Origin: an uncultured Candidatus Altimarinota bacterium | GTDB lineage: Bacteria > Patescibacteriota > Gracilibacteria > BD1-5 > UBA6164 | Length of the DNA stretch: 64,000 nt | NCBI GenBank assembly: GCA_937864295.1 | Contig: CALMJA010000015.1 | Location: 1 to 64,000, forward strand | Reading direction: 5' to 3' | Part shown: positions 1 to 64,000 of the stretch, in pieces | How positions within the stretch are numbered: position 1 is the first letter of the stretch | How the letters are laid out: every line of letters begins with the position of its first letter | The notes under the pieces: generated by a model | Database searches by the model: none | Told to the model about the DNA's origin: nothing | Seen by the model: the letters and a program-made list of their open reading frames with translations, nothing else | Position numbers and translations under genes: made by a program

Positions 1-2
1 GA

Positions 3-1019
3 GTTGGTAGAAGAGAAATAGGGCATTGAGCATTAGCTGAAAGAGCATTGATTGCCGTTTTACCTGAGTTATCAGATTTTCCATATACTATAAGAGTAGT
101 TTCTGAAATTACTACTTGTAATGGTTCAAGTTCTATGGCTTCAATTTGTGGTTCTACTATGAGTTTAATGCATGCTTGAGTTCCTATAAAAGAACCAGTT
201 GCATGAGTTGCTATGGGTATGATTTATGATGAAGAAACTCATAAATATAAAATACTTAGTGATATACAAGCACAAGAAGATTTTTTATGAGATATGGATT
301 TTAAAGTTGCTAGAACTAAAAATGGTATTACTGCTATGCAACTTGATGTTAAAATAAAATGATTAAAAATGGATGTTTTCAGAGATGCTTTTAGTCAATC
401 AAAATGAGCAATTTCTTATATTTTAGAAAGAATGCTTATGGTACAACCTAAAGTTAATGAAAAACTTTCACCATATGCACCTTTAATTATGAATTTACAA
501 GTTCCAGTTGATAAAATAAGTGCTATAATTTGAAAAGGATGAGAAAACGTTCAAAGAATGGAAAAAGATTACAATGTAAGAATTTCAATAGCAGAAGATG
601 GTATGACTACAGTAACTGCTGTTAATCAAGAATGAGGAGAAAAAGTTATTGCAGAAATAAAAGAGAAATTATGGAATCCAGAAGTTTGATATAAATGAAC
701 TTGAGTTATTTCAAAAATTATAGATTGAACTGGAGCTATTGTTGATTTTAAAGGAAAATCATGAATGATTCATATTTCTAAATTGAGCTTTAAAAGAATA
801 GAAAAAGTTGAAGATGTAGTTAAAGTTTGAGATATTGTAAATTTTGAAATAGTAGAAATAAATCTTGAAAAAGGAAGAATTTGATTAAAAAGAGAATTAA
901 ATGAAGATGAATTAAAAGAATTAGAAGAAATAAAAGTAAAAAAAGAATCTGAATTAAAAGCTAGACATGAAGCTGAATTAGCAAAAAAAGAATCTGATGA
1001 AAATAAAAAAACTGTTTAA
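3..1019 (+). CDS. pnp: Polyribonucleotide nucleotidyltransferase (PNPase), C-terminal part
   Basis: Partial: the gene enters from the left edge, and 338 codons are visible before the TAA. PNPase degrades RNA 3'-5' by phosphorolysis. In order one sees the second RNase PH core (motif [14 protein letters not shown] at about residues 38-51), the helical linker, a KH domain (IIGKGGENVQ, about 178-187) and an S1 domain ([12 protein letters not shown], about 274-285), then a charged Lys/Glu tail. Several core glycines (GHGALAERA, IGKGG, the S1 glycines) are written as in-frame UGA, which shows that UGA means Gly here. All C-terminal RNA-binding domains are present and none looks damaged. Confidence 0.97.
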
Positions 1020-1036
1020 TAAAACAGTTTTTTTAT
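1005..1036 (+). terminator. Terminator of pnp
   Basis: The inverted repeat AAAAAACTGTTT / AAACAGTTTTTT is followed by a T-run. The pnp stop codon lies inside the left arm. Confidence 0.75.
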
Positions 1037-1094
1037 TTTTGACTTTTGTTAAATTATAGTAAAATATAATACGTTTATTACTAATAATAAATGT

Positions 1095-1502
1095 ATGTGA
1101 GAAGCAAGTGTAGTTTTTAAGTGAAATGGTGTTGAAACTATTATAAAGGATATAAAAAGATTAGATATTGATGAACAATCTTATCTTCGTTCTATTAACT
1201 CATGTATGTGAGCAGATTACACTAGTTTATGACAAATACCAGATTTTTTATTACCAGATTTAATACATGCTACTAGATGATTATTGATGCATATAATTGC
1301 ACTAAATACAATAATTAAAGATGTAGGAGTACAAAATATAGGACCAGATTTTAAGTTTGGAAGTACTAATACAAGTGATTTTTCTAGAAAAATTGCAAGT
1401 ACAAATGAAATAACAGCTGAAATAGTTATTACTTATGTTAAAAATCAAAGAGGGTATATAGAAAGTTTATTAGTAAATGATATAGAAAAAAAAGCTGCAT
1501 AA
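1095..1502 (+). CDS. Small uncharacterised protein (135 aa)
   Basis: I do not recognise the family. With UGA=Gly the reading frame runs from ATG at 1095 to TAA. The protein starts MGEASVVFKGNGVET and has a mostly helical, hydrophilic composition with no signal peptide or membrane segment. The middle (LIHATRGLLMHIIALNTIIKDVG) and the C-terminal half (TSDFSRKIASTNEITAEIVI) look like a compact cytoplasmic domain. A TTGACT box lies at 1039 and TATAAT at 1065-1070, but their spacing (20) is long, so the promoter is uncertain. The gene stands alone between pnp and a convergent regulator gene. Confidence 0.8.
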
Positions 1503-1516
1503 ATGCAGCTTTTTTT
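1486..1516. terminator. Shared bidirectional terminator
   Basis: Palindrome AAAAAAAGCTGCAT / ATGCAGCTTTTTTT. It has A-run and T-run on both sides and sits between two convergent genes. The stop codons of both genes lie in or beside it. Confidence 0.85.
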
Positions 1517-2186
1517 ATTCTCTCAAAATATAACCTTCTCAAACAATAGTATGTAAATCAAAACTTTCTCAAAGTTTAGTTCTTAAGTTAAATAATGTTA
1601 CATTTATTGTGTTATCTTTTACTCACATTCAATCATAATCTCACCATGCAGAAGTAATTAATTTATTTCTAGAAATTATTTTATTTTTATTTAGTAATAA
1701 AATTTCTACTATCATTAATTCTTTTTTTGTAAAATATATATTTTTATCAACTCATGAAATAAAACTTTTTGATTTTAAATCATATAGTGTATCTTTATAT
1801 TTTATCATATTTTCTCTTAAATTTGCTTCTCTTCTAGTTAATGATCTTATTCTTGCTTCTAATTCTTCAATTGAATAAGGTTTTGGCAAATAATCATCAG
1901 CTCATAAATCAAGTCAGTAAATCTTCTTTTCTATATCATTAAATCATGATGTAATTATTATAGGAGCTGCAATTTTTTTATTTTTTCTAATCCATTTTAT
2001 GATATCAAATCATTCATTATTTCAAGCTAGATTTATATCAATTATAAAAATATCATTATTATTTTTATAATTATTAAAAAACTCTTCTTTAGATGTGTGA
2101 ATTGAAACCATGTATCAACTTTTTTTTAAAATTTTAGCTAAATTTTCTGCTAAATTAATATCATCTTCTATAATTGTTATTTTCAT
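1515..2186 (-). CDS. OmpR-family response regulator 1
   Basis: This is a 223-residue transcription regulator. The N-terminal receiver domain (1-120) has the acidic pocket IIEDD (5-9), phospho-acceptor Asp49 in FIIDINLAG and the conserved Lys in LPKPYS. The C-terminal winged helix includes the LTRREANL-type linker and ends in the wing hairpin HTIVGEGYILRE, typical of OmpR/PhoB. Several glycines are UGA. It lies 120 bp downstream of a close paralogue (2307-2975) and an EAL gene on the same strand, so all three probably form one unit. The cognate kinase may be the divergent one at 5053, but this is inferred only from position. Confidence 0.92.
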
Positions 2187-2306
2187 TTTTATTGATTAAT
2201 AGGATAAAATGGCCAATAATTTAGTATATTGTATAAAAAATTTATACTATAATTGATATATTATACTCATAGCACATTAAATTTTCATTAAAATGATGTA
2301 GTTTTT

Positions 2307-2975
2307 TTATTTTTCAAGCATATATCATCTATTTATCATAGTTTTTAATTTGAATGATTCTCATAATTTCTTTCTAATTTTTGAAATAGTAACGTTTATA
2401 GTATTATCAGTTACATCAATTTCATCAAACTTTCACCATACTGAATTTATTAAATCTATTTTTTTTACTATTTTTCATACATTAAACATCATATATTCAA
2501 CAAACTGAATCTCTTTTGATGTTAAATCAATAACTTCTCATTTTTTTCTTATTAATTTTTCTTTTAAATTTAAAACTAAATCATTATAAGTTATTTCAGA
2601 ATTATTTATATTTTCATAGCTTCTTCTAAGTAATGCTCTAATTCTAGCCTCAAGTTCTTCTATAGAATAAGGTTTTGCTAAATAATCATCTGCTCAAATA
2701 TCGAGTCAATAAATTTTTTTTTCTATATCCCAATATCAAGATGTAATTATTATAGGTGTTTTATTATCTCTATTTTTTCTAATATATTTTATTATATCAA
2801 ATCAACTTCAATCAGTTAATGAAATATCAATCACATATAAATCAGAATCTAAATTATTTTCATTTATAAATTCATTATATGAATTAAATACTTTTGTATT
2901 ATATCAATTTCTGTTTAATTTTTTTGCTATATTGTTTGATAAAATTTTTTCATCTTCAATTATTGTTATATGCAT
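2307..2975 (-). CDS. OmpR-family response regulator 2
   Basis: This 222-residue paralogue of the preceding regulator has the same layout: receiver domain with IIEDE (5-9) and phospho-acceptor Asp50 in YVIDIS, the [14 protein letters not shown] switch region near residue 100, then a winged helix ending NRGYMLEK. The alpha4-beta5-alpha5 segment ([16 protein letters not shown]) is nearly the same in both proteins, which points to a tandem duplication. The start is ATG at 2975; the EAL gene upstream stops 9 bp away, so the two are probably cotranscribed. Confidence 0.92.
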
Positions 2976-2984
2976 TTTTATATT

Positions 2985-4034
2985 TTATTTGTTAGAGTTT
3001 TTTATTAATTTTATATTTTCTTCATTTTTACTATAAAATCATTGAAATAATTCTATTCATAAAATATTTTTTACAAAATTATATAATTCTAGATTTTCTA
3101 CCCATTCTGCTACTACCTTTATTCATTTTTTATATAAATTTTTTAATTCTAAAATTATATTATCTATCATTGATTCAAACATAATTTTATTTTCCTTATA
3201 AATTTTATAAATTCATTGTATTGTTTTTCAGTCAAGTTTTACTATATCTATATTATCTCATAGAAAAATAATACTTTTAACACTATCTCTTATTTTTTCT
3301 ACATTTGTTTCTATATCATCAAGTGCTATTTTTACTCAAATTCATTTTAATTTTTTTATTTTATCTCTAAATTCATCTGTATTTGGAATTTCTTCATTTT
3401 CAAGAATTTCAATTATTATTAATTCACTTTTTAGTTGAACAGAGTATTTTAAAATTAAATCATATATTATTTTTATAAAATTATCATTCATTATATCTGA
3501 TATTTCAGCATTTATAGATATTGGGCTAGCAACTTTTCACTCACTTATATCTCTAAATATTTTTTCAGCAACTATATAAAATGTATTTATTCATAATCAA
3601 ATTCATTTATGTATTTGTATAAAATCAAAATGGTTAAAATCTCAATCATTAGATTTAACTCTTAAAAGTCATTCATTAAAAATTATTTCGCATTTTCATG
3701 ATAATATATTTTGATACTCAATTGATAAATCTATATTTTGATAGAGTATATTTAAAAACTCTGATTTAAGTTCCATATATGTTTCAACAGAAAAATTCAT
3801 ATTTTTATATTTTTCTGCTTTTATTAAAAATTCTTTGAATATATAACTAAATTTTTCACAAAAAAATAGTATTAATCAAAATTCAGTTTTTAGTTGTAAT
3901 AAATCAATATCTATTAATTTTTCAACATCAAATTTTGTTTTATCTATAAATTTTAAAACATCTCATGAAAATAAATGAGAAATAGATTTTTCTCAATTAT
4001 TTTGTACATCTAGATTTTCTCTATTTTTAGACAT
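2985..4034 (-). CDS. EAL-domain protein, possible c-di-GMP phosphodiesterase
   Basis: 349 residues. The N-terminal third (about 1-115) is helical and not recognised. The rest matches an EAL domain: EGLLR in place of EALLR (near residue 130), IEILENEE for the LEITES block, KIALDDIET for the IALDDFGTG block, IVKLDG with the catalytic-type Lys, VVAEWVEN for VVAEGVE, and FQGFYS at the end. Most metal and base residues are kept, but the first motif is altered and the DDFGTG loop lacks its glycines, so it may be a c-di-GMP sensor rather than an enzyme. It is first in a minus-strand unit with two response regulators. Confidence 0.8.
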
Positions 4035-4117
4035 TTTGGTACTAATTATAAAATTAATTATTATTAGTATATTCACTCCATATTAACGCAACCTTAATTT
4101 TTTTATATAAAATTATA

Positions 4118-4159
4118 TTTTGTAACTATTTTGTAACTAACTTTAGGTATAAAAATAAT
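4118..4159 (+). promoter_or_regulatory. Tandem 11-bp repeat overlapping a promoter
   Basis: TTTTGTAACTA occurs twice, back to back, at 4118-4128 and 4129-4139. The second copy contains a -35-like TTGTAA (4131-4136), and AATAAT (4154-4159) follows at 17-bp spacing. Direct repeats with one helical turn of spacing are the usual target of OmpR-type regulators. The site lies between the EAL/regulator unit and the divergent zinc-ribbon/kinase/regulator unit. Confidence 0.5.
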
Positions 4160-4182
4160 ACTTATTATTTTATATTTAAAAT

Positions 4183-4995
4183 ATGGTCTTGATTAAACAA
4201 ATAGAAACAAAGTGAATATGAGAAAATCAATTAATTGAGATGTGAAAGGTTCAAAAAGATATGTGGGCATTTTGATTATGAGAATATGTGAAATGTAATT
4301 GTTGTAATAAAATTCATTCTAAAAATGATATATTTTGACATTTATCAGATGAAGTTAGAAGAGAGTCTGTTACTAAATTAGAGTGAATATATCTTTGAGA
4401 TTCTATAAATTGTAAAACTTGTAATTCAACAAATACAGAATTTATTTATGATGTTTCAACTAATGTAGAAACTTTTAGAGATAGATACAAAGAACAGGCA
4501 TTTTTAGTACTATCATATAGTGAATCATGAGATATAGTTTGATTTTGTGATTGATATATATCTGATTTTAAATCAATATTTTTAAAAGATTTATCAGCTC
4601 ATTATGAAAATTTTTCTATTACTGAAATTGAAGATAAAATAAAAGATACATTAAGTTTAAAAGAATTAGATAAGATGCTTTATTTTTCATCTTTATGAAC
4701 ATATGAAAGATATTTAAGTTATTGATATATATATGAGTTATTAAGGTCATTTTTTAAATCAATTGATTTAAACTTACAAATTCCAGGAATAACAGAATTA
4801 GATAAAAATAATTCATTATATAAAATTTATCAAATGATGTGAAGTAATTCTCTTTGATTAGATAAAAATTTAATCTCAAATATAAGTAATAATTATGATT
4901 CTGATATATGTGTTTTCCCAGATCCAATAAATGATTTTAAAACTAAATATGACGTAAGTTTTAGAACTCTTGTAAAAAATCATAAAATAAAATAA
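4183..4995 (+). CDS. Zinc-ribbon protein of unknown function (270 aa)
   Basis: Two CxxC-type pairs (CNCC at about 36-39 and CKTC near 76-79) in the first 80 residues suggest a zinc ribbon. The next part, FLVLSYSESGDIVGFCDGYISDF (about 105-127), looks like the central strands of a GNAT acetyltransferase, but no clear acetyl-CoA loop could be identified. The C-terminal 130 residues are helical. There is no signal peptide or membrane segment. It lies 57 bp upstream of the kinase gene and is probably transcribed with it from the promoter carrying the 11-bp repeats. Function unknown; the acetyltransferase idea is weak. Confidence 0.75.
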
Positions 4996-5052
4996 TTTTG
5001 ATATTGTAAAAAAATTATTATAAGTATATGTATTATAAGATTATTTTAAAAT

Positions 5053-7152
5053 ATGGATTTATATACTATAATATATTTTGTTTCTATATTGTTTATAATT
5101 TTTTCAGGTTTCAGTATAAAAAATAATTTGAAAAATTTAGCTGCAAATTATTATTTTGTATTTAGTATTTTTTTATCTTTATGGTTTTTATTATATTTTG
5201 TATTTTATCTTTTAAATGATACAAAATATATTTTACTTACTTCAAAGTTCGCTTTTTTATTTTCTATTTATTGAATTTATAATTTTTTCCAATTCATAAA
5301 TTATTTTTGATTAAATTCAGTTAAATCTAAAGTAGTAAAACTTATAGAAATAGGGATTTTATCATTTATTTGATATTTATATGTTTTCACTGATTTTATA
5401 TTAAAGTGAGTAAAGCTAAATCCAAATGATAATATATATTATGAGTTGTATTGAAAATATGTATTTATACATTATGCATTAACTATATATTTGTCTTTAT
5501 TTATTATATTAGCTTTTTATTTTAAATTTAAAAAGTTAGAGTATATAAATAAAATTAGATTAAAAAATATATTTTATTCATTTTTGTTTTTCTTATTTTT
5601 TTGAGTTTTATTTCAAACAATATTGCCATATTTTTGAATTTATCTATTCGTAAAAGAAATTATACTTTTTATATTACCATTTGTAATTTTTTCTTGGCAT
5701 ACATTAAACAAATATCATTTTTCGGATCTTGCACTTAGATATAATGAAATAGTTTCATTTTCATTATCTTTATTTATAACTGTTTCATTTTTATTTTATA
5801 GAAAAAATATATGAATAAATATAGTTTATAATGATAATCTATGGTGAATTAATAGTTTTTTCACATATACTGATATTATATTTTCAGTTACATTATTTTT
5901 TATTTTATATAAAACATTTATAAATTTATTACCTTTAAATAAAGATTATGATAATTTTTTAAAGTTGTTAAATAAATTAAAAGAGCAAATACCTTTTTTA
6001 ATTGATTTTGATTGATTACAAAATCATTTAAAAAAATATGTTTCAGAAAATTTTAAAGTTAATTATATAAATATAGATCTAAATTGATATAAAAATACTC
6101 AAGTATTTGATTTTTTTAACTCTAAAAGTACAAATGATATTTTTATAAATGATATAGTTTTTTTATCAGAAAATAAATACAGATTTGATTTAGAAAAATT
6201 AAAAAGGGAATTGAATACAGACGTTTATTTGGTTATACCAATGAAAAATAATTCTTGAGAAATACTTTGATTTTTTGAGTTATGAAAGAAGCCATTTAGT
6301 GAACATTATTTTACAGATGAGATAAAGATAATAAGAGATTTTGCATGATTTTTATCATGACATTTAAAATATATCGAAATATATTCTAAAATAAATTATT
6401 TAACAATAAATTTAGATACAGAAGTTGATAAAAAAACAATAGAATATAATAACTTAATAAACAAATTAAAAGAATTTATTTCAATTAGTTCTCATGAAAT
6501 TAAAACTCCTATTTTGTCTATTTCATTGCAATTAGAAAGTATTTTAGATGATATTAATGATTGAAATATAGATATAAATTATATTAAATGAGAGTTAAAT
6601 ATATTGAAAAATCAAGTATATAAAATATCTGATTTAGTAAAAGTTTTATTTAACATAGAAAAATACGATATTTGAAAAGTATCATTATATATAGAAAAAA
6701 TAAATCTTAAAACTACATTATTATTTGAAATTGATTCTTTACAAAAGTTGAATTCAAATCTAAAAATAGATTTTGATTTTGATGAAAAAATAAATTATAT
6801 AGATTTGGACAAGGTTCAATTTTCTCAAGTAATATCAAATCTTTTACATAATGCACTTAAATTTTGTTCTAAAGATAATCCTGTTGTTTCTATAGAAGTT
6901 AAGGAAATTAAAAATAATATAAGTATAAAAATAGAAGATAATTGAAGTTGATTTAGAAAAAGAGAACAAGAATTTATATTTGAAAAATATTCTACAGGTT
7001 ATTGAAAATCTATTTGATTATGATTAGGTTTATATCTTTGTAAAAAAATAGTAGAGTTACATGCTTGAACTATAAAGGCTTGAAATTCTAAAAAATTATG
7101 ATGAGCTATGATTTCAATTATTATTCCAAAATATCAAAAAAAAGAGAATTAA
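5053..7152 (+). CDS. Membrane-bound sensor histidine kinase (699 aa)
   Basis: The N-terminal half has about eight hydrophobic segments (from residue 2 to about 300), like the 7TM N-terminal module of some kinases. A GAF-like region follows (about 320-460; VIPMKNNSGEILGFFELG, then HYFTDEIKIIRDFAGFL). The kinase core has the H-box SSHEIKTPIL with His481, N-box NLLHNALKF, G1 DNGSGF, F-box FEKYSTGYG and G2 IGLGLGLYL, so the catalytic parts are complete. By my count 28 of its 32 glycines are UGA, so a standard-code reader sees only fragments. It is followed by a hairpin and then a response regulator, the likely partner. Confidence 0.93.
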
Positions 7153-7165
7153 TTCTCTTTTTTTT
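7137..7165 (+). terminator. Terminator after histidine kinase gene
   Basis: AAAGAGAATT / AATTCTCTTT followed by TTTTT; the stop codon is in the left arm. Confidence 0.75.
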
Positions 7166-7218
7166 GATATATATTTATTAATCTATAAAATATAATTATT
7201 ATTATATATTTTTTTCAT

Positions 7219-7911
7219 ATGAATTTTTTAATTATTGAAGATGATATATTTTTGGCTTCCAAACTAAAATACTTATTTGATAAGAGAGAAAATACAAACT
7301 TAGTAACTGTTGTAAATAATTATTTACAATTTCTAAATGAAATATCAATTATAAAAATATATGATGTTATATTACTTGATATAAATTTGTGAGATAAACT
7401 TAAATCTTGAATTGATATAATAAAATTGATTAGAGATAAAGCTATATATGTACCTATTATAATAGTTAGTTGAATAGACGATATAGCAAATATGGCAAAA
7501 GTTTTTAGTCTTTGAGCAAGTGATTATATAATTAAACCTTTTAGATTTGAAGAGTTAGAAATAAGGGTTTTAAAATGGTTTAAAACTAATTTTTTAAAAT
7601 CAGAGGATTCAAGTAATAATATAATTTATAATTGATTATTATATGATTGTGATAAAAATAATTTTTATTATAATTGAATTATTATAAATTTAACAAAAAA
7701 AAATAAATATTTACTTTCTATTTTTTTCTTAGATAAAGAAAAATTTTTATCACAAAATTTTATTGAAAATAAGTTATTTTGAAATTATGATTTATTTCAA
7801 AATAAAAATATTAGAATTTATATTTATAGATTGAGAAAATCACTTAAATATATTTGAATCGATAATTGGATAAAAAACATAAGAGGTGAGTGATATATTT
7901 TCAAAAAATAG
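7219..7911 (+). CDS. Response regulator 3 with winged-helix-like output
   Basis: 230 residues. Receiver domain: LIIEDD (4-9), phospho-acceptor Asp54 in VILLDINLG, conserved Lys in IIKPFRFEELE (near 112). The output domain is shorter and more divergent than in regulators 1 and 2 but ends in NIRIYIYRLRKSLKYIGI...IRGEGYIFKK, the recognition helix and wing of an OmpR-type domain. It starts 67 bp after the kinase stop; the hairpin between them may give partial readthrough. Confidence 0.88.
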
Positions 7912-7956
7912 TTTTTTATGATATAATACTTTATATATTAAAAATAAATTTTATAG

Positions 7957-8508
7957 ATGTTAGAAAAAGAAATAAAAATACTTGAAATAAACAAAGAAGA
8001 AATAGTTAAAAAATTAATTGATCTTTGAGCAGTAGAAACTTTTACATGATTTATACATGATATTTATTATGATTTTGTAGAATGAGATTGTAATAAAATG
8101 GAAGAAAATAAAAGACTTTTTAGAGTAAGACAAAAATGAGAAATTCATTTATATACAATAAAAAGAAAAAGAAATAAAGAATGTGATTGATGAGAAGATT
8201 GATTAAAAGTTGCAGATGAATGAGAAAATATTATAACAGATGTTGATAGTTTTAAAAAAGTATTAGAAAAATATGGGATGACACAAACTAGAGAAAAGAA
8301 AAAATATAGAACTTCATATAGATTAAATGAAATTGAATTTGATATAGATGAATATGACTCTATTCCACCACTTTTAGAAATAGAAGCAAAAACTAAAAAA
8401 GAAATAAAAGAATATATAAAACTACTTTGATTAGAAAATAATATACAAAAAGATTTTTGATCTAGAAAATTATTTGAATACTATGGATTAGAATATTCAT
8501 ATTTATAA
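7957..8508 (+). CDS. CYTH-domain triphosphate-tunnel enzyme 1
   Basis: 183 residues. The signature ExExK motif is present as EKEIK (3-7), followed by the strand pattern of CyaB/thiamine-triphosphatase-like proteins: RLFRVRQKG, YTIKRKR, then KKKYRTSYRLNEIEFDIDEY and LLEIEAKTKKEI. Family members hydrolyse inorganic polyphosphate, triphosphate or thiamine triphosphate, or make cAMP; the substrate cannot be told from sequence. The end motif RKLFEYYG recurs in the second CYTH protein at 57438. It is convergent with a VTC-type gene and close to a phosphate permease, so a polyphosphate or triphosphate role is favoured. A TATAAT box lies at 7922-7927. Confidence 0.88.
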
Positions 8509-8538
8509 AAAAATGTACTTAAAAGTACATTTTTTTTA
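8509..8538 (+). terminator. Terminator of CYTH gene
   Basis: AAAATGTACTT / AAGTACATTTT followed by TTTT. Confidence 0.8.
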
Positions 8539-8548
8539 ATTAAATAAC

Positions 8549-8583
8549 AAAAAAAGTAATCGCTTAAGCGATTACTTTTTTTG
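8549..8583. terminator. Bidirectional terminator containing a stop codon
   Basis: Perfect palindrome AAAAAGTAATCGCTT / AAGCGATTACTTTTT. The TAA of the minus-strand VTC gene lies at its centre (8564-8566), so the last four sense codons are also stem. Confidence 0.85.
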
Positions 8584-9442
8584 TTATTGTTGTTTTTTGA
8601 GTAGTTCTAGAATTTTTTGTTACAGATTTTAGAGAAGTAATTCTATTTGTATTTTTAATAGTTTCCATTCTAATTTCTTTAATTTTTTCCATAGTTTCTT
8701 TAAATGTATCAAATTTTTCTGCAAGACCAGAATATACAACTCAAAGAGAATATTTACTACAGCTAGAAGCTTTTTCAATTTTATTTTTTTTCATTATATT
8801 GCAGATATCGCAATCTTCTTTTAAACTTTTACTTTCAACAATTACTAGATTCTTTAAATCAATTGTTTCAGCATATTTTTTTCTTAAATCAGTAGCTTTA
8901 ATATCAAAATCAATAGTTAATCTTTCATCTCAAGATTTGCTTACCATAGTAATTCTTCTATAAGTAGTTTTTATTGCAGGTGATATATCTGGTGCTTTTT
9001 CTCCACCATATACACTTTGCCATACTCAATCAAAAAATCTTTTTTTACCTCTAGTCATAAATCCATGTTCAGAAGAAGGGAATTCATATCTATATTTATT
9101 TGTAACTCAAGCATTTTTTTGTTTGTATTCAAAAAATGCAATATTAGAATCTACATAATATCTTGTTCTTACTTTTGTTCTTGATTCTAATTTATTTTGA
9201 TGTTGATTATAAAATAAATAATCAGCAGTATCCATATAAACATTGTCATAATTAAATACTTTTTTACCATCAATTTCAAGTACATTAAAATTATCTTTTA
9301 GTTCATCTAAAATAGTTGAAAATTGTTTAGAATTTAATAAAAACTTTCTATCAATTCTTTTCAAAAAGCTAGCTGTAGCATTTAATTGATTTAGAGTTAT
9401 AGATTTAAAGTTTTTAAGTTTTGTACTATATTTTACTGGCAT
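8564..9442 (-). CDS. VTC-domain protein (polyphosphate polymerase-like)
   Basis: 292 residues. The VTC domain belongs to the triphosphate-tunnel fold and in yeast Vtc4 makes polyphosphate from ATP. Matching features are RIDRKFLLN (about 29-37), VYMDTADYLFYNQHQNK then SRTKVRTRYY (about 68-98), FFEYKQKN, TTYRRITMVSKSGDERLTIDFDI (about 163-185) and VIVESKS (about 205-211). There is no SPX domain or membrane anchor, so it is probably cytosolic. The C-terminal 50 residues are basic and Thr-rich. The start is ATG at 9442. Polymerase activity is inferred from family only. Confidence 0.85.
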
Positions 9443-9532
9443 ATCGTAAATAATTATATATTAATTTTGTTTTTGTTTTTTTGTTATATATTTATTTTAT
9501 CACAATTTTTTTTATAGGTCAAAAAAATGACA

Positions 9533-10924
9533 TTAAAATTGCATTAAAATTATGTATGTTATTGCTGCAATTGCTCATGCAATTGGAAGAGTTACAACCC
9601 ATGATAATAAAATTCCTTTCATCATTGATTTATCAATAACTTCTTTATCTTCTCATTTTTTACTACTTAAATATTGTCTAAATAGTCATATCCCAAATAT
9701 TGCTCATAGAGCAATTTGAGTTGATGATACTGGTAATCATAATGCAGATGCTAAAAGAACAGTAGCAGCAGCAGATAGAGCAACACAAAATGCTCTTATT
9801 TGATCTAATTTTGTAATTTCATTTCAAACTGTTTTAATAAGTCTTGCACCAAATATAGATAATCATAATGATAGAAATACAGCACCAATCATCATTATCC
9901 AAAATGGAACTCAAGCAGCTTTAACTATTTCAGCTCAACCATTTTTAATTGTTTCATTAATAGCTGCAAGAGGTCAAATTGCATTTGCAACATCGTTTGA
10001 TCAATGTGCAAAAGAAAGTAGAGCAACTGCAAAAATTAAAGGGACATTAAATAATGTATTTATAAATTCTTTATCATCTTTGAAGAATGATTTTTTATGT
10101 TTTTTATACATTACTATAAGTATCATATATGATGCTACTCAAATAAGTAATCATAAAAATATTGCATTTGTAGGATTTATTATATTGTGTAAAAATTCAT
10201 TTGAGCTTAAAACAGGTTTTAATCATTTTAGTAATAAATAAATTGAGAATATCATCATCATTATTCATACATAAATTGGTACCCAATGTTTAGCAGCTTC
10301 TCATCTTTCATCTCTTTTTAATATTGTTTTTCTAATAGAAATAAATATTAAAACAGAAATTATTCATCACATTATAAGTGATATAATCCAACTAGAAGCA
10401 ATTTCTCAAATTTTTCACCATTTTACAATTGATGGTCCAGCAGCAGCAAGTCATGCTCAAATTAAACCTCAAACAATAGAATTAGTTGTTGATATAGGAG
10501 CTTTAAAAAATGTTGCTACATTTATCCATAAAGCTGCACCAAGTAGAGTTGCTAGCATTATATTTATAAATTCTTTTGAACTTCAAATCATTTCTTTGTT
10601 TATAATTCATGATTTAATAGTATCAACTACATCTCAACCAGCAATAATTGCACCTGATGCTTCAAATATAGCAGCTATTAATAGTGCTCATCAAATAGTT
10701 AATGCTTTTGATCAAACTGCGGGTCACATATTGTTTGCTATATCATTTGCTCATAGATTTAAAGCCATGTATATTGCAAATATAGTTGCAATTAATAGGT
10801 AAAGATAAGTGTTACCTCATTGGAAAAAGTATACATAAGATACTCATAATATAATTGAAAAACCTAATATCAGATATTTTATAGATTGAATATATCTATC
10901 TTTTATATTTAAAACAATTTTCAT
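9533..10924 (-). CDS. pit: PiT-family inorganic phosphate permease
   Basis: 463 residues with about ten membrane segments. The two family signature repeats are present: LGANDIANNMGPAVGS (about 58-73) near the N-terminus and AHGSNDVANAIGPLAA in the second half, each with a downstream PISTTNSIVGG / PVSSTQIALGA block. PiT proteins import phosphate (often as a metal-phosphate complex) by ion symport. A central hydrophilic loop separates the halves. It is 90 bp upstream of the VTC gene on the same strand and probably cotranscribed, which would couple phosphate uptake to polyphosphate metabolism. Confidence 0.95.
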
Positions 10925-10981
10925 AAATAATGTTTTTAAAGTAATAATAAGCTAATTCTAGCATTTATTTTTTTTAAAAAC

Positions 10982-11022
10982 AAAAAAAAATGCCTAGAGT
11001 TTTTATTTTTTTACTAGACATT
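10982..11022 (-). terminator. Probable terminator of murG
   Basis: On the minus strand ATGTCTAG and CTAGGCAT form a stem (one G-U pair) with a 16-nt loop, followed by a run of nine T. Confidence 0.5.
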
Positions 11023-11049
11023 TATAAAATTTATATTTTATTTTAATTA

Positions 11050-12144
11050 TTACTCATTATCTCATATACTATCATCATTTTCACTAGAAATTTCTTTTTC
11101 TATAATTTGAAGTGGTTTAAAAAATCAATTTAGATTTAAAGAAGCTTTTCTTAAATTTTTATATTTTTGAAGTTTTTTATATATTTCTACTTCTAAATCA
11201 TCACTTTCTTCTATTATATCACTTCAAAATTTTTCATTAAAATACATTGCATTCTTTTTTTGATGATCTCAAGCACTTCATTCTAAAGGGATTATTATAG
11301 AATGAACTCAAAACATATTTAATTCCCATAAGCTTGTTGCTCATCATCTAGTTATAGCTATATCAGTTTGTTTTAGTATTTTCCCAAGTCTTTTTTGAGT
11401 AACAAAATCGTGAACCAATATATTTTTATATTGTTTAAAATCTTCTCTGAAATGCATATTTTTATCTCAAAGTATTACTTGAAAATCTATATCTTCTATA
11501 TGATTTAGCACATTTAACATAGCTTCAAATATAGTTGTTGATCATTGAGAACCAGCAATTACCATAACTGATAATCTATCATTTTGATCTATTTCTAAAT
11601 TTTCAATATTATCAAGTAATTCAGGGTTTAATATTTGTCATGTTAAAATATGTTTTTCTGAGCCAGATTCAGTTTTTTTATTTGGAAAAGTATAGAAAAC
11701 TTTAGTTGCAAGTAATCAAATAAATTTATTTGCAATTCATCAAACAGTGTCAGATTCATGAATATATATTTCTTTTTTTAATAAAAAAGCAGCTATACAA
11801 AGAGGAACAGCAACATATCATCATTTACTAAAAACTATATCTATATGATGTTTTTTTATATAATACATTCAAAAAACTATTCAACTTAGATTTTTTAATG
11901 GTTCATAAAAATTTCTTAAGTCAAAATATCTTCTTAATTTTCAAGCAGGTACATCAATAAATTTAATTTTATTTTTGTTTGCAATTTCTTCTTCTAAAGA
12001 ATCTCTTTCTCAAACCCATACAAAATCGTATTTTTTTTCTTCTTTAAAGTAATTAAAAACTGATAAAAGAGGGAAAACATGTCATCAAGTTGCTCCTCCA
12101 GTAAGTGCAATTACTTTTTTTTCTTTATGTCTTAAATGAGTCAT
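11050..12144 (-). CDS. murG: UDP-GlcNAc:lipid I GlcNAc transferase MurG
   Basis: 364 residues. MurG adds GlcNAc to lipid I at the inner face of the membrane to give lipid II. Seen: the N-terminal loop LTGGATGGHVFPLLSVF (about 13-29), GKLRRYFDLRNF, FSKGGYVAVPLCIAA (acceptor side), MVIAGSQGST, and the donor site TRGGATSLWELNMFGVHSIIIPL. The invariant glycines of the first loop are written GGA GGA ... UGA UGA. Length matches the family. It is a good sign that this cell makes its own peptidoglycan. A PAP2 phosphatase gene follows upstream on the same strand. Confidence 0.97.
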
Positions 12145-12199
12145 TTAAAAATTTTATTATTAATGTAAAAATTATATTTAAAAATGTTTAAAAACCAAA

Positions 12200-12787
12200 C
12201 TACATTTTTATAAAATTCATTATTTTTAATATTAAATTATTAAAATTGTTTATGTATTTACATTTGCTTAATAATTTAAAAGATATAAATGCTGAAGATA
12301 CTCAAATAATACTTCAAACAACTATATCAAATGGCCAATGAACTCAAACAATTACTCTAGATATATTCATTAAAATAGCAGGAATTAAGAAAAAATATCA
12401 GATTTTTCTATATCAAGCTAGAAATAATGCAGTTAAAAATGCCATACTCACTCAAGCATGATCAGAAGGAAATGATGCATCTGGTATATGACTTAAAAGT
12501 AATTTACCAACTCATTCTAAAACTGTTTCTGGTCTTTCTAGATGAACAAAACTTTGAATTGTTAAATTAATAATTATAGCAATTACAGCAGAATAAAAAA
12601 CAAATAATAAACCTTTTTTTGCATCATTATTTTTTTCATTAAATGTATAATATAACCATGCTATAATTAAAAAAAGAGGAATAAAAAAAATAGGTGCATC
12701 AGCAAAACATAAAGCAATTTTTTCAATAAAGTTATGTTCCATTAATGAGTTTAGATAAATCAGTAAATTTTCGTTTATTTCTTGCAT
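12200..12787 (-). CDS. PAP2-family membrane phosphatase (undecaprenyl-diphosphatase-like)
   Basis: 195 residues, about five membrane segments. The three acid-phosphatase motifs are present: ERPETV preceded by the basic segment, FPSDHAGVSMAFLTALFLAG (PSDHA) and SRVIVGVHWPFDIVVGS (R...GxHxPxD). Such proteins recycle undecaprenyl pyrophosphate or dephosphorylate lipids at the outer face of the membrane. Its position just upstream of murG supports the cell-wall lipid-carrier role. A TATAAT box in front, on the minus strand, lies about 30 nt before the ATG. Confidence 0.88.
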
Positions 12788-12916
12788 TTTTTATCAATAA
12801 TTAGTATTTAAATTTCCATTATAATATTTAACTTATAAAAAATAACAAAAAAATTTTTCTTTTTGAGTAAAATCATTTATAATGAAAATCTAGATATAAA
12901 AATAACTAAAATTTAT

Positions 12917-14191
12917 ATGAATTTATATAGTCCTATTGATTGAACTTTTGATATATTACCTGAACACCACAAATACTTAACATTTTTAAAAAAAGTGTTT
13001 CGTCATGAATTTAGAAAAAACTGATTTAGAAGAATTAGTACACCATTATTAGAAAAAAGAGAACTTATAGAAAAATCTTTAGTTGTTAATGAATCTATAA
13101 TAAAAGAAGGGGATTTTGACTTGTGTCAAAATCCATCTTTATCTATTTTAAGAGCATATCTTGAAAATGATATGAAATGAGAAATTCAACCAGTTTATTA
13201 TTATTATATGTCTCAATATTACAAAAAAGATGCTTTTTCAAATCTGAAAGCTATGCAAGTAATTTGAGCTGAAATAATTTGAGAAAATGATCCTATTTTG
13301 GATGCAATTCAAATTTATATGACATATACTGTTTTAAATAAAATTGGGTTGAAAGATAAATTTGTTATAAAAATTAATTCTATTTGAATAGAAAAAGAAA
13401 AGGCTAAATATAGAGAAGAATTACTTAGTTTTTATGAAAATAAAAAACATATTTTATCTCCAGAATCTGTTTCTTTATTGGAAAAAGATCCAATGCTTGT
13501 TTTAAGCTCAACTTATGAAGATGAAATAATTTTAAACTCAAGTGCACCTTCTATTTCTGCTAAATTCTTGAAAAAAGATAGTAAAGAACATTATTCTAAA
13601 TTTAAAGCATATTTAGATTTACTAAATATTCCTTATAAAGAAGATCATACTTTGGTTTGAGAAAATACTTTTCAAACTAATTCTATTTGGCAATTTGTAG
13701 CAAATACTTGAAAAATAATATGAAATGGTTCTAGATATAATACACTATCAAGAAATATAGGTGAAATAAAAGAAGTTCCAGCAGTATGATTTTATGTAGA
13801 TACAAGTATATTAATTGAAATGCTTAAAGAAAATAATATAGAATTAAAAAATAAAGATAAAATAGATTTATTTTTTGTTCAATTATGAGATGAAGCAAAA
13901 TCAGTTATTTTACCACTTTCATTAAAAGCAAGGGAAGCAGGTATAAATACTGTAGTTTCACTTTGAACTCCTTCTATGAAAGAACAAATGCTTAAAGCTG
14001 GTAGATCATGAGCAAGATATGTTGTTATGGTTTGAATAATGGAAGCAAGAAACGGTATATTTCAAGTTAGAGATATGTTAGATGGAAAACAAAGTGAAGT
14101 GAAAAAAGAAGAATTAATTGACCATATTATAAGTAAAATTTGAAAAGACAATCTAGATTTCTATTCTCCAGAAAGAGATCTTATGATGTAA
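12917..14191 (+). CDS. Histidyl-tRNA synthetase homologue lacking catalytic residues
   Basis: 424 residues with the full HisRS layout. It opens SPIDGTFDILPEHHKYL like the family's GTxDxLP. The class II motif 2 region is QPVYYYYMSQYYKKDAFSN (about 90-108), without the ATP-binding Arg/Glu of FRxE. The histidine-binding HisA loop is replaced (GENTFQTNSIWQFVAN), GGRYD reads NGSRYN, and motif 3 is VGFYVDTSILIEML without its Arg. The C-terminal anticodon-binding domain is well kept (FFVQLGDEAKSVILPLSLKA... onwards from about 313). So it is a pseudoenzyme paralogue, comparable in logic to HisZ but with the anticodon domain. A real hisS is expected elsewhere in the genome. A TATAAT-like box lies about 35 nt upstream. 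Confidence 0.8.
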
Positions 14192-14223
14192 AAAAAACAC
14201 CTAATTAATTAGGTGTTTTTTTT
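14191..14223. terminator. Terminator, repeat family copy 1
   Basis: AAAAACACCTAATT / AATTAGGTGTTTTT with flanking A- and T-runs. It serves the HisRS-like gene and the convergent surface-protein gene. The same sequence recurs at 16117 and, with one change, at 19418. Confidence 0.85.
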
Positions 14224-15688
14224 AAGGTATAGTGAAATATTCTTTAAATATTTTTGTACTTCAATCTTTTAATGTAATAGTCCAAGTCATATCATAATTT
14301 CATTTTAACCATCCATTTTTTTCTAAATCATCATATGATGCAAATTCTCTAGATAAATTTAATGCTCATGATACACTTGATTTTGTTCAATTAGGTCAAA
14401 CACTTTTCCATGCTAAATTTGATACATTAGAGCTTGTTTTCCATTCTATCCATTGTCATTTTGAATCATAACTACGAGAGTATGTAAAATCTGACTCAGT
14501 TGAAATATTTATAGGATAAGTTGTATTTCTAACTGAATTTCTCCAATAATTAGGTTCAAAACTTCAGTATATTCATACATATGATTTTCATGATAATATA
14601 TATGAATTTAGGGAATTATAATACGGGTCTGAAAGAGTAGCAGTATACGTTCAATTAGTATCTTTTTCCCAAAATAAACTTCAATTAGATTTTCAATCAA
14701 AAATATCAATATAATCATTTTTTAATGCATTTTTTGTTTTTATAACAAGTGTTTTTGTTTCTTTGTTATAAACAGCAGATATAATTTCTGGTTTAGCTGC
14801 ATAATTATTTGAAGTACATTTTTTTACATCAATTGATGTAATAATTTCAGAAGAATTATATGGATATATATTTACTTTTTCAACATCATTAGATAATTGA
14901 GCAATATATTTATTTGTTGTAGAGTTATTTACCAAATTAATTAATTTATTTTGAGCATTAGTTTTTATTTCAAATGCGTTAAAATTTCAATTTCAAGATA
15001 TTTCAATTGATGTAGGCCATCAATTTCAAGCACATATAACTTTTGTGTCATTAATTGTAGGTGCATTATTTTCATTGTTTAATGAAGTTTCATTTATGCT
15101 TCATACTCATTTTAAAGGTTCTATTAAGCTATAATTGCTATTATAAATTGATAATTTTCAATCATTACATCTAAAATATACTTGTGGATTTGTAGCATCT
15201 CATTTATATGCATAAAAATCGCTATTCATATTTCATGGTAGAATCATATTTCCTTTTGAATCAGGTTCATATGATTTATCTGAATAATAAAAAGTTGTTT
15301 TTAATCATAAATCAAAATAAGGTTTCATGTTGAATTTACATTCTTTTGAATCTTGAGTTATAATTATATTACTACTATCATCATTTGATATAATCAAGTC
15401 ATTATCATTCATACATAAATTATACTTATCATATAATTTACTTCAATATTCAGGATATATAGGGTCAGTTGAAAATGATTGAGCTCACCAATAGTATTTT
15501 CAATTTTTACATTCAAAATTTGCCCATATACAACTTTCTCAAGATTTATAAAATTTAGCTGATGATTTAGCACATGATCAAAAATTACTTGAAGTTATAT
15601 TTGTAGATGTGTAGATTGTTCAAGTATTTGAATTTGAATTTGAATTAATTATTGATTTTGATTTACAATTTCAATTTGAACAATTTTT
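14222..15688 (-). CDS. Surface protein, downstream frame of a split gene
   Basis: 489 open codons with UGA=Gly, starting directly after a TAG at 15689-15691 and without a nearby start codon. The first ATG is some 90 codons in. It reads KNCSNGNCKSKSIINSNSNSN at the start, then several Cys-containing segments (SGESCIWANFECKNGKYYWGAQ), a putative Ig-like beta region, and ends GSTKIFKEYFTIP. The composition is Asn/Ser/Tyr-rich, typical of the secreted proteins next door. It overlaps the end of the signal-peptide ORF (15663-16028) in another frame; skipping one A in the AAAAA run at about 15680-15684 joins the two. Probably one frameshifted gene of about 600 codons. Confidence 0.6.
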
Positions 15689-16028
15689 CTAATTCTTCTT
15701 CTGATATTTTTTCATCAGTATTAATTATACTCAATTCATAATTTAAATAATTTATTATTCCTATAATTTCATTATTATTAGAATATTTATTTTTTAAGTT
15801 ATTTAGTTTTTTTGTTATATCCTCTATAAATGCTTCAAATTTTTCAGTACTTAATTGGTATTTTTTATACGAAATAGATACTACTAACTTATCTATTGAT
15901 ACTTTAGATGATTGATTTATCTCATTAATATATGGATTATTAAATGAATATACATTTAAAAAATTAGAAAAAATTATTCAAATTATTATAGTAACATATG
16001 TAAGACTTTTTATTATTTTTATATGCAT
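15663..16028 (-). CDS. Surface protein, signal-peptide part of the split gene
   Basis: 121 residues from ATG at 16028 to TAA at 15663. The N-terminus MHIKIIKSLTYVTIIIGII is a signal peptide or anchor. The rest is a charged helical region (NKLKNLKNKYSNN type) ending EEELEKLFKLKL. The end of this ORF overlaps the open frame at 14222-15688, and the pattern fits a one-base frameshift rather than two genes. Cause (mutation, programmed shift or sequence error) unknown. Confidence 0.6.
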
Positions 16029-16116
16029 TTTTAATATATTAGATATAAACATTTATATTATATTTATATAAATGTTTTTGCAAAATATACTGTATTTACT
16101 TTTTATTTTATTTATT

Positions 16117-16147
16117 AAAAAAACACCTAATTAATTAGGTGTTTTTT
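16117..16147. terminator. Terminator, repeat family copy 2
   Basis: AAAAACACCTAATT / AATTAGGTGTTTTT, identical in its core to the copy at 14191. The stop codon of the LPKTG gene (16131-16133) is inside the stem. Confidence 0.85.
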
Positions 16148-16685
16148 GTCTTTGAAATTTTATTATTAAAATACTAGTAATTATTATACTTAAAATTATT
16201 AAAAGTAATTCTTGTGTTCATGTTTTTGGTAGTAACTTTAAATCTTCTGCGGCATCATCAATTGAAATTTTACCATCTAATATTTCTGGATCAACATATG
16301 TTTTTCATATGTTTCAGTAATTATTATCTACATTATTTTCATTTACTTCAGTAGTTCTATCAATATCTGTGTTACTTCAATTATTTTTTGTATTTTGTGG
16401 TTCTTCAGGTGCAGAATTTAATTCAATTTCTTCTTTTGTATCAGTAACAGTATCTTCAATTTTAGTAGTTGTATTTAATTCTGTAGTTTTTTCTATTTCT
16501 TTTGGACTATCTTTTTGGTATTGAGTCCAACTATATCATCCTCATCAAGAAGTAGAACTAGAAGTTGTTGGTTGAGTATTATTAATTTCAAAAGAGTCAT
16601 TAAATTTATCTAACTCAGAGAACGCAATTTTATAATTATAAAATCATATAATTATAAAAATTGAATAAATTATATATTTTTTCAT
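16131..16685 (-). CDS. LPKTG-anchored surface protein (184 aa)
   Basis: Complete sorting architecture. A signal peptide (KKYIIYSIFIIIGFY, residues 2-16) is followed by a glycine patch with the motif GGGGYSWTQYQKDSP (about 46-60), a Thr/Glu/Asn-rich low-complexity stalk, and a C-terminal LPKTG (about 152-156), then a hydrophobic stretch LLLIILSIIITSILIIKF and the basic tail QRQK. This is the substrate layout for sortase, which would link the Thr to the cell wall. The GGGGYSWT motif recurs in the protein at 40484-42013. The gene starts 10 bp after the stop of the 887-aa secreted protein and is probably cotranscribed with it. No sortase gene lies in this window. Confidence 0.85.
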
Positions 16686-16695
16686 ATTTATATAG

Positions 16696-19359
16696 TTAAG
16701 ATTCAAAAATTATTTCGTTATATTTTATTTCAAAATCTATTTTTATAGTTTTAAAATCATTGTTAACAATTCATTTAACTCAATATATGTAAACAGTATT
16801 AATATTTTCTATAAATAGTCAAAAATTATTTATATAATCATAATTAAAGCATCATAAAGTATTATCAATATTTTCAATGTTATCAATGTAGTTTGTACAT
16901 ATATATAATTTATCTAAATTTTTTGTTGTTATATTTGTTCAAGTTAAATTTAAATCTACTTTTAAAAATCAATTTTTAGCATTTTTATATAAATTAATTT
17001 TTCTTATAAACAAAGTGTTTTCTATTGGTGTCATGAAATAATGATTAACAGAAAAGTATCAATAATCACTCTCTTTATTTACCAATCAGATTTTTGTAGT
17101 ATCATTAAAATTTATTATTTCTCAGAATTGAGCAAAAGAATCAATTTTTTGAATTAAATTAATATCATTTTTAAGTCTTATTTCTTTTATATTATTAAAA
17201 ACTGAATTTGGAACAATTAAAAGAATTTTTTCTCAAACTATTTCATAAATTATTTTATTTTGATAAATTTCATAAAGTGTTTCGTCTGATTCAATCATTT
17301 CATAATATGATCAATAATTATTAATATACTCTGGATTTATTTTTTCATTTTGAATAATTAAATTATTTTTATCGATTATTTCTAAATTATTTATACTGTT
17401 TATATCAATAATTATTCAAGAATTTATGTATGTATATAAATTTCATACTTTCTCTAGATCAAAATTATTATGTATAAATTTTCATATTTGAGTTTTTAAA
17501 TCTATTTCTAAATCAGAGTTTATTATAAGTTTATCTAAATCTTTTATTTTATCTCTAGGCGAAAATAAAGTTAATGTATAACCATTGTAGTTATATATAT
17601 AATTATATCATTTTAATTCAAAAAGCTTTTCATCAAAATAATCATAATAATTATCATACGATAAACCATTTTCATTTATATATAGATTTACTTCATTGTT
17701 TAAATTATCAAGTTCAGCTTCAGTTAATTCAATCAATTCATTATTAGCTCAACTTATATCACTTATTTTTATTTGTTCTATTGTTTCATTATTAAATCAA
17801 TGAGTGTATAATCAAATGAAATTATCTCAATAATAAAATTCTTCTATATAATTTTCAGGAGTTTTTGGATAATTATATTGTTTTGTAAATGTCTTTTCCA
17901 AAGAATAAATATCTTTATATACAATATCTAAATTCAAAATTCTACTGTCAGGATTCATAGATAAATATGAATTTATACTTTCAGTTACATTGTTTGTACA
18001 ATTCCAATCTAAAAGACAGCTATTATCTCACTCATTTATTATATTTTGATTTTCATCAGTAATTTTAAAATCAAATTTTTCAATTTTATCTAAAAAATTA
18101 CTATATTCCCAAGAAGTGTCAAAATTTATTTCTTGATTTAAATATGGAAAAACTTTTTCTATAGTTCAATAAGTTCAAAAATATCAATCTTCAAAAAAAT
18201 AAATAGAATTATTATTATAAATAGAACTTATTATTCAATAGTTTTTATCTTTATTATAATAAGTATTACATAAATAATCATCCATTGTATTAACATTTAG
18301 AATTATTTTATATAATCAATTATCTTCAGGATATATAAATACTTCATTTCATCAATTAAATTCACTTGTAAAGTTTGTATATTCTTCAAAATTTCAATTT
18401 TGATCATTATATTTTTTTATACTATATGTTATATCTGTAAAAATTGCAGAATCTTGATTATCATTCATATAAATATAAAAATTAGTTCAATTCCAATTTT
18501 TTGAAAATTCTATACTTCAAGAACTTGAACAACTATTATTATTAAAAATTGAGTAATTTTTATAAAATAAATCATAATTATTTATAAATGATATTATATA
18601 TGGAGTATTATAGTTTAAATATTCTAAACTTGTAGTTATATTATTTTCATTATATTGATTAATTAAACCATTATCACTGTTTATAGATATAGAACTAGAA
18701 TCAATTTGATTTCAGTTTAACACTATTTGATTATTTGAATCTAATATTATCATATTATATCAATCTTTATTTACCAATGTATTTGAAAAATTTAGTTCAG
18801 GTAGATAAAATTTAAAATCAAATTCAATTATTTCTCATGATTCCAAAAATACTTTAATTTTATTAGCCGTATTTATATAATTGTTTTCGTTTTTTAATAT
18901 ATAGTCATTTGTTCCCCAATTATATGTAGCAATTTTTTCATTAAAAAAAGAATTATAATATAATTTTATATTATTTATTCATGAAATATTTTCATTATTA
19001 AAACTTAATTCTTCTCATGAGGAATTTTCTATTTTTAATACATTTGAAATATTATTTATTTTTATATCATAGTATATTGATTTATACATATAATATCTAT
19101 AATAATTATTCCAATTTAAATTTGATATTAATGTTTGTTGATCATTGTTAAACCAATAAGCTAAATTTGAATAATTGTATGAATCAACAAGTGATTGTAA
19201 TTTTGTTTCATCAAGTTTTTTCTTTCAATAATATACTCAGTTATTTTCGAAAAAATATCAATCTTGAGTAATTATATTTTCATTTATAGCAAAAACATTG
19301 TTTACTATAGTAAAAGATCACAAGAAAAACAATATAATTATATATTTTATTTTTTTCAT
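16696..19359 (-). CDS. Large secreted surface protein (887 aa)
   Basis: Starts MKKIKYIIILFFLGSFTIVNNVFA, a clear signal peptide with an Ala-type cleavage site near 24. The remainder is very rich in Asn, Tyr, Ile, Ser and Phe, with few charged clusters and scattered Cys pairs (for example CSSSGSIEF, and CLLDGNCTN), and reads like tandem beta-sandwich modules, though I could not define exact repeats by eye. No C-terminal anchor is seen; it may be held by a partner such as the LPKTG protein encoded 10 bp downstream. Likely an adhesin or host/prey contact protein; this is inference from export and size only. Confidence 0.8.
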
Positions 19360-19417
19360 AGTTTAAATTAATCATTATAAATATATATTTATTTTACCAT
19401 ATATTTTTTTAAAATAC

Positions 19418-19447
19418 AAAAAAACACCTAATTATTTAGGTGTTTTT
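19418..19447. terminator. Terminator, repeat family copy 3
   Basis: AAAACACCTAAT / ATTTAGGTGTTTTT, the same family as copies at 14191 and 16117 with one change in the centre. It follows tRNA-Arg on the minus strand and precedes the start of the surface-protein operon. Confidence 0.8.
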
Positions 19448-19465
19448 AAATAAAAAAAATATGTA

Positions 19466-19543
19466 TGGTGCTCCCAGCAGGAATCGAACCCACGGCAGAC
19501 CTAGGTTCGCGGCCTAGCGCTCTTCCAACTGAGCTATGGGAGC
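19466..19543 (-). tRNA. tRNA-Arg, anticodon GCG
   Basis: Full cloverleaf on the minus strand: acceptor GCTCCCA/TGGGAGC, D-arm GCTC/GAGC with A20 (an arginine identity base), anticodon stem CTAGG/CCTAG, T-stem GTGGG/CCTGC with loop TTCGATT, discriminator A and encoded CCA. The anticodon loop is CCGCGAA, giving anticodon GCG (CGU/CGC codons). Two oddities: position 33 is C instead of the near-universal U, and the variable loop is 7 nt (GTCTGCC). Most bacteria read these codons with ACG edited to ICG. Confidence 0.85.
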
Positions 19544-19657
19544 TTGCTTATCTTTATATCAATAAATATTATTAAGTCAAAGAATTATAAAAATTTATTT
19601 TTATTTTTTACAAAAGTAACTATATTATTTATAGTTTTTAAAACTTACTATTTTTAG

Positions 19658-20452
19658 ATGGAAATATTTTTAGACCATTCGTTTAGAAGATCACTATTTA
19701 AACAATGAAAAGACTATTATGCTAAGTATGAACCTATTATTTGTTCAAGTTTAGAATTATATGCAAATGAAATTCTATTTAGAGTAAATAATTATAATAA
19801 TTCTCATGTAAGTTTTTTAAGTGAATTAAGGGCTAGAAAAGAAACTTTTTTACTTTTTACAAAAATTTGTACAAAAGCTTTTAATGATTTAGAAAAAAAT
19901 GGTAAAAAAATAAATATAAATTTAGAAGTACAAGATTTATTAAATCCACTTTTTTTATATTTTTTAGATGATTTATTAAATAGAGTAAATATAAATCCAG
20001 AAAATGTAAATTTTGAAATACTTGAAAATGAAGAAATAAATGAAGAACATAAATCTATAGTTTTGTGAAAATTAAAAGCATTAAGTGAAATATGATTTAA
20101 AATTTCAATTGATGATTTATTTTCATGATATTCTAGTAAAGAAAGAATTGATTTTTTGTTATGAGAAGATATTGATTTATCAATGGTTAAAATAGATTGA
20201 AGGTTTATGCAGGAAATGTTTTTATGTAATAAATATAGATTTGATTGTCAATGAGTAAAACAAAGTTTATCTTTAAATGATATAGATGATTTTAAAAAAT
20301 ATGTTAGTGATTTAAAAAAAGTATGAATAAAAGTAGTTTCGGAACGGGTTGAAACTGAAGATATGTTAAAATTTGCCAAAAGTTTATGAATAGAATATTT
20401 TCAATGATATCTTTTCCAATGATTTGATAGATGAGAATTATTTAAAATATAA
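19658..20452 (+). CDS. EAL-domain protein 2 (264 aa)
   Basis: The whole protein is one EAL-like domain. The first motif is degenerate (ANEILFRV for EALLRW, about 36-43). Later blocks are clearer: FEILENEEI, FKISIDDLFSGYSS for the IALDDFGTGYSS block (with Asp-Asp and Gly-Tyr-Ser-Ser kept), LSMVKIDGRFM with Lys-Ile-Asp, VVSERVETEDML for VVAEGVET, and FQGYLFQ. Loss of the first Glu motif suggests weak or no phosphodiesterase activity, so it may bind c-di-GMP or a protein partner. It is shorter than the EAL protein at 2985 and not closely similar. It stands 77 bp before recJ on the same strand. Confidence 0.8.
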
Positions 20453-20528
20453 TAATAAGTTAACAAAATTTGTTGGCTTATTTTTTTATATTTGTATAAT
20501 TATTTAAATTTAAAAAAAAGTAATAAAT

Positions 20529-22181
20529 ATGCAAGAAAAACTAAGCCTAAAATGAAATGTAATTAAATACGATAGAAATACACTAAATAAAAATATAGAA
20601 GAAGTAATTGATGCTAGATTTGAAAATGGTGAATTTATGCTTGATTCTAGTATAGATGATTTGCATGATCCATATTTATTAATTGATATGGATAAAGCAG
20701 TTGCTAGAATAAAAAAAGCTTTTGATAATGATGAAAAAGTAATTATATTTTGAGATTATGATGTAGATTGAGTTACAAGTACATCAATTTTGATGCACTT
20801 TTTTAAAAAAATATGATTACAAGCAAGTTATAGAATTCCACACAGAGTAAAAGATGGTTATGGTATGAAAAGTTATTTTATGGATGAATTATCTCAATTA
20901 TGAGTTACTTTAATTATAACTGTTGATTGTTGAACTCGTGATATAGAAGTTGTTAAATATGCAAAAACTCTATGAATTGATATTATTATAACTGATCACC
21001 ATGCAGTTCCTGAAAATATTCCAACAGAAGCAATTGCAGTTATAAATCCTAAAAGACCTGATTGTAATTATTTGTATAAAAATTTGGCTTGAGCTTGAGT
21101 TGCTTTTAAACTTATGCAAGCTTTAGCATATGAATATATGTCAAAAGAAGAAGCAAGAGCATATATAATTGAATCAATAGATATTGCAGCAATATGAACT
21201 GTAGCTGATTGTATGAGATTGACAGGAGAAAATAGAATTATAGTTATGGAATGACTTAAACAAATCAAAAAAACTAGAAGTTTAGGGCTTAGAAAACTTT
21301 TAGAAGATAAATTAAATGATGATTTAGATTGAGATTTATTTTGATTTTTAATTGGTCCTAGAATAAATGCAGCAGGTAGAATGGATAGTGCTTACAAAGC
21401 AGTAAATTTAATATTAAATAATACAGATAGTGTATATCAAACACTGTCTGAGATTGAAAAATTAAATGAAGAAAGAAAATATTTAACAAAAGAATTTTCT
21501 AGTGATGCAATGAATAAAGTAAGTAAAACTGATAATCTACTTTTTTATATATCACCAGCTATAGAACATTGAATTATTTGAATTGTTGCAGGTAGAGTAA
21601 CTGAACAATTTTATAAACCTTGTATTTGTTTGAAAGATGAATGAGATACTCTTGTTGCAAGTTGTAGAAGTCCAGAATATTATTCTATTATAGAAACTTT
21701 GGATAAATATAAAGATTATTTTCTTCGTTATTGATGACATAAACAAGCTGCTGGTTTTTCTATAAGTAAGGATAAATTTAGTGAATTTAAAACCAAAATT
21801 ATAAATGAAGTTAATAAAAAAGATTTTAGTAGGTATAAAAAAGAATTAAAAATAGATAAAGTTATAAAATTGGAAGAATTATGATTTAACTTTTTAAGTA
21901 AAGTAAATAAATATAAACCATTTTGAATTTGAAACGAAAAACCATTATTTTTAGTTGAAAATCTTACTCCTGAAAAAATTGATTTTATATGAAATGGAAG
22001 AGATCATTTAAGATTTACAACAAAACATTGATTTAAAATTTTTGCTTTTTATATGTGAGATTATTATGAAGAAATAAAAAGAAGTAAAAAAAATGTTAGT
22101 TTGGTTTTTGATTTGAGTGAAGATACTTGGAATGGAAATAAAAATCTTATGTTAAAAGTAGTTGATATTATTTTAGAATAA
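20529..22181 (+). CDS. recJ: Single-strand-specific exonuclease RecJ
   Basis: 550 residues. RecJ digests ssDNA 5'-3' in recombination and mismatch repair. DHH-family motifs are seen: IFGDYDVDGVTSTSIL (about 75-90), IITVDCGT (about 136-143), IIITDHHAVPE (about 154-164), the linker GPRINAAGRMDSA (about 276-288), and the DHHA1 signature GGHKQAAGFS (about 402-411). Most glycines in these motifs are UGA. Length matches bacterial RecJ. It is followed 16 bp later by recX, so they form a repair operon. The start ATG has no Shine-Dalgarno; it is preceded by an A-rich stretch and a TATAAT box about 25 nt upstream. Confidence 0.96.
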
Positions 22182-22197
22182 TGTTTAAAATATATTT

Positions 22198-22653
22198 ATG
22201 CAACAAATTTCACAAAAAATAATTGATTATGCAATTTGGTATTATTTAAAATATTATCCAAGTCCAAAAAAGTTTGCATCAAAATTAAAGCAAAGATATG
22301 GTCCTCAAAGTGAACTTTGAGAAAAATATTGATGAATAACGGATGAACAAATAGATTTTATAATAAAGGAAAAACTTTCTAGTATAGTTTTGGAAGATGA
22401 AGTTATAAAATCAAAAATAAGATCTTATATAGAGAAATGAAAGTCTAAACTTTATATAAAACAAAAATTATATGAAAGAATGGAACAAAAAGAATTAATT
22501 GAAACTTATTTAGAAGAAGCATTTTTAGATTGAGAACAAGAAAATTTAATTAGAGAATATAAAAAACTTGAAGGTAAATTTGAAAAACAAAAAATAATAG
22601 AAAAACTATTTAGAAAATGATTTAATTATGATGATATAAAAAGATTATTTTAA
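22198..22653 (+). CDS. recX: RecX-family regulator of RecA
   Basis: 151 residues, all helical. It carries the repeated three-helix pattern of RecX: AIWYYLKYYPSPKKFASKL near the N-terminus, GKSKLYIKQKLYERM in the middle, and the C-terminal signature EKLFRKGFNYDDIKRLF. RecX restrains RecA filaments. recA itself is not in this window. It directly follows recJ and ends in a strong terminator. Confidence 0.85.
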
Positions 22654-22692
22654 AAAAAAGAATATAAACTTTTAAAGTTTATATTCTTTTTT
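22653..22692. terminator. Bidirectional terminator between recX and a permease gene
   Basis: AAAGAATATAAACTTT / AAAGTTTATATTCTTT, one of the longest stems in the window. The permease stop codon (22672-22674) is inside it. Confidence 0.85.
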
Positions 22693-24186
22693 CTTAACAA
22701 TACTTAATATACTAACTCATATTAGCATTCAACCAAATACGAAGAATGTTCACATGTAACCAAATATTTGAATTAGTATTCATCAAATTATTAATCATCA
22801 AACATTGGCTAAATTTGAAAGCATTTTTATAGGTGCACTTGATGCATTTGCATCAATTTGTTTTAATTTTTTCTTATCAGCATAGGTTATATTATACTCA
22901 TTACTAAATTCTCCTTGAGATATTGGCATACCTGCAGCATATCATAAACTATTTAATAATCAAAGCCCTAATACAATTAATAGAGAATCAAATAATCAGA
23001 AGAAAAATATAGAAATTCAAGATAATAAAACTCAAGCAATTAATACTTTTAAGTTACCAATTTTTTCTCATAAATTAATAAGAGGAATTTGTGCTCAATA
23101 AGCAGGTATAGCAAGAAATGCAATAAATACATAAGCTGTAAATATATTTTGTAAGTTGAAACTTGCTAAGTCTGCTTTATTTTTCATTAGTACTTCATCA
23201 ATAAAATCAATCAAGAATGAAGTTACGAAAGTATCCCAAAATCAAAATAATGTAAATATAAATCACATTATTAATAATCTATAATTATATGGTGGTTCCA
23301 TCAATATTTCAAAGAAACTCTTTAAATCTTCTTTTGTTGTATTATATACTTCTTTAAAGTCAATTTTATTTTTTTGTTCTACTGGTTTTAAAAATAATAC
23401 TTTTATATTTTTAGTTTTTTCTATTAATTCACTTTTGTTTGATAAAATACTTGTTTTGTAGTCTTTTATTGAGTTTACAACTCATTCTTTTGTAATAAGT
23501 TTTAATTTTTTGAAATCATCAAATTTAAGTTCACTTTCAGAATTATCAAAATATTTTATTATAAAAAATATGAAAATTACAATTAATATAACAAGAATTA
23601 TTACTGCAATAAGAGTATTAAACGCTAATATAATTCATGAAGAAATAAGTCAAACTAAGCTTCAAACTCAACTCCAAATATTTCTTTTTGAAAATAACAA
23701 TGAATATTCACTAGGATCAGCATTATTCATTATGTAAGAGTAACTAGTTACATCACTTATTTCTTTAATTATTCAATAAAGTGATACTGAAAGTAATAAT
23801 AAAAATATATTAAAAAATGAACCAAATAATTTTTTTAAGGCTTCAACAGAAAAATCAAGAGATAATTCAATTGTACTAGTTTGATAAATGAAATAAAGGA
23901 ATATTAGTGCTACGAATAGCATTAAATAAGCTCAAAATAAAAATATTTTTTTAGGTTTAAAATATTTTTGAAATACTCAAACTGGACTATCTGCAAAGAA
24001 TGATACTAGATTTCAAAGTCATAAAAATATTCATACAATTAATGGACTTTTTAATTGTATTAAGAAGAAGAATACTAAAGTAAAGTGGAAACACATCCAT
24101 ACAAATGATGATATAAATCAATACATCATAAAGTTTTTTTTCTTTACATCGTCAAATTTATTATCTACAGTTATGAAATTATTCAT
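22672..24186 (-). CDS. MFS-like membrane permease (504 aa)
   Basis: About twelve hydrophobic segments in two groups separated by a long hydrophilic loop (about 225-290, with NSESELKFDDFKKLKL and the EKTKNIKVLFLKPVEQKNKIDFKE segment). The second bundle has typical MFS turns (LGLGLLNSLGYAAGMPISQGEF) and ends GGLIIGGILIQIFGYMGTFFVFGG. No substrate can be assigned. The start ATG at 24186 faces the divergent DUF2130 gene across 160 bp. Confidence 0.75.
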
Positions 24187-24346
24187 TGTAAAAATTTAAT
24201 TTATAAATTTAGTTATTTATATATTATCATTTATTATGTTTTTATGCAAAAAACAAGCTATTAATTAACTTTTATATTCTTTTTTTTATTTTGTAATTTA
24301 AGTTTTTTTTATTAAAATTAAAATTAATAATTTTTAATTACTTTTT
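24187..24346. other. Divergent intergenic region, nothing specific seen
   Basis: This 160-bp AT-rich gap must hold promoters for both divergent genes, but I could not pick a convincing -35/-10 pair, palindrome or repeat. Confidence 0.5.
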
Positions 24347-25597
24347 ATGTCACAAAAAATAACTTGTCCTCATTGTCATAATTCTATTGATTTAGATAAA
24401 CTAGCAGATGAAAAATATAATCAAATATTAAAAGAACAAGAAGAAAAACTTAAACAAGAACAAGAAACTCAAAGAGAAGTTTTTGCAAAAGAATTGGAAG
24501 AAAAAACTATAGAAATGAGAAAAAAAGCACAAGAATTTGCAGAAAAAAAAGCTTTTGAGGAAAGACAAAAAGTAGAACTTGAAATGAAAGATATGGCTTC
24601 TAGATTACAAAAAGCAGAAGATGAACAACAAGAAGCAAAGAAAAAAGAGCTGGAGTTTATGAAAAAACAAAGAGAATTAGAAGACAAAGAAAAAAACTTC
24701 GAATTTGAAATGGAAAAAAAGCTTTTTGAAGAAAGAAAAAATATAGAAAAAAATATAGAAGAAAAATTGAAAGAAAATTCTAAAAAAGAAATGGATGAAA
24801 AAATGCAAAGTATGCAAGAAGAATTTAGAAAAAAAGAGCTTGAATATCAAAAACAACAAGAACAATTAAAAAAATCACTTGATGATGCAAAAAGAAAAGC
24901 AGAACAATGAAGTCAACAAATACAATGAGATATACAAGAAGAGGATTTAAAAAATATTATAACTCAAGCATTTCCAATAGATAAAATAGATGATGTTGCA
25001 ACTTGAGTTAAATGAGCAGATTTAATACAAACTGTAAAAAATAATTTTGGTCAAAGTATCTGAATTATAGTTTGGGAAAGTAAAAATACTAAATCTTGGC
25101 AGGATGCTTGGGTTATGAAACTTAAAGATGATAAATTAAAATCAAATTGAAATATAGCAATTTTGGTAAGTAGTGTTTTACCAAAAGAGATTAAACATTT
25201 TTGAATGGTAGAAGATGTAATGGTTTGTAGTCCTGAATATGCTATTCCTGTTGCAACTATGCTTCGTGATAAATTATTGTCTATTTCTAAAGTAGAAAAA
25301 TCTTTAGAATGAAAAGATATAAAAATGGAAATGCTTTATAAGTATTTATCTAGTCAAGAATTTTCATGAAAAATTTCTATGATGGTAGATGTTTTTTCAA
25401 ATTTAAAATCAGGAATTGATGCTGAGAGAAGAGCTATGGAAAAAAATTGGAAAAGAAGAGAAAAAGATTTAGAAAGAGCAACTTTTGCAATTACTGGTAT
25501 GTATTGAGAACTTGAAAGTCTTATGTGACAAGCTTTACCTTGAGCAGAGAGATTAGAATTATGAGCTTGAAATGATGATTATGATTTAGAAGATTAA
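24347..25597 (+). CDS. DUF2130 family protein
   Basis: 416 residues. It starts with a CPHCH (8-12) zinc-knuckle-like motif, then a long Glu/Lys/Gln-rich coiled coil (about 30-190) and a C-terminal globular domain with GIIVWESKNTKSWQDAWVMKLKDD, the hallmark of DUF2130. The E-x-K pattern there resembles PD-(D/E)xK nucleases. Members are widespread; some are nuclease-like, but the biological role is not settled. It is first gene of a tight four-gene unit (gaps 8, -11 and 3 bp) with MazG, YigZ and YgjP-type proteins. Confidence 0.85.
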
Positions 25598-25605
25598 AAA
25601 TATTT

Positions 25606-25992
25606 ATGCATACAAAGATAAAAGAACTATCATCTAAAAGAATTAAGTATTTGATTGAGAAACAAATACCTTTTTATGAGTGAAATAAAACTTATTTAAA
25701 GTGACTTAGAGAAGAATTAGAAGAAGTTGAAGAAGAAATAAAAGAAAATAATAGTGTATATTTAGAAGATGAACTTTGAGATGTATTTTGGGATTATTTA
25801 TGTTTTTTACATAGTCTTGAAAATGAATGAAAAATAACTAGTGTAGAAAAAGTATTTGAAAGATGCTATAAAAAATTTGGTGAAAGAGTATGATTTGATT
25901 GAAATTGATGAAATAATTGGCAAGAAGTTAAAGATAAACAAAAACAAGAATTAAAAATAGAACATAATAAATTGTATAATAATGACAGATAA
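25606..25992 (+). CDS. MazG-like nucleotide pyrophosphohydrolase
   Basis: 128 residues, all-helical. The metal-binding pattern LREELEEVEEEI (about 32-43) followed by EDELGDVFWDYL (about 52-63) is the EExxE...ExxD signature of MazG/dUTPase-like enzymes that clear aberrant or excess nucleoside triphosphates. It overlaps the next gene by 11 bp, so translation is probably coupled. Confidence 0.85.
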
Positions 25993-26395
25993 ATTATCAC
26001 TTGATTTCTTTTGAAAAACTCCAAGTTTTAAAAGAAAAATTATGCAAAACGTAATTATAGATAGAAAAAGTAAATACACTGCTGTTTTATGATTTGTAAC
26101 TTCAAAAGAAGAAGTTGATATTTTTATGAAAGAAATTTTAAGTGATTCATATTTTAGAAAAGCAACTCATAATACTTTTGCATATAGAATAAAACTAGAA
26201 AATGGAAGTATATTAGAATGAAAAAATGATGACTGAGAAACTTGAGCTTGAATGTGTATTTTAAGAGAAATACAAAGAGAAGATTTTGTAAATACATTGG
26301 TTATTATTACTAGATATTTTGGTTGAGTTCATTTGCAATCTGATAGATTTAAAAATGTAATTGAATCTACAAAAATAATTTTAAATGAAATTTAA
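25982..26395 (+). CDS. YigZ/IMPACT family protein
   Basis: 137 residues. The UPF0029 N-terminal domain is recognisable: ATHNTFAYRI (about 60-69), NDDGETGAGMCIL (about 82-94) and LVIITRYFGGVHL (about 106-118). The usual second domain of YigZ is missing, so it is a one-domain form. The family is linked to translation control and stress in eukaryotes (IMPACT), while the bacterial role is unclear. The start ATG lies inside the mazG-like gene end. Confidence 0.88.
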
Positions 26396-26398
26396 TTT

Positions 26399-27058
26399 AT
26401 GAAAATAATAAAAAGTTTTAGAAAAACACTTTCTATGAAATTTGATAGTTCTGGAGAGTTAGTAATAAATGCTCCTTATTTTACTAGTGATAAAACAATA
26501 CAAAATTTTATAGAAAAAAATAAGCTTTGGGTTGAAAAGACAAAAATAAAAGTACTTGAAAAAAATAGGATTTTTGATTTTTGAGAAAAGTTTTTTTATC
26601 TTTGAAATGAATATATTTTGCTTAGTGATACAACTAGTGAAAAAATAGCATTTGATTGAACTAATTTTTATTTAAATATCAAACACAAAAATAAAATAAA
26701 AGAAAAGTTAACAGAGTTTTATAAAATGGAATCAAGTTTTTATATAAAAACTAAAGTATTTGAAATAGCATCAATAAATAATTTAAAATATAATTCTATA
26801 AAAATAACAAGTGCAAAAACTAGATGGGGAAGTTGTACAAGTAAAAAGAATTTGAATTTTAGTTTTAGACTTATTATGGCTCCAAAATCTAGTATAGATT
26901 ATGTTATAGTACATGAATTAGCTCATTTACTTGAAATGAACCATAGTCCTAAATTTTGGAATAATGTTTCTATTTTCTTTGATAAACTAAATCTATGAAA
27001 TTATAAAAATCATCAAAGTTGGTTAAAAATAAATTGAAGTAAACTTATGTATGTATAA
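26399..27058 (+). CDS. YgjP-like metallopeptidase (DUF45)
   Basis: 219 residues. The zinc site HELAHLLEMNHSPKFW (about 181-196) gives HExxH plus a third His in NHS. It is preceded by the family block SAKTRWGSCTSKKNLNFSFR. No signal peptide, so a cytosolic zincin. The start is 3 bp after the previous stop. Confidence 0.9.
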
Positions 27059-27146
27059 TCTTTTTAACAATTACTTAACAAAAACACCTAGTTTTTAACA
27101 TTTTTGTAAAAAATTAGAACAATCTTATAAATTATAAAAAATACTC

Positions 27147-27776
27147 ATGAAAATAAATACTCAAATATTAGAAAAAATTAAAGAATCAGATTCAAGAATA
27201 CTTGTAGTTACAAAATATTTAAATAAAGAGGATACTTTGGAAACTATAAGTTTTATGGAAGAAAACTACATAGAAATACTTGAATGATTTTGAGAAAATA
27301 GAATTGAATGAATGTATGAAAAAGAATTAGATAGAGAAATAACTCATTTTATTTGAAATATACAAACAAAACAAATAAAAGATATAGTTAAATTGGCTTC
27401 TATAATTCATAGTGTTGATGATGTGAAACAAATATTAAAAATGGAAGAAATTTGCTCTAAAGCTGATTTATGGGTACAAATATTTTTACAAATAAATGTA
27501 GATGAAACAAAACCTGGTGGTATAAAACAAGAAAAAATTCCAGAATTTCTAAAACTTATTTGAGAGATGGAAAATGTAAGTTTGATTTGATTTTCTGCAA
27601 TTTGAAAAAGTGAATTTACAAGAGAGGAAAAGGAGGCAGAATTTGATTTACTTTTAAGTCTTAGAAATAAATATTTACAAAATTGATTTGTTTCAGCTGG
27701 TACTTCTCTTGACTATGAAATAGCATTAGAAAAGGGAATTGATATAGTTAGAATTTGAAGTGCATTATATAATTAA
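27147..27776 (+). CDS. YggS/PLPBP pyridoxal-phosphate homeostasis protein
   Basis: 209 residues. Family features: LVVTKYLN with the PLP Lys (about 19-26), EGFGENRIEGM in place of xFGENxVQE, HFIGNIQTKQIKDI (HxIGxLQxNK), then NVDETKPGG, LIGFSAIG for GLM-type strand, and the phosphate site SAGTSLDYEIALEKGIDIVRIGSALY. These proteins bind PLP without catalysis and buffer it. Followed 9 bp later by NIF3. Confidence 0.92.
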
Positions 27777-27785
27777 AATAAAAAT

Positions 27786-28562
27786 ATGAACAAAAAAGAA
27801 TTAGTAGCTTATTTAGATGACTATTTAAAAATATCTGATTTTAAAGATACATCTAAAAATTGATTACAAGTAGATAGTGAAAAAACTGAAATTAAAAAAA
27901 TAGGTTTTGCAGTTGATGCTAATACTTATATTTTTGATAAAGCAATAGATGAAGGTGTTGATATGGTTTTGACACATCATGGTATTTTTTGGTGATTTGA
28001 GCAATCTCTTGTTTGAATTCCATATGAGAGAGCTAAAAAACTTATTAAAAATGATATTGCTCTTTATTCTTGTCATTTACCTCTTGATGCACATAGGGAA
28101 GTGTGAAATAATATATGATTAGCTCATGCTTTTATAAATATGTTTTGATTACAAGAATGAGAATATGAAATAGAAGATTTTTGAATGTATCATTGAGTAA
28201 GTATTTGATATGGAATTAGATTTAAACATAAAGTTCATATTTCAAATTTAGTAACTCCATATGCTGAAATGATGCAATTAACAAAAAGACTTTATAATTT
28301 TTGAAAAAAAGAATACATAAATAGTATAGCTTTTGTTTCTGGGGGAGCATTGAGTAATGTTAAAGAGGCATTTGAAAAAGGTTATGATGCTTTTGTTACA
28401 TGAGAATGAGCACATTATGAGATGACTTTTGCAAAAGAATTATGACAAAGTATTTTGATTTGAGGTCATTATGAAACAGAAAAAATATGACCAAAATTAC
28501 TTGCTTATCATTTAAGAGATAAATTTGATTTAGAAATAGTTTATTTAGATGAAAAATATTAA
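27786..28562 (+). CDS. NIF3-family dinuclear metal protein (GTP cyclohydrolase I type 2-like)
   Basis: 258 residues. Seen: KNGLQVDSE near the N-terminus, the metal-site motifs LTHHGIFWG (about 63-71) and CHLPLDAH (about 98-105), and the C-terminal TGEGAHYEMTFAKE ... GGHYETEKIG. NIF3 proteins carry a di-metal centre in a hexameric toroid; their substrate is uncertain. Probably cotranscribed with the YggS-like gene and ended by a strong terminator. Confidence 0.92.
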
Positions 28563-28594
28563 AAAAAAGATTAACTTTTAAGTTAATCTTTTTT
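28561..28594. terminator. Bidirectional terminator after NIF3 gene
   Basis: AAAAAGATTAACTT / AAGTTAATCTTTTT; convergent with the next gene. Confidence 0.85.
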
Positions 28595-29153
28595 ATATAT
28601 CTTTCCATGATTTAAATTCTCATTTTCAAGAAATAACAAGGTACATATGATATGGAATTTTTATAATTCATGCTCAAATTTGGTACAGAGCATCTATTAT
28701 TGAAATAATAGAATTAGCAGTTCATAAACTAAATCACAAAATATGTTCATGAATATATTTTGGATCTTTAGCTCTATCTATAAGCTTTTTAGGTAAATAA
28801 TTTTCTAAATGATTTTTGAATTCATCAATATTTATTGTTTTTTCAATATCATCTTTTAAAATTTTTATTTCTATTTTAGAAGATTTTTCTATTATTTCTT
28901 GAGCTCATTTAAGTATCAAAAATAGTCTCTCTAAATCTTTATTATCTAAATTATTTAGATTATCACTACCTTTTTCTTTTATTTCATCTTTTAAATCTGA
29001 AAGTCATTCTAAAGTATTATTTCTAATAAGGGATAGTACTTCTTTTTTTTGAATATTAAATTTTTTTGAAATTTCCAAAGCTAGTTGCTCAAGCATCATT
29101 TTTTGGTTTATTTTTTCTTTTTCTTTTAGTATTCAAGCATCAATTTTTTCCAT
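28593..29153 (-). CDS. Uncharacterised helical protein (186 aa)
   Basis: I do not recognise it. The first 120 residues are charged and helical (EKIDAGILKEKEKINQKMML start; KDEIKEKGSDNLNNLDNKDL). The C-terminal part has a moderately hydrophobic stretch ILGFSLGTANSIISIIDALY (about 142-161), long enough for a membrane or amphipathic helix, and then GIIKIPYHMYLVISGK. It lies 17 bp downstream of the TPR gene, so the two are probably one transcript. Confidence 0.75.
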
Positions 29154-29169
29154 ATTTTTATATTAATCA

Positions 29170-30657
29170 TTATTTTTTTGGAATTTGTTCTAAAAAGTAT
29201 CTTGTTGTTTCACTATATTCATTGTTTCTATCTAAACTTATTGCTCTTCTAAATGTTTTTTCTGCATCACTATAATTTTGTTTTTTTAGTTCAAAAATTC
29301 ATTTTACCATTACAATCATAGGACTATCTTTATTTATTTCAAGAGCTTTTTTGATATTGTTATCTATTACATTTAATTGAAAATCAGTTAAATTTTCTTT
29401 TTGTAACATAATCCAAGAATTATATCCATAAAATAATTCTGAATCTTTATATTTTAATTTAGCTATGTCACTATATTTTAAAGCAGTTTCTAAATCATCA
29501 TTTAATATATGATAATATATTGCAAGATTATAATCATTTATATTTAAATTTTTATCTTTTGATTCTATCAATTCTTTAAATGTAGATAACATTTTAGTAT
29601 TATCATTTAATTCATAATATATAAAAATTAATCTTCTTCTTATATCATTTAAATCGCTATATCAAATTTTTATTGATTTGTTATAATGAATTACACTAAG
29701 TAATTTTTCATTTAATTTTTCATATATTCTAGCTAAAAAATAACTAGCTTCTGGATCTGTTGATTCAATTTTATTATATTCAATTAAAAAATCTTTTGCT
29801 TCTTTGTATAATCATAATTCATAAGCACTTTTAGCAGCAATTTTTAGGATTGGTTTATAATTTTGATTTTGACTCAATATAGATTTAGAAGTTTCTAATG
29901 CTATAAAATGACTTCAATTTTGGTAAAAAGCACCAGTAACTAAAGCAGCTTTATAAGTTAAATCATCGATTTGGAAATTATAATAATTAGTAAATGCATT
30001 TTCTACATTTTGAATGTAAATAGATTTTTCAGCAATTCAACTTCATGTTTGAGGAGTATTTTTTTGTTTATCAAAATGTTCTTGAAATCATAATCTACAT
30101 TTAGAAAAATCACTTATACAAATAAGAGAGTTCTTATAATAAAAATTATCTTCTTTTGTTAATTGAAGAGTGTCTATTTCTTTATTTAAATTTTCTAAAC
30201 TTCAAGTTCAATTATATGTAGAGTTTATCAAGCTTAAAACAGCTTTTGTTTTATCTAAGTTTTGATAAGTTTTGATGTTTTTATAATATTTATATGCTTC
30301 GTCATATTTGTTTAATGCATAATAAATATCTCATATTTTTAAATTTACTTCTCTATCAGTTGGAACTTGTTTATAAACTTGTAAATATTGGCTTAATGCA
30401 GTTGTGTATTCCATATTATCAAAATACATATTTCATTTAGCAATTAATCATTTTAGAGATATTTTTTTCTTTAATACTTCAAGTCTTTCATTTGCTTTAT
30501 CTATTCATTCTTTTCAATTTAGCTCATCAGGAGAATATTCTTCATTTAATAATTCACTATATTTTTTGTCTTTTCATTCCATATAGTTGTATCAATATGT
30601 TGCAATTCATCATACAAATATAAGTCATACTATAACTATAATTATTCTACTTTTCAT
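29170..30657 (-). CDS. Membrane-anchored TPR protein (495 aa)
   Basis: An N-terminal anchor (RIIIVIVGLIFVGGIATYGYNYM, about 4-26) is followed by an all-helical chain with tetratricopeptide signatures: AKGNMYFDNMEYTTALSQY, IGDIYYALNKYDEAYKYY, and near the end GIFELKKQNYSDAEKTFRRAISL. TPR arrays hold protein partners; one facing outside would suit assembly of surface or pilus machinery, but no partner can be named. Next gene downstream is the 186-aa helical protein. Confidence 0.82.
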
Positions 30658-30792
30658 TTTTATTTTGTTATTAATATTTATCAAATTTTATGTCTTAGGC
30701 TCTTTTTGTAAAGAAAATTTAAATTATTTGTATTTACAAAGAAATAAATTACATTAAACTAGAAAAAATAATTTATTAATTTATAAAGAATC

Positions 30793-32274
30793 GTGTTAAA
30801 AAAAATAGCAAGTAATACTTTTTCTCAAATTTTATCAAAAGTTGTAACAGCCATAATTGCCATATTTTTAATAAGTATTTTGACTAATTATTTATCAGTT
30901 GAAATGTATTGATTGTATTCAAAAATTTATAATTATACTTGAATTTTTGTTTTTTTAGCTGATCTATGATTGTATGCTATCTCAATTAGAGAAATATCAA
31001 ATAATAAAGAAAACTCAAGCAAAATAGTTTGAAATGTAATGACACTTAGACTTATTTTATGAATAATTATATTAATTTTTTCTACTTTACTTGCTTTTTT
31101 CTTACCAGGATATAACTCAAGTTTAGCAATATTGTCAATTATAATTGCATCACTTTTTACTATATTACAATTATTAAATTCTTCTATTCTTGCTTTAATG
31201 CAAGCAAATATGAAAATAGAATTTTCTGCAATTAGTTTGATAATTGCAAAAATTGTAAATGTATTATTGATTGCTATAATTGCATATTTTTTGTATCCAA
31301 AAGAATTTATACAAAATTCAGATTATTTTTCACCTTTTTTATTTATAATTTGAGCAGGAGTTATTTCAGTTTTTGTTAATACATTACTTAATTATTTTTA
31401 TGCTAAAAAAATTACTTCTATTAAATTTGAGTTTGATTATGAATATATAAAACATCTTTTTAAAATATCACTTCCATATTGAGTAGCTCTTTTTTTAAGT
31501 GTAGTTTATTTTAAGATAGATATTATATTATTATCTCTTATTGAATGACCAGAGTTATGAGATTTGAGTATAGCACTTTATAGTTTACCAATGAAAATAG
31601 TTGAAGTTTTAATGGTTATATGATGATTTTATATGACTTCTCTATTACCAAGTTTGAGTTCTGGATTTAAAGAATCTGATGAAAAAAAATTGATTAATTT
31701 AACTGATATTTCCTTTAGAATTTTATTTGCTTTTGCTTCTATTTTATTTGTATGGTGAGTTTTATTTAGAGATTATATTATTAGAATAATTGCAAATGAA
31801 GAATATATAACAACAACTCATATTTATAATTCTAGTGATGCATTTTTGATAGTTTTTTTTGTTATTCTTTTTTATTTTTTATCACTTGTTTTTATTTATG
31901 TTTTAGTTGCTGCAGAAAAGCAATCTAAACTTTTGAAAATAAATATATTTATTACTATTTTTAATATAGTTTGAAATATACTTTTGATTCCAAAATATAG
32001 CTTTATGTGAGCTTGATTTACTACTCTTTTATCTCAAATTTTACTTTTTATTTTTTGATATTATCATACAAAAAAGCTTATAAATTTTAAATTTCCTATA
32101 TTTTTTATTGTTAGAGTTATATTAGTATCAATTATTATATTTTTATTTTGATATTATTTGATATCAAATTTTTCAAAATGATTATATTTTGATTTTATAG
32201 TTTATTCTTTGGCTATTTCCTTTATATTCGGGTTTTATTATTTTTTTGAATTTAAAAAAATATATAAAAAATAA
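30793..32274 (+). CDS. Polysaccharide flippase (Wzx/MATE-like), 493 aa
   Basis: About fourteen membrane segments with the pattern of polysaccharide-lipid flippases: KKIASNTFSQILSKVV start, LADLGLYAISIREISNN (loop after TM2, very typical), then SLPYGVALFLSVVYFKIDIILLS and a C-terminal basic tail. It likely flips an undecaprenyl-linked glycan, or lipid II. The start is GTG at 30793, because an in-frame TAA lies just upstream and no ATG fits. A TTTGTAAA/TTTACAAA inverted pair lies at 30705-30740 in front of it, between it and the divergent TPR gene. Confidence 0.85.
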
Positions 32275-32358
32275 AACATTGTTTTTTTCAAAAAAACTTG
32301 CATAAATAAAAAATAATTTTAGACTTTGTTTCTAAAATTATTTTTTTTATAAAAAATT

Positions 32359-34491
32359 ATGGAAGCAGTAAGCTTTTTAACTCAAACTTTATCTTTATTA
32401 ACTCTGTTAATAATTAGTTCATTTACTTATATTTTAAGTAAAAAAATAAATTTTCCTTATACTGTTTTATTAGTTTTTATTGGTCTTTTATTAATACCAA
32501 TATCAAAAATAGAAGCATTATCATTTATAAATGATTTTTCATTAACTCCAGATTTATTATTTTTTGTATTATTACCAGTTTTACTTTTTGAAGCTGCATA
32601 TAATATGAGTTATAGACAATTAATTATTAATTGGAAAACAATAACTTCATTATCTGTTTTTTGATTAATTATTTCTTGATTTTTAATTGCATTTGCATTA
32701 TTCTTTTTATTTCCATTTGTTTGATTACAAATTCCATTTTTAGTTTGTTTATTATTTTGAGTATTGATTTCTGCAACTGATCCAGTAGCAGTTCTTTCTA
32801 TATTTAAATCTCTATGAGCGCCAAGAAGACTTACTATTCTTTTTGAATGAGAAAGTTTATTTAATGATGGTACTGCTGTTGCAATGTTTTTAGTAGTTTT
32901 ATGATTAATTCTAGAATGATGAGATATTACAAGCTCAACTTTTATTGAATGAACACTTAAGTTTTCTTCAATGGTTTGATGATGAATAATATTTGGTTGA
33001 TTAATGGGGGTTTTGTTTAGTAAGGCAATATGATTTATAAAAAATAATGAAGAGGCTGAAATAGTTTTAACTATGCTTTTAGCACATATTACTTTTATAT
33101 TTGCTGAAATGATAACTCATCATTTCCCATTTTTACCAATTTCATGAGTTATAGCTACTGTTATTGCATCAATTGTTATTTGAAATTATGGTAGATATAA
33201 AATTACTCCTAGAGTAGAAGCTCATATGCATAAATTTTGGGAATTTTTTGCATTTATTGCAAATTCTCTAGTTTTTATATTGATGTGATTAATTCTTAGT
33301 AATATAAATGTAAATTTTAGTGAATTTATATTTCCACTTTTTGTAACTATATTAGTAGTTATGATTTCTAGAGTTATTTCAGTATATATTCCAGTTTGGA
33401 TTAATAATTTTTTCAAAATAGAAGATCATATTCCAAATTCTTGGTCTATACTTTTATCTTGGTGAAGCCTGAGATGAGCTTTGGCTCTTATGATGGTTTT
33501 ATTAATTCCTTGAGTTTGAGATCCAGATTATACAAAAGTTATAGCATTTCAAGAATCAGTAGGTTGGGCATATAGTTTTTCTATAAGAGATTTTCTTTTG
33601 GTATTAACTATTTGAAGTATAATGTTTACACTTTTTGTAAAAGCTCCACTTACACCAGTTTTAATGAGAAGATTAAGGGTTGATAGACTTCATAGACTTG
33701 AAGAATTTGAATATGAAGAATGAAAAATATTATCAAATTTAAAAATAATTCAAAAATTAAATCTTTCTTTTAAAAAAGCATATTTAACACAAATAGAATA
33801 TGATGAATTAAAAGATAAATATAGTGAAAAATTGCACTCAGCAGTAAAGAGAATGAAAAAAATTTTGGAAGAAAAATGAGATGATCCAAAAAATCTTATA
33901 AGAAGAGCTTTATCTTTACATGCTTTAGGTATAGAAAAACAATATTTAAAAGAACTATTTTTCTATAATGAAATAGATGAAAAAAACTTTAAATATATTC
34001 TTAGAAAAATAGAAAAACAAATTGAAAGACTTGAATTATCACATGAACAATTGAGAAGTATTTCAAATAGACATAATGATTATGATATATTTTCTAGATT
34101 TGTAGTTTGAATTTATAAAAGAACTTCTACAGACTTGGATTCTTATATTAGAAATAGAACAAGACTTATAATAACAAGAAAAGTTATTAAAGAATTGAGA
34201 TTATTAGCTGATATTGATTTCTGATTTGATAAACATTTATTTGATGAAATAATAGAACTTTATGCTATGTTTAATAAACAAGCAGATGAAAAAAGAATTA
34301 AAATATTTTCTTCTCATAAAGCAACTATTAATGCAATTGAATCAAAACTTGTAAATAAATCACTTTTAAAATTGGAAGAAAAAACAATAAAAGATTTATA
34401 TCATAAAGAAATTATTACTCCAAAATTATATATTAGATTTATGGATGAAATTGAAAAAGAAATGTACTCTGATGTAAAAAAAATGGGATAA
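32359..34491 (+). CDS. CPA1-type Na+/H+ antiporter with long cytoplasmic tail (710 aa)
   Basis: About twelve membrane segments hold the family motifs FFVLLPVLLFEAAYNM (about 74-89), SATDPVAVLSIFKSLGAPRRL (about 138-158) and LFEGESLFNDGTAVAMF (about 160-176), which carry the ion-binding Asp residues. From about 440 on there is a 270-residue charged helical tail (EEFEYEEGKILSNLKI ...). NhaP-type exchangers expel Na+ or K+ for H+. Tail length is greater than in typical bacterial NhaP; no nucleotide-binding domain is evident. Some glycines in membrane segments are UGA. Confidence 0.92.
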
Positions 34492-34521
34492 AAAAGATAA
34501 GTTTACAACTTATCTTTTTTA
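34491..34521 (+). terminator. Terminator of antiporter gene
   Basis: AAAAGATAAGTT / AACTTATCTTTT with T-run. Confidence 0.85.
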
Positions 34522-34577
34522 TTTTTTGAAAAAATCATTATTATTATTTAAATTAATTTTTAATTAACAAATTTTTT

Positions 34578-35126
34578 ATGAAAACAGCATTTGAAACAAG
34601 ACCAGGTAATGTAGTTGATATTGATTGAGATTTATATTTTGTTACTAAATGGGAATCTCACAGAGGTGGTAGATGAGCAACAACAGTTAAAATGAGATTA
34701 AAAAATATTTCAAGTTGATCTATGACTGACAAAGTATTTAGTAGTGATGATAAACTAAATGATGTAATTTTAGAAAGAACAGTTTTTGAATATTTATATA
34801 ATTCTGCATGAGTTTATGTATTTATGAATGGTGAAAATTATGAACAAATTGAATTAAGTGAAGAAGATGTAGGTGATATGAAATATTTTTTATCTGAAGG
34901 TTCAACAATTGATATACAACAACATAATTGAAATTTTGTTTGAATTATATTGGCTACTTATATGAAACTTAAAGTTGTAGAAGCTTTGCCACTTGTTTGA
35001 AGTAGTGAAAATAAAGAAGTAATAACAAATACATGATTAAAACTTGAAGTTCCACCTTCAATTGAAGAATGAGATGAAATAATTGTAAATACTTGAACTT
35101 TTGAGTTTGTAGAAAAAGTAAAATAA
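34578..35126 (+). CDS. efp: Elongation factor P
   Basis: 182 residues with three beta-barrels. EF-P relieves ribosome stalling at proline runs. The N-terminal KOW-like domain has PGNVVDIDGDLYFVTKWE; the tip loop that is modified in other bacteria reads HRGGRGATTVKMRLKN, with Arg32 at the tip instead of Lys. Arg at this position is the form rhamnosylated by EarP in some bacteria; no earP, epmA or epmB gene is in the window. OB-fold domains follow (VVEALPLVGSS...; the C-terminus EGDEIIVNTGTFEFVEKVK is typical). Roughly ten of sixteen Gly codons are UGA. Confidence 0.95.
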
Positions 35127-35214
35127 TTATTATTAAATAATATGTTTTTAAAAATTGCATTTTATTTAAAAATTATTAAATTTAATTTTAGTTTTAAAAA
35201 TATAAAAATAAATA

Positions 35215-35898
35215 ATGAAAATAGATAATATTACACTTTCTTTTAGAAATAAAGTAATTTTAAAAGATATAGATATAGAAATCAAAAAGTGAGAATTTGT
35301 TTTTATGATAGGTTACTCATGAAGTGGTAAAACTTCAGTTATAAGATCTATTATAGGAGACTTCCGTCCAGAAAGAGGTGATATAATTTTGGATAGTAAT
35401 TTAGCACTTTATAGATGAATGACAGAAGAAACATTGCTTTCATATAGAAGAGATATATGAGTTATATTTCAGGATTATAAATTACTTGAATCTAAAAAAG
35501 TTTATGAAAATGTAGCATTTGCTATGGAAGTATGTGGTTATAGTGATGCAATAATTAGAAAAAAAGTACCAGAAGCTTTGGAAAAAGTATGACTTTTAAT
35601 TAAAAAAGATAAATTTGTTTATGAATTAAGTTGAGGTGAAAAACAAAGAGTTGCTATAGCGAGAGCTTTAGTTCATGATCCAAAAATAATTATTTGAGAT
35701 GAACCAACTTGAAACCTAGATCCAGAAACTGCTAAAGAAATAATGGATATATTTCTTGATTTAAATGTTGAGTGAAAAACAGTTATAATGGCAACTCATG
35801 ATGCAAATATAGTAAATGCATTAAATAAAAGAGTTATAACTTTTCAAGATAGAAAAGTTACTTCTGATGTACCAAATGGTAAGTATAATCTAAAATAA
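35215..35898 (+). CDS. ftsE: FtsE-like ABC ATPase
   Basis: 227 residues: Walker A GYSGSGKTS (about 34-42), Q-loop IFQDYKLLESKKVYENVAFAM (the FtsE/LolD-like form), signature LSGGEKQRVAIARAL (about 141-155), Walker B IIIGDEPTGNLDP, and H-loop MATHDANIVN. FtsE works with FtsX to control peptidoglycan hydrolysis at division. ftsX does not follow: a terminator comes at once and then convergent nth. Assignment as FtsE rather than another MacB-type ATPase rests on overall pattern. Confidence 0.85.
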
Positions 35899-35925
35899 AA
35901 AAGTAGTTTTTAAACTACTTTTTTA
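35896..35925. terminator. Bidirectional terminator ftsE/nth
   Basis: AAAAAGTAGTTT / AAACTACTTTTTT; the nth stop codon is at its T-run edge. Confidence 0.85.
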
Positions 35926-36552
35926 TTTTTTTTTATAATAATTACATTTTTCACTAAAAGGACAAGTATTGCATTTGGGGTTTCTAGCACTACAATTATA
36001 TCTACCAAATAAAACAAGAGTATTGTGCAGCATTGCATGATTATTTTTTGTAAAACCAGAGCTTATTTTTTTATCAGTCTCAAGAGGATTTTTAGTTTTT
36101 ACGAGTCATAATCTGTTTAAAACTCTATGTACATGGGTATCAACTCATATGTATGGAGCATCTTCTACAACTGCTAAGAATACTTTTGCAGTTTTAATTC
36201 CAACTCAAGGCAGAGTTATAAGTTCATCAATTGTTTTTGGTATTTTATTATTAAACTTTTCATTTAGGAGTATAGAAGTTTTTTTTATATTTTCTGCTTT
36301 ATTATTATAAAAAGATATACTGTTTATAAAATCTTTTATGTAATCTACTTCCATATTTGCTCAATCATTAGGTTCTTTTAAAAATCTAAAAAAATTTCTA
36401 TTTACTATATTTACTTGTTTATCTGTTGTTTGAGCAGACATCAAAATAGCTATAAGTAATTGAAATTCATTTGTATAATAAAGTTCAGTTTTAGCATCAG
36501 GAAACATTTCATTTAATTTTTGTGCAAATAGAGGAATATCTTTTTTGTTCAT
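35923..36552 (-). CDS. nth: Endonuclease III
   Basis: 209 residues. DNA glycosylase/AP lyase for oxidised pyrimidines. Helix-hairpin-helix and catalytic Lys: ELITLPGVGIKTAKVFL (about 110-126); catalytic Asp: YIGVDTHVHRVLNRLGL. The C-terminal iron-sulphur cluster has four Cys in CSARNPKCNTCPFSEKC. Length matches the family. Confidence 0.95.
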
Positions 36553-36617
36553 TATTTATTTACTTATTTTTTTATTTTTTATATAATAATAAAAATTAAT
36601 TAATTTAAAAGAAGAAA

Positions 36618-37376
36618 ATGTTTTATAAAGAATGATTTTTTATAGATAAACCAGTTTGAAACAATGAGTTTTCATTCGAACAAAGAATAAATAAAAGACT
36701 TTTTGTTCCTGATATAATTGATTTAGATATAAATGATTTAGATCAAATTAAAATTCAAAATGATAAGGAAAAAATAGCTTTTGAAGATTTTTGATTTGAT
36801 GATAAACTTAGTACAAATTATGGTCTTAAAAATTTTTATAGAATAAAAATTAAGTGAAAAGAAATTGTACTTTTTGACAATCATAACCATGCATTTTATT
36901 TTTGGTATGAAGCTAGAAATAGATGAATAATAGGGGATAATAATACTTTAATTCATATAGATGAACATGCTGATACAAGAGATAATAATAAAATTATTCT
37001 AAAACCAGATTCGCTAGATTTAGAAAAAGTTTTTACTTTTACAAATGAAGTTTTAAATGTAGGGGATTATATAATTCCAGCTCAAAAAGAATGACTTATA
37101 TGAGATATAATTCAAATAAGAAATACAAATAAATTAGAAGAATATATAGAAAAATATTATTGAAATTCTAAAATATTATGAACAAAAGGACTTATTCTTA
37201 ACCTTGATTTAGATTTTTTTCAAAAAGAGTTGGATTTTATAGATTATGATTTAAAGAAAAAAGTAATACTTGATGCAGTAGAAAAAGCAAGTTTTATAAC
37301 AGTTTGTACATCACCTTTTTTTATTGAACAGGACCTTGCAATTAAGGTTTTTAAAGATTTATTTTGAAATTTATAA
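36618..37376 (+). CDS. UPF0489 family protein
   Basis: 252 residues. Three family blocks are seen: VLFDNHNHAFYFWYEA (about 86-101), TLIHIDEHADTRD (about 110-122) and LILNLDLDFFQKEL (about 191-204). The Asp/His clusters look like a metal site, as in the arginase-like fold proposed for this family. Function is unknown. The gene has its own A-rich leader and is followed by 149 bp with a thioredoxin control region. Confidence 0.82.
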
Positions 37377-37474
37377 TAATATAAAAGTTGATAAAAATAA
37401 AAAATTGATTAAAATATTTTCCGTTATTTATATCTTTTATAAATTTGACTTAAATAATGATATAAATAAAATAG

Positions 37475-37496
37475 TATAATGAGAAGCATTCTCATT
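37475..37496 (+). promoter_or_regulatory. Palindrome overlapping a -10 box upstream of trxA
   Basis: AATGAGAA-GCA-TTCTCATT is a perfect 8-bp inverted repeat (37478-37496). It overlaps TATAAT (37475-37480), 46 bp before the thioredoxin ATG. The layout is that of a repressor operator; the sequence is similar in style to Fur/PerR-type sites. There is no T-run, so it is not a terminator. Confidence 0.55.
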
Positions 37497-37525
37497 ATTT
37501 TAAATTAATTTGTAATAATAGAAAT

Positions 37526-37837
37526 ATGACATTAGTATTGAATGCACAAAATTTTAACGAGACTATAAAAGAATGAGTTACTTTAGTTGATTTCTGGGCT
37601 GAATGGTGTGGACCTTGTCAAATGATGTTACCAATTTTAGATTCATTTTCTTCTGTAATGGAAGGTAAAATGAAAGTATGAAAAGTAAATGTAGATGAAG
37701 CTCCTGAAATTGCAGGTCAATTTAGAGTTATGTCTATTCCTACTTTAATTGTTTTTAAAGATGGAGTTCCAGTTGAAACTATGGTTTGAGTACAACAACA
37801 AGCTAAATTAGAAGAAGTTTGTTCTAAATATTTATAA
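37526..37837 (+). CDS. trxA: Thioredoxin
   Basis: 103 residues, full thioredoxin fold with active site [12 protein letters not shown] (Cys33-Gly-Pro-Cys36), the cis-proline segment [13 protein letters not shown] and C-terminal helix. Reduces protein disulphides. Single-gene unit with its own promoter and palindromic site. Confidence 0.97.
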
Positions 37838-37840
37838 TAA

Positions 37841-37871
37841 AAAATCTTAGATTTATCTAAGCTTTTTTTTT
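37841..37871. terminator. Terminator after trxA
   Basis: CTTAGA-TTTA-TCTAAG followed by a T-run; convergent with pilC. Confidence 0.65.
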
Positions 37872-38994
37872 ATATTACATTTACCATATTGAAGAAAGGC
37901 AGCATTATGGCCATAATAAGTGTTCAAATTATTCAACCTACTCACACTATAACCAAAGGTTCTATTGCAGTTTGAATATTTTTTACTATATCATCTATTT
38001 CTTTATTCATTTTTATACTTATTTTTATAAGTAATCAAGCTAAATTTCAAGTTTCTTCTCATATTTTTACAACACTTGCAAGTTCTATTGGAAATAGAAA
38101 GTTTTCTTTTCAACTTTGTATTTCATTTATTCACATTAATACACTTAATTCTATTCATTTACTTACTCTTGAACTTATTTCTTTTAATTCTTTTTCATAA
38201 TAATCATTTTCTAGAGCTCTAGAACTTATATCAAGAGAACTATTTATTATAACTCAATTTTTTAAAAGTATTCATAAACTTGAAGTAAATAAAGCAAGGA
38301 TTTTTTTCTTTATTAATGGTCAAAATATAGGTATAGAAATAATCATTTTATCCCAATATATTTTTGTTTTTGGATTACTTTTGAAAACTAAGATTCCGAA
38401 TACTAAAATTATAATTAAAAAAATTATAATTATTATATTTTCTTGAAGAAATTTCGAAGTATCTAAAACATGTTGTGTTAAACTAGGTAAATTTACTTTA
38501 GAATCTTTATACATTTGTTCTATTTTTGGTATAACAAATGTCATAAAAACTCAAATCATACCAATAGAAAGAGTTATAATTACCATAGGGTAAATTAGTG
38601 CTCAAATTATTTTCGTTCTTAATTCTTTTGATTTTTCTTCTTTTAGTTTTATTGTTTCTATTGAATCTCATAGTTTTCATGTAACTTCTCACATTTCAAT
38701 AATTGATAAATCAAAAATTCAAAAAATTCATGGAAATTTTTCAAAACAATCATGTAAATTATTTCAAGTATTTAATCATTCAATTATAGAAGTTAATAAT
38801 GCTTTTACTTTTTTATTTTTAGTTTGATACATTATTATTTTTAAACTATTTATCAAAGGAATTCATGATTGTAATAAATTAGATAATTGCTCCAAAAGAT
38901 TTATTTTATCTTTTGAGCTTATTTTGATTGTTGAAGTTTTTTTTCACTTCAATTTTTCAAATAATAATTTTATTTTTTCTAAAAAATTATTCAT
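37870..38994 (-). CDS. pilC: Type IV pilus / type II secretion inner-membrane protein (PilC/GspF)
   Basis: 374 residues with two T2SSF domains. First copy: INLLEQLSNLLQSGIPLINSLKIIM (about 33-57) and GEVTGKLGDSIETIKLKEE. Second copy: LFTSSLGILLKNGVIINSSLDI and IGEETGNLAGLLIKIS (about 316-331). Three membrane segments, the last one with the typical PLVIVGVGGIIGTLIMAIMLPFFNMVNVI end. It supports a type IV pilus or competence system, common in CPR cells; the other pilus genes are not in this window. Confidence 0.93.
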
Positions 38995-39037
38995 TATCTA
39001 GTTATTTATAGTAATTAATTAAATTTTATCATTTATC

Positions 39038-39064
39038 TTGAATTTTTTCAAATAAATGTATAAT
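39038..39064 (+). promoter_or_regulatory. Promoter of hsp20
   Basis: TTGAAT (39038-39043), 15-bp spacer, TATAAT (39059-39064); a second TATAAT sits at 39075-39080. ATG follows at 39096. Confidence 0.5.
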
Positions 39065-39095
39065 TAAAAGCAGTTATAATTACTAAAAAAATATT

Positions 39096-39521
39096 ATGTT
39101 TAAATTTTTTGGTGTAAGTAAAGAGGAAGAGTTTGAAGAAGTATTTGAAGATGATGAAGAATCATCTGATTTAGAGTCAGAATCAAGTGAAATATGACAA
39201 ATTGCAGTTGATATAATTGAAACTAGATATGAGATTATTTTATTGGCTCCAGTTGCATGAATTAGTTTAGATGATATTGATATTTCATATCATAATAATG
39301 TTTTGACTATAAAATGAGAAAGATATAAACCAGAAATCTTTTCAAAAGATATAACTATAAGAAATACAGAGTGTTTTTGGGGAGAATTCTCAAGAAATAT
39401 TATATTACCTGAAAATTTAGATTTTGATAGTATAAAAGCTACAATGGATAATAATTTACTTATTATAACATTGCCAAAATTAAAATTTTCAAATCATAGT
39501 ATAAGAATAGAAAAAGTTTAA
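39096..39521 (+). CDS. Hsp20 / alpha-crystallin small heat-shock protein
   Basis: 141 residues. An acidic N-terminal arm (EEEFEEVFEDDEESSDLESESSE, about 10-32) precedes the alpha-crystallin domain (VDIIETRYEIILLAPVAGISLDDIDI, NNVLTIKGERY, GEFSRNIILPENLD and ATMDNNLLIITLPKL). It holds unfolded proteins during stress. The usual C-terminal IxI motif is represented at most by HSIRIEKV. Glycines in GISLDDI and KGERY are UGA. Confidence 0.93.
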
Positions 39522-39538
39522 TATTAATTTAAAAAATT

Positions 39539-39769
39539 GTGTTTTTCAAAAGAAATAACGTAAAGGAGTGAGCAAGAAAAGTAGATAAAGTTATAACATG
39601 ACTTATTATTTGAACTGCAGTTGCTTCTATGATTTGATTATCAAAAACAAATAAGGGAAAAAAGGTATCTGAAAATATTAAAAATGAATGAATAATTGTT
39701 TGTAAAAAATGATATAGTATTTTTGGTAAGGTTTTAGTTGGAGTTATTAAATTTTTTAATAAAAAATAA
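39539..39769 (+). CDS. Small single-span membrane protein (76 aa)
   Basis: Start GTG at 39539, 17 bp after hsp20. Basic N-terminus (FFKRNNVKEGARKVDKVI) then a short hydrophobic segment ITGLIIGTAVASMIGLS (about 19-35), then Lys-rich region and GYSIFGKVLVGVIKFF. The layout is like YtxH-type or small stress-related membrane proteins. Not in the usual ORF range because of UGA codons. Function unknown; likely in one unit with hsp20 and the next gene. Confidence 0.65.
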
Positions 39770-39772
39770 TTT

Positions 39773-40468
39773 ATGAAAAAAATATTTTTAATATTTTTAA
39801 TTTTTAGCTTTTTTTATAAAACTTCATTTGCAGTATGATGCAACTCTAGTTATTTATCAAAAGCTGAACAATGTATAAAATCTCAAGATAAAAACAGATC
39901 AATAGAGGATTTTGTATGTATTCAAGCTAGTAATGAAGATGTTTTATTTCAAGTTATTTTAGATGAAGAATTTAAAAAAATTGATACTAAAATGGATGAA
40001 TATTTAGAAGCATTAACTAACTCAAAAAATCAATATGCTTGAAAATGAGCAAAATTAACTTATTTTGATTGAATAAATGCTATATGGGATAAATCAAGAG
40101 AATTCAAAGATTTGTATAAAGGTGCTTGTAATTTAAGTGTTATAGAATCATGAAAATGTACTGAAAATATTTGATATACTTTACCTGAAGAAAAAAGTGC
40201 TATTTCTAATTATATAGCTGAAAAATGTCTAAAATGAAGTAATTGAGATTGATATAAATTAATAGATGTTAAAATGGAAATTTTTAATAGTGTAGCCTTT
40301 AATATTATGCAATTAAATAAGGCTCAAGTTTCAAAGGACCAAAAAAAACTATATGATCAAGAACAAAGAACTAAATATAATAAACTTTTAGATATTATGA
40401 TGATTAATGTATGATATATTGAAAGAATATGGCAAAAATGGCCGTCTAAAATTAAAAATCCACTATAA
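39773..40468 (+). CDS. Secreted protein of unknown function (231 aa)
   Basis: Signal peptide KKIFLIFLIFSFFYKTSFA, cleaved near residue 20. The mature part starts VGCNSSYLSKAEQC and has about eight Cys, which may form disulphides outside the cell (QCIKS, FVCIQ, GACNL, GKCTE, EKCLK). Otherwise helical and charged. No known family recognised. It starts 3 bp after the small membrane protein gene. Confidence 0.75.
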
Positions 40469-40469
40469 A

Positions 40470-40502
40470 AAAAAGAAGAAATTTTATTTCTTCTTTTCTT
40501 TT
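40470..40502. terminator. Bidirectional convergent terminator
   Basis: AAAAGAAGAAAT / ATTTCTTCTTTT; the stop codon of the minus-strand gene (40484-40486) is in the loop. Confidence 0.75.
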
Positions 40503-42013
40503 TGTTTAGCACCACAATATGGACAAATTTTCATATCTTTTTTAATACATTTTTTACAATTTTCACATTTAATTTTATTTTTTCTTCTAAGAATAATAAA
40601 TATAAACCAAAATACTCAGAATCAAAATATTAATGATATAAAGAAATAAGGATTAAATCAGATATATTTAGTAGTATAATCTACATAAAAATCTTTTGCT
40701 GAGTTAAATTCTACATTTTCTCATTTATAATTTTCATATGCCATTTCAATAACTGCTTGTATTTTCTTTTGTTCTAACTTTTCATTTATTCTTTCCCATG
40801 GATAAAGATAAGTTCTTTCTTCTATGTTTTTCTTTGAATAATATTCTGAAGGAGTCCAATATTTAATTATTTTTGTTCAATTTTCATCATATGCTTCATA
40901 AGGAAATCATTTCCATTGTGATATAAATACTCTTTCAGTGTCAGGTAAAACATTTCATCAATTATCATTTATTGGTAAATAATCAACTATTTGCTCTCAT
41001 ATGATAGTTCATTGTTCATTTTTAATTAGTTCTTTTCAAACTCATTTTATTTCATTACCATCTTCATCTAAAAGTTTTATTTTTCAATCAGGTTTTATAT
41101 GAGTATTTCAATCATTTTTGAAAGGTATTCCAAACTCTATACTAAATTCTTCTTCAGTTTCAGAATTTGTATCTTCTCAGTTATTATTTGTATTAGAATT
41201 ATCTTCATTATTTTGATTATTAGTATTTTCAGTTTCATCTGTATTATTCTCATTTACTTGATTATCAGTATTTTCAGTTTCATCCGTATTATTTTGGTCA
41301 GTTTCTCAACTTCAAGTATCATTTCATATAAGATCATCTATTATATTTCATAATCAGAAATCATCTATACATTTTCAGTCTATGTTACTACTTGTTAAAT
41401 CTCATAAAGGACATTTATCTATTTTTGGATTGTCTTTTAAATACTCTGTCCAACTATAACCTCAACCACCACTTGTATTTGTAATTATTGGATCACCTGG
41501 TTCACCATCATCAATTACTTCTCAATCTACATTTACAAGTAATAATACTCAATAATCTATATTTATAGCTATTTGTCATCAAGTTGACACATTATCTGCT
41601 CAAAAATTTTTGAAAAATACGGCTCAATAGTGTCATCCTGGAGTAGCATCAACTGGTACATGTATTGTGAATTCTATATCTTTTTCTTCATTTGCTCATA
41701 TATTAAAACTATCTGTATTTATAGTTATCCAACTTGCAAGTTCTTGATCTGGATTCACAAGTTCACTTTTCCTAACAAAAGAAGGATTTCATGAATTATC
41801 ATTTGATACAAAATCTGATTTTCAAGTACGAATCAACATTGCATCTCAAGTTTTGTTTATCAATTTTGCAGTTTTTATTATTGTTGCACCTGGATTTGCT
41901 TGTATTTCATATTTTATAGGAGATACAACTAAATCTACATCAGCTGCTTTTACAATATTAAATATGTTTAGAACTATTGATAAAATAACCAATATACTTA
42001 AATATTTTTTCAT
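40484..42013 (-). CDS. Membrane-anchored surface protein with WxLIP-like domain and zinc ribbon (509 aa)
   Basis: Order of parts: signal peptide (ending VKAAD, about 23); a beta domain LVVSPIKYEIQANPGATIIKTAKLINKTG ... SFNIGANEEKDIEFTIHVPVDATPGGHYGAVF, which resembles the DUF916/WxL-interacting N-terminal domain; the motif SGGGGYSWTEYLKDNPK (about 164-180), shared with the LPKTG protein; an Asn/Thr/Glu linker with a repeated NTDETENT unit; a second extracellular region; one membrane segment (FFISLIFGFGVFWFIFIIL); and a cytoplasmic zinc ribbon with CENCKKC and CPYCG. The mix of an outside beta domain and an inside zinc ribbon is uncommon. Neighbouring gene 42113-42784 may encode its partner. 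Confidence 0.78.
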
Positions 42014-42070
42014 ATTTTTTTATTTTAATTTTTAATTAGTTTTATTCTATTAAAAATTACTATAAAATCA

Positions 42071-42102
42071 AAAAAAAGACTAGATTTTCTAGTCTTTTTT
42101 TA
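42071..42102. terminator. Terminator of the abundant surface protein gene
   Basis: AAAAAAAGACTAGA / TCTAGTCTTTTTTT, strong on both strands. Confidence 0.85.
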
Positions 42103-42112
42103 ATTTTTTTAA

Positions 42113-42784
42113 TTAGAATTTACCAGTTACTGTAAAAGTAATTGTATCTTCATATGAACCAGCTTGAGTTTGAGCGTCAGTAGTAGCAGAAACTCTAAAA
42201 GTTAAATCTTTAACTGTATTGTTAAATGCTTCTGGTTTATTTGTATTGTAAATAACATGTTCAGTTGAATTGTTATTTACTTGAGTAGTACCTAAGTTAC
42301 CAGTTGTAGTAAACCCAGATACAGTAGAATCGATTGCATTTGCAGTTGAAGCAAATGTATATGATTCAACAATACCATCAGTAGCTGTGTTATTTATTTT
42401 AATTGAATTATCATCAACATTAGTTAAACCTCCACTTCCAGATCTAGCTGTAATTGTAATACCATCAGCAGCATTAGTACCAACTTCGATATCTAATGTA
42501 CCAGATGCAGTAACACCACCTACTAATGTACCTAAATCAATTTCTGAAGTTGATAAAGTCATATTTAATGTAGGTAATACTTCAGCTCTAACAACGATTC
42601 CAGAAACAGAACCAGTTGCAAAACCAGGAAATGCATCATCCCAAACAACATTTGTATCAAAAGCACCTGTACCAGATACTCCAGCAGTACCAATGTTAGC
42701 TGCATATGAAGTACCTAAAGTTGTTGCAGCAATACCTGCAATAGAAGCTATAGCAATAGCTTTTTGTATTTTTGTTTTTACCAT
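42113..42784 (-). CDS. Probable major secreted/surface protein (223 aa, WxL- or S-layer-like)
   Basis: The likely start is ATG at 42784 (VKTKIQKAIAIASIAG, signal peptide ending TSYAA near 29); the frame is open further up to 42859 but that part lacks signal character. The mature part is Thr/Ala/Gly/Asn-rich beta protein with LNMTLSTSEIDLGTLVGG and an end GSYEDTITFTVTGKF like WxL-type surface proteins. All 24 glycines in the open frame use GGN and none UGA, in sharp contrast to neighbours, and it has the best promoter in the window. Both suggest very high expression. It could be the main coat protein. Confidence 0.8.
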   Translation of the reverse strand: MVKTKIQKAIAIASIAGIAATTLGTSYAANIGTAGVSGTGAFDTNVVWDDAFPGFATGSVSGIVVRAEVLPTLNMTLSTSEIDLGTLVGGVTASGTLDIEVGTNAADGITITARSGSGGLTNVDDNSIKINNTATDGIVESYTFASTANAIDSTVSGFTTTGNLGTTQVNNNSTEHVIYNTNKPEAFNNTVKDLTFRVSATTDAQTQAGSYEDTITFTVTGKF

Positions 42785-42863
42785 AATAACAATTATGAAA
42801 TAATATAAATTTTTTGCTAGCAAATATAAAAAGTTTGATTTGAACTTTCTATCAAGCACTATT

Positions 42864-42893
42864 ATTGTAACATATTTAAAAAGTATTTGTCAA
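42864..42893 (-). promoter_or_regulatory. Strong promoter of the major surface protein gene
   Basis: On the minus strand: TTGACA (42888-42893), 18-bp spacer, TACAAT (42864-42869). The 5' leader to ATG at 42784 is about 70 nt, longer than the roughly 20-30 nt that seems usual here. Confidence 0.75.
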
Positions 42894-42973
42894 AAAATTA
42901 ACATACTTTTTTTATATATTGAAATTTTTAATATTTTTTATATTATCTGTGTATTAAAAATAATAAGTAATAA

Positions 42974-43789
42974 ATGACTTTAGAAATACTTAAAAAATAC
43001 CATATTAAAGCTAAAAAATCTCTTGGGCAAAATTTTTTAGTAAATGAACAAATAGTAGATTGAATTTCAAATGTAATTGAAGTAAAAGACAAAAATATAA
43101 TAGAAGTTTGACCATGATATGGGGCACTAACAGAAAAACTTATAATTAAAAAACCAAAAAGTTTAAATCTAGTAGAGCTTGATCGTGATATGATAGAAGT
43201 ATTAAATAAAAGAATAGATTCTTGAGATTTTGATTTAGAATGAATTGATTTTAAAATAAATAATTTAGATGTTTTAAAATATATTCCAGAAAATAAAGAT
43301 TATAGTGTTATAGCTAATATACCTTATTATATTACAAGCCCTATTTTAAGACATTTTTTGTATGATGTAGAACATAAGCCAGAATCTATGGTTATTCTTA
43401 TGCAAAAAGATGTTTGAGATAAAATTCTTTGAAAGTGAAAAGAAAAAACTTCTGTTTTATCTCTTTTTGTTTCGAAAAAATGTTTTGTAAGTGATGAAAT
43501 ATTTGTATGAAGACAAAATTTTATTCCAGCTCCAAAAGTAGAATCAAGTGTATTGCTTTTTAAAAGCCATGAATTATATAAAGAAATAGATGATATAATG
43601 TTTTTAGAATTTATTAAAAAAGCATTTAAAGAACCAAGGAAAAAATTATCTAAAAATTTATCAAACTCTGGATATGATAAAAACTTAATTATGCAAGTTT
43701 TTTCTAAGTATTCTATAGAAGATAACACTAGATGAGAAGATTTAGATATATCTATTTGGTGCCAATTATTTTGAGAATTTAACAAATAG
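42974..43789 (+). CDS. rsmA: 16S rRNA dimethyladenosine transferase RsmA/KsgA
   Basis: 271 residues. SAM-binding loop IIEVGPGYGALTEKL (about 42-56), acidic end of strand 2 NLVELDRDM, catalytic block VIANIPYYITSPILRHFL (about 111-128) containing the NIPYY motif, and the C-terminal domain with FIPAPKVESSVL and FKEPRKKLSKNL. N-terminus KKSLGQNFLVNE is standard. It dimethylates two adenines at the 3' end of 16S rRNA. By my count 11 of 14 glycines are UGA. Confidence 0.97.
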
Positions 43790-43895
43790 TTAACTAGAAA
43801 AACTTGAACAAAGCATATTTTTTTTTATAATCTGGACCTTATTGTAATTAGAAATAAATTTTTTATTAAATTTTGTTTTATAAATAATAAAAATA

Positions 43896-45242
43896 ATGCA
43901 TAAAAAAGCTATAATCCACATAATGACTAAATCTAGGATGAAAAGCGAAGTTTTTACTGCTGATATTGAAGCTATGCAAGAAATATCAAAAAAACATTCT
44001 ATAAAAAATATTATTTTTTATAAATGAGAAAAAGTAGAATACATCGATTTATTATCTAAGTTAGATCAATTAGGTATTTTTTTATATAACTATTCAAATA
44101 AATCTGATTTAATTAATCAAGTATCAGAGTTAAATAAAAATTTTGAAATTATATTTGTAAATACAACTTTAGAATTGCTTATAAATATAGCAAATGATGT
44201 TAAAAAAAGTATCTGACAAAAAATAACTACAAACCCAAAAATTTATAGAAATAAATTTTTACAAAGAGAATTAATACAAAAACATAATCCAAATTTAGGA
44301 GTCAAATTTATCAAGTGAACAATTGAAACTTTAAAAATAGAAGATATAGAAAAAAATGTACCATATCCTTTTATAATTAAACCAGTAGATTGAGTACAAA
44401 GTTCATGAGTTGCAAAAATAAAAAATAGAAATGATTTTGATAATTATATATCACATTATAATGAATTTCATGATAGATTAGAACTTAGATGAATACATAC
44501 TAAAGAGTTATTAATTGAAGAATTTATAGATGGTACACTTTATTCAGTTGATTATTTTGTGAATCAAGAATGAAAAATAATTCTTACAAAACCAGTTAAA
44601 CAAAGACTTTTAACAGATATAAATTTTGAAGATTATTGAGTATTAGCTAGAATTTCTTCAAAAAAAACTGAAAGTGAATTTAAATGAAAAAAATTATCTG
44701 TTTTTGTTTCTTCAACTGTTGAAGCAACTTGAATTAAAAATACATATGTTCATCATGAATTTAAAATAAATAGTAAATGAGAATTAAAAACTATAGAAAT
44801 AAATTGAAGGATTTGAGGTTGAAGATTGGAACTTTTAAAAAATGCATATTGATTAAATATTTATGAATTAGTTTGTAATATCGAATTAAAGTTACCTAAA
44901 TTGAAGGAAAACAATATTGTCACAAATATATATTCAACAAAAAAATGAATACTTACAAGTTTCAATCATAATTTAATTGAAAAAATGAAAGAAAAACCTT
45001 CTATTTATGAAATAGAAACTGATGAAACTGCTATTTGAAAAGAAATTTGATTAACAAAGGATTGATTTATAAAAATATGAGCTATAAAAATGGCAAATAA
45101 AAATTATGATGAATTAGCAGAAGATTTCAAATTCGTAAAAAAACATTATTGAGATTTATTAATTGTTGATGAATTTGAAGAAAGTAAAAAAATAAAAAAG
45201 AAAAATATATTTAAAATATTTAGAAATTATTTAAATATATAA
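43896..45242 (+). CDS. ATP-grasp carboxylate-amine/thiol ligase-like protein (448 aa)
   Basis: The N-terminal preATP-grasp region (about 1-115) is followed by the ATP-grasp fold: KFLQRELIQKHNPNLG (lid side), YPFIIKPVDGVQSSGVAKI (about 152-170, nucleotide Lys and glycine loop), ELLIEEFIDGTLYSVDYF, and the metal site TIEINGRIGGGRLELLKNAYG. Layout is that of BioC/L-amino-acid-ligase-type members. The substrate is not clear. No neighbour hints at a pathway. Confidence 0.8.
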
Positions 45243-45272
45243 AAAAATGAAACCTGCAGGTTTCATTTTTTT
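45243..45272 (+). terminator. Terminator after ATP-grasp gene
   Basis: AATGAAACCTG / CAGGTTTCATT followed by a T-run; includes a PstI-like CTGCAG centre. Confidence 0.85.
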
Positions 45273-45343
45273 ATGGCTTTACTTTTTGCATTTTATTTAT
45301 AAAATACGCCAGATAATTATATAAATATATGTTTTAAAAAGAT

Positions 45344-47227
45344 ATGGAATTAAATAAAATTAGAAATTTTTGTATTATAGCTCATATAGATCACGGTAAA
45401 TCAACTCTTGCTGATAGATTACTTGAAATCACTTGAACTATAGATAAAAGAGATATGAAGAATGGGCAAATGCTTGATACGATGGAATTGGAACAAGAAA
45501 GATGAATAACTATAAAATTGACTCCAGTTCGTATGAATTGGAAAGGTTATCAAATGAATATAATTGATACTCCAGGGCATGTTGATTTTCAATACGAAGT
45601 AAGTAGAAGTTTAGCATCTGTTGAAGGTGCTCTTTTAATAGTTGATGCAACTCAATGAATTGAAGCACAAACTTTGAGTAATGTTTATATGGCAATTGAA
45701 AATGACTTAGATATTATACCTGTTATAAATAAGATAGATCTACCTGCTGCTGATTTTGATAAAGTAGCACTAGAAATAGTAAATCTTTTATGATGTGATA
45801 AATCTGAAATTATATGAGTTTCAGCTAAAACATGAGAAAATGTAGAAACAATTTTAGATGAAGTAATAAAAAGAGTATCATCACCAAAAGTTTATTCAGA
45901 AAAAAAACCTGATAATGATGAATTAAAAGCACTTGTTTTTGATTCTCAATATGATGCTTATAGATGAGTAGTTTCATATGTAAAAGTTTTTCAAGGTGAA
46001 ATTAAAAAATGAGATATTTGTCATTTTTTAAATACAAATAAAAAAATAGAAGCACTTGATGTAGGGTATTTTTCTCCTGGTTATACAAGTGATAAAAAAA
46101 TAGAATTAGGTACTATATGATATGTAGTTACTTGATTAAAAACTATTAGAGATGCAAAAGTTTGAGATACTATGTGGAAACCAGAAATGGTAGAATGACC
46201 AAAAGAAAAACCAGAAAATGCAACTCCAATAGAATGATTTTGACTTGTTACACCATTTATATATGCATGAATATTTGCAATGGATAGTAGTGAATATCCA
46301 TTACTTAAAGATGCAATGGAAAAACTAGTTTTAAATGATTCATCTTTATTTGTTGAGACAGATGTTTCACCGGCTTTATGACATGGTTATAGATGTGGTT
46401 TTCTTTGATTACTACATTTAGAAATAGTAAAAGAAAGATTACTTAGAGAATTTGGGATGGATGTTATAATGACTGCTCCACAAGTTACATATAGAGTAGT
46501 TTTACTTTGAGATAAAAGATCAGAATATTCTAGATTTTTACCAGAATATATAGAAAGTGAAAAATGACAAAAATGTACTAGAATACTTATTTCAAATCCA
46601 GAGGAACTTCCAAATAGAGAAAAATATCTTTATATAGAAGAACCAATTGCAAAAGTAGAAATAATTACTCCACTTGAGTATGTTTGAAATTTGATGCAGT
46701 TAAGTCAAGATAGAAGAGGAAGTTTTAAAAATCAACAATTTATTGATTCAGATAGAGTAATGTTAACTTATGAGTTACCTATGAATGAATTAATTTGAGA
46801 TTTTTATGATGAAATTAAATCACTTAGTTCAGGTTATGCATCACTTAACTATGAGTTTATAAAATATAGTGAGGATGATTTAGTAAAATTAGAAATACTT
46901 ATAGCAGACGAAAAAGTAGATGCATTAGCTTTTATTTGTCATAGAAAACAATCTCGTTATTTATGATGAAAAATATGTGCTAATCTAAAAGAGTCTATTC
47001 CAAAAGCACTTTTTACAATAAAAATTCAAGCAGTAGTTTGAGGTGATGTTGTATGAAGAGAAGATATATCAGCTATGAGAAAAGATGTAACTGCAAAGCT
47101 TTATGGTTGAGATATAACAAGAAAGAAAAAATTACTTGAAAAACAAAAACAAGGTAAAAAGAAAATGAGACAATTTTGAAAAGTAAGTCTTCCTAGTGAA
47201 GTTTTTGTTAATTTATTAAAAAAATAG
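45344..47227 (+). CDS. lepA: Elongation factor 4 (LepA)
   Basis: 627 residues. GTPase that remodels stalled ribosomes. G1 [16 protein letters not shown] (about 13-28), switch with [12 protein letters not shown]3 [11 protein letters not shown]4 VINKIDLP, G5 GVSAKTGENV. LepA-specific parts follow: [21 protein letters not shown] and the C-terminal domain with [45 protein letters not shown]. About 25 residues longer than usual, mostly in domain II ([22 protein letters not shown]). Confidence 0.97.
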
Positions 47228-47249
47228 TAGACAAAGTCTACTTTTTTTT
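47221..47249 (+). terminator. Terminator of lepA
   Basis: AGTAGAC-AAA-GTCTACT followed by a run of eight T. Confidence 0.85.
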
Positions 47250-47283
47250 GTATATTAATATTAATTATCAATTACATATTTAT

Positions 47284-48420
47284 ATGTTTACAAAATTTTT
47301 AAAAAGTATATCTAGAAATAATGTGGTTTTACTTAAACCACTTATGAAAAATAATATCATGCAGAATCCTGTAATTTTTTGATATTCTAAGATTTTAGAT
47401 TTAAAAGATTATAGATATATTTATTTATGAAATCTTTATGCTCAAAAAGCAAAACTTCAAAAAGTACTTAATAGAATTGAAAAAAATAAATCGAAATTAG
47501 ACTTATTACATTATGAAATTTTAAAAAAGGAAATTAAATTTAGTTATAAAAAGATAGATTTTTTAAAAAATGTTTATGATTTTGAAGCAAATAAAATAGA
47601 TCCAAAATACAAGATTTCATATCCAGAATTTGATTATGATTATTATAATAAAATATTTTTTTGAGTAACAAAAAATGATATACAAAAAGATGTAGTTATA
47701 ACAGCGCAAGAAGAAAATAATCAAAATATAACAAAAAAACAATTGATAGAACTTTTAGCTTTTTCTAGCGAAAAAGTTCCTTGATTAAAATACAAGTTTT
47801 GAGCTTATGCTTTTATGTCGCATTCATCAGGAGTATTGGTTATTCCAAATAAAAAAATTTATTCTCTAAGAGAATTGATAACTCTGTTTTTTCATGAAAT
47901 GACTCATTTTTTTAGAAGATATAACAATATAAGAAATTTTTGAACTAGTTATGGTTTCTCTGATTATATGAAGCTAGAAGAAGGTTTTTCACTTTATAAT
48001 GAGTATTTTTATGGTGATAAATTAATTCCATGATTAAAATATAATGCATATTATGATGTTTGTTATGCTATATTGTTAAATGAAAAATTAAATCAAAAAC
48101 AAAAACAAGAACGTATATATAATGTACTTAAAATTAAGGGATTTTCTCGTGAAAAAGCAATGCATTATTATTATCGTTTTCATCGTTATGCTAGTGTTTG
48201 ATGAAATCAATTTTTCTTAAAAGATTTGGTTTATACAAAATGATATGAAAAAGTATTAAAAAAATTGGAAAAAAATCCAAAAAATTATGATATATTCTTC
48301 TCAGGAAGAATTTGATTAGCTTCTATAAAATCAAAATTATATAATACAACAAATAATTTTGATACAAGAGCATACTTTGAATCTATACTAATAGAAATAC
48401 AAAAAAAGATATGAAATTAA
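47284..48420 (+). CDS. DUF1704-type zinc metallopeptidase (378 aa)
   Basis: The zinc site FFHEMTHFFRRYNN (about 203-216) gives HExxH, followed by LEEGFSLYNEYFYG (about 233-246), whose Glu is the third ligand as in DUF1704/MATCAP-type zincins. N-terminal 130 residues are helical and basic. No signal peptide is obvious. In eukaryotes relatives trim tubulin tails; bacterial targets are unknown. Confidence 0.75.
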
Positions 48421-48433
48421 TCATATCTTTTTT
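48401..48433. terminator. Bidirectional terminator
   Basis: AAAAGATATGA / TCATATCTTTT around an AATTAA loop, between the convergent metallopeptidase and regulator genes. Confidence 0.8.
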
Positions 48434-48908
48434 AAATTTTTATATTTATACTTATTTCTATATCCTCATCTTCATTTAATGGATTTTTCATTTTAAATAT
48501 GTTTAATCCTGGTTTTATATAAATTGGTTCATGAGGTATTTCTTTTTTCTTAAGTAGTAAATTTATTTTTTCTACTACGTCACTTGGATTTGTATTTGCC
48601 TTAATTAAATAATCATCAGCTCATGCTTCCATAGCTTTTTCTATTTTATCTTTGTCTACAACATTTGTAAACATAACTATTTTGCTTCTTGAAGATGTTT
48701 GATGTTTTATAGCTTCCAATGTTTCAAATCAGTTCATTGTAGGCATCATTATATCTAGAAGTATTACATCTGGATTGTAATCTCAAATGCAAGTTAAACC
48801 TTCTAATCAGTTGATTGATTCTTTTACGTCAAATCACTCTTTTCTTAATTTCAAAGCATACATTTCACTTAATACTTTGTCATCTTCTATTATTAATATT
48901 TTTTTCAT
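48432..48908 (-). CDS. Single-domain response regulator (158 aa)
   Basis: CheY-like receiver: ILIIEDD (4-10), phospho-acceptor Asp52 in VILLDIMMPTMNGFE, Thr in VMFTNV, and Lys in LIKANTNP. After the receiver (about 125) there is a 30-residue extension (IPHEPIYIKPGL ... EISINIKI) but no DNA-binding domain. It lies 18 bp downstream of a soluble histidine kinase gene and is its likely partner. Confidence 0.92.
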
Positions 48909-48926
48909 ATTGATTATATTAGGAAA

Positions 48927-49628
48927 TTAAATTAAATTTAATTCAAAACTAAAATTACTTCATTCTCAAACTTGAGATTTTACTTCTATTTCACTTCAGA
49001 AGTCTTTTATAAAATTTTTACATAATGCAAGTCATATTCCAAGACCAGTTGTATTTTGTCTTTGCATACTAGATTCTATTTGACTAAACTTTTCAAATAT
49101 TTCTTTTATTTTTTCTTTAGGAATTCATATACCATTATCAATAACTTCAAATTTCACTTTATTTTTTACTTTACTTGCTTTTATTATTATTTTTCATCAA
49201 ATATCTGTAAATTTTACTGCATTGTTAATTAGATTTATAAATACTTGTCTTATTTTATCAGGATCTATATTTATTTCTTTTCATTTTAAGTTCTTGTCTA
49301 TTTCTATTTCAAAATTTACTCATTTGTTTTCAATTTCAAGAAAAACATCATTATAAACTAATTTAAGTAATTCAGTTATCATTACTTCTTGCATATAATA
49401 TTCCATTTTTCATGATTCTATTTTTGATAATGCAAGTACATCATTTACAAGATTTATAAGTCTAACAGAGCTATCATAGCAGTGATTTAATGCTTTTCTA
49501 GCTTCAGGACTTACATCTCACATATCTCACTCTAAAATCATTGAAATATATCATCTAATTGATGTTAGAGGAGTTCTCAGTTCATGTCAAACTATTGATA
49601 TAAATTCATCATTTTTGTTTTTGCTCAT
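48927..49628 (-). CDS. Soluble histidine kinase without sensor domain (233 aa)
   Basis: Starts directly at the dimerisation domain: MSKNKNDEFISIVGHELRTPL with phospho-acceptor His15, N-box INLINNAVKFT, G1 VIDNGIGIP, F-box IFEKFSQ and G2 TGLGIGLALCKNF. No membrane segment or N-terminal sensor, so the input must come from a partner protein. It forms an operon with the single-domain regulator. Confidence 0.92.
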
Positions 49629-49703
49629 AACAGGGTTTTTATATATATATTTATATTTTATTACTCTTTTTAAAAAAAAGCTAAAAAAAGGCCTATTTTT
49701 ATT

Positions 49704-49731
49704 TTGACAAATAGAGCTTTTTTAATATAAT
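49704..49731 (+). promoter_or_regulatory. Promoter of tRNA-His
   Basis: TTGACA (49704-49709), 16-bp spacer, TATAAT (49726-49731); tRNA starts 30 bp downstream. Confidence 0.8.
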
Positions 49732-49760
49732 AACCGGGCTTTTTTCAAGGAAGCATATAT

Positions 49761-49838
49761 GGTGCTCGTAGTTCAGTTGGTTAGAATGCCAGATTGTGAC
49801 TCTGGAGGTCGAGGGTTCGAACCCCTTCGAGCACCCCA
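49761..49838 (+). tRNA. tRNA-His, anticodon GTG
   Basis: Cloverleaf with the 8-bp acceptor stem typical of tRNA-His (GGTGCTCG/CGAGCACC, including G-1:C73), anticodon stem CCAGA/TCTGG with loop TTGTGAC (anticodon GTG), T-arm GAGGG-TTCGAAC-CCCTT and encoded CCA. Its last part (49818-49841) is repeated exactly at 49979-50002. Confidence 0.95.
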
Positions 49839-50002
49839 TATATAAATTTAAAAAATGCTTATAATTTTTCGTATTTAGCTAACTTATAGTTGCTAGGTTC
49901 GAAAGGAGGTTTTTTCGAAGAAAAATTTTATTGTGACGAATAGGAACAATAAAAACGGAGGCCCGACCTGAAAGGCGGCGAACCCCTTCGAGCACCCCAT
50001 AT
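49818..50002 (+). repeat. 24-bp direct repeat of the tRNA-His 3' end
   Basis: CGAACCCCTTCGAGCACCCC plus ATAT occurs at 49818-49841 (T-arm, acceptor, CCA and three downstream bases) and again at 49979-50002. The copies are 161 bp apart. Such duplications are left by integration at a tRNA 3' end, but no integrase or cargo gene lies between them. Confidence 0.8.
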
Positions 50003-50250
50003 TAAGTTTCTCTTGAGATGATTGACGGAGTCAAAAATCACAAGGAAAGTTACATCGAACGATAGTGAGATGAAAAACTTATTTTTAATTAAAAGTTTTT
50101 AAGTAGAAAGTTATTAAGTCCTAAGCTTACTTTTTACTACATAGATTTTTAGTTATTTCTTTTTTTAAAAGCCTTATAAAACTAAAAGAATTAATTCTTA
50201 AATTTATAGCTATCTAAATACTAGATGGTATTATTTTATTTCTTTAACAT
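49842..50250 (+). ncRNA. Structured non-coding stretch between tRNA-His and rpsA
   Basis: About 410 bp with no gene. It is GC-richer than its surroundings up to about 50075. Possible hairpins: TTCGAAA-GGAGG-TTTTTTCGAA (about 49897-49918; an AAGGAGG sequence overlaps the stem and loop), the segment AACGGAGGCCCGACCTGAAAGGCGG before the second tRNA-end copy, TTGAC-GGA-GTCAA (near 50022-50034) and CATC...GATG (near 50055-50074). The remainder (50080-50250) is plain AT-rich leader. I could not match it to tmRNA, RNase P RNA, 6S or SRP RNA. It may be an ncRNA, an rpsA leader or the remnant of an insertion. Confidence 0.4.
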
Positions 50251-51414
50251 ATGTTTGCCATGGTTGCAAAAAAACAAGATTTAACTCTATTTGAAGAGTT
50301 ATTTGCTGCATCTCCTGAGATTAAATATCCAAAACAAGGAGAAGTTATTTCTGGTTCAATTATTAAAATTGAAAAGAAAAATATTTTAGTAAATGTTAAC
50401 AATCAATTTACTGGTTTAGTAGTTGCAAAAGAAGTAGGTAACACTATTGATTTAAATGACTTACAAGCTGGTCAAGGAATTGAAGTAATGGTTTTAGGTG
50501 ATTCTGTAGAAAGAGGTTTATTAATTCTTTCATTAAAAAGAGCTAATCAAATTAAAAATCTTTCAAATCTTACAAAATACAACACATCTAATGAAATTAT
50601 TACTGTTAGACCTACTGAAGCTAATAAATGAGGTTTACTAGTTGATATTGATGGTTTAAAAGGGTTCATACCTGTTTCTCAATTAACTCCATTACATTAT
50701 CCAAGAGTTGAAGGAGCTGATCCTGAAAAAATTCTTGCTCATTTAGATTCTTTAGTTGGTATTCCATTTAAAGTAAGAGTTATAAATGTAGATGAAGCTG
50801 GTAAAAAAATCATCTTCTCTGAAAAAGCTGCTATTGAAGAAAATAGAGGTGAAGCATTAAAAAACTTAAAAGAAGGAGATATCGTTGAAGGTACTATTTC
50901 AGGTATTTTATCATACGGTTTATTCGTTACTTTTGATGGTTTAGAAGGTTTAGTTCACGTTTCTGAAATCGATTGGGGACATGTTACAGATCCTTCAAAA
51001 TTTGCTAAAGTTTGAATGAAAGTTAAAGTTAAAGTTATAGGACTTGATAGTGAAAAAATTTCATTATCTATTAAAAGACTTAAAGAAAATCCTTGGGATG
51101 TTCTTGCTAAAAAATTTAAACTTAATGATTCAATTACTGCTCCAATTTCTAGAATTTCTAAATTTGGTGCGTTTATGGATCTTGAAGGTTGAATTCAAGG
51201 TTTAATTCACTTATCTGAAATTTCTCATGGTGTTGTTAAAGACATAAGAGATCATATTAAAGTTGGTGAAGAAGTTACTGCAAAAATTATCAATTTCGAA
51301 CCTGAGAAAAAAAGAATTGGTTTATCATTAAAAGCTTTACAAGAAGCTCCTGCTGATATGCCTAAAGCTGAAGAAACTTCAGAAGTTAAATCAGAAGAAG
51401 CAAAAGCTGAATAA
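50251..51414 (+). CDS. rpsA: 30S ribosomal protein S1
   Basis: 387 residues with four S1 repeats (about 28-95, 117-185, 205-270 and 290-360), each with the GxVxxI...GxFVxL...GLVHxSE pattern (for example SGILSYGLFVTFDGLEGLVHVSEIDWG). Four repeats rather than six is common in small genomes. Only 3 of 32 glycines are UGA, so it follows the highly expressed pattern. The start chosen is ATG at 50251; an in-frame ATG three codons later is possible. No Shine-Dalgarno precedes it. Confidence 0.95.
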
Positions 51415-51447
51415 TTTAAAATTTAATAAAAAAATATTTTTGGGAAA

Positions 51448-51521
51448 TAGAGAGGAATCTTTCTCTCTATACAAAAATATTATACAAAGACTACCTGTTT
51501 GAGTTTTCTCAAAATAGTCTT
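51448..51521 (+). promoter_or_regulatory. Two-hairpin leader of rpsB
   Basis: Hairpin 1: TAGAGAG ... TCTCTCTA (51448-51469). Hairpin 2: AAGACTA-cctg-TTTGAG-tttt-CTCAAA-a-TAGTCTT (51487-51521), a two-step stem with an internal bulge. Neither has a T-run. rpsB starts 29 bp later. Leaders of rpsB in other bacteria bind S2 for autoregulation; that role here is inferred. Confidence 0.5.
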
Positions 51522-51549
51522 GATTTAATAATTAATATACAAGGTAAAA

Positions 51550-52386
51550 ATGGAAAAAACAATCTTAAATTCAATGTTTGATAATTTATTACATATTGGT
51601 AATAAATCTAATTACTGGAATCCAAAAATGAAAAGATATATTTATGGATCAGTAAATGGTATACACGTAATTAATTTAACTAAAACTGCTTCAAAAATTG
51701 AAGAAGTTAAAGCTGAATTAAAAGAATTACACACAAGTGGTAAAAAAATCCTTTTCGTTGCTACAAAATTACAAGCAAGAGATGCTATTTCTAAATTAGC
51801 TGCTGAATCAGGACATTTTTACGTTGCTGAAAAATGGGTACCAGGTTTATTAACAAACTTTAAAACTATTAAAAGAAGAATTGCTACTTATTTACAATTA
51901 GATAAAGATTTAAATAGTGGAGCTTTTGATATGTTAAGTAAAAAAGAAAAAGCATCTAAAATGCTTGAATTAGAAAAATTAAATAAAGCATACGCTTGAG
52001 TAAAAGAAATGAAAAAAATCCCAGATGTAATTTTTGTTATTGATGGTGTTTTTGAAGAACAAGCTGTTAGAGAAGCTAATCAATTAAAATTATTATCATA
52101 CGCTGTTTTAAATACAAATGGTGATGATACTGTTCTTACTAATTGTATTCCTGCAAATACAAATTCAGTTAAATCAATTGAATATATTGCAGCTGCATTA
52201 AAAGAATCATTATCAGGAAAAGCTAGAGAAGTAACTTCTACTCCTTCTACTGGAACTACTGCTCCAGCTAAAGTAAAAAAAGTTGCTGAAACTAAAGTAA
52301 GTGGTGAAAAAAAAGCTCCAGCTAAAAGAACTCCAAAAAAAGTTGCTGAAGTAGAAGCTAAAGTTGAAACTACTGAACAAAATTAA
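51550..52386 (+). CDS. rpsB: 30S ribosomal protein S2
   Basis: 278 residues. Family blocks: HIGNKSNYWNPKMKRYIYGSVNGIHVINLTKT (split here as about 16-47), VATKLQARDAI, KWVPGLLTNFKTIKRRI, KKIPDVIFVIDGVFEEQAVREANQ and NTNSVKSIEYIAAAL. The C-terminal 60 residues are a Lys/Ala/Thr-rich tail (TPSTGTTAPAKVKKVAETK), as in many CPR S2 proteins. One of 13 glycines is UGA (AYAGVKE). A weak AAGG lies 6 nt before the ATG. Confidence 0.96.
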
Positions 52387-52444
52387 TTTGAATTTTTTAA
52401 GGAATAATTATTATGTAGTTATTCCTTATTCTTAAAAATATATT

Positions 52445-52783
52445 ATGGACGAAAATAAACAAACAAATGAAAATTTGAAATATGCTTTATGTTATGTTCC
52501 TCTTGTTGCTTTTATTTTATTCTATGTAGAAAAAAAGAAAACTGCTATTTTGGAGAAACATGTTAGATATGGTATGTTTATATTTTGAGCTTACCTTATT
52601 TTATTGATATTGGTTTCATGGTTGTTTAAATGATTACTATGATTATTTTATGTTTGAGTTTCTGTTTTTATGTGATATAAAACTTACATAGGAGAAGATA
52701 TTCAAATCAAATTTATTGACGATTTTTTCGATAAATCAAAATCTGATAAACCAGTTAATTCTGATAAATCAGATGAATTATAA
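52445..52783 (+). CDS. Small membrane protein (112 aa)
   Basis: Three hydrophobic segments (LCYVPLVAFILFYV, about 15-28; YGMFIFGAYLILLILVSWLF, about 44-63; LLGLFYVGVSVFMGYKTYIG, about 66-85) and a hydrophilic Lys/Asp/Ser tail. The pattern resembles the Tic20/DUF4870-type small membrane proteins. Lies between rpsB and tsf on the same strand, which are normally adjacent; its role there is unknown. Confidence 0.75.
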
Positions 52784-52810
52784 AATTTATATTTTAATAT
52801 TATTTTGATT

Positions 52811-53596
52811 ATGGCAATTACAGCTGCTCTAATAAAAGAATTAAGAGAAATTACATGAATCGGTATGATGGAATGTAAAAAAGCATTAGAAGAAACAAAT
52901 GGTGATATTGACTTAGCTATTGAAGAATTAAGAAAAAAAGGTTTAGCTAAAGCTGCTAAAAAAGCTGATAGAGAAACTTTTGAATGAGGTATTAGAATAT
53001 TAACAGAAGGTGGAAAAGCTTATGTTGTTTCTGTAGCTTGTGAAACTGACTTTTTAGCAAATTCTGATAGATTTAAAACTATGCTTGATGATGTTGTTAA
53101 TTTTTTAAAATCAAACGGTGCTGATTCTAAAGAAGCTGCACAAGAATTCATAAATAAAAACTACGCATTAGAAATGGGTGAAAACTTACAAGTTTCTAAT
53201 TATGCTATATTTGAAGGTGGAGTTGCTTCTGCATACGTTCATTCAAATGGTAAATTAGCTGCTTTAATAGTTGCTGCTGCAGGTACTGATGCTGAAAAAG
53301 CAAAACAAGTTGCTATGCATGTTACTGCTTCAAATCCAGAATTTTTAAGTGCTGATGACATAAGTGATGAAGTAGTTGAAAAAGAAAAATCAATTCAATT
53401 AGAAATGATGAAAAATGATCCAAAAATGGCTGGGAAACCAGATGAAGTTTTACTTAAAATTATTGATGGTAAAATGGGAAAATTTAAATCTGAAATTTCT
53501 TTATTAGAACAAGATTTTGTTATGGATCCAAATGTTAAAGTTAAAAACTTTATTGGTGAAAAATCAATTACTGCATTTTACAGATTCAGTATATAA
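52811..53596 (+). CDS. tsf: Elongation factor Ts
   Basis: 261 residues. The UBA domain has [45 protein letters not shown] (about 9-53, read in parts), then [14 protein letters not shown] (about 77-90) that contacts EF-Tu, and the core and C-terminal module ([25 protein letters not shown]). It recharges EF-Tu with GTP. Two of 18 glycines are UGA. rpsB-tsf order is conserved except for the inserted small membrane protein gene. Confidence 0.96.
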
Positions 53597-53602
53597 TAAA
53601 AT

Positions 53603-53624
53603 AAATCTCTTTAAAAAGAGATTT
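53603..53624 (+). terminator. Hairpin after tsf
   Basis: AAATCTCTTT / AAAGAGATTT with only a short T stretch. It may be a processing hairpin, since tRNA-Trp starts 5 bp later. Confidence 0.45.
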
Positions 53625-53628
53625 ATAT

Positions 53629-53703
53629 ACCTCCATAGTTAAGCGGTTATAATGCAGGACTCCAAATCCTGCGTGCTTGGTTCGATTCCAAGTGGGGGTG
53701 CCA
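53629..53703 (+). tRNA. tRNA-Trp, anticodon CCA
   Basis: Acceptor ACCTCCA/TGGGGGT, D-arm GTTA/TAAT, anticodon stem CAGGA/TCCTG with loop CTCCAAA (anticodon CCA), T-arm CTTGG-TTCGATT-CCAAG, discriminator G and encoded CCA. It reads UGG; this fits a genome where UGA is not Trp. Confidence 0.95.
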
Positions 53704-53718
53704 TTTAGAATTTAAACA

Positions 53719-53745
53719 AAATTCATCTTCGGATGGATTTTTTTA
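53719..53745 (+). terminator. Terminator of tRNA-Trp
   Basis: AATTCATC-TTCG-GATGGATT with TTTTTT; UUCG tetraloop. Confidence 0.8.
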
Positions 53746-53763
53746 TAATATAAATTTCTCAAT

Positions 53764-54300
53764 ATGCTAGATTTAGATTTTTTATATATTGTATCTTTTT
53801 TAATTTATATATTATTTCTTGTAATTTTTTTATTTAAAAAATTCAGTTTTAGAAAAATTATATTTTGTACTTTTTTTTATTTTTATATTGTATTTGTTTT
53901 AGGAGTTACTTTTTTCCCAATTCCTATTTCTTGATTGAAAGAAATATCAATTTATTATACAAATACTAATAATTATATTCCATTTTCATCTATTTTTGAG
54001 ATTTATTTAAATAATAATTTACCATTTATTGTTAAATTTAAGCAAATTATTGGTAATATTATACTTTTTATTCCTATGTGATTTTTTTATCCATTTATTT
54101 TTAAATATATAAATCATTTAAAATATACATTGTTTATATGATTTTTCTCATCTATTTTTATAGAATTTTCTCAATTCATTATTTCATTATTTTTATGATT
54201 TAGCTATAAAGTTACAGATATTGATGATGTTATATTGAATACTTTTGGTTTTATGGTTTGATTTTTAATTTATAAATTAATTAAAAAATATTATTATTAA
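53764..54300 (+). CDS. VanZ-like membrane protein (178 aa)
   Basis: Five hydrophobic segments and the VanZ pattern: NYIPFSSIFEIY (about 73-84), IIGNIILFIPMGFFYPF (about 97-113), FIEFSQFIISLFL and TDIDDVILNTFGFMVGF near the C-terminus. In enterococci VanZ gives low teicoplanin resistance; in general the domain is a membrane module of unclear activity. Confidence 0.85.
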
Positions 54301-54307
54301 ATAAAAA

Positions 54308-54343
54308 GTTTCCCCCCATATCCTTTCGGATACGGGGGATTTT
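54308..54343. terminator. GC-rich terminator
   Basis: CCCCCATATCC-TTTC-GGATACGGGGG followed by a T-run on the plus strand. Its G/C content is far above all other terminators in the window. It ends the foreign-looking gene on the minus strand and can also end the VanZ-like gene. Confidence 0.85.
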
Positions 54344-54706
54344 TTACTTCACTGATTCGAGACTTGCCTTGAATTGCTTTTTCAAAACAGTGAGTTTGAA
54401 AGGGGTATCAACGACAATTGTTCTCACAATTGCCGTGAAGCCGATTTCATCATTTTCAGTTCCTGGTGTTTTGCCCTTGAGGATTTCAAAAGAGCCATAA
54501 GTGACCAAAAACTCAGTCACGGAGTCAAAGAGTGAACCGTTGAGATGCAATCTCAACAACACAGGTTTTTCACCTTTGTCTACGTAATTGTGATCGTTTT
54601 TTACTTTTACTCGCTTTCTAAATAACTTATAAATCCGCTCTTCATCTTTTGGTGACAGTCTTCCATTGATGTTTTGAGGAAGACGCATATTGAGAGTTTT
54701 TTTCAT
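54344..54706 (-). CDS. Foreign-looking small protein (120 aa)
   Basis: I do not recognise the family. The protein (MKKTLNMRLPQNINGRLSPK start; FDSVTEFLVTYGSFEILKGK in the middle) is a small alpha/beta domain without signal or membrane segment. The nucleotide style differs from all neighbours: GC content is clearly higher, codons such as CTC, GGC, CGG, GTC and CGT are used, none of its 7 glycines is UGA, and a Shine-Dalgarno CGGAG precedes the ATG by 7 nt. It has its own TTGACT/TAAAAT promoter and GC-rich terminator. Probably acquired by transfer from a standard-code bacterium. Confidence 0.8.
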   Translation of the reverse strand: MKKTLNMRLPQNINGRLSPKDEERIYKLFRKRVKVKNDHNYVDKGEKPVLLRLHLNGSLFDSVTEFLVTYGSFEILKGKTPGTENDEIGFTAIVRTIVVDTPFKLTVLKKQFKASLESVK

Positions 54707-54740
54707 GGTTTGCTCCGAAATTGTTGAAAAACGCTTTGGT

Positions 54741-54768
54741 ATTTTAAAATATTTTTCTATTTAGTCAA
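54741..54768 (-). promoter_or_regulatory. Promoter of the foreign-looking gene
   Basis: Minus strand: TTGACT (54763-54768), 16-bp spacer, TAAAAT (54741-54746), about 35 nt before the ATG at 54706. Confidence 0.6.
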
Positions 54769-54855
54769 TAAAAAATTAAAAGCTTACTTTATATTTTGTT
54801 TTTTAGAGTAATGCAATATAATCCAAAGACATATAATAAATAAAAAACATCAATT

Positions 54856-56418
54856 ATGAATTTCAATGAATTAAATATTATTCCACCATTATTAAAAGCA
54901 ATAGATAAAGCAGGATTTAAAACTCCTACTGAAATCCAAGAAAAAGTTCTTCCTTTGGCTATGAAAGGGAAAGATATATTATGATCTGCTCAAACAGGTA
55001 GTGGTAAAACTTTGGCTTTTGCTTTGCCTATTCTGCAAAGACTATACAACAAAGACCAAGAACTTTGACTTGTAGATTGAAAAAAAACAAGAAAAATTAG
55101 AGCATTAGTTATAGCTCCAACTAGAGAGCTAGCTATACAAATTTGAGAAACATTTGCACCTTATTGTACAAATACAAATTATAAATATACAGTTATTTAT
55201 GGTTGAGTAAATCAATTTCATCAAGTTAAGGCGATTGAAAAATGAGTTGACATACTAATTGCTACTCCAGGTAGATTAGAGGACTTAATTAGCCAATGAG
55301 TAATCAAATTATCGTATGTTGAAATACTTACTTTGGATGAAGCTGATAGAATGCTTGATATGGGGTTTTTATGAGATGTAAAAAAAGTAATTAAAAGAGT
55401 TCCAAAATCAAGACAAACTTTTTTCTTTTCAGCAACTATGCCAAAAGAAATAAAAGAACTAGCAACAAGTGTTTTACTTAGTCCTGAAATAATTACAATT
55501 CATAAAGTTGATGCACCAGTTAGTGCTATAAAACAACAAGTTTATCATGTAAAAAGCAGTAATAGAAGACAATTATTACAATATATAGTTAAGAAAAAAG
55601 AATATAGTTCTATTTTAATATTTGTTAAAACAAAAGATGATACAGAATATATTATGGAATATATTAAAGCTGTATGAATAAAATGTGATAATCTTCATAA
55701 ATTTAAAGCACAAAATGCTAGACAAAAAGCATTAAACGCACTTAAATCATGAGAAATAAAAGTACTTGTAGCAACTGATATTGCTTCTAGATGATTGGAT
55801 GTTGTTGATTTATCATGTGTTGTTAATTACAATATTCCTTTGGCTCCAGAAGATTATATTCATCGTATTTGAAGAACTGCAAGAGCAGGGAAAAAGTGAG
55901 TTGCAATAACTTTTTGTATAGAAACTGAAAAATCAAATTTAGAAAAAATAGAAAAAACAACTGGAATCAAACTTGAAGTTATTTCAGATGAGGATTATAA
56001 AAATGAAGTTATTCCAAAATGAAAAATCATGTGATATGATAATTTTGATGAAAATTGAAAAGAAAAATTTAAGAAAAAAACAAGAAAAAGTATATGAATT
56101 AAATTTTCTAGCAAAACTTCAAAAGATAGTAAAAGTTTAGAAGAAAAAAGATTTAGTGATAAAAAAACAAGTCTTAAAAAAACTTGAAATACAAAAGTTT
56201 CAAATAGAACTACTTTATTTAAAACTGAATCGGTTAGAGATAAAGGACCTAAAACTATTTGAGAAAAACTTGGTATAAAATCTAGAACTGCAAAAAAACC
56301 AGTTTCAAAAAATACTACTAAAAAACCAATTTCAAAAGCTCCATCTAAATCAAATCCTACTAGAAGTACTTGACCTAAAAAAGCACCTATTAGAAAATGA
56401 CCAAATAAAAAAAGATAG
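54856..56418 (+). CDS. DEAD-box RNA helicase 1 (RhlE-like, 520 aa)
   Basis: Q motif with TPTEIQEKVLP (about 27-37), motif I SAQTGSGKT (about 44-52), Ia APTRELA, GG, TPGR, II LTLDEADRMLDMG, III FSATM, then the second RecA domain with IFVKTKDD, ATDIASRGLDVVD and HRIGRTARAGKKG. After about 380 comes a 140-residue Lys/Ser/Thr-rich basic tail, likely to bind RNA. It unwinds short RNA duplexes. A TTGTTT/TATAAT promoter is at 54796-54822. Confidence 0.95.
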
Positions 56419-56434
56419 TTAACTATCTTTTTTT
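56407..56434. terminator. Bidirectional terminator
   Basis: AAAAAAGATAGTT / AACTATCTTTTTT. Stop codons of both convergent genes lie in its arms. Confidence 0.85.
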
Positions 56435-57292
56435 ATTTGATTCTACAAAAAGTGCTATTTTATTTTGTATATCTAGAATTGCTCTTTGTTTTTCTACTAT
56501 ATTAATTTTTATTATTAAATATTCTTTTTCATATTTAAATCTTAGTTTATATTTGTATCAAATGAAGCTTTTGTAATTTCAAACATTATTTATGTTATTT
56601 TTTACTAAATTTTCATCTAAAAATTCTTTCAGTTTTCCTAAAAATTCTTCATAAGATATTTTAAATAAATTATTATTAAAATATATTTCAAATTCTTCTT
56701 TTTTATATTTTCAGATACCAAGCTCTTCTCTTTTTATATTTTCTATTATAAATTTGAAGTTTGGAACAGTATAAAATTGTCAGTTATGTTCTCAATTTTC
56801 ATTTTTTCAAATCAATCAAATGTTTAATATATTTATATATATTATTTCTCATCTAATAGTATTATTTTGATCTCAAAGTACTATATTTTCTCATATTCTA
56901 AAATGTGCTGTTACATAAAAAAATCCAAAAAAAGATAAAATAGTTTCTTTAAAAGTTATTATTATCGCTCATATAGCAATCGCTAAAAATGAAAAAATTC
57001 AAGGAATTTTAAATAATATAAATGATCATACGATTCAAAATGCTATAGCTAATCTTAAGAATTTAATTATATTTTTTCTTTTATAATATTCTATATATAA
57101 GTCTTGATCAAGAGAATCTATGTTTTCTATATTTTCAAGTTCTTCTTCACTATATTTTTTATTTATTTCTTTTTTTACCTTTTTTACATTATTTTTTAAT
57201 ATTAATTCAATAATAAAATATCAAATTATTATTAGTATTGTTAAAAAAATGTTTATGTTATCACTTATCAAGTCTATTACGTAATCTATCAT
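56423..57292 (-). CDS. MscS-like mechanosensitive channel (289 aa)
   Basis: One N-terminal membrane segment, a charged loop, then two hydrophobic segments (IAFGIVGSFILFKIP, FSFLAIAIGAIIITF) leading into FKETILSFFGFFYVTAHFRIGENIVLGDQ, NTIRGEIIYINILNIGLIGKNENG and FYTVPNFKFIIENI. The latter match the MscS pore helix and beta domain (iGD.V.i....G.V..I...T...., iPN...). Such channels release solutes on osmotic downshock. The beta domain is well matched; the pore helix is less Gly/Ala-rich than in E. coli MscS. Confidence 0.75.
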
Positions 57293-57437
57293 TTTTATTT
57301 TTTTTTAAGTCATAATTGTCATATAATTATAGATATATTTTTGTATTGTCTAATTTTATTTTTTAAATTTTAAAACAAATACTTGATTTAATCAGTTTTT
57401 TATTTATATTAAAAATAACTAACTAACATTATAGCAT

Positions 57438-58274
57438 ATGGTAACTAAAAAACCTGATTCTGAAAAACCTTTAGATGTAAATAGATTTCTTGAATTTTTG
57501 AGTACAAATTTAATAGAAATGCCTGCTGAAGTTGTTTCTGTTCAAAAATTTACAAAATTGGAAATAGAAAATATACTTTGAAAAAATTCATTAAGTGAAT
57601 TATTAATTAAATCACATGAATATGGTTTAATAAAACTTAGTGATAATCTAATTAACTGATTAGAACAAGAAAAAGAATTAAAAATACTTGAAATAGATAA
57701 AGCTGCTTTAGAAGATGCTCTTTCAAATAGAGCATGAGCAAAGAAAATTTTTGAGTGATTAGTTATTGATACATATTATGATTTTGATAAAGATCATATA
57801 GAATCAATGAAATGAAAAGTAAGTTTTAGAATAAGAGAAAAAAGAGATTCATCTTGAAATTCTACTTTTTATTATACTATCAAAAGAAAAGAAGCACAAG
57901 ATGAAGATTCTGCTGTTATGAGAGTTTGTTATGAAAAAGAATTTAAAATTAATAATGTAGTTTTATTTACTGAATTATTACATTATTTAGGTTTTTATAA
58001 AACAAGAGCAAAGAAAAAACAAAGAGTTGCTTATGAATTATGAAAAATTAAATTTGATATTGATGATTATGCTTGAATACCAACACTTCTTGAAATTGAA
58101 GCAGCAACTAAAGAAATTGCAGATTTTTATATACAAGGTTTGTGATTACAAAATAATAAAAAATCAAATGATGGTTCTAGATGATTATTTGAATCATACG
58201 GAATTCCATATAAAACTTTCGAAAGACCAAAAAAAGAAAAAAAAGTTGATAAGCAAAAAAATGATAAGAGATAA
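57438..58274 (+). CDS. CYTH-domain enzyme 2 with N-terminal extension (278 aa)
   Basis: The first 75 residues (VTKKPDSEKPLDVNRFLEF ...) form an extra helical part not present in the 7957 paralogue. Then the CYTH domain begins with ExExK as EKELK (about 77-81), followed by YYDFDKDH, VSFRIREKRD, FYYTIKRKE, AKKKQRVAYELGKIKFDIDDYAG and LLEIEAATKEIAD. It ends SRGLFESYG, like the paralogue's SRKLFEYYG, then a Lys-rich tail. Likely hydrolyses a triphosphate or polyphosphate; substrate unknown. Confidence 0.88.
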
Positions 58275-58287
58275 TCTTATCATTTTT
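58257..58287 (+). terminator. Terminator of CYTH gene 2
   Basis: AATGATAAGA-gataa-TCTTATCATT with T-run; the stop codon is in the loop. Confidence 0.8.
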
Positions 58288-58290
58288 TAA

Positions 58291-58530
58291 TTTTATTTAA
58301 ATTTGCATTTATTTAAAAAGTCAATATACTCCCACTCGATTAAAAAAATACAATTTCCGAAAGACTCAATATAATGGAATATAATTAATTTGGGTTACTG
58401 GAAACCACACGCGAAAAAAATTTATTATTCCCATTATTTGTTTTTATTTGGAAGTTCTCTTTTATAAAAGAAGGACTTGCTATATTTGCGGTTCTTTTTT
58501 TAATTGTTTTAATTTTTTATATATAAAAAA
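58291..58530 (+). promoter_or_regulatory. Long leader upstream of DEAD-box gene 2
   Basis: 240 bp without a gene. The part 58320-58500 is richer in G/C than other gaps here and has a clear hairpin AAGTTCTCTTTTA / TAAAAGAAGGACTT (58452-58478), with a T-run (58493-58501) shortly after. A possible TATAAT is at about 58370. Cold-shock helicase genes in other bacteria carry long regulatory leaders; that role here is inferred. Could also be a small RNA. Confidence 0.4.
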
Positions 58531-60354
58531 ATGTCAGATTTAATGAAAAAAATAGATGCAATGGATACTAATACGAAAATTAAATTTTCTGATTTAGGTT
58601 TATCAGACAGAATGCTAGCAAAAATTACAGCAAAAGGTTATGAATATCCAAGTGCAATTCAAGCATGAGTTATACCATTACTTTTAAATGGTAATAAAGA
58701 TATTATTGGTCAAGCTCAAACTGGTACTGGTAAAACAGCAGCTTTTGCACTTCCAGTTTTAGAAAGATTAGATACAAATTCTAGAGATATTCAAACTTTA
58801 ATATTAACACCAACTAGAGAATTAGCTATTCAAGTTGCAGAAGAAATTAGATCATTTGCTGATTCTAGTGTTAAAATTCAATTACTTTATTGAGGTCAAA
58901 ATATTAGAGATGAATTATCAGGTTTAAGATCAGGACCTCAAATAGTTGTAGGTACTCCAGGTAGAGTTATAGACCATTTAACAAAAAGAAAAACTTTAAA
59001 TATTGATAAAATTAAATATTTTATCTTAGATGAAGCTGATGAAATGTTAAATATTGGGTTTAAAGAAGAAATAGAAGAAATAATTACATTTACTCCAAAA
59101 GAGAAAAAAGTTTTACTTTTTTCAGCTACTATGCCAAAAAGTATCAAAGATATAGTAAATAAATATATCAAAGATCATGATTTAGTTACTATTGAAAGAA
59201 ATGAATTAACAAATTCAAATATAGAACAAAAATGTTATAAAATTAATGACAGAGATAAATTTGAAGCTTTATGTAGAGTAATAGAAGTAGAATTTGATTT
59301 TTACGGTATATTATTTTGTAGAACAAAAGCTGATGTTGATGAAGTTGCTGCAAAATTGATGAGCAGAGGTTATAAAGTAGAATGAATTCATGGTGATATA
59401 GAACAAAAAATGAGAGAAAAAACTCTTGCTAGATTTAAAAATGGTGCTATAAAAATTCTTGTTGCTACTGATGTTGCTGCTAGATGAATTGATGTAAATA
59501 ACTTAACTCATGTAGTTAATTATTCACTTCCAGATAATCCAGAAACATATACACATAGAATTGGTAGAACTGGTAGAGCTTGAAATAAATGAGAAGCTAT
59601 TTCATTTGTATCAAGAAAAGATTCAAGAATGCTTTCTTGGATTGAAACTGCTATTAAATCAAAAATTAAAGTAGAAAAATTACCAGAAGTTTCTGATGTA
59701 ATTGAATTTAAGAAAAAAAGATTAATAGATAATACAAAAGAATTATTATTAAATAAAGAAGAATTACATTATATTGATTTAGCAAAAGATTTACTTGATT
59801 TAGGAAATCCTCCTGAAGAAATAATTGCTGCTATATTAAAAGAATGATATTGAAAAGAATTTTCAACTACTCATTATAGTGAATTAAGAGAAGATAGTTT
59901 TTCTTCTGATAGTAGATGAGATAGATGAGAAAGAAGTGATAGATGAGATAGAGGTGAAAGAGGTTTTGCACCAGTTCCAGGTCAAAGAAGATTATTTGTT
60001 GCTAAATGAAAACTTGATTGATTTTCACCAGGTTCATTAATTCAATTTATTGAAAAAGAAGCTGAATGCAAATTATGAGATGTTGGTAATATAGATATAA
60101 TGAGAGAATTTTCTTTTATTAATTTAAGTGATGATGATTCATCATTTGTATTAAAGAAATTTAAAGAATTAAATCCTCAAAAACCACTTATTGTTGAAGC
60201 TAAAAGAGATTGAGCATCAAGTTCATCTTCTAGTTCAGGATGATATAGAGGAGGTTCTTCAAGTAGATGAGGATCAAGAGGATGATATAGAGGAGGTTCT
60301 TCTTCTAGATCTAGTTCTAGTTCATCAAGATGAGGTTTCAAAAAAAGAGATTAA
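58531..60354 (+). CDS. deaD: DEAD-box RNA helicase 2 (DeaD/CsdA-like, 607 aa)
   Basis: All helicase motifs are present: [15 protein letters not shown] (about 69-83), [66 protein letters not shown] and [13 protein letters not shown]. Then a helical linker, an RSDRGDRGERG stretch, a DbpA-type RNA-binding domain ([22 protein letters not shown]; about 487-508 on) and a C-terminal Ser/Arg/Gly tail with YRGG repeats. Many tail glycines are UGA mixed with GGA/GGT. The family acts in ribosome assembly and RNA turnover in the cold. Confidence 0.95.
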
Positions 60355-60357
60355 TTT

Positions 60358-60388
60358 AAAAAAAGATTGCATATGCAATCTTTTTTTT
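60358..60388. terminator. Bidirectional terminator
   Basis: AAAAAAAGATTGCAT / ATGCAATCTTTTTTT between convergent genes. Confidence 0.85.
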
Positions 60389-61994
60389 AGTCTCTAACAA
60401 CTTTAAATATTATATTATCAGTAATTTTTGATATATTATCAATAAAAAATGGTTTAGTTTCTATTTTTACGTTACTTATTTTACTATTATTTAATAGTAT
60501 TTTTTCAGCTTCTTCTTTATCCATTCAAGCTACAATAGTTTTTAGTCTTTCTACATAACTATTTGTTTTGCTTAAAAAATTATGTATAAAAAGTACTTCA
60601 ACTTGAGCTGTTGCTTTTATAGAGTAAGGATAATTTTCAGTCCATAATATATTTGCAATTCTTAGGGAATTTGAATTTATTTCTAATATTTCTTCTACGT
60701 CCTCAATTATATTGTTATTTATATCATTTCTCATTTTACTTATAAGAAGTTCTTTGTTATAAGAATATGTTGATATCTTTATAGTTGCTCATAATTCAAA
60801 TTTTTCTATTTTTTCTCCTGGTTTTAAATTTTCAAGTCAAAATATTTCAAAATTAGAATATTTTATAATATCGTCTATTCACAAAATTTCAAACTCTACA
60901 TTATTTATCTTATTTGATTCAACTATGTCATTTTTTAGTTGTTTTAAAGCTTCATTTTCTATTTTTCATCTCAGTAATAACTTAGCATTTTCTATATCAT
61001 CATTTGTTAAAACTTTTGTATAGTTATCATTTGCTCATTTAAAATCTGTGATTGATACAGCATATATTTTATCTTTATCTTCTTTTAATCAAGGTAATAT
61101 CAAAGTAGTTCAAGATCATATATTTGCTTTACTACCAGATATTTTCCCAGTATTATCGTGACTTCTAGAAACTGCATAAGCATCTATTTTTCCAGGAATA
61201 ACTTCTCAACTTCAGCTTACTGTACTAGCAGGTATTGTAACATCTCATTCTATCAAAAATGTAACTCAAGAAGCACTTTCAACTCTTGTATTTTCTCTTA
61301 AATCAATTTCATCTTTAAATTTATTATATAAAGTTATTTTTCATCTTGAACTTGATACTGTTTCTTCTGATATTCAAGATGTTCAAAATTTTTCATTTAT
61401 AGAAACAATTTTTTCTAGTTTTTTTAATTTTATTGTATTTTCATCAAGTACATACTCATCTTCTTTCATTTCAGTAAAAATAAAATTTTTAGCTTTTGTT
61501 TTTACATCAACTTCAGGACTTATATAAATATAAGTTTTATTAACTGCAAAGTAAAATATAAATAATAAAAGAAAAAATGAAAAAAATATAAATGTAATAA
61601 AATATCCTATTTTTCAGTTTCAATATTTTTTATTATATCTTGATAATACATTATCATGATGTCTTTGTAAAAACACATCTTTTATTTCTCTAAAATAATT
61701 TTTAAAAGTGTATAAAAAATACTCCAAAAAAGTATAATTATATTCTACTAAATCTGGGTTATCAGTTATAGAATATTTTATACCTAAATTTTTTCATATT
61801 TTTTTAGCAGTTTTATCATTTGTTATGATAATTAGTTCTCTTTTTGCTGCTTTTGTTTTTATTATTTTTAAAGAAGTATAATTATGTAAAACAGGATGAC
61901 CAAAAGGAAACTCTATAATTAGCTCTTTTTCAGTGTTGTTTTTTATTTTTATAATTATATCTACTATAGAATCATTTTTGTGTATTTTTATCAT
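60387..61994 (-). CDS. Large single-span membrane protein (535 aa)
   Basis: Cytoplasmic N-terminus of about 125 residues with mixed strands and helices, one membrane segment (KIGYFITFIFFSFFLLLFIF, about 128-147) and a long outside part. The outside part has a beta-rich block: RENTRVESASGVTFLIEGDVTIPAS and GKISGSKANIGSGTTLILPGL. This is the kind of pattern seen in baseplate-J-like and CPR-specific surface proteins, though the similarity is by eye only. The last 200 residues are helical and charged. Possibly part of an envelope-spanning machine. It is divergent from mutS. Confidence 0.7.
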
Positions 61995-62121
61995 GGAACT
62001 TTTTTTATTTTTAACTATATAGAGAATATAGAAATAACATTATTTTTCAAGTAAATATTTTCTTTACAAAACTTTTATTATAACTAAAATCATAACATAT
62101 TTAAAACCTAAATAAATTATT

Positions 62122-63507
62122 TTGATAGAAATTGAAAATATTATAGATTTACTTGAAAAGTCTATAAAAGAAAATCCTGAAAATTCTTTGACTTCTTGAG
62201 AAATAATTGCAGATGGTTATGACTCAATTGTTGATAGTTATAGAAATACACTAAATAATTCAAAAGATTGGTTAGTTGCTTATCAATCAAGATTAGTAAA
62301 TGAAACTCAAATTAATAATTTAAAAATAAAATATACAAATGTATCAGGCTATTTCATAGAAATACCTAAATCTCAAACTTCAAAAATTCCAGATTCTTTT
62401 ATATATAAGCAAACATTGGTAAATGCATCTAGATATATAACTATTGAATTAAAGGAATTTGAACAAAAATTTTTGGAAGCACAAAATGAAAAAGGGGCAA
62501 GAGAATATGAAATTTTTCTTGATATAAGAGAAAAAATTTTAGATAATTATTCAAATATTAAAAAATCATCAGATATTTCTTCAAATATTGATTTTGTATC
62601 TTCTTTATCACAAGTCGCATATGAAAACAATTATGTTAAACCACAAATAATTGATAGTTATGATTTAAATATAGTATCTTGAAGACATCCTATAATTGAA
62701 AAAAAATCTATTGATTTTATAAGCAATAGTTTGGATTTAAACACTAATAAATTTATTCATATTATTACTGGTCCAAATATGTGATGAAAATCAACATTTT
62801 TGAGACAAAATGCACTTATTATATTACTTGCTCATATAGGTAGTTATGTACCTGCTAAATCAGCAAATATTCCAATTACAGATAAAATATTTTCTAGAAT
62901 TTGAGCCAATGATAATTTGTTTTTAGGACAATCTACTTTTATGGTAGAAATGCAAGAAGTTGCAAATATATTAAATAATTCTACAAAAAATAGTTTTGTA
63001 ATAATTGATGAAGTAGGTAGATGAACAAGTACTTATGATGGTATGAGTTTGGCTTGGGCTATATTAAAAGAAAATCATGACAATATAAAAGCAAAAACTC
63101 TTTTTGCAACTCATTATCATGAATTAATTGATGAATCAAAAAATTTAAATTGAGTTTCAAATTTTTCAGTTGCAGTTTGAGAAAATGAAGAAAATCTAGT
63201 TTTTCTTAGAAAGATAATTCCAGGATGAATTAAAAAATCTTTTTGACTTGAAGTTGCAAAAATTGCTTGATTGTCTAATTCAACTATTACAGAAGCAAAG
63301 AAAATGCTTAAAAAATTGGAAATAGAGCATAGTAGAGTATTTTGATGACAACTTACTTTATGAACTGAACCTATAGTTGAATATATAGAAAAAGAAGTAA
63401 TTTGTGTAAGTGAAGTAGAACAAGAATTAAAAAAAATGGATATAAATAATCTAACACCAATAGAAGCTTTAAGTAAATTAAATGAATTGAAATGAAAAAT
63501 AAAATAA
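62122..63507 (+). CDS. mutS: MutS-family mismatch repair ATPase, N-terminally short (461 aa)
   Basis: The frame is closed upstream by TAA at 62113-62115, and the best start is TTG at 62122. The protein begins in the lever/clamp region (EIIADGYD, then [11 protein letters not shown] and [22 protein letters not shown]) and continues through the ATPase: RHPIIEK, Walker A GPNMGGKST (about 217-225), Walker [17 protein letters not shown] (about 293-308) and ATHYHEL. The mismatch-binding and connector domains (about the first 400 residues of a normal MutS) are missing. Domain pattern and the GYFIEIPK clamp entry argue for MutS1 origin rather than MutS2. Function in mismatch recognition is doubtful. 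Confidence 0.88.
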
Positions 63508-63512
63508 TAATA

Positions 63513-64000
63513 ATGCATGATACATTTTTGTATAAGTGAGGTTGAGAAAGACTAATTCTTATGATGGCAAAAGCACTTAATGCTGATTTAGCATCATGAT
63601 TTTTTAGTAAAGGTAGTTTTAACTTGAGAAAAGAATGATTTAAGTGAAAAATGATAAGTGTTTCAAGTGAAATATTTAAAAAATGATTTAGACACATAAA
63701 ATTGAAGTTTGCTTTTTTGTTTAAAACAAGCTTTTTAAAAAATTATGATACTGTAATTTTTTCTTGAGACAGTATAAGTGCAGTTAGAAATTGTAATAAA
63801 AATCAAAAAAAAATATATTATTGTCATACTCCACCTAGATATATTTATGATTTACATGATTTATATCTAAAAAAGGTACCTTATTTTTTAAAAACAGCTT
63901 TCAAAATTTTTAGTTTTGTTTTTAAAAAAATGTATGAAAGGGATGTTAAAAAAATGGATTTAATTTTAACTAATTCAATAAATACTCAAAAAAGAATCAA
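63513..64000 (+). CDS. Glycosyltransferase family 4-like, N-terminal part
   Basis: Runs off the right edge; 162 codons visible. The N-terminus MHDTFLYKGGGERLILMMAKALNADLAS is the donor-independent GT-B start (KGGGERL loop), and YDTVIFSGDSISAV then KIYYCHTPPRYIYDLH are typical of mannosyl/GT4 enzymes of cell-envelope glycan synthesis. It begins 5 bp after mutS. Confidence 0.85.

Follow-up and report, generated by a model that had tools for sequence, protein, structure and literature searches.

Depletion of the reassigned glycine codon UGA in ribosomal and translation genes of a code-25 bacterium and its relatives

UGA is the commonest glycine codon of this code-25 genome, a MAG placed by its relatives in Candidatus Gracilibacteria, where it makes up 74% of the Gly codons in the other genes sampled, and it is depleted in ribosomal and translation genes, a pattern that is clade-wide. 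The explanation that we favor, with a probability of about 0.7, is that synonymous selection for efficient elongation disfavors UGA-Gly in highly expressed genes, where expression, tRNA levels and decoding speed are what we infer from the genomes. The reading of UGA as glycine is supported by alignments of 22 genes of this genome with E. coli proteins, in which 113 of 181 UGA positions face Gly. A tRNA with a UCA anticodon and a glycine-type acceptor (G1:C72, C2:G71, U73) is encoded at L046:13184-13262 on the minus strand.

UGA counts in the window and in the genome

Within the window, which is the whole 64,000-nucleotide stretch of DNA that was analyzed, UGA accounts for 3 of 32 Gly codons in rpsA (50251..51414, plus strand; Pfam S1 domains), 1 of 13 in rpsB (51550..52386, plus strand; ribosomal protein S2, PF00318, Ribosomal_S2) and 2 of 18 in tsf (52805..53596, plus strand; EF-Ts, PF00889, EF_TS). 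These machine counts under code 25, along with those of two ordinary comparison genes, a histidine kinase (5053..7152, plus strand; 28/32) and rsmA (42974..43789, plus strand; 11/14; RrnaAD), and of the intermediate efp (34578..35126, plus strand; 10/16; EF-P), each with Pfam support, are all identical to the hand counts of the preliminary description. Its count of 0/24 for a putative exported or surface protein (42113..42904, minus strand) stands from the likely start, Met41, which precedes a signal-peptide-like stretch, but the ORF as called from the first ATG gives 1/25. This protein has no Pfam match, and its name is based only on the signal-like N-terminus. A DEAD-box RNA helicase with a DbpA domain (58531..60354, plus strand; Pfam) is likewise intermediate, at 19/51. 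When pooled, rpsA, rpsB, tsf and the surface protein have 7 UGA among 88 Gly codons, versus 801 of 1079 in the remaining window (Fisher p 3e-36), and among the 53 window genes that have 8 or more Gly codons UGA share is heterogeneous (chi2 270, 52 df). Low UGA is a property of genes and not of the 42-54 kb region, in which lepA, an ordinary conserved gene (45344..47227, plus strand; 27/44; LepA_C match at 46904-47221), rsmA and an ORF at 52445 (5/7) are interspersed.

The lowest UGA shares among 333 of the genome's own genes, a ranking that leaves out phage contig L042 (as do the within-genome correlations below), include those of L7/L12 (0/13), S2, S1, L19, EF-Ts, L25 and L10. Nine of the 333 genes have a share below 0.2, and seven of these nine encode ribosomal proteins or EF-Ts. 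It should be noted that ribosomal genes are not uniformly near zero, for example rplB (12/36), rplC (11/28), rplD (5/12) and rplV (3/7); further counts are 6/10 in rpsS, 2/2 in rplW, 1/4 in rpsJ, 6/11 in rplK and 7/33 in the EF-Tu gene. The preliminary description had expected UGA share to fall with codon adaptation across the genome, and a negative correlation was found, albeit a weak one (rho -0.257 against Gly-free codon adaptation, partial -0.235). Its proposal that expression level could be predicted from UGA use holds only for the low tail of the distribution, since a rank correlation of this size is weak. Highly expressed genes have a UGA share of 0.45 over codons 1-15 (n=352) versus 0.28 mid-gene; this excess was set aside because mechanically set, over-extended starts would yield it, as in the surface-protein ORF.

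Breadth and variation among relatives

Genes were called mechanically as the longest ORFs under code 25, and those taken as highly expressed were recognized through phmmer matches to 54 E. coli K-12 proteins. In all 21 genomes compared, ribosomal proteins have a lower UGA share than the remaining genes (Fisher p<0.05 in 19), counts that are non-independent trials because the genomes are related, and the 'other' set of this genome (G000) includes phage contig L042. In a second collection, partly of the same species as the first (e.g., CP042461.1 and G035), S1, S2 and EF-Ts fall below neighboring genes in UGA share at 52 of 53 testable loci. From the 72 loci of this collection, nine were omitted (eight that are not Gracilibacteria-like by title or identity, plus L294, labelled Flavobacteriaceae), and among the 63 loci that were kept, ten had Gly codons in insufficient number. 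These comparisons bear out both the expected link with ribosomal-protein status across code-25 genomes and the broader claim of selection against UGA in genes expected to be highly expressed. Similar differences are seen against individual conserved, single-copy genes, with rpsA below recA in 21/21 genomes, tsf below recA in 18/18, and rpsB below recA in 19/20 and below lepA in 20/20; rplB is below lepA in only 17/22.

Among 22 codon contrasts, UGA versus GGN has the largest pooled log odds ratio (-1.28, negative in 21/21 genomes), and UGA versus GGA alone gives -1.03 (negative in 20/21). The median for Arg AGA versus CGN (+1.75) exceeds that for Gly UGA versus GGN (-1.39), and UGA therefore ranks first among the contrasts by the pooled value but not by the median. 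Ribosomal genes also prefer C-ending two-fold codons and GCU/GUU, with Arg shifted to AGA. GGU is favored over GGA in 18 of the 21 genomes, and this preference may account for part of the shift away from UGA.

The relatives range widely in the strength of avoidance. UGA is scarce overall in G006 and absent from its rpsA, rpsB and tsf; in this genome and in G024 it is common and excluded from highly expressed genes; and in G003 and G030 its use is nearly equal across gene classes (ribosomal 222/323 versus other 338/460, and 119/217 versus 280/466, respectively; neither difference is significant). Locus L318 is reversed (UGA share 0.69 versus 0.59), as is G059, which also reads UGA as Gly and favors it in highly expressed genes (translation genes 318/342 versus 5705/6724 elsewhere; 0.93 versus 0.85, p 1e-5). 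Given the opposite bias of G059 and the lack of a significant difference in G003 and G030, neither avoidance nor its cost is intrinsic to the recoded codon.

Of the 45 family genomes with listed or zero matches, 41 carry a single tRNA-Gly(UCA) gene of the same type as that at L046 and four lack one, with three more genomes unlisted, and each of 21 family genomes has one tRNA-Gly(UCC) gene. In G059, neither the 26 Rfam tRNA matches nor the 344,811 sampled bases yielded a tRNA-Gly(UCA). Within the family, avoidance strength is associated with base pair 4:69 of tRNA-Gly(UCA), with a mean log odds ratio of -0.73 for A-U (n=7) and -1.63 for G-C (n=13) in a post hoc comparison of 20 genomes (p 0.0017, or 0.001-0.004 when corrected for phylogeny). 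A T-stem variant of the same tRNA showed no comparable difference in avoidance. We tentatively raise the scenario, which we consider rather doubtful, that the reassigned codon invades weakly expressed genes before strongly expressed ones and that the final step awaits a tRNA change.

Efficiency, tRNA supply and the alternatives

In the explanation by selection for efficient elongation, UGA is read by one dedicated tRNA-Gly(UCA) and GGN apparently by one tRNA-Gly(UCC). Demand on the UCA tRNA would be heavy because AT-biased mutation would drive Gly codons to UGA genome-wide. In very frequently translated transcripts, slow or supply-limited decoding of UGA would be costly, and selection would retain GGN (GGU, GGA), with a strength set by the tRNA pool of each lineage that may vanish or reverse. 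The signal looks like one of efficiency or tRNA supply; of the causes suggested in the preliminary description, a slower or rarer tRNA-Gly(UCA) would fit, whereas a less accurate one is not supported, as conserved Gly sites are not UGA-poor. Bacteria are known for codon bias by gene class, a product of translational selection among synonymous codons. The bias described here shares this feature, following ribosomal class in 21/21 genomes with base composition not the cause, but differs in that the disfavored codon is a former stop and the commonest Gly codon. An opposite expectation is that tRNAs of alternative codes may be expressed above canonical ones (PMC10746230).

Another possibility, which we consider unlikely, is that accuracy is at stake, with UGA occasionally misread (e.g., as Trp by tRNA-Trp(CCA)) and abundant proteins shunning faulty copies. 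This would be consistent with the UGA/UGG split pair, for which U34 wobble ambiguity has been noted (PMC8629427), and with BD1-5 proteomics under the strictest filter, where UGA peptides comprised 40 Gly, 1 Trp and single Ala, Lys and Asp (PMC4032931). However, tRNA-Trp(CCA) in this genome, the near-cognate competitor for UGA (53629..53703, plus strand), has a full-length anticodon stem, and conserved versus variable Gly sites gave pooled log odds ratios of +0.19 in 23 families taken as highly expressed, including secY (505 strata, p 0.04), and +0.22 in recA and lepA (60 strata, p 0.19). Within genes, conserved Gly sites show no shortage of UGA, and accuracy is therefore unsupported. Somewhat less probable again is that UGA is young as a Gly codon and that slow-evolving genes are still unfilled, as the near-empty rpsA, rpsB and tsf of low-UGA genomes (0/32, 0/12 and 0/17 in G006) might suggest. 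Mutational lag of this kind is contradicted by conserved recA and lepA, which are filled with UGA in the same genomes, and by the presence of UGA in some sequence at 26/28 conserved Gly columns of rpsA, 9/9 of rpsB and 7/8 of tsf (30, 30 and 26 sequences). UGA at most of these columns implies fast synonymous turnover, in which the codon arises and is removed.

Base composition, whereby highly expressed genes would retain more G+C and so avoid the most AT-rich Gly codon, is very unlikely to be responsible. Ordinary-gene UGA share does fall with local GC across the 53 loci (rho -0.88), and in this genome with whole-gene GC (rho -0.59), more strongly than with codon adaptation, although the choice between UGA and GGN itself alters gene GC. 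At non-Gly fourfold sites, however, ribosomal genes have lower G+C than other genes in 21/21 genomes, with Arg moving toward AGA, and UGA share in this genome correlates positively with fourfold GC (+0.26); ribosomal genes are thus AT-richer at fourfold sites and yet avoid the AT-rich Gly codon. An equally slim chance is left for early termination by a release factor competing for UGA, a mechanism put forward for eukaryotes that have reassigned stops; in Blastocrithidia, reassigned codons are depleted in highly expressed genes and the release factor still reads one stop triplet (PMC12153298). Against this, RF2 was undetected in this genome (MAG 91% complete), whose single prfB-model match is below cut-off and resembles prfA. 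Among the 48 family genomes, only G029 had a match above the cut-off; this genome is 2.7 Mb in size with two RecA genes, and its prfB copy, which is without UGA, is perhaps a contaminant. BD1-5 genomes have been described as lacking prfB (PMC6851277). A horizontal origin of rpsA, rpsB and tsf in a bacterium that uses the standard code would agree with the clustering of three of the four low-UGA genes at 50-54 kb, but it is contradicted by orthologues that are low in nearly all family genomes, by best matches to other Gracilibacteria (up to 97% identity) and by unlinked genes for L7/L12, L19, L25 and EF-Tu that are also low, leaving its probability negligible.

A phage contig and known systems

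Phage contig L042, from the same MAG, is a code-25 contig with a UCA tRNA beside other tRNA genes, and its major head protein has 9/30 UGA versus 173/210 for the remaining ORFs called on it (p 1e-8), a result based on one contig. The patescibacterial phage RSA-ATP1 encodes its own tRNA-Gly(UCA) and resembles L042 as a code-25 phage with the UCA tRNA beside other tRNA genes (PMC13059738); the low UGA of the L042 major head gene has no counterpart statement in the available text of that report. A tblastn search of a phage collection with the L042 terminase gave three distant matches, the head protein search gave no confirmed relative, and the core of the host tRNA-Gly(UCA) had 0 matches in IMG/VR. 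Relatives in IMG/VR by the L042 terminase (8 loci, 30-33% identity, GC 0.52-0.53) differ little in coding density between codes 11 and 25 and so are of no use as code-25 phages.

The low tail of UGA share could flag probable highly made proteins in hard-to-culture bacteria, such as the unknown exported protein described here. Because the relatives span the range between strict avoidance and reversal, they form a natural series in which to ask how a reassigned codon gains full acceptance and which tRNA changes accompany it.

Published descriptions of code 25 in Gracilibacteria and Absconditabacteria share UGA as Gly, tRNA-Gly(UCA), no RF2 and low GC with the genome described here, but in their available text are without the expression dependence of UGA use seen here (PMC4032931, PMC6851277, PMC8629427). 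A literature search found no bacterial report of such depletion. The closest likeness is to Blastocrithidia, in which reassigned stops are rarer in abundant proteins and in ribosomal proteins of the cytosol, becoming scarcer as the codon adaptation index rises (PMC12153298). Blastocrithidia is a eukaryote with UAR=Glu, UGA=Trp and UAA still a stop (PMC12153298), whereas the present system is a bacterium with UGA=Gly, RF2 undetected in the genome and at least one relative, G059, with the opposite bias. The depletion suggests that reading UGA as Gly is still costly: a codon reassignment may be old, genome-wide and dominant in number, yet costly under the heaviest translation, even with RF2 undetected. 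This would separate two costs that are usually argued jointly, that of terminating prematurely and that of decoding slowly or with a scarce tRNA.

UGA usage within the window and its source genome

The avoidance of UGA in genes expected to be highly expressed is real and clade-wide. Within the window (G000:C15:1-64000, 22.6% GC), machine counts under code 25 confirmed all of the per-gene hand counts in the preliminary description, including those for the four genes with low UGA shares (UGA among all Gly codons), namely rpsA, rpsB, tsf and a surface protein ORF at 42113-42904 on the minus strand (0/24 counted from the likely start, 1/25 as called). These genes differ from the remainder of the window (p 3e-36), and the 48 other genes, with the helicase at 58531 also removed, are fairly even (chi2 78, p 0.003). 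Not every ribosomal gene of the source MAG, G000, is as low as rpsA, rpsB and tsf; for example, the S10-operon genes on locus L033 are less depleted (from 3/7 and 12/36 at the low end to 6/10 and 2/2 at the high end). Arginine codons of the CGN type are nearly missing from the window (AGA 497, CGA 1, CGG 2, CGT 17, CGC 0).

UGA encodes glycine in G000 (105 contigs, 1,275,281 bases in total, 91% complete). When 22 of its genes were aligned to Escherichia coli proteins, 113 of 181 UGA positions fell opposite Gly, and L046:13184-13262 carries a UCA-anticodon tRNA whose acceptor is of the glycine type. Of 48 family genomes, only one scored above the cut-off of the prfB profile model, and it was not G000; this exception, G029 (locus L148; 2.7 Mb), carries a prfB copy without in-frame UGA and two RecA genes, which suggests contamination. 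The window's rpsA matches records titled Candidatus Gracilibacteria at 95-97% identity. An rpsA 90% identical to that of G000 also occurs on L294 (JAUMXI010000061.1), a contig titled Flavobacteriaceae that is probably misbinned, and a weak 100-nt Rfam tRNA match at G000:C47:671-770 (30.9 bits, no ARAGORN call) is perhaps an odd or interrupted tRNA.

Among 333 G000 genes containing eight or more Gly codons (a 38% sample of the genome, phage contig excluded), a blind ranking placed only nine below a UGA share of 0.2: a DsbA/thioredoxin-like protein, L7/L12 (0/13), the surface protein, S2, S1, L19, EF-Ts, L25 and L10. EF-Tu (0.21), EF-G (0.25) and a second EF-G-like GTPase (0.31) followed. As expected from the earlier proposal that highly expressed genes avoid UGA, UGA share was negatively correlated with Gly-free codon adaptation across these genes (rho -0.257, p 2e-6; partial rho -0.235; -0.206 with reference genes removed).

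Ribosomal and other genes across the family

The same proposal held when genes were divided by ribosomal-protein status, with UGA share lower in ribosomal proteins in 21/21 family genomes and significantly so (p<0.05) in 19, the others being G030 (p 0.21) and G003 (p 0.15). The pooled log odds ratio of UGA against GGN, -1.28, ranked top of 22 contrasts and was negative in every genome. Compared with recA and lepA, taken as conserved ordinary genes within each genome, UGA share was lower in rpsB (19/20 and 20/20 genomes, respectively), tsf (18/18 and 17/17), rpsA (21/21 and 20/22) and rplB (20/22 and 17/22). Likewise, S1, S2 and EF-Ts were lower than neighbouring genes in 52 of 53 named GTDB loci, which share species with the first genome set (mean 0.20 vs 0.56; sole exception L318). 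In the neighbouring family f2, a few genes point in the same direction: dnaK 0/45 vs 0.23 (G107), rpsB 5/12 vs 0.76 (G131), recA 2/35 vs 0.29 (G197) and rpsB 1/18 vs 0.11 (G181). AUA is likewise avoided in highly expressed genes in 20/21 genomes.

Base composition could be proposed as an alternative explanation, given that whole-gene GC is more strongly correlated with UGA share in G000 (rho -0.59) than codon adaptation is; this relationship is partly circular, and fourfold GC gives rho +0.26, opposite to the direction that a GC explanation requires. Ribosomal genes have lower fourfold GC than other genes in 21/21 family genomes, and their arginine codons shift to the AT-rich AGA relative to CGN (median log odds ratio +1.75, larger than the UGA versus GGN median). 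UGA is also avoided relative to GGA alone (-1.03, 20/21 genomes), and GGU rises relative to GGA in ribosomal genes in 18/21.

Accuracy, supply and the tRNA-Gly(UCA)

The preliminary description had tentatively attributed the avoidance to a tRNA-Gly(UCA) that is slower, rarer or less accurate. Reduced accuracy finds no signature at conserved Gly columns, where UGA is not depleted (log odds ratios +0.19, p 0.04, and +0.22, p 0.19). UGA occurs in at least one genome at nearly all of these columns (rpsA 26/28, rpsB 9/9, tsf 7/8, rplB 26/26, recA 31/32, lepA 34/34), indicating that mutation reaches them. Single conserved Gly columns carry UGA in most sequences (rpsB 20/30, rpsA 22/30, rplB 29/33), a much higher frequency than at the remaining columns of these genes. 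The favoured interpretation of the avoidance is that selection for efficient translation acts on a reassigned codon that would still be costly. One canonical tRNA-Gly(UCA) match was found in 41/45 family genomes; each of 21 has one tRNA-Gly(UCC), and the pattern used gave no clear match to tRNA-Gly(GCC) in these 21. The tRNA-Gly(UCA) is 79 nt and nearly invariant, and in nine full family copies and the G000 copy its D-loop, AAAAGAGTGA (AATAGAGTGA in two), lacks the GG pair usual in tRNA D-loops. This single gene and unusual D-loop make a limit on supply or quality plausible.

Base pair 4:69 of this tRNA differs between lineages, and a link spotted post hoc, with the untyped G045 left out, associates it with avoidance strength (A-U -0.73, n=7; G-C -1.63, n=13; p 0.0017; p 0.001-0.004 under phylogenetic regression). 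We regard this as a lead. Avoidance strength showed no link to a T-stem variant (p 0.49) or to genome GC (rho -0.21, p 0.38).

A counter-example comes from G059 (L250-L253, L361-L380; 0.7 Mb), which the kinship assignment used places in the same class as G000 and a different order. UGA falls opposite Gly at 111 aligned positions (Ala is second, 14), and among 344,811 sampled bases it is more frequent in translation genes (318/342) than in others (5705/6724; p 1e-5), showing that disfavour of UGA-Gly under high expression is no inherent property of the codon. Other codons, e.g., Phe, Ala and Thr, keep their gene-class differences. No UGA-reading tRNA was found among its 26 Rfam tRNA matches or in the sampled bases. 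As rpsB of its order-mate G069 has no in-frame UGA, the reassignment in G059 may be independent. The cost of UGA-Gly would be fixed by the tRNA pool of each lineage, with expression and tRNA levels as we infer them.

Phage and published parallels

By PHROGs matches, the phage-like, code 25 contig L042:1-14395 (G000:C96) carries genes for a major head protein, a portal, a terminase and head-tail adaptors. This contig is an independent genome, represented by one contig only, with the same split in UGA by expected expression: the head protein gene has 9/30, whereas the share is 24/27 for portal, 27/31 for terminase and 173/210 when every called ORF except the head protein is pooled. A second low-UGA ORF lies at 785-1564 (9/20). 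Its small tRNA cluster holds tRNA-Leu-like and tRNA-Met genes and its own tRNA(UCA), which has U73 and, in contrast to the host tRNA-Gly(UCA), a GG-bearing D-loop. In carrying its own tRNA(UCA) the contig resembles phage RSA-ATP1, whose tRNA-Gly(UCA) is described in the available part of PMC13059738.

The accessible portions of PMC4032931, PMC6851277, PMC8629427, PMC10746230, PMC13059738, PMC11452946 and PMC13092985 do not report UGA depletion in highly expressed genes of Gracilibacteria, nor do the titles or abstracts retrieved by searches of the open-licence literature. The suggestion in the available text of PMC10746230 that alternative-code tRNAs may be expressed above canonical ones is argued against, for most of the family, by the depletion pattern. 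The closest parallel is Blastocrithidia, where, according to the part of PMC12153298 at hand, reassigned codons are scarcer in highly expressed genes, as UGA is across the family of G000.

Follow-up and report, generated by a model that had tools for sequence, protein, structure and literature searches.

Agrobacterium, with its T-DNA, is the familiar case of a bacterium harbouring genes that bear the expression signals of its host. Among bacteria that read UGA as glycine (code 25), the closest described counterparts are the code-11-compatible phages of Gracilibacteria and Absconditabacteria, i.e., phage genomes, typically with stops other than TGA (PMC10746230), and Patescibacteria possess a distinct type IV secretion system (T4SS), mostly without a relaxase (PMC12102498).

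The locus described here, a 120-aa gene in a window of 64,000 nucleotides (the whole stretch of DNA that was analysed) from an uncultured Candidatus Altimarinota bacterium, resembles each of these in part. Like the genes of code-11-compatible phages, this gene and the class to which it belongs are tied to code-25 bacteria, are readable in both codes and lack in-frame TGA (none among 177 glycines in 37 copies). Unlike them, the class consists of chromosomal, syntenic, single-gene units, about half of them TGA-ended, that stand singly among native genes rather than in a phage or prophage; no relatives were found in phages or, for two families, in IMG/VR. As in effector delivery by the T4SS of epibiotic Patescibacteria, activities would reach another bacterium; however, effectors are proteins made in the producer and exported, whereas here the gene itself would be written for translation by another cell. 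The likeness to T-DNA is an analogy only (host-formatted genes in a bacterium), as we saw no T-DNA-like borders or cluster, the recipient is presumed bacterial and the transfer is putative. The open-licence literature that we searched contains no description of such a class.

The window, represented by 59 non-overlapping ORFs with lengths of 80 aa or more, is written in code 25, with 780 glycines encoded by TGA and 356 by GGN (69% TGA). The 120-aa gene is the only TGA-free ORF among them, and the chance of finding none of its seven glycines encoded by TGA is ca. 0.31^7 = 3e-4. Its GC3 is 0.40, as compared to a mean of 0.087 (SD 0.021, maximum 0.161) in the other 58 ORFs, and its coding sequence has a GC of 0.38 in a neighbourhood of 0.15-0.30. 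The gene and its signals, i.e., a TTGACT-N16-TAAAAT promoter, a Shine-Dalgarno sequence and a terminator 3' of the stop, are as follows:

54344..54706, minus strand: 120-aa standard-code-compatible gene, stop TAA (GC3 0.40; glycines 7 GGN, 0 TGA)
54763..54768, minus strand: -35 box TTGACT, read from the sequence and kept in four congeneric copies
54741..54746, minus strand: -10 box TAAAAT, spacer 16, read from the sequence
54713..54717, minus strand: Shine-Dalgarno CGGAG, 7-11 nt upstream of the ATG, read from the sequence, with GGAG kept in four copies
54303..54339, minus strand: intrinsic terminator, hairpin CCCCCGTATCC-GAAA-GGATATGGGGG plus T tract, read from the sequence and kept in four copies, both arms being retained (RNAalifold)

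The neighbours of the gene are a VanZ-like ORF on one side and a DEAD-box helicase on the other. All of this agrees with what had been read from the letters of the window, namely a gene with its own promoter, Shine-Dalgarno and terminator, clearly raised in GC as no other, free of UGA and placed between a VanZ-like gene and a helicase; the description of a gene that carries its own signals and can be read in either code was likewise right, and proved to apply to a genome-wide class. Both flanks vary among relatives: the VanZ-like side (53764-54300) turns over, with other genes in its place, and the first DEAD helicase (54856-56418) is absent from this spot in genomes G003 and G005.

Native genes of the window's own genome and of the congeneric G005 encode about 73-74% of glycines by TGA and have a GC3 of about 0.09-0.10, and a tRNA with a UCA anticodon is present in G005. 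A single release factor gene was found in each of 10 genomes, and in the six that were read it is of the RF1 type (PET/PAT motif, no SPF). With this one release factor, of the RF1 type, the genomes tested lack any known means of terminating at UGA.

The history of the 120-aa gene is not that of a newcomer. Copies 88-92% identical to it occur in three public MAGs of the genus, and orthologs occupy the same place, near MscS/helicase genes, in four of six congeneric genomes; in G002 the locus is intact and the gene is missing, i.e., an empty site. Homologs were recovered from 9 of 48 family genomes, representing five genera (its own and four others), and in another genus the homolog adjoins the same helicase. 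No credible homolog was found in a sample of 380 genomes of the phylum, and no relative in phages, plasmids or IMG/VR (in the latter, close relatives only were sought). Among the four congeneric genomes, the alignable block begins exactly at the -35 box and ends with the terminator, and the sequences on either side cannot be aligned. Neutral sites of the neighbouring genes are saturated (4-fold identity of about 0.35-0.7 in MscS and CYTH), while the 120-aa gene has a 4-fold identity of 0.80-0.86, a GC3 of 0.37-0.46 and a dN/dS of 0.09-0.16 among the four orthologs. GC3 in the nine homologs exceeds the local mean by a factor of about 1.5 to 5, and none of their 59 glycines is encoded by TGA, as compared to 47-77% nearby; homologs using UGA for glycine, as native code-25 genes do, had been named as a finding that would speak against the foreign cassette, and none turned up. 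As the raised GC3 and the avoidance of TGA persist despite saturated neutral sites nearby, the composition is maintained and not a residue of import.

Since the window copy ends in TAA, the evidence for TGA as a stop comes from its orthologs and from the class. The G005 copy carries TGA exactly where the orthologs have TAA, and its message, if read in code 25, would run through the terminator; the copy of G040, from another genus, is also TGA-ended.

A census of about 1.5 Mb, comprising 971 kb of G005 and ca. 522 kb of the genome to which the window belongs (the window being counted in), revealed isolated table-11 ORFs with raised GC3, a Shine-Dalgarno and a terminator in both genomes. These were curated, partly by hand, with manual removal of spurious ORFs of high GC, some of which apparently overlie structural RNA genes; 27 remained (about 26-27 single-gene units), 12 ending in TGA. 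They stand singly among native genes, mostly with a GC3 two- to fivefold higher, and a TTGAC-type promoter precedes 23 of the 27 (85%) but only 54 of 550 native genes (10%; p=3.6e-18), the class not having been picked on the strict TTGAC motif. Because this first search used GC3, we repeated it with a GC3-blind scan (TTGAC-N15-20-TAnnnT, Shine-Dalgarno, table-11 ORF and terminator, outside native genes), which retrieved 14 units from the 971 kb of G005 (stops: 7 TGA, 6 TAA, 1 TAG), all with a GC3 of at least 0.20 against 0.098 in native genes. With eleven alternative -35 words, the scan returned units already known and a single new one, of 158 aa and with TTGAA. The products include an acyl carrier protein (ACP; PP-binding, E=8e-13), a 418-aa CitMHS/NhaD-type transporter and small membrane and soluble proteins, most of them without a known domain.

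Homologs of class genes were then collected from six congeneric genomes by homology search regardless of TGA content. In 37 copies of twelve families there are 177 glycines, none encoded by TGA, and the stops are TAA in 17, TAG in 2 and TGA in 18; the 18 copies from outside the two seed genomes, which had not been picked for an absence of TGA, give the same picture (82 glycines, no TGA; 8 TAA and 10 TGA stops). UAA, UAG and UGA interchange as stops at the same syntenic C-terminus: a 101-aa family, syntenic in five genomes, ends in TGA, TAA, TAA, TGA and TAG. TGA is the conserved stop of the MSFQKM family, in all five of its copies, one in each of five genomes (position backed by flanking genes), and of the ACP in both G003 and G005, with conserved synteny. 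If read in code 25, 18 of the 23 copies that stop at TGA would meet no in-frame TAA or TAG up to the terminator's end, and their messages would be non-stop. The dN/dS is mostly 0.1-0.4 (0.13 for the ACP) at a dS of commonly 0.3-1.5. At the level of sequence comparison, these data demonstrate that the class genes evolve under the standard code and purifying selection inside code-25 genomes.

The messages are also unusually structured. Compared to synonymous shuffles, the coding mRNAs of the nine homologs of the 120-aa gene fold strongly (z -1.7 to -4.7, as against about -0.4 in 13 control pieces), these z values being for the CDS only (that of -4.24 including the terminator is inflated), and in nine of nine homologs folding is stronger on the sense than on the antisense strand. 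The class as a whole has a mean z of -2.0 versus -0.39 in native genes (p=1e-6). No RNA fold common to the genera was detected (consensus about -0.5 kcal/mol), the signal being one of general strength, and it may serve message stability.

We consider it probable that this class of compact one-gene transcription units, the 120-aa gene among them, is kept by selection in the standard code owing to translation in a setting in which UGA terminates, most likely the cytoplasm of a host or prey bacterium. As the epibionts are host-dependent and the class would be translated where UGA stops, that cytoplasm is the simplest site. The DNA or mRNA of the class genes would be delivered to the host before translation, with a type IV secretion-like machine as one candidate route, and the products (ACP, NhaD/CitMHS-type transporter, small proteins and the 120-aa protein) would act inside the host. 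On balance, though with rather more caution, we also lean towards a wider proposal, that code-25 epibionts keep roughly 20 or more chromosomal genes in their host's standard code, delivered as DNA or mRNA for expression there, i.e., a 'bilingual' genome. A delivered gene should evolve under the code of the presumed host, and what we observe, in assemblies that are MAGs, is evolution under the standard code. The ACP fits such a host-addressed role: it is rare in the family (3 of 48 genomes, one weakly), and in the plasmid collection it best matches, for the most part, AcpP of gammaproteobacteria (54-59%), the group that contains the hosts known for the related Absconditicoccaceae (PMC8080830, PMC13059738). 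TraG-D_C-type ATPases were detected in nine genomes, with mostly weak scores. Against translation in the host we count that the delivery machinery is only hinted at, that the TTGAC promoters could be used by the native RNA polymerase too, and that a 400-kb sample of G022, from the one further genus covered by the blind scan (52% of native glycines encoded by TGA), gave five units, none of them TGA-ended. In G001 one TraG-D_C domain lies, unlike many other copies, in a 483-codon TGA-free frame (L181; G001:C16:13897-14139), perhaps a recently arrived conjugative element.

The strongest rival, in our view an unlikely one, is a standard-code mobile pool, i.e., an unsampled phage, satellite or plasmid that repeatedly seeds code-25 chromosomes, or recombines within them, at fixed sites. 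Self-contained units, patchy presence and different class genes at one site in different genomes are in keeping with it, as are the known code-11-compatible phages of Gracilibacteria (PMC10746230). However, no relatives were found among 50,697 phage or 72,556 plasmid records, nor in IMG/VR for two families, several families hold a syntenic position, at large synonymous divergence, in as many as five genomes, and the units occur singly among native genes. The sequence-only reading had opted for a recent event, a foreign cassette inserted whole after passing a code barrier. Raised GC and the lack of UGA gave it some appeal, and it is now very improbable, being already contradicted by orthologs that are syntenic in four genomes, next to genes with saturated neutral sites, and by a family spread over five genera. 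The standard-code or plasmid donor that it anticipated did not emerge from phages, plasmids, IMG/VR or the phylum sample, and the suggested check of other strains did reveal variable presence (four of six congeneric genomes, with the empty site in G002), yet no recent import. The proposed filter on uptake fares no better, as it would remove the members that stop at TGA.

Two further explanations place translation in the epibiont itself. Unusual decoding, e.g., a stage in which UGA stops (the UCA tRNA being absent, or an unrecognised factor present), would account for the TGA stops without any transfer; we judge it improbable, as the tested genomes have only one release factor, of the RF1 type, and as sense UGA abounds in native genes, so that a UGA-stop stage would halt most translation. 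Alternatively, these could be highly expressed native genes with structured mRNAs, whose non-stop messages are regulated by trans-translation as in arfA and brfA. Strong promoters, strong folding and the 18 of 23 TGA-ended copies that are non-stop in code 25 agree with this, but within a family TAA, TAG and TGA replace one another, a normal stop is present in about half of the copies, the rpsA, rpsB and tsf genes keep a low GC3 and some sense TGA, and an acyl carrier protein has no obvious gain from such control, which leaves it hardly probable.

The 120-aa protein itself has no match in Pfam, PHROGs or NCBIfam, and a Pfam scan of all nine family members returned noise only. Its predicted fold (pLDDT 81) combines a helix with a beta-sheet and has no PDB or BFVD match at E<=0.001. 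The family shares some traits with ArfA, BrfA and ArfT, i.e., a short LFRxRV-like motif in the helix, a structured coding mRNA and, in some class copies, messages that are non-stop if read in code 25. We nevertheless rejected ArfA as its identity: the PDB profile search gave E=0.95; in an alignment of 10 ArfA sequences against the family only 9 residues align, with a score reached by 2 of 150 column shuffles, i.e., near chance level; the KGKGSYxRK and KH motifs found in the ArfA set are missing from all nine members, which carry an extra beta domain of ~70 residues; and the genomes lack RF2, the partner of ArfA, each having one release factor gene, of the RF1 type. A full-length tmRNA match was missing from 4 of 9 gene-bearing and 4 of 39 gene-less genomes, a comparison confounded by assembly incompleteness; G000, G001, G010 and G040 are without such a match and may just be incomplete assemblies.

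Genomes normally use one code for their own chromosomal genes, and here a defined subset evolves under another, so that the second code would act as a built-in label of the translation site. If confirmed, host-addressed translation would amount to nucleic-acid-based host manipulation by Patescibacteria, would suggest what code reassignment could be used for (keeping genes addressed to the host apart from those addressed to the cell itself) and would allow host-acting genes to be listed from sequence only. The question of how uncultured epibionts affect their hosts thereby becomes directly testable. For annotation, code-25 gene calling will extend or miss class genes.

A few further loci deserve mention. 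One and the same intergenic site holds a single class gene in G000 (L084:11531-11749, contig C105) and two different, TGA-ended ones in G005 (C3:460787-461318), suggesting exchangeable slots. A 282-aa unit with a TGA stop (G005:C3:784112-784960) lies at a distance of ~3 kb from the ACP gene that ends in TGA and has only a sub-threshold PgdA_N match. Among the five units of G022 is a purL-like ORF of 1262 aa, named by eye (C1:307107-310895; 112 GGN, no TGA), and this genome also contains a 433-aa ORF (C1:115833-117134; 21 GGN, no TGA), each with a TTGAC promoter and a terminator, which are possibly large members of the class. Many class leaders measure 31-43 nt from the -10 box to the start codon, and in several there is a motif resembling GCxATTTT or a small hairpin, which may be a signal common to them.
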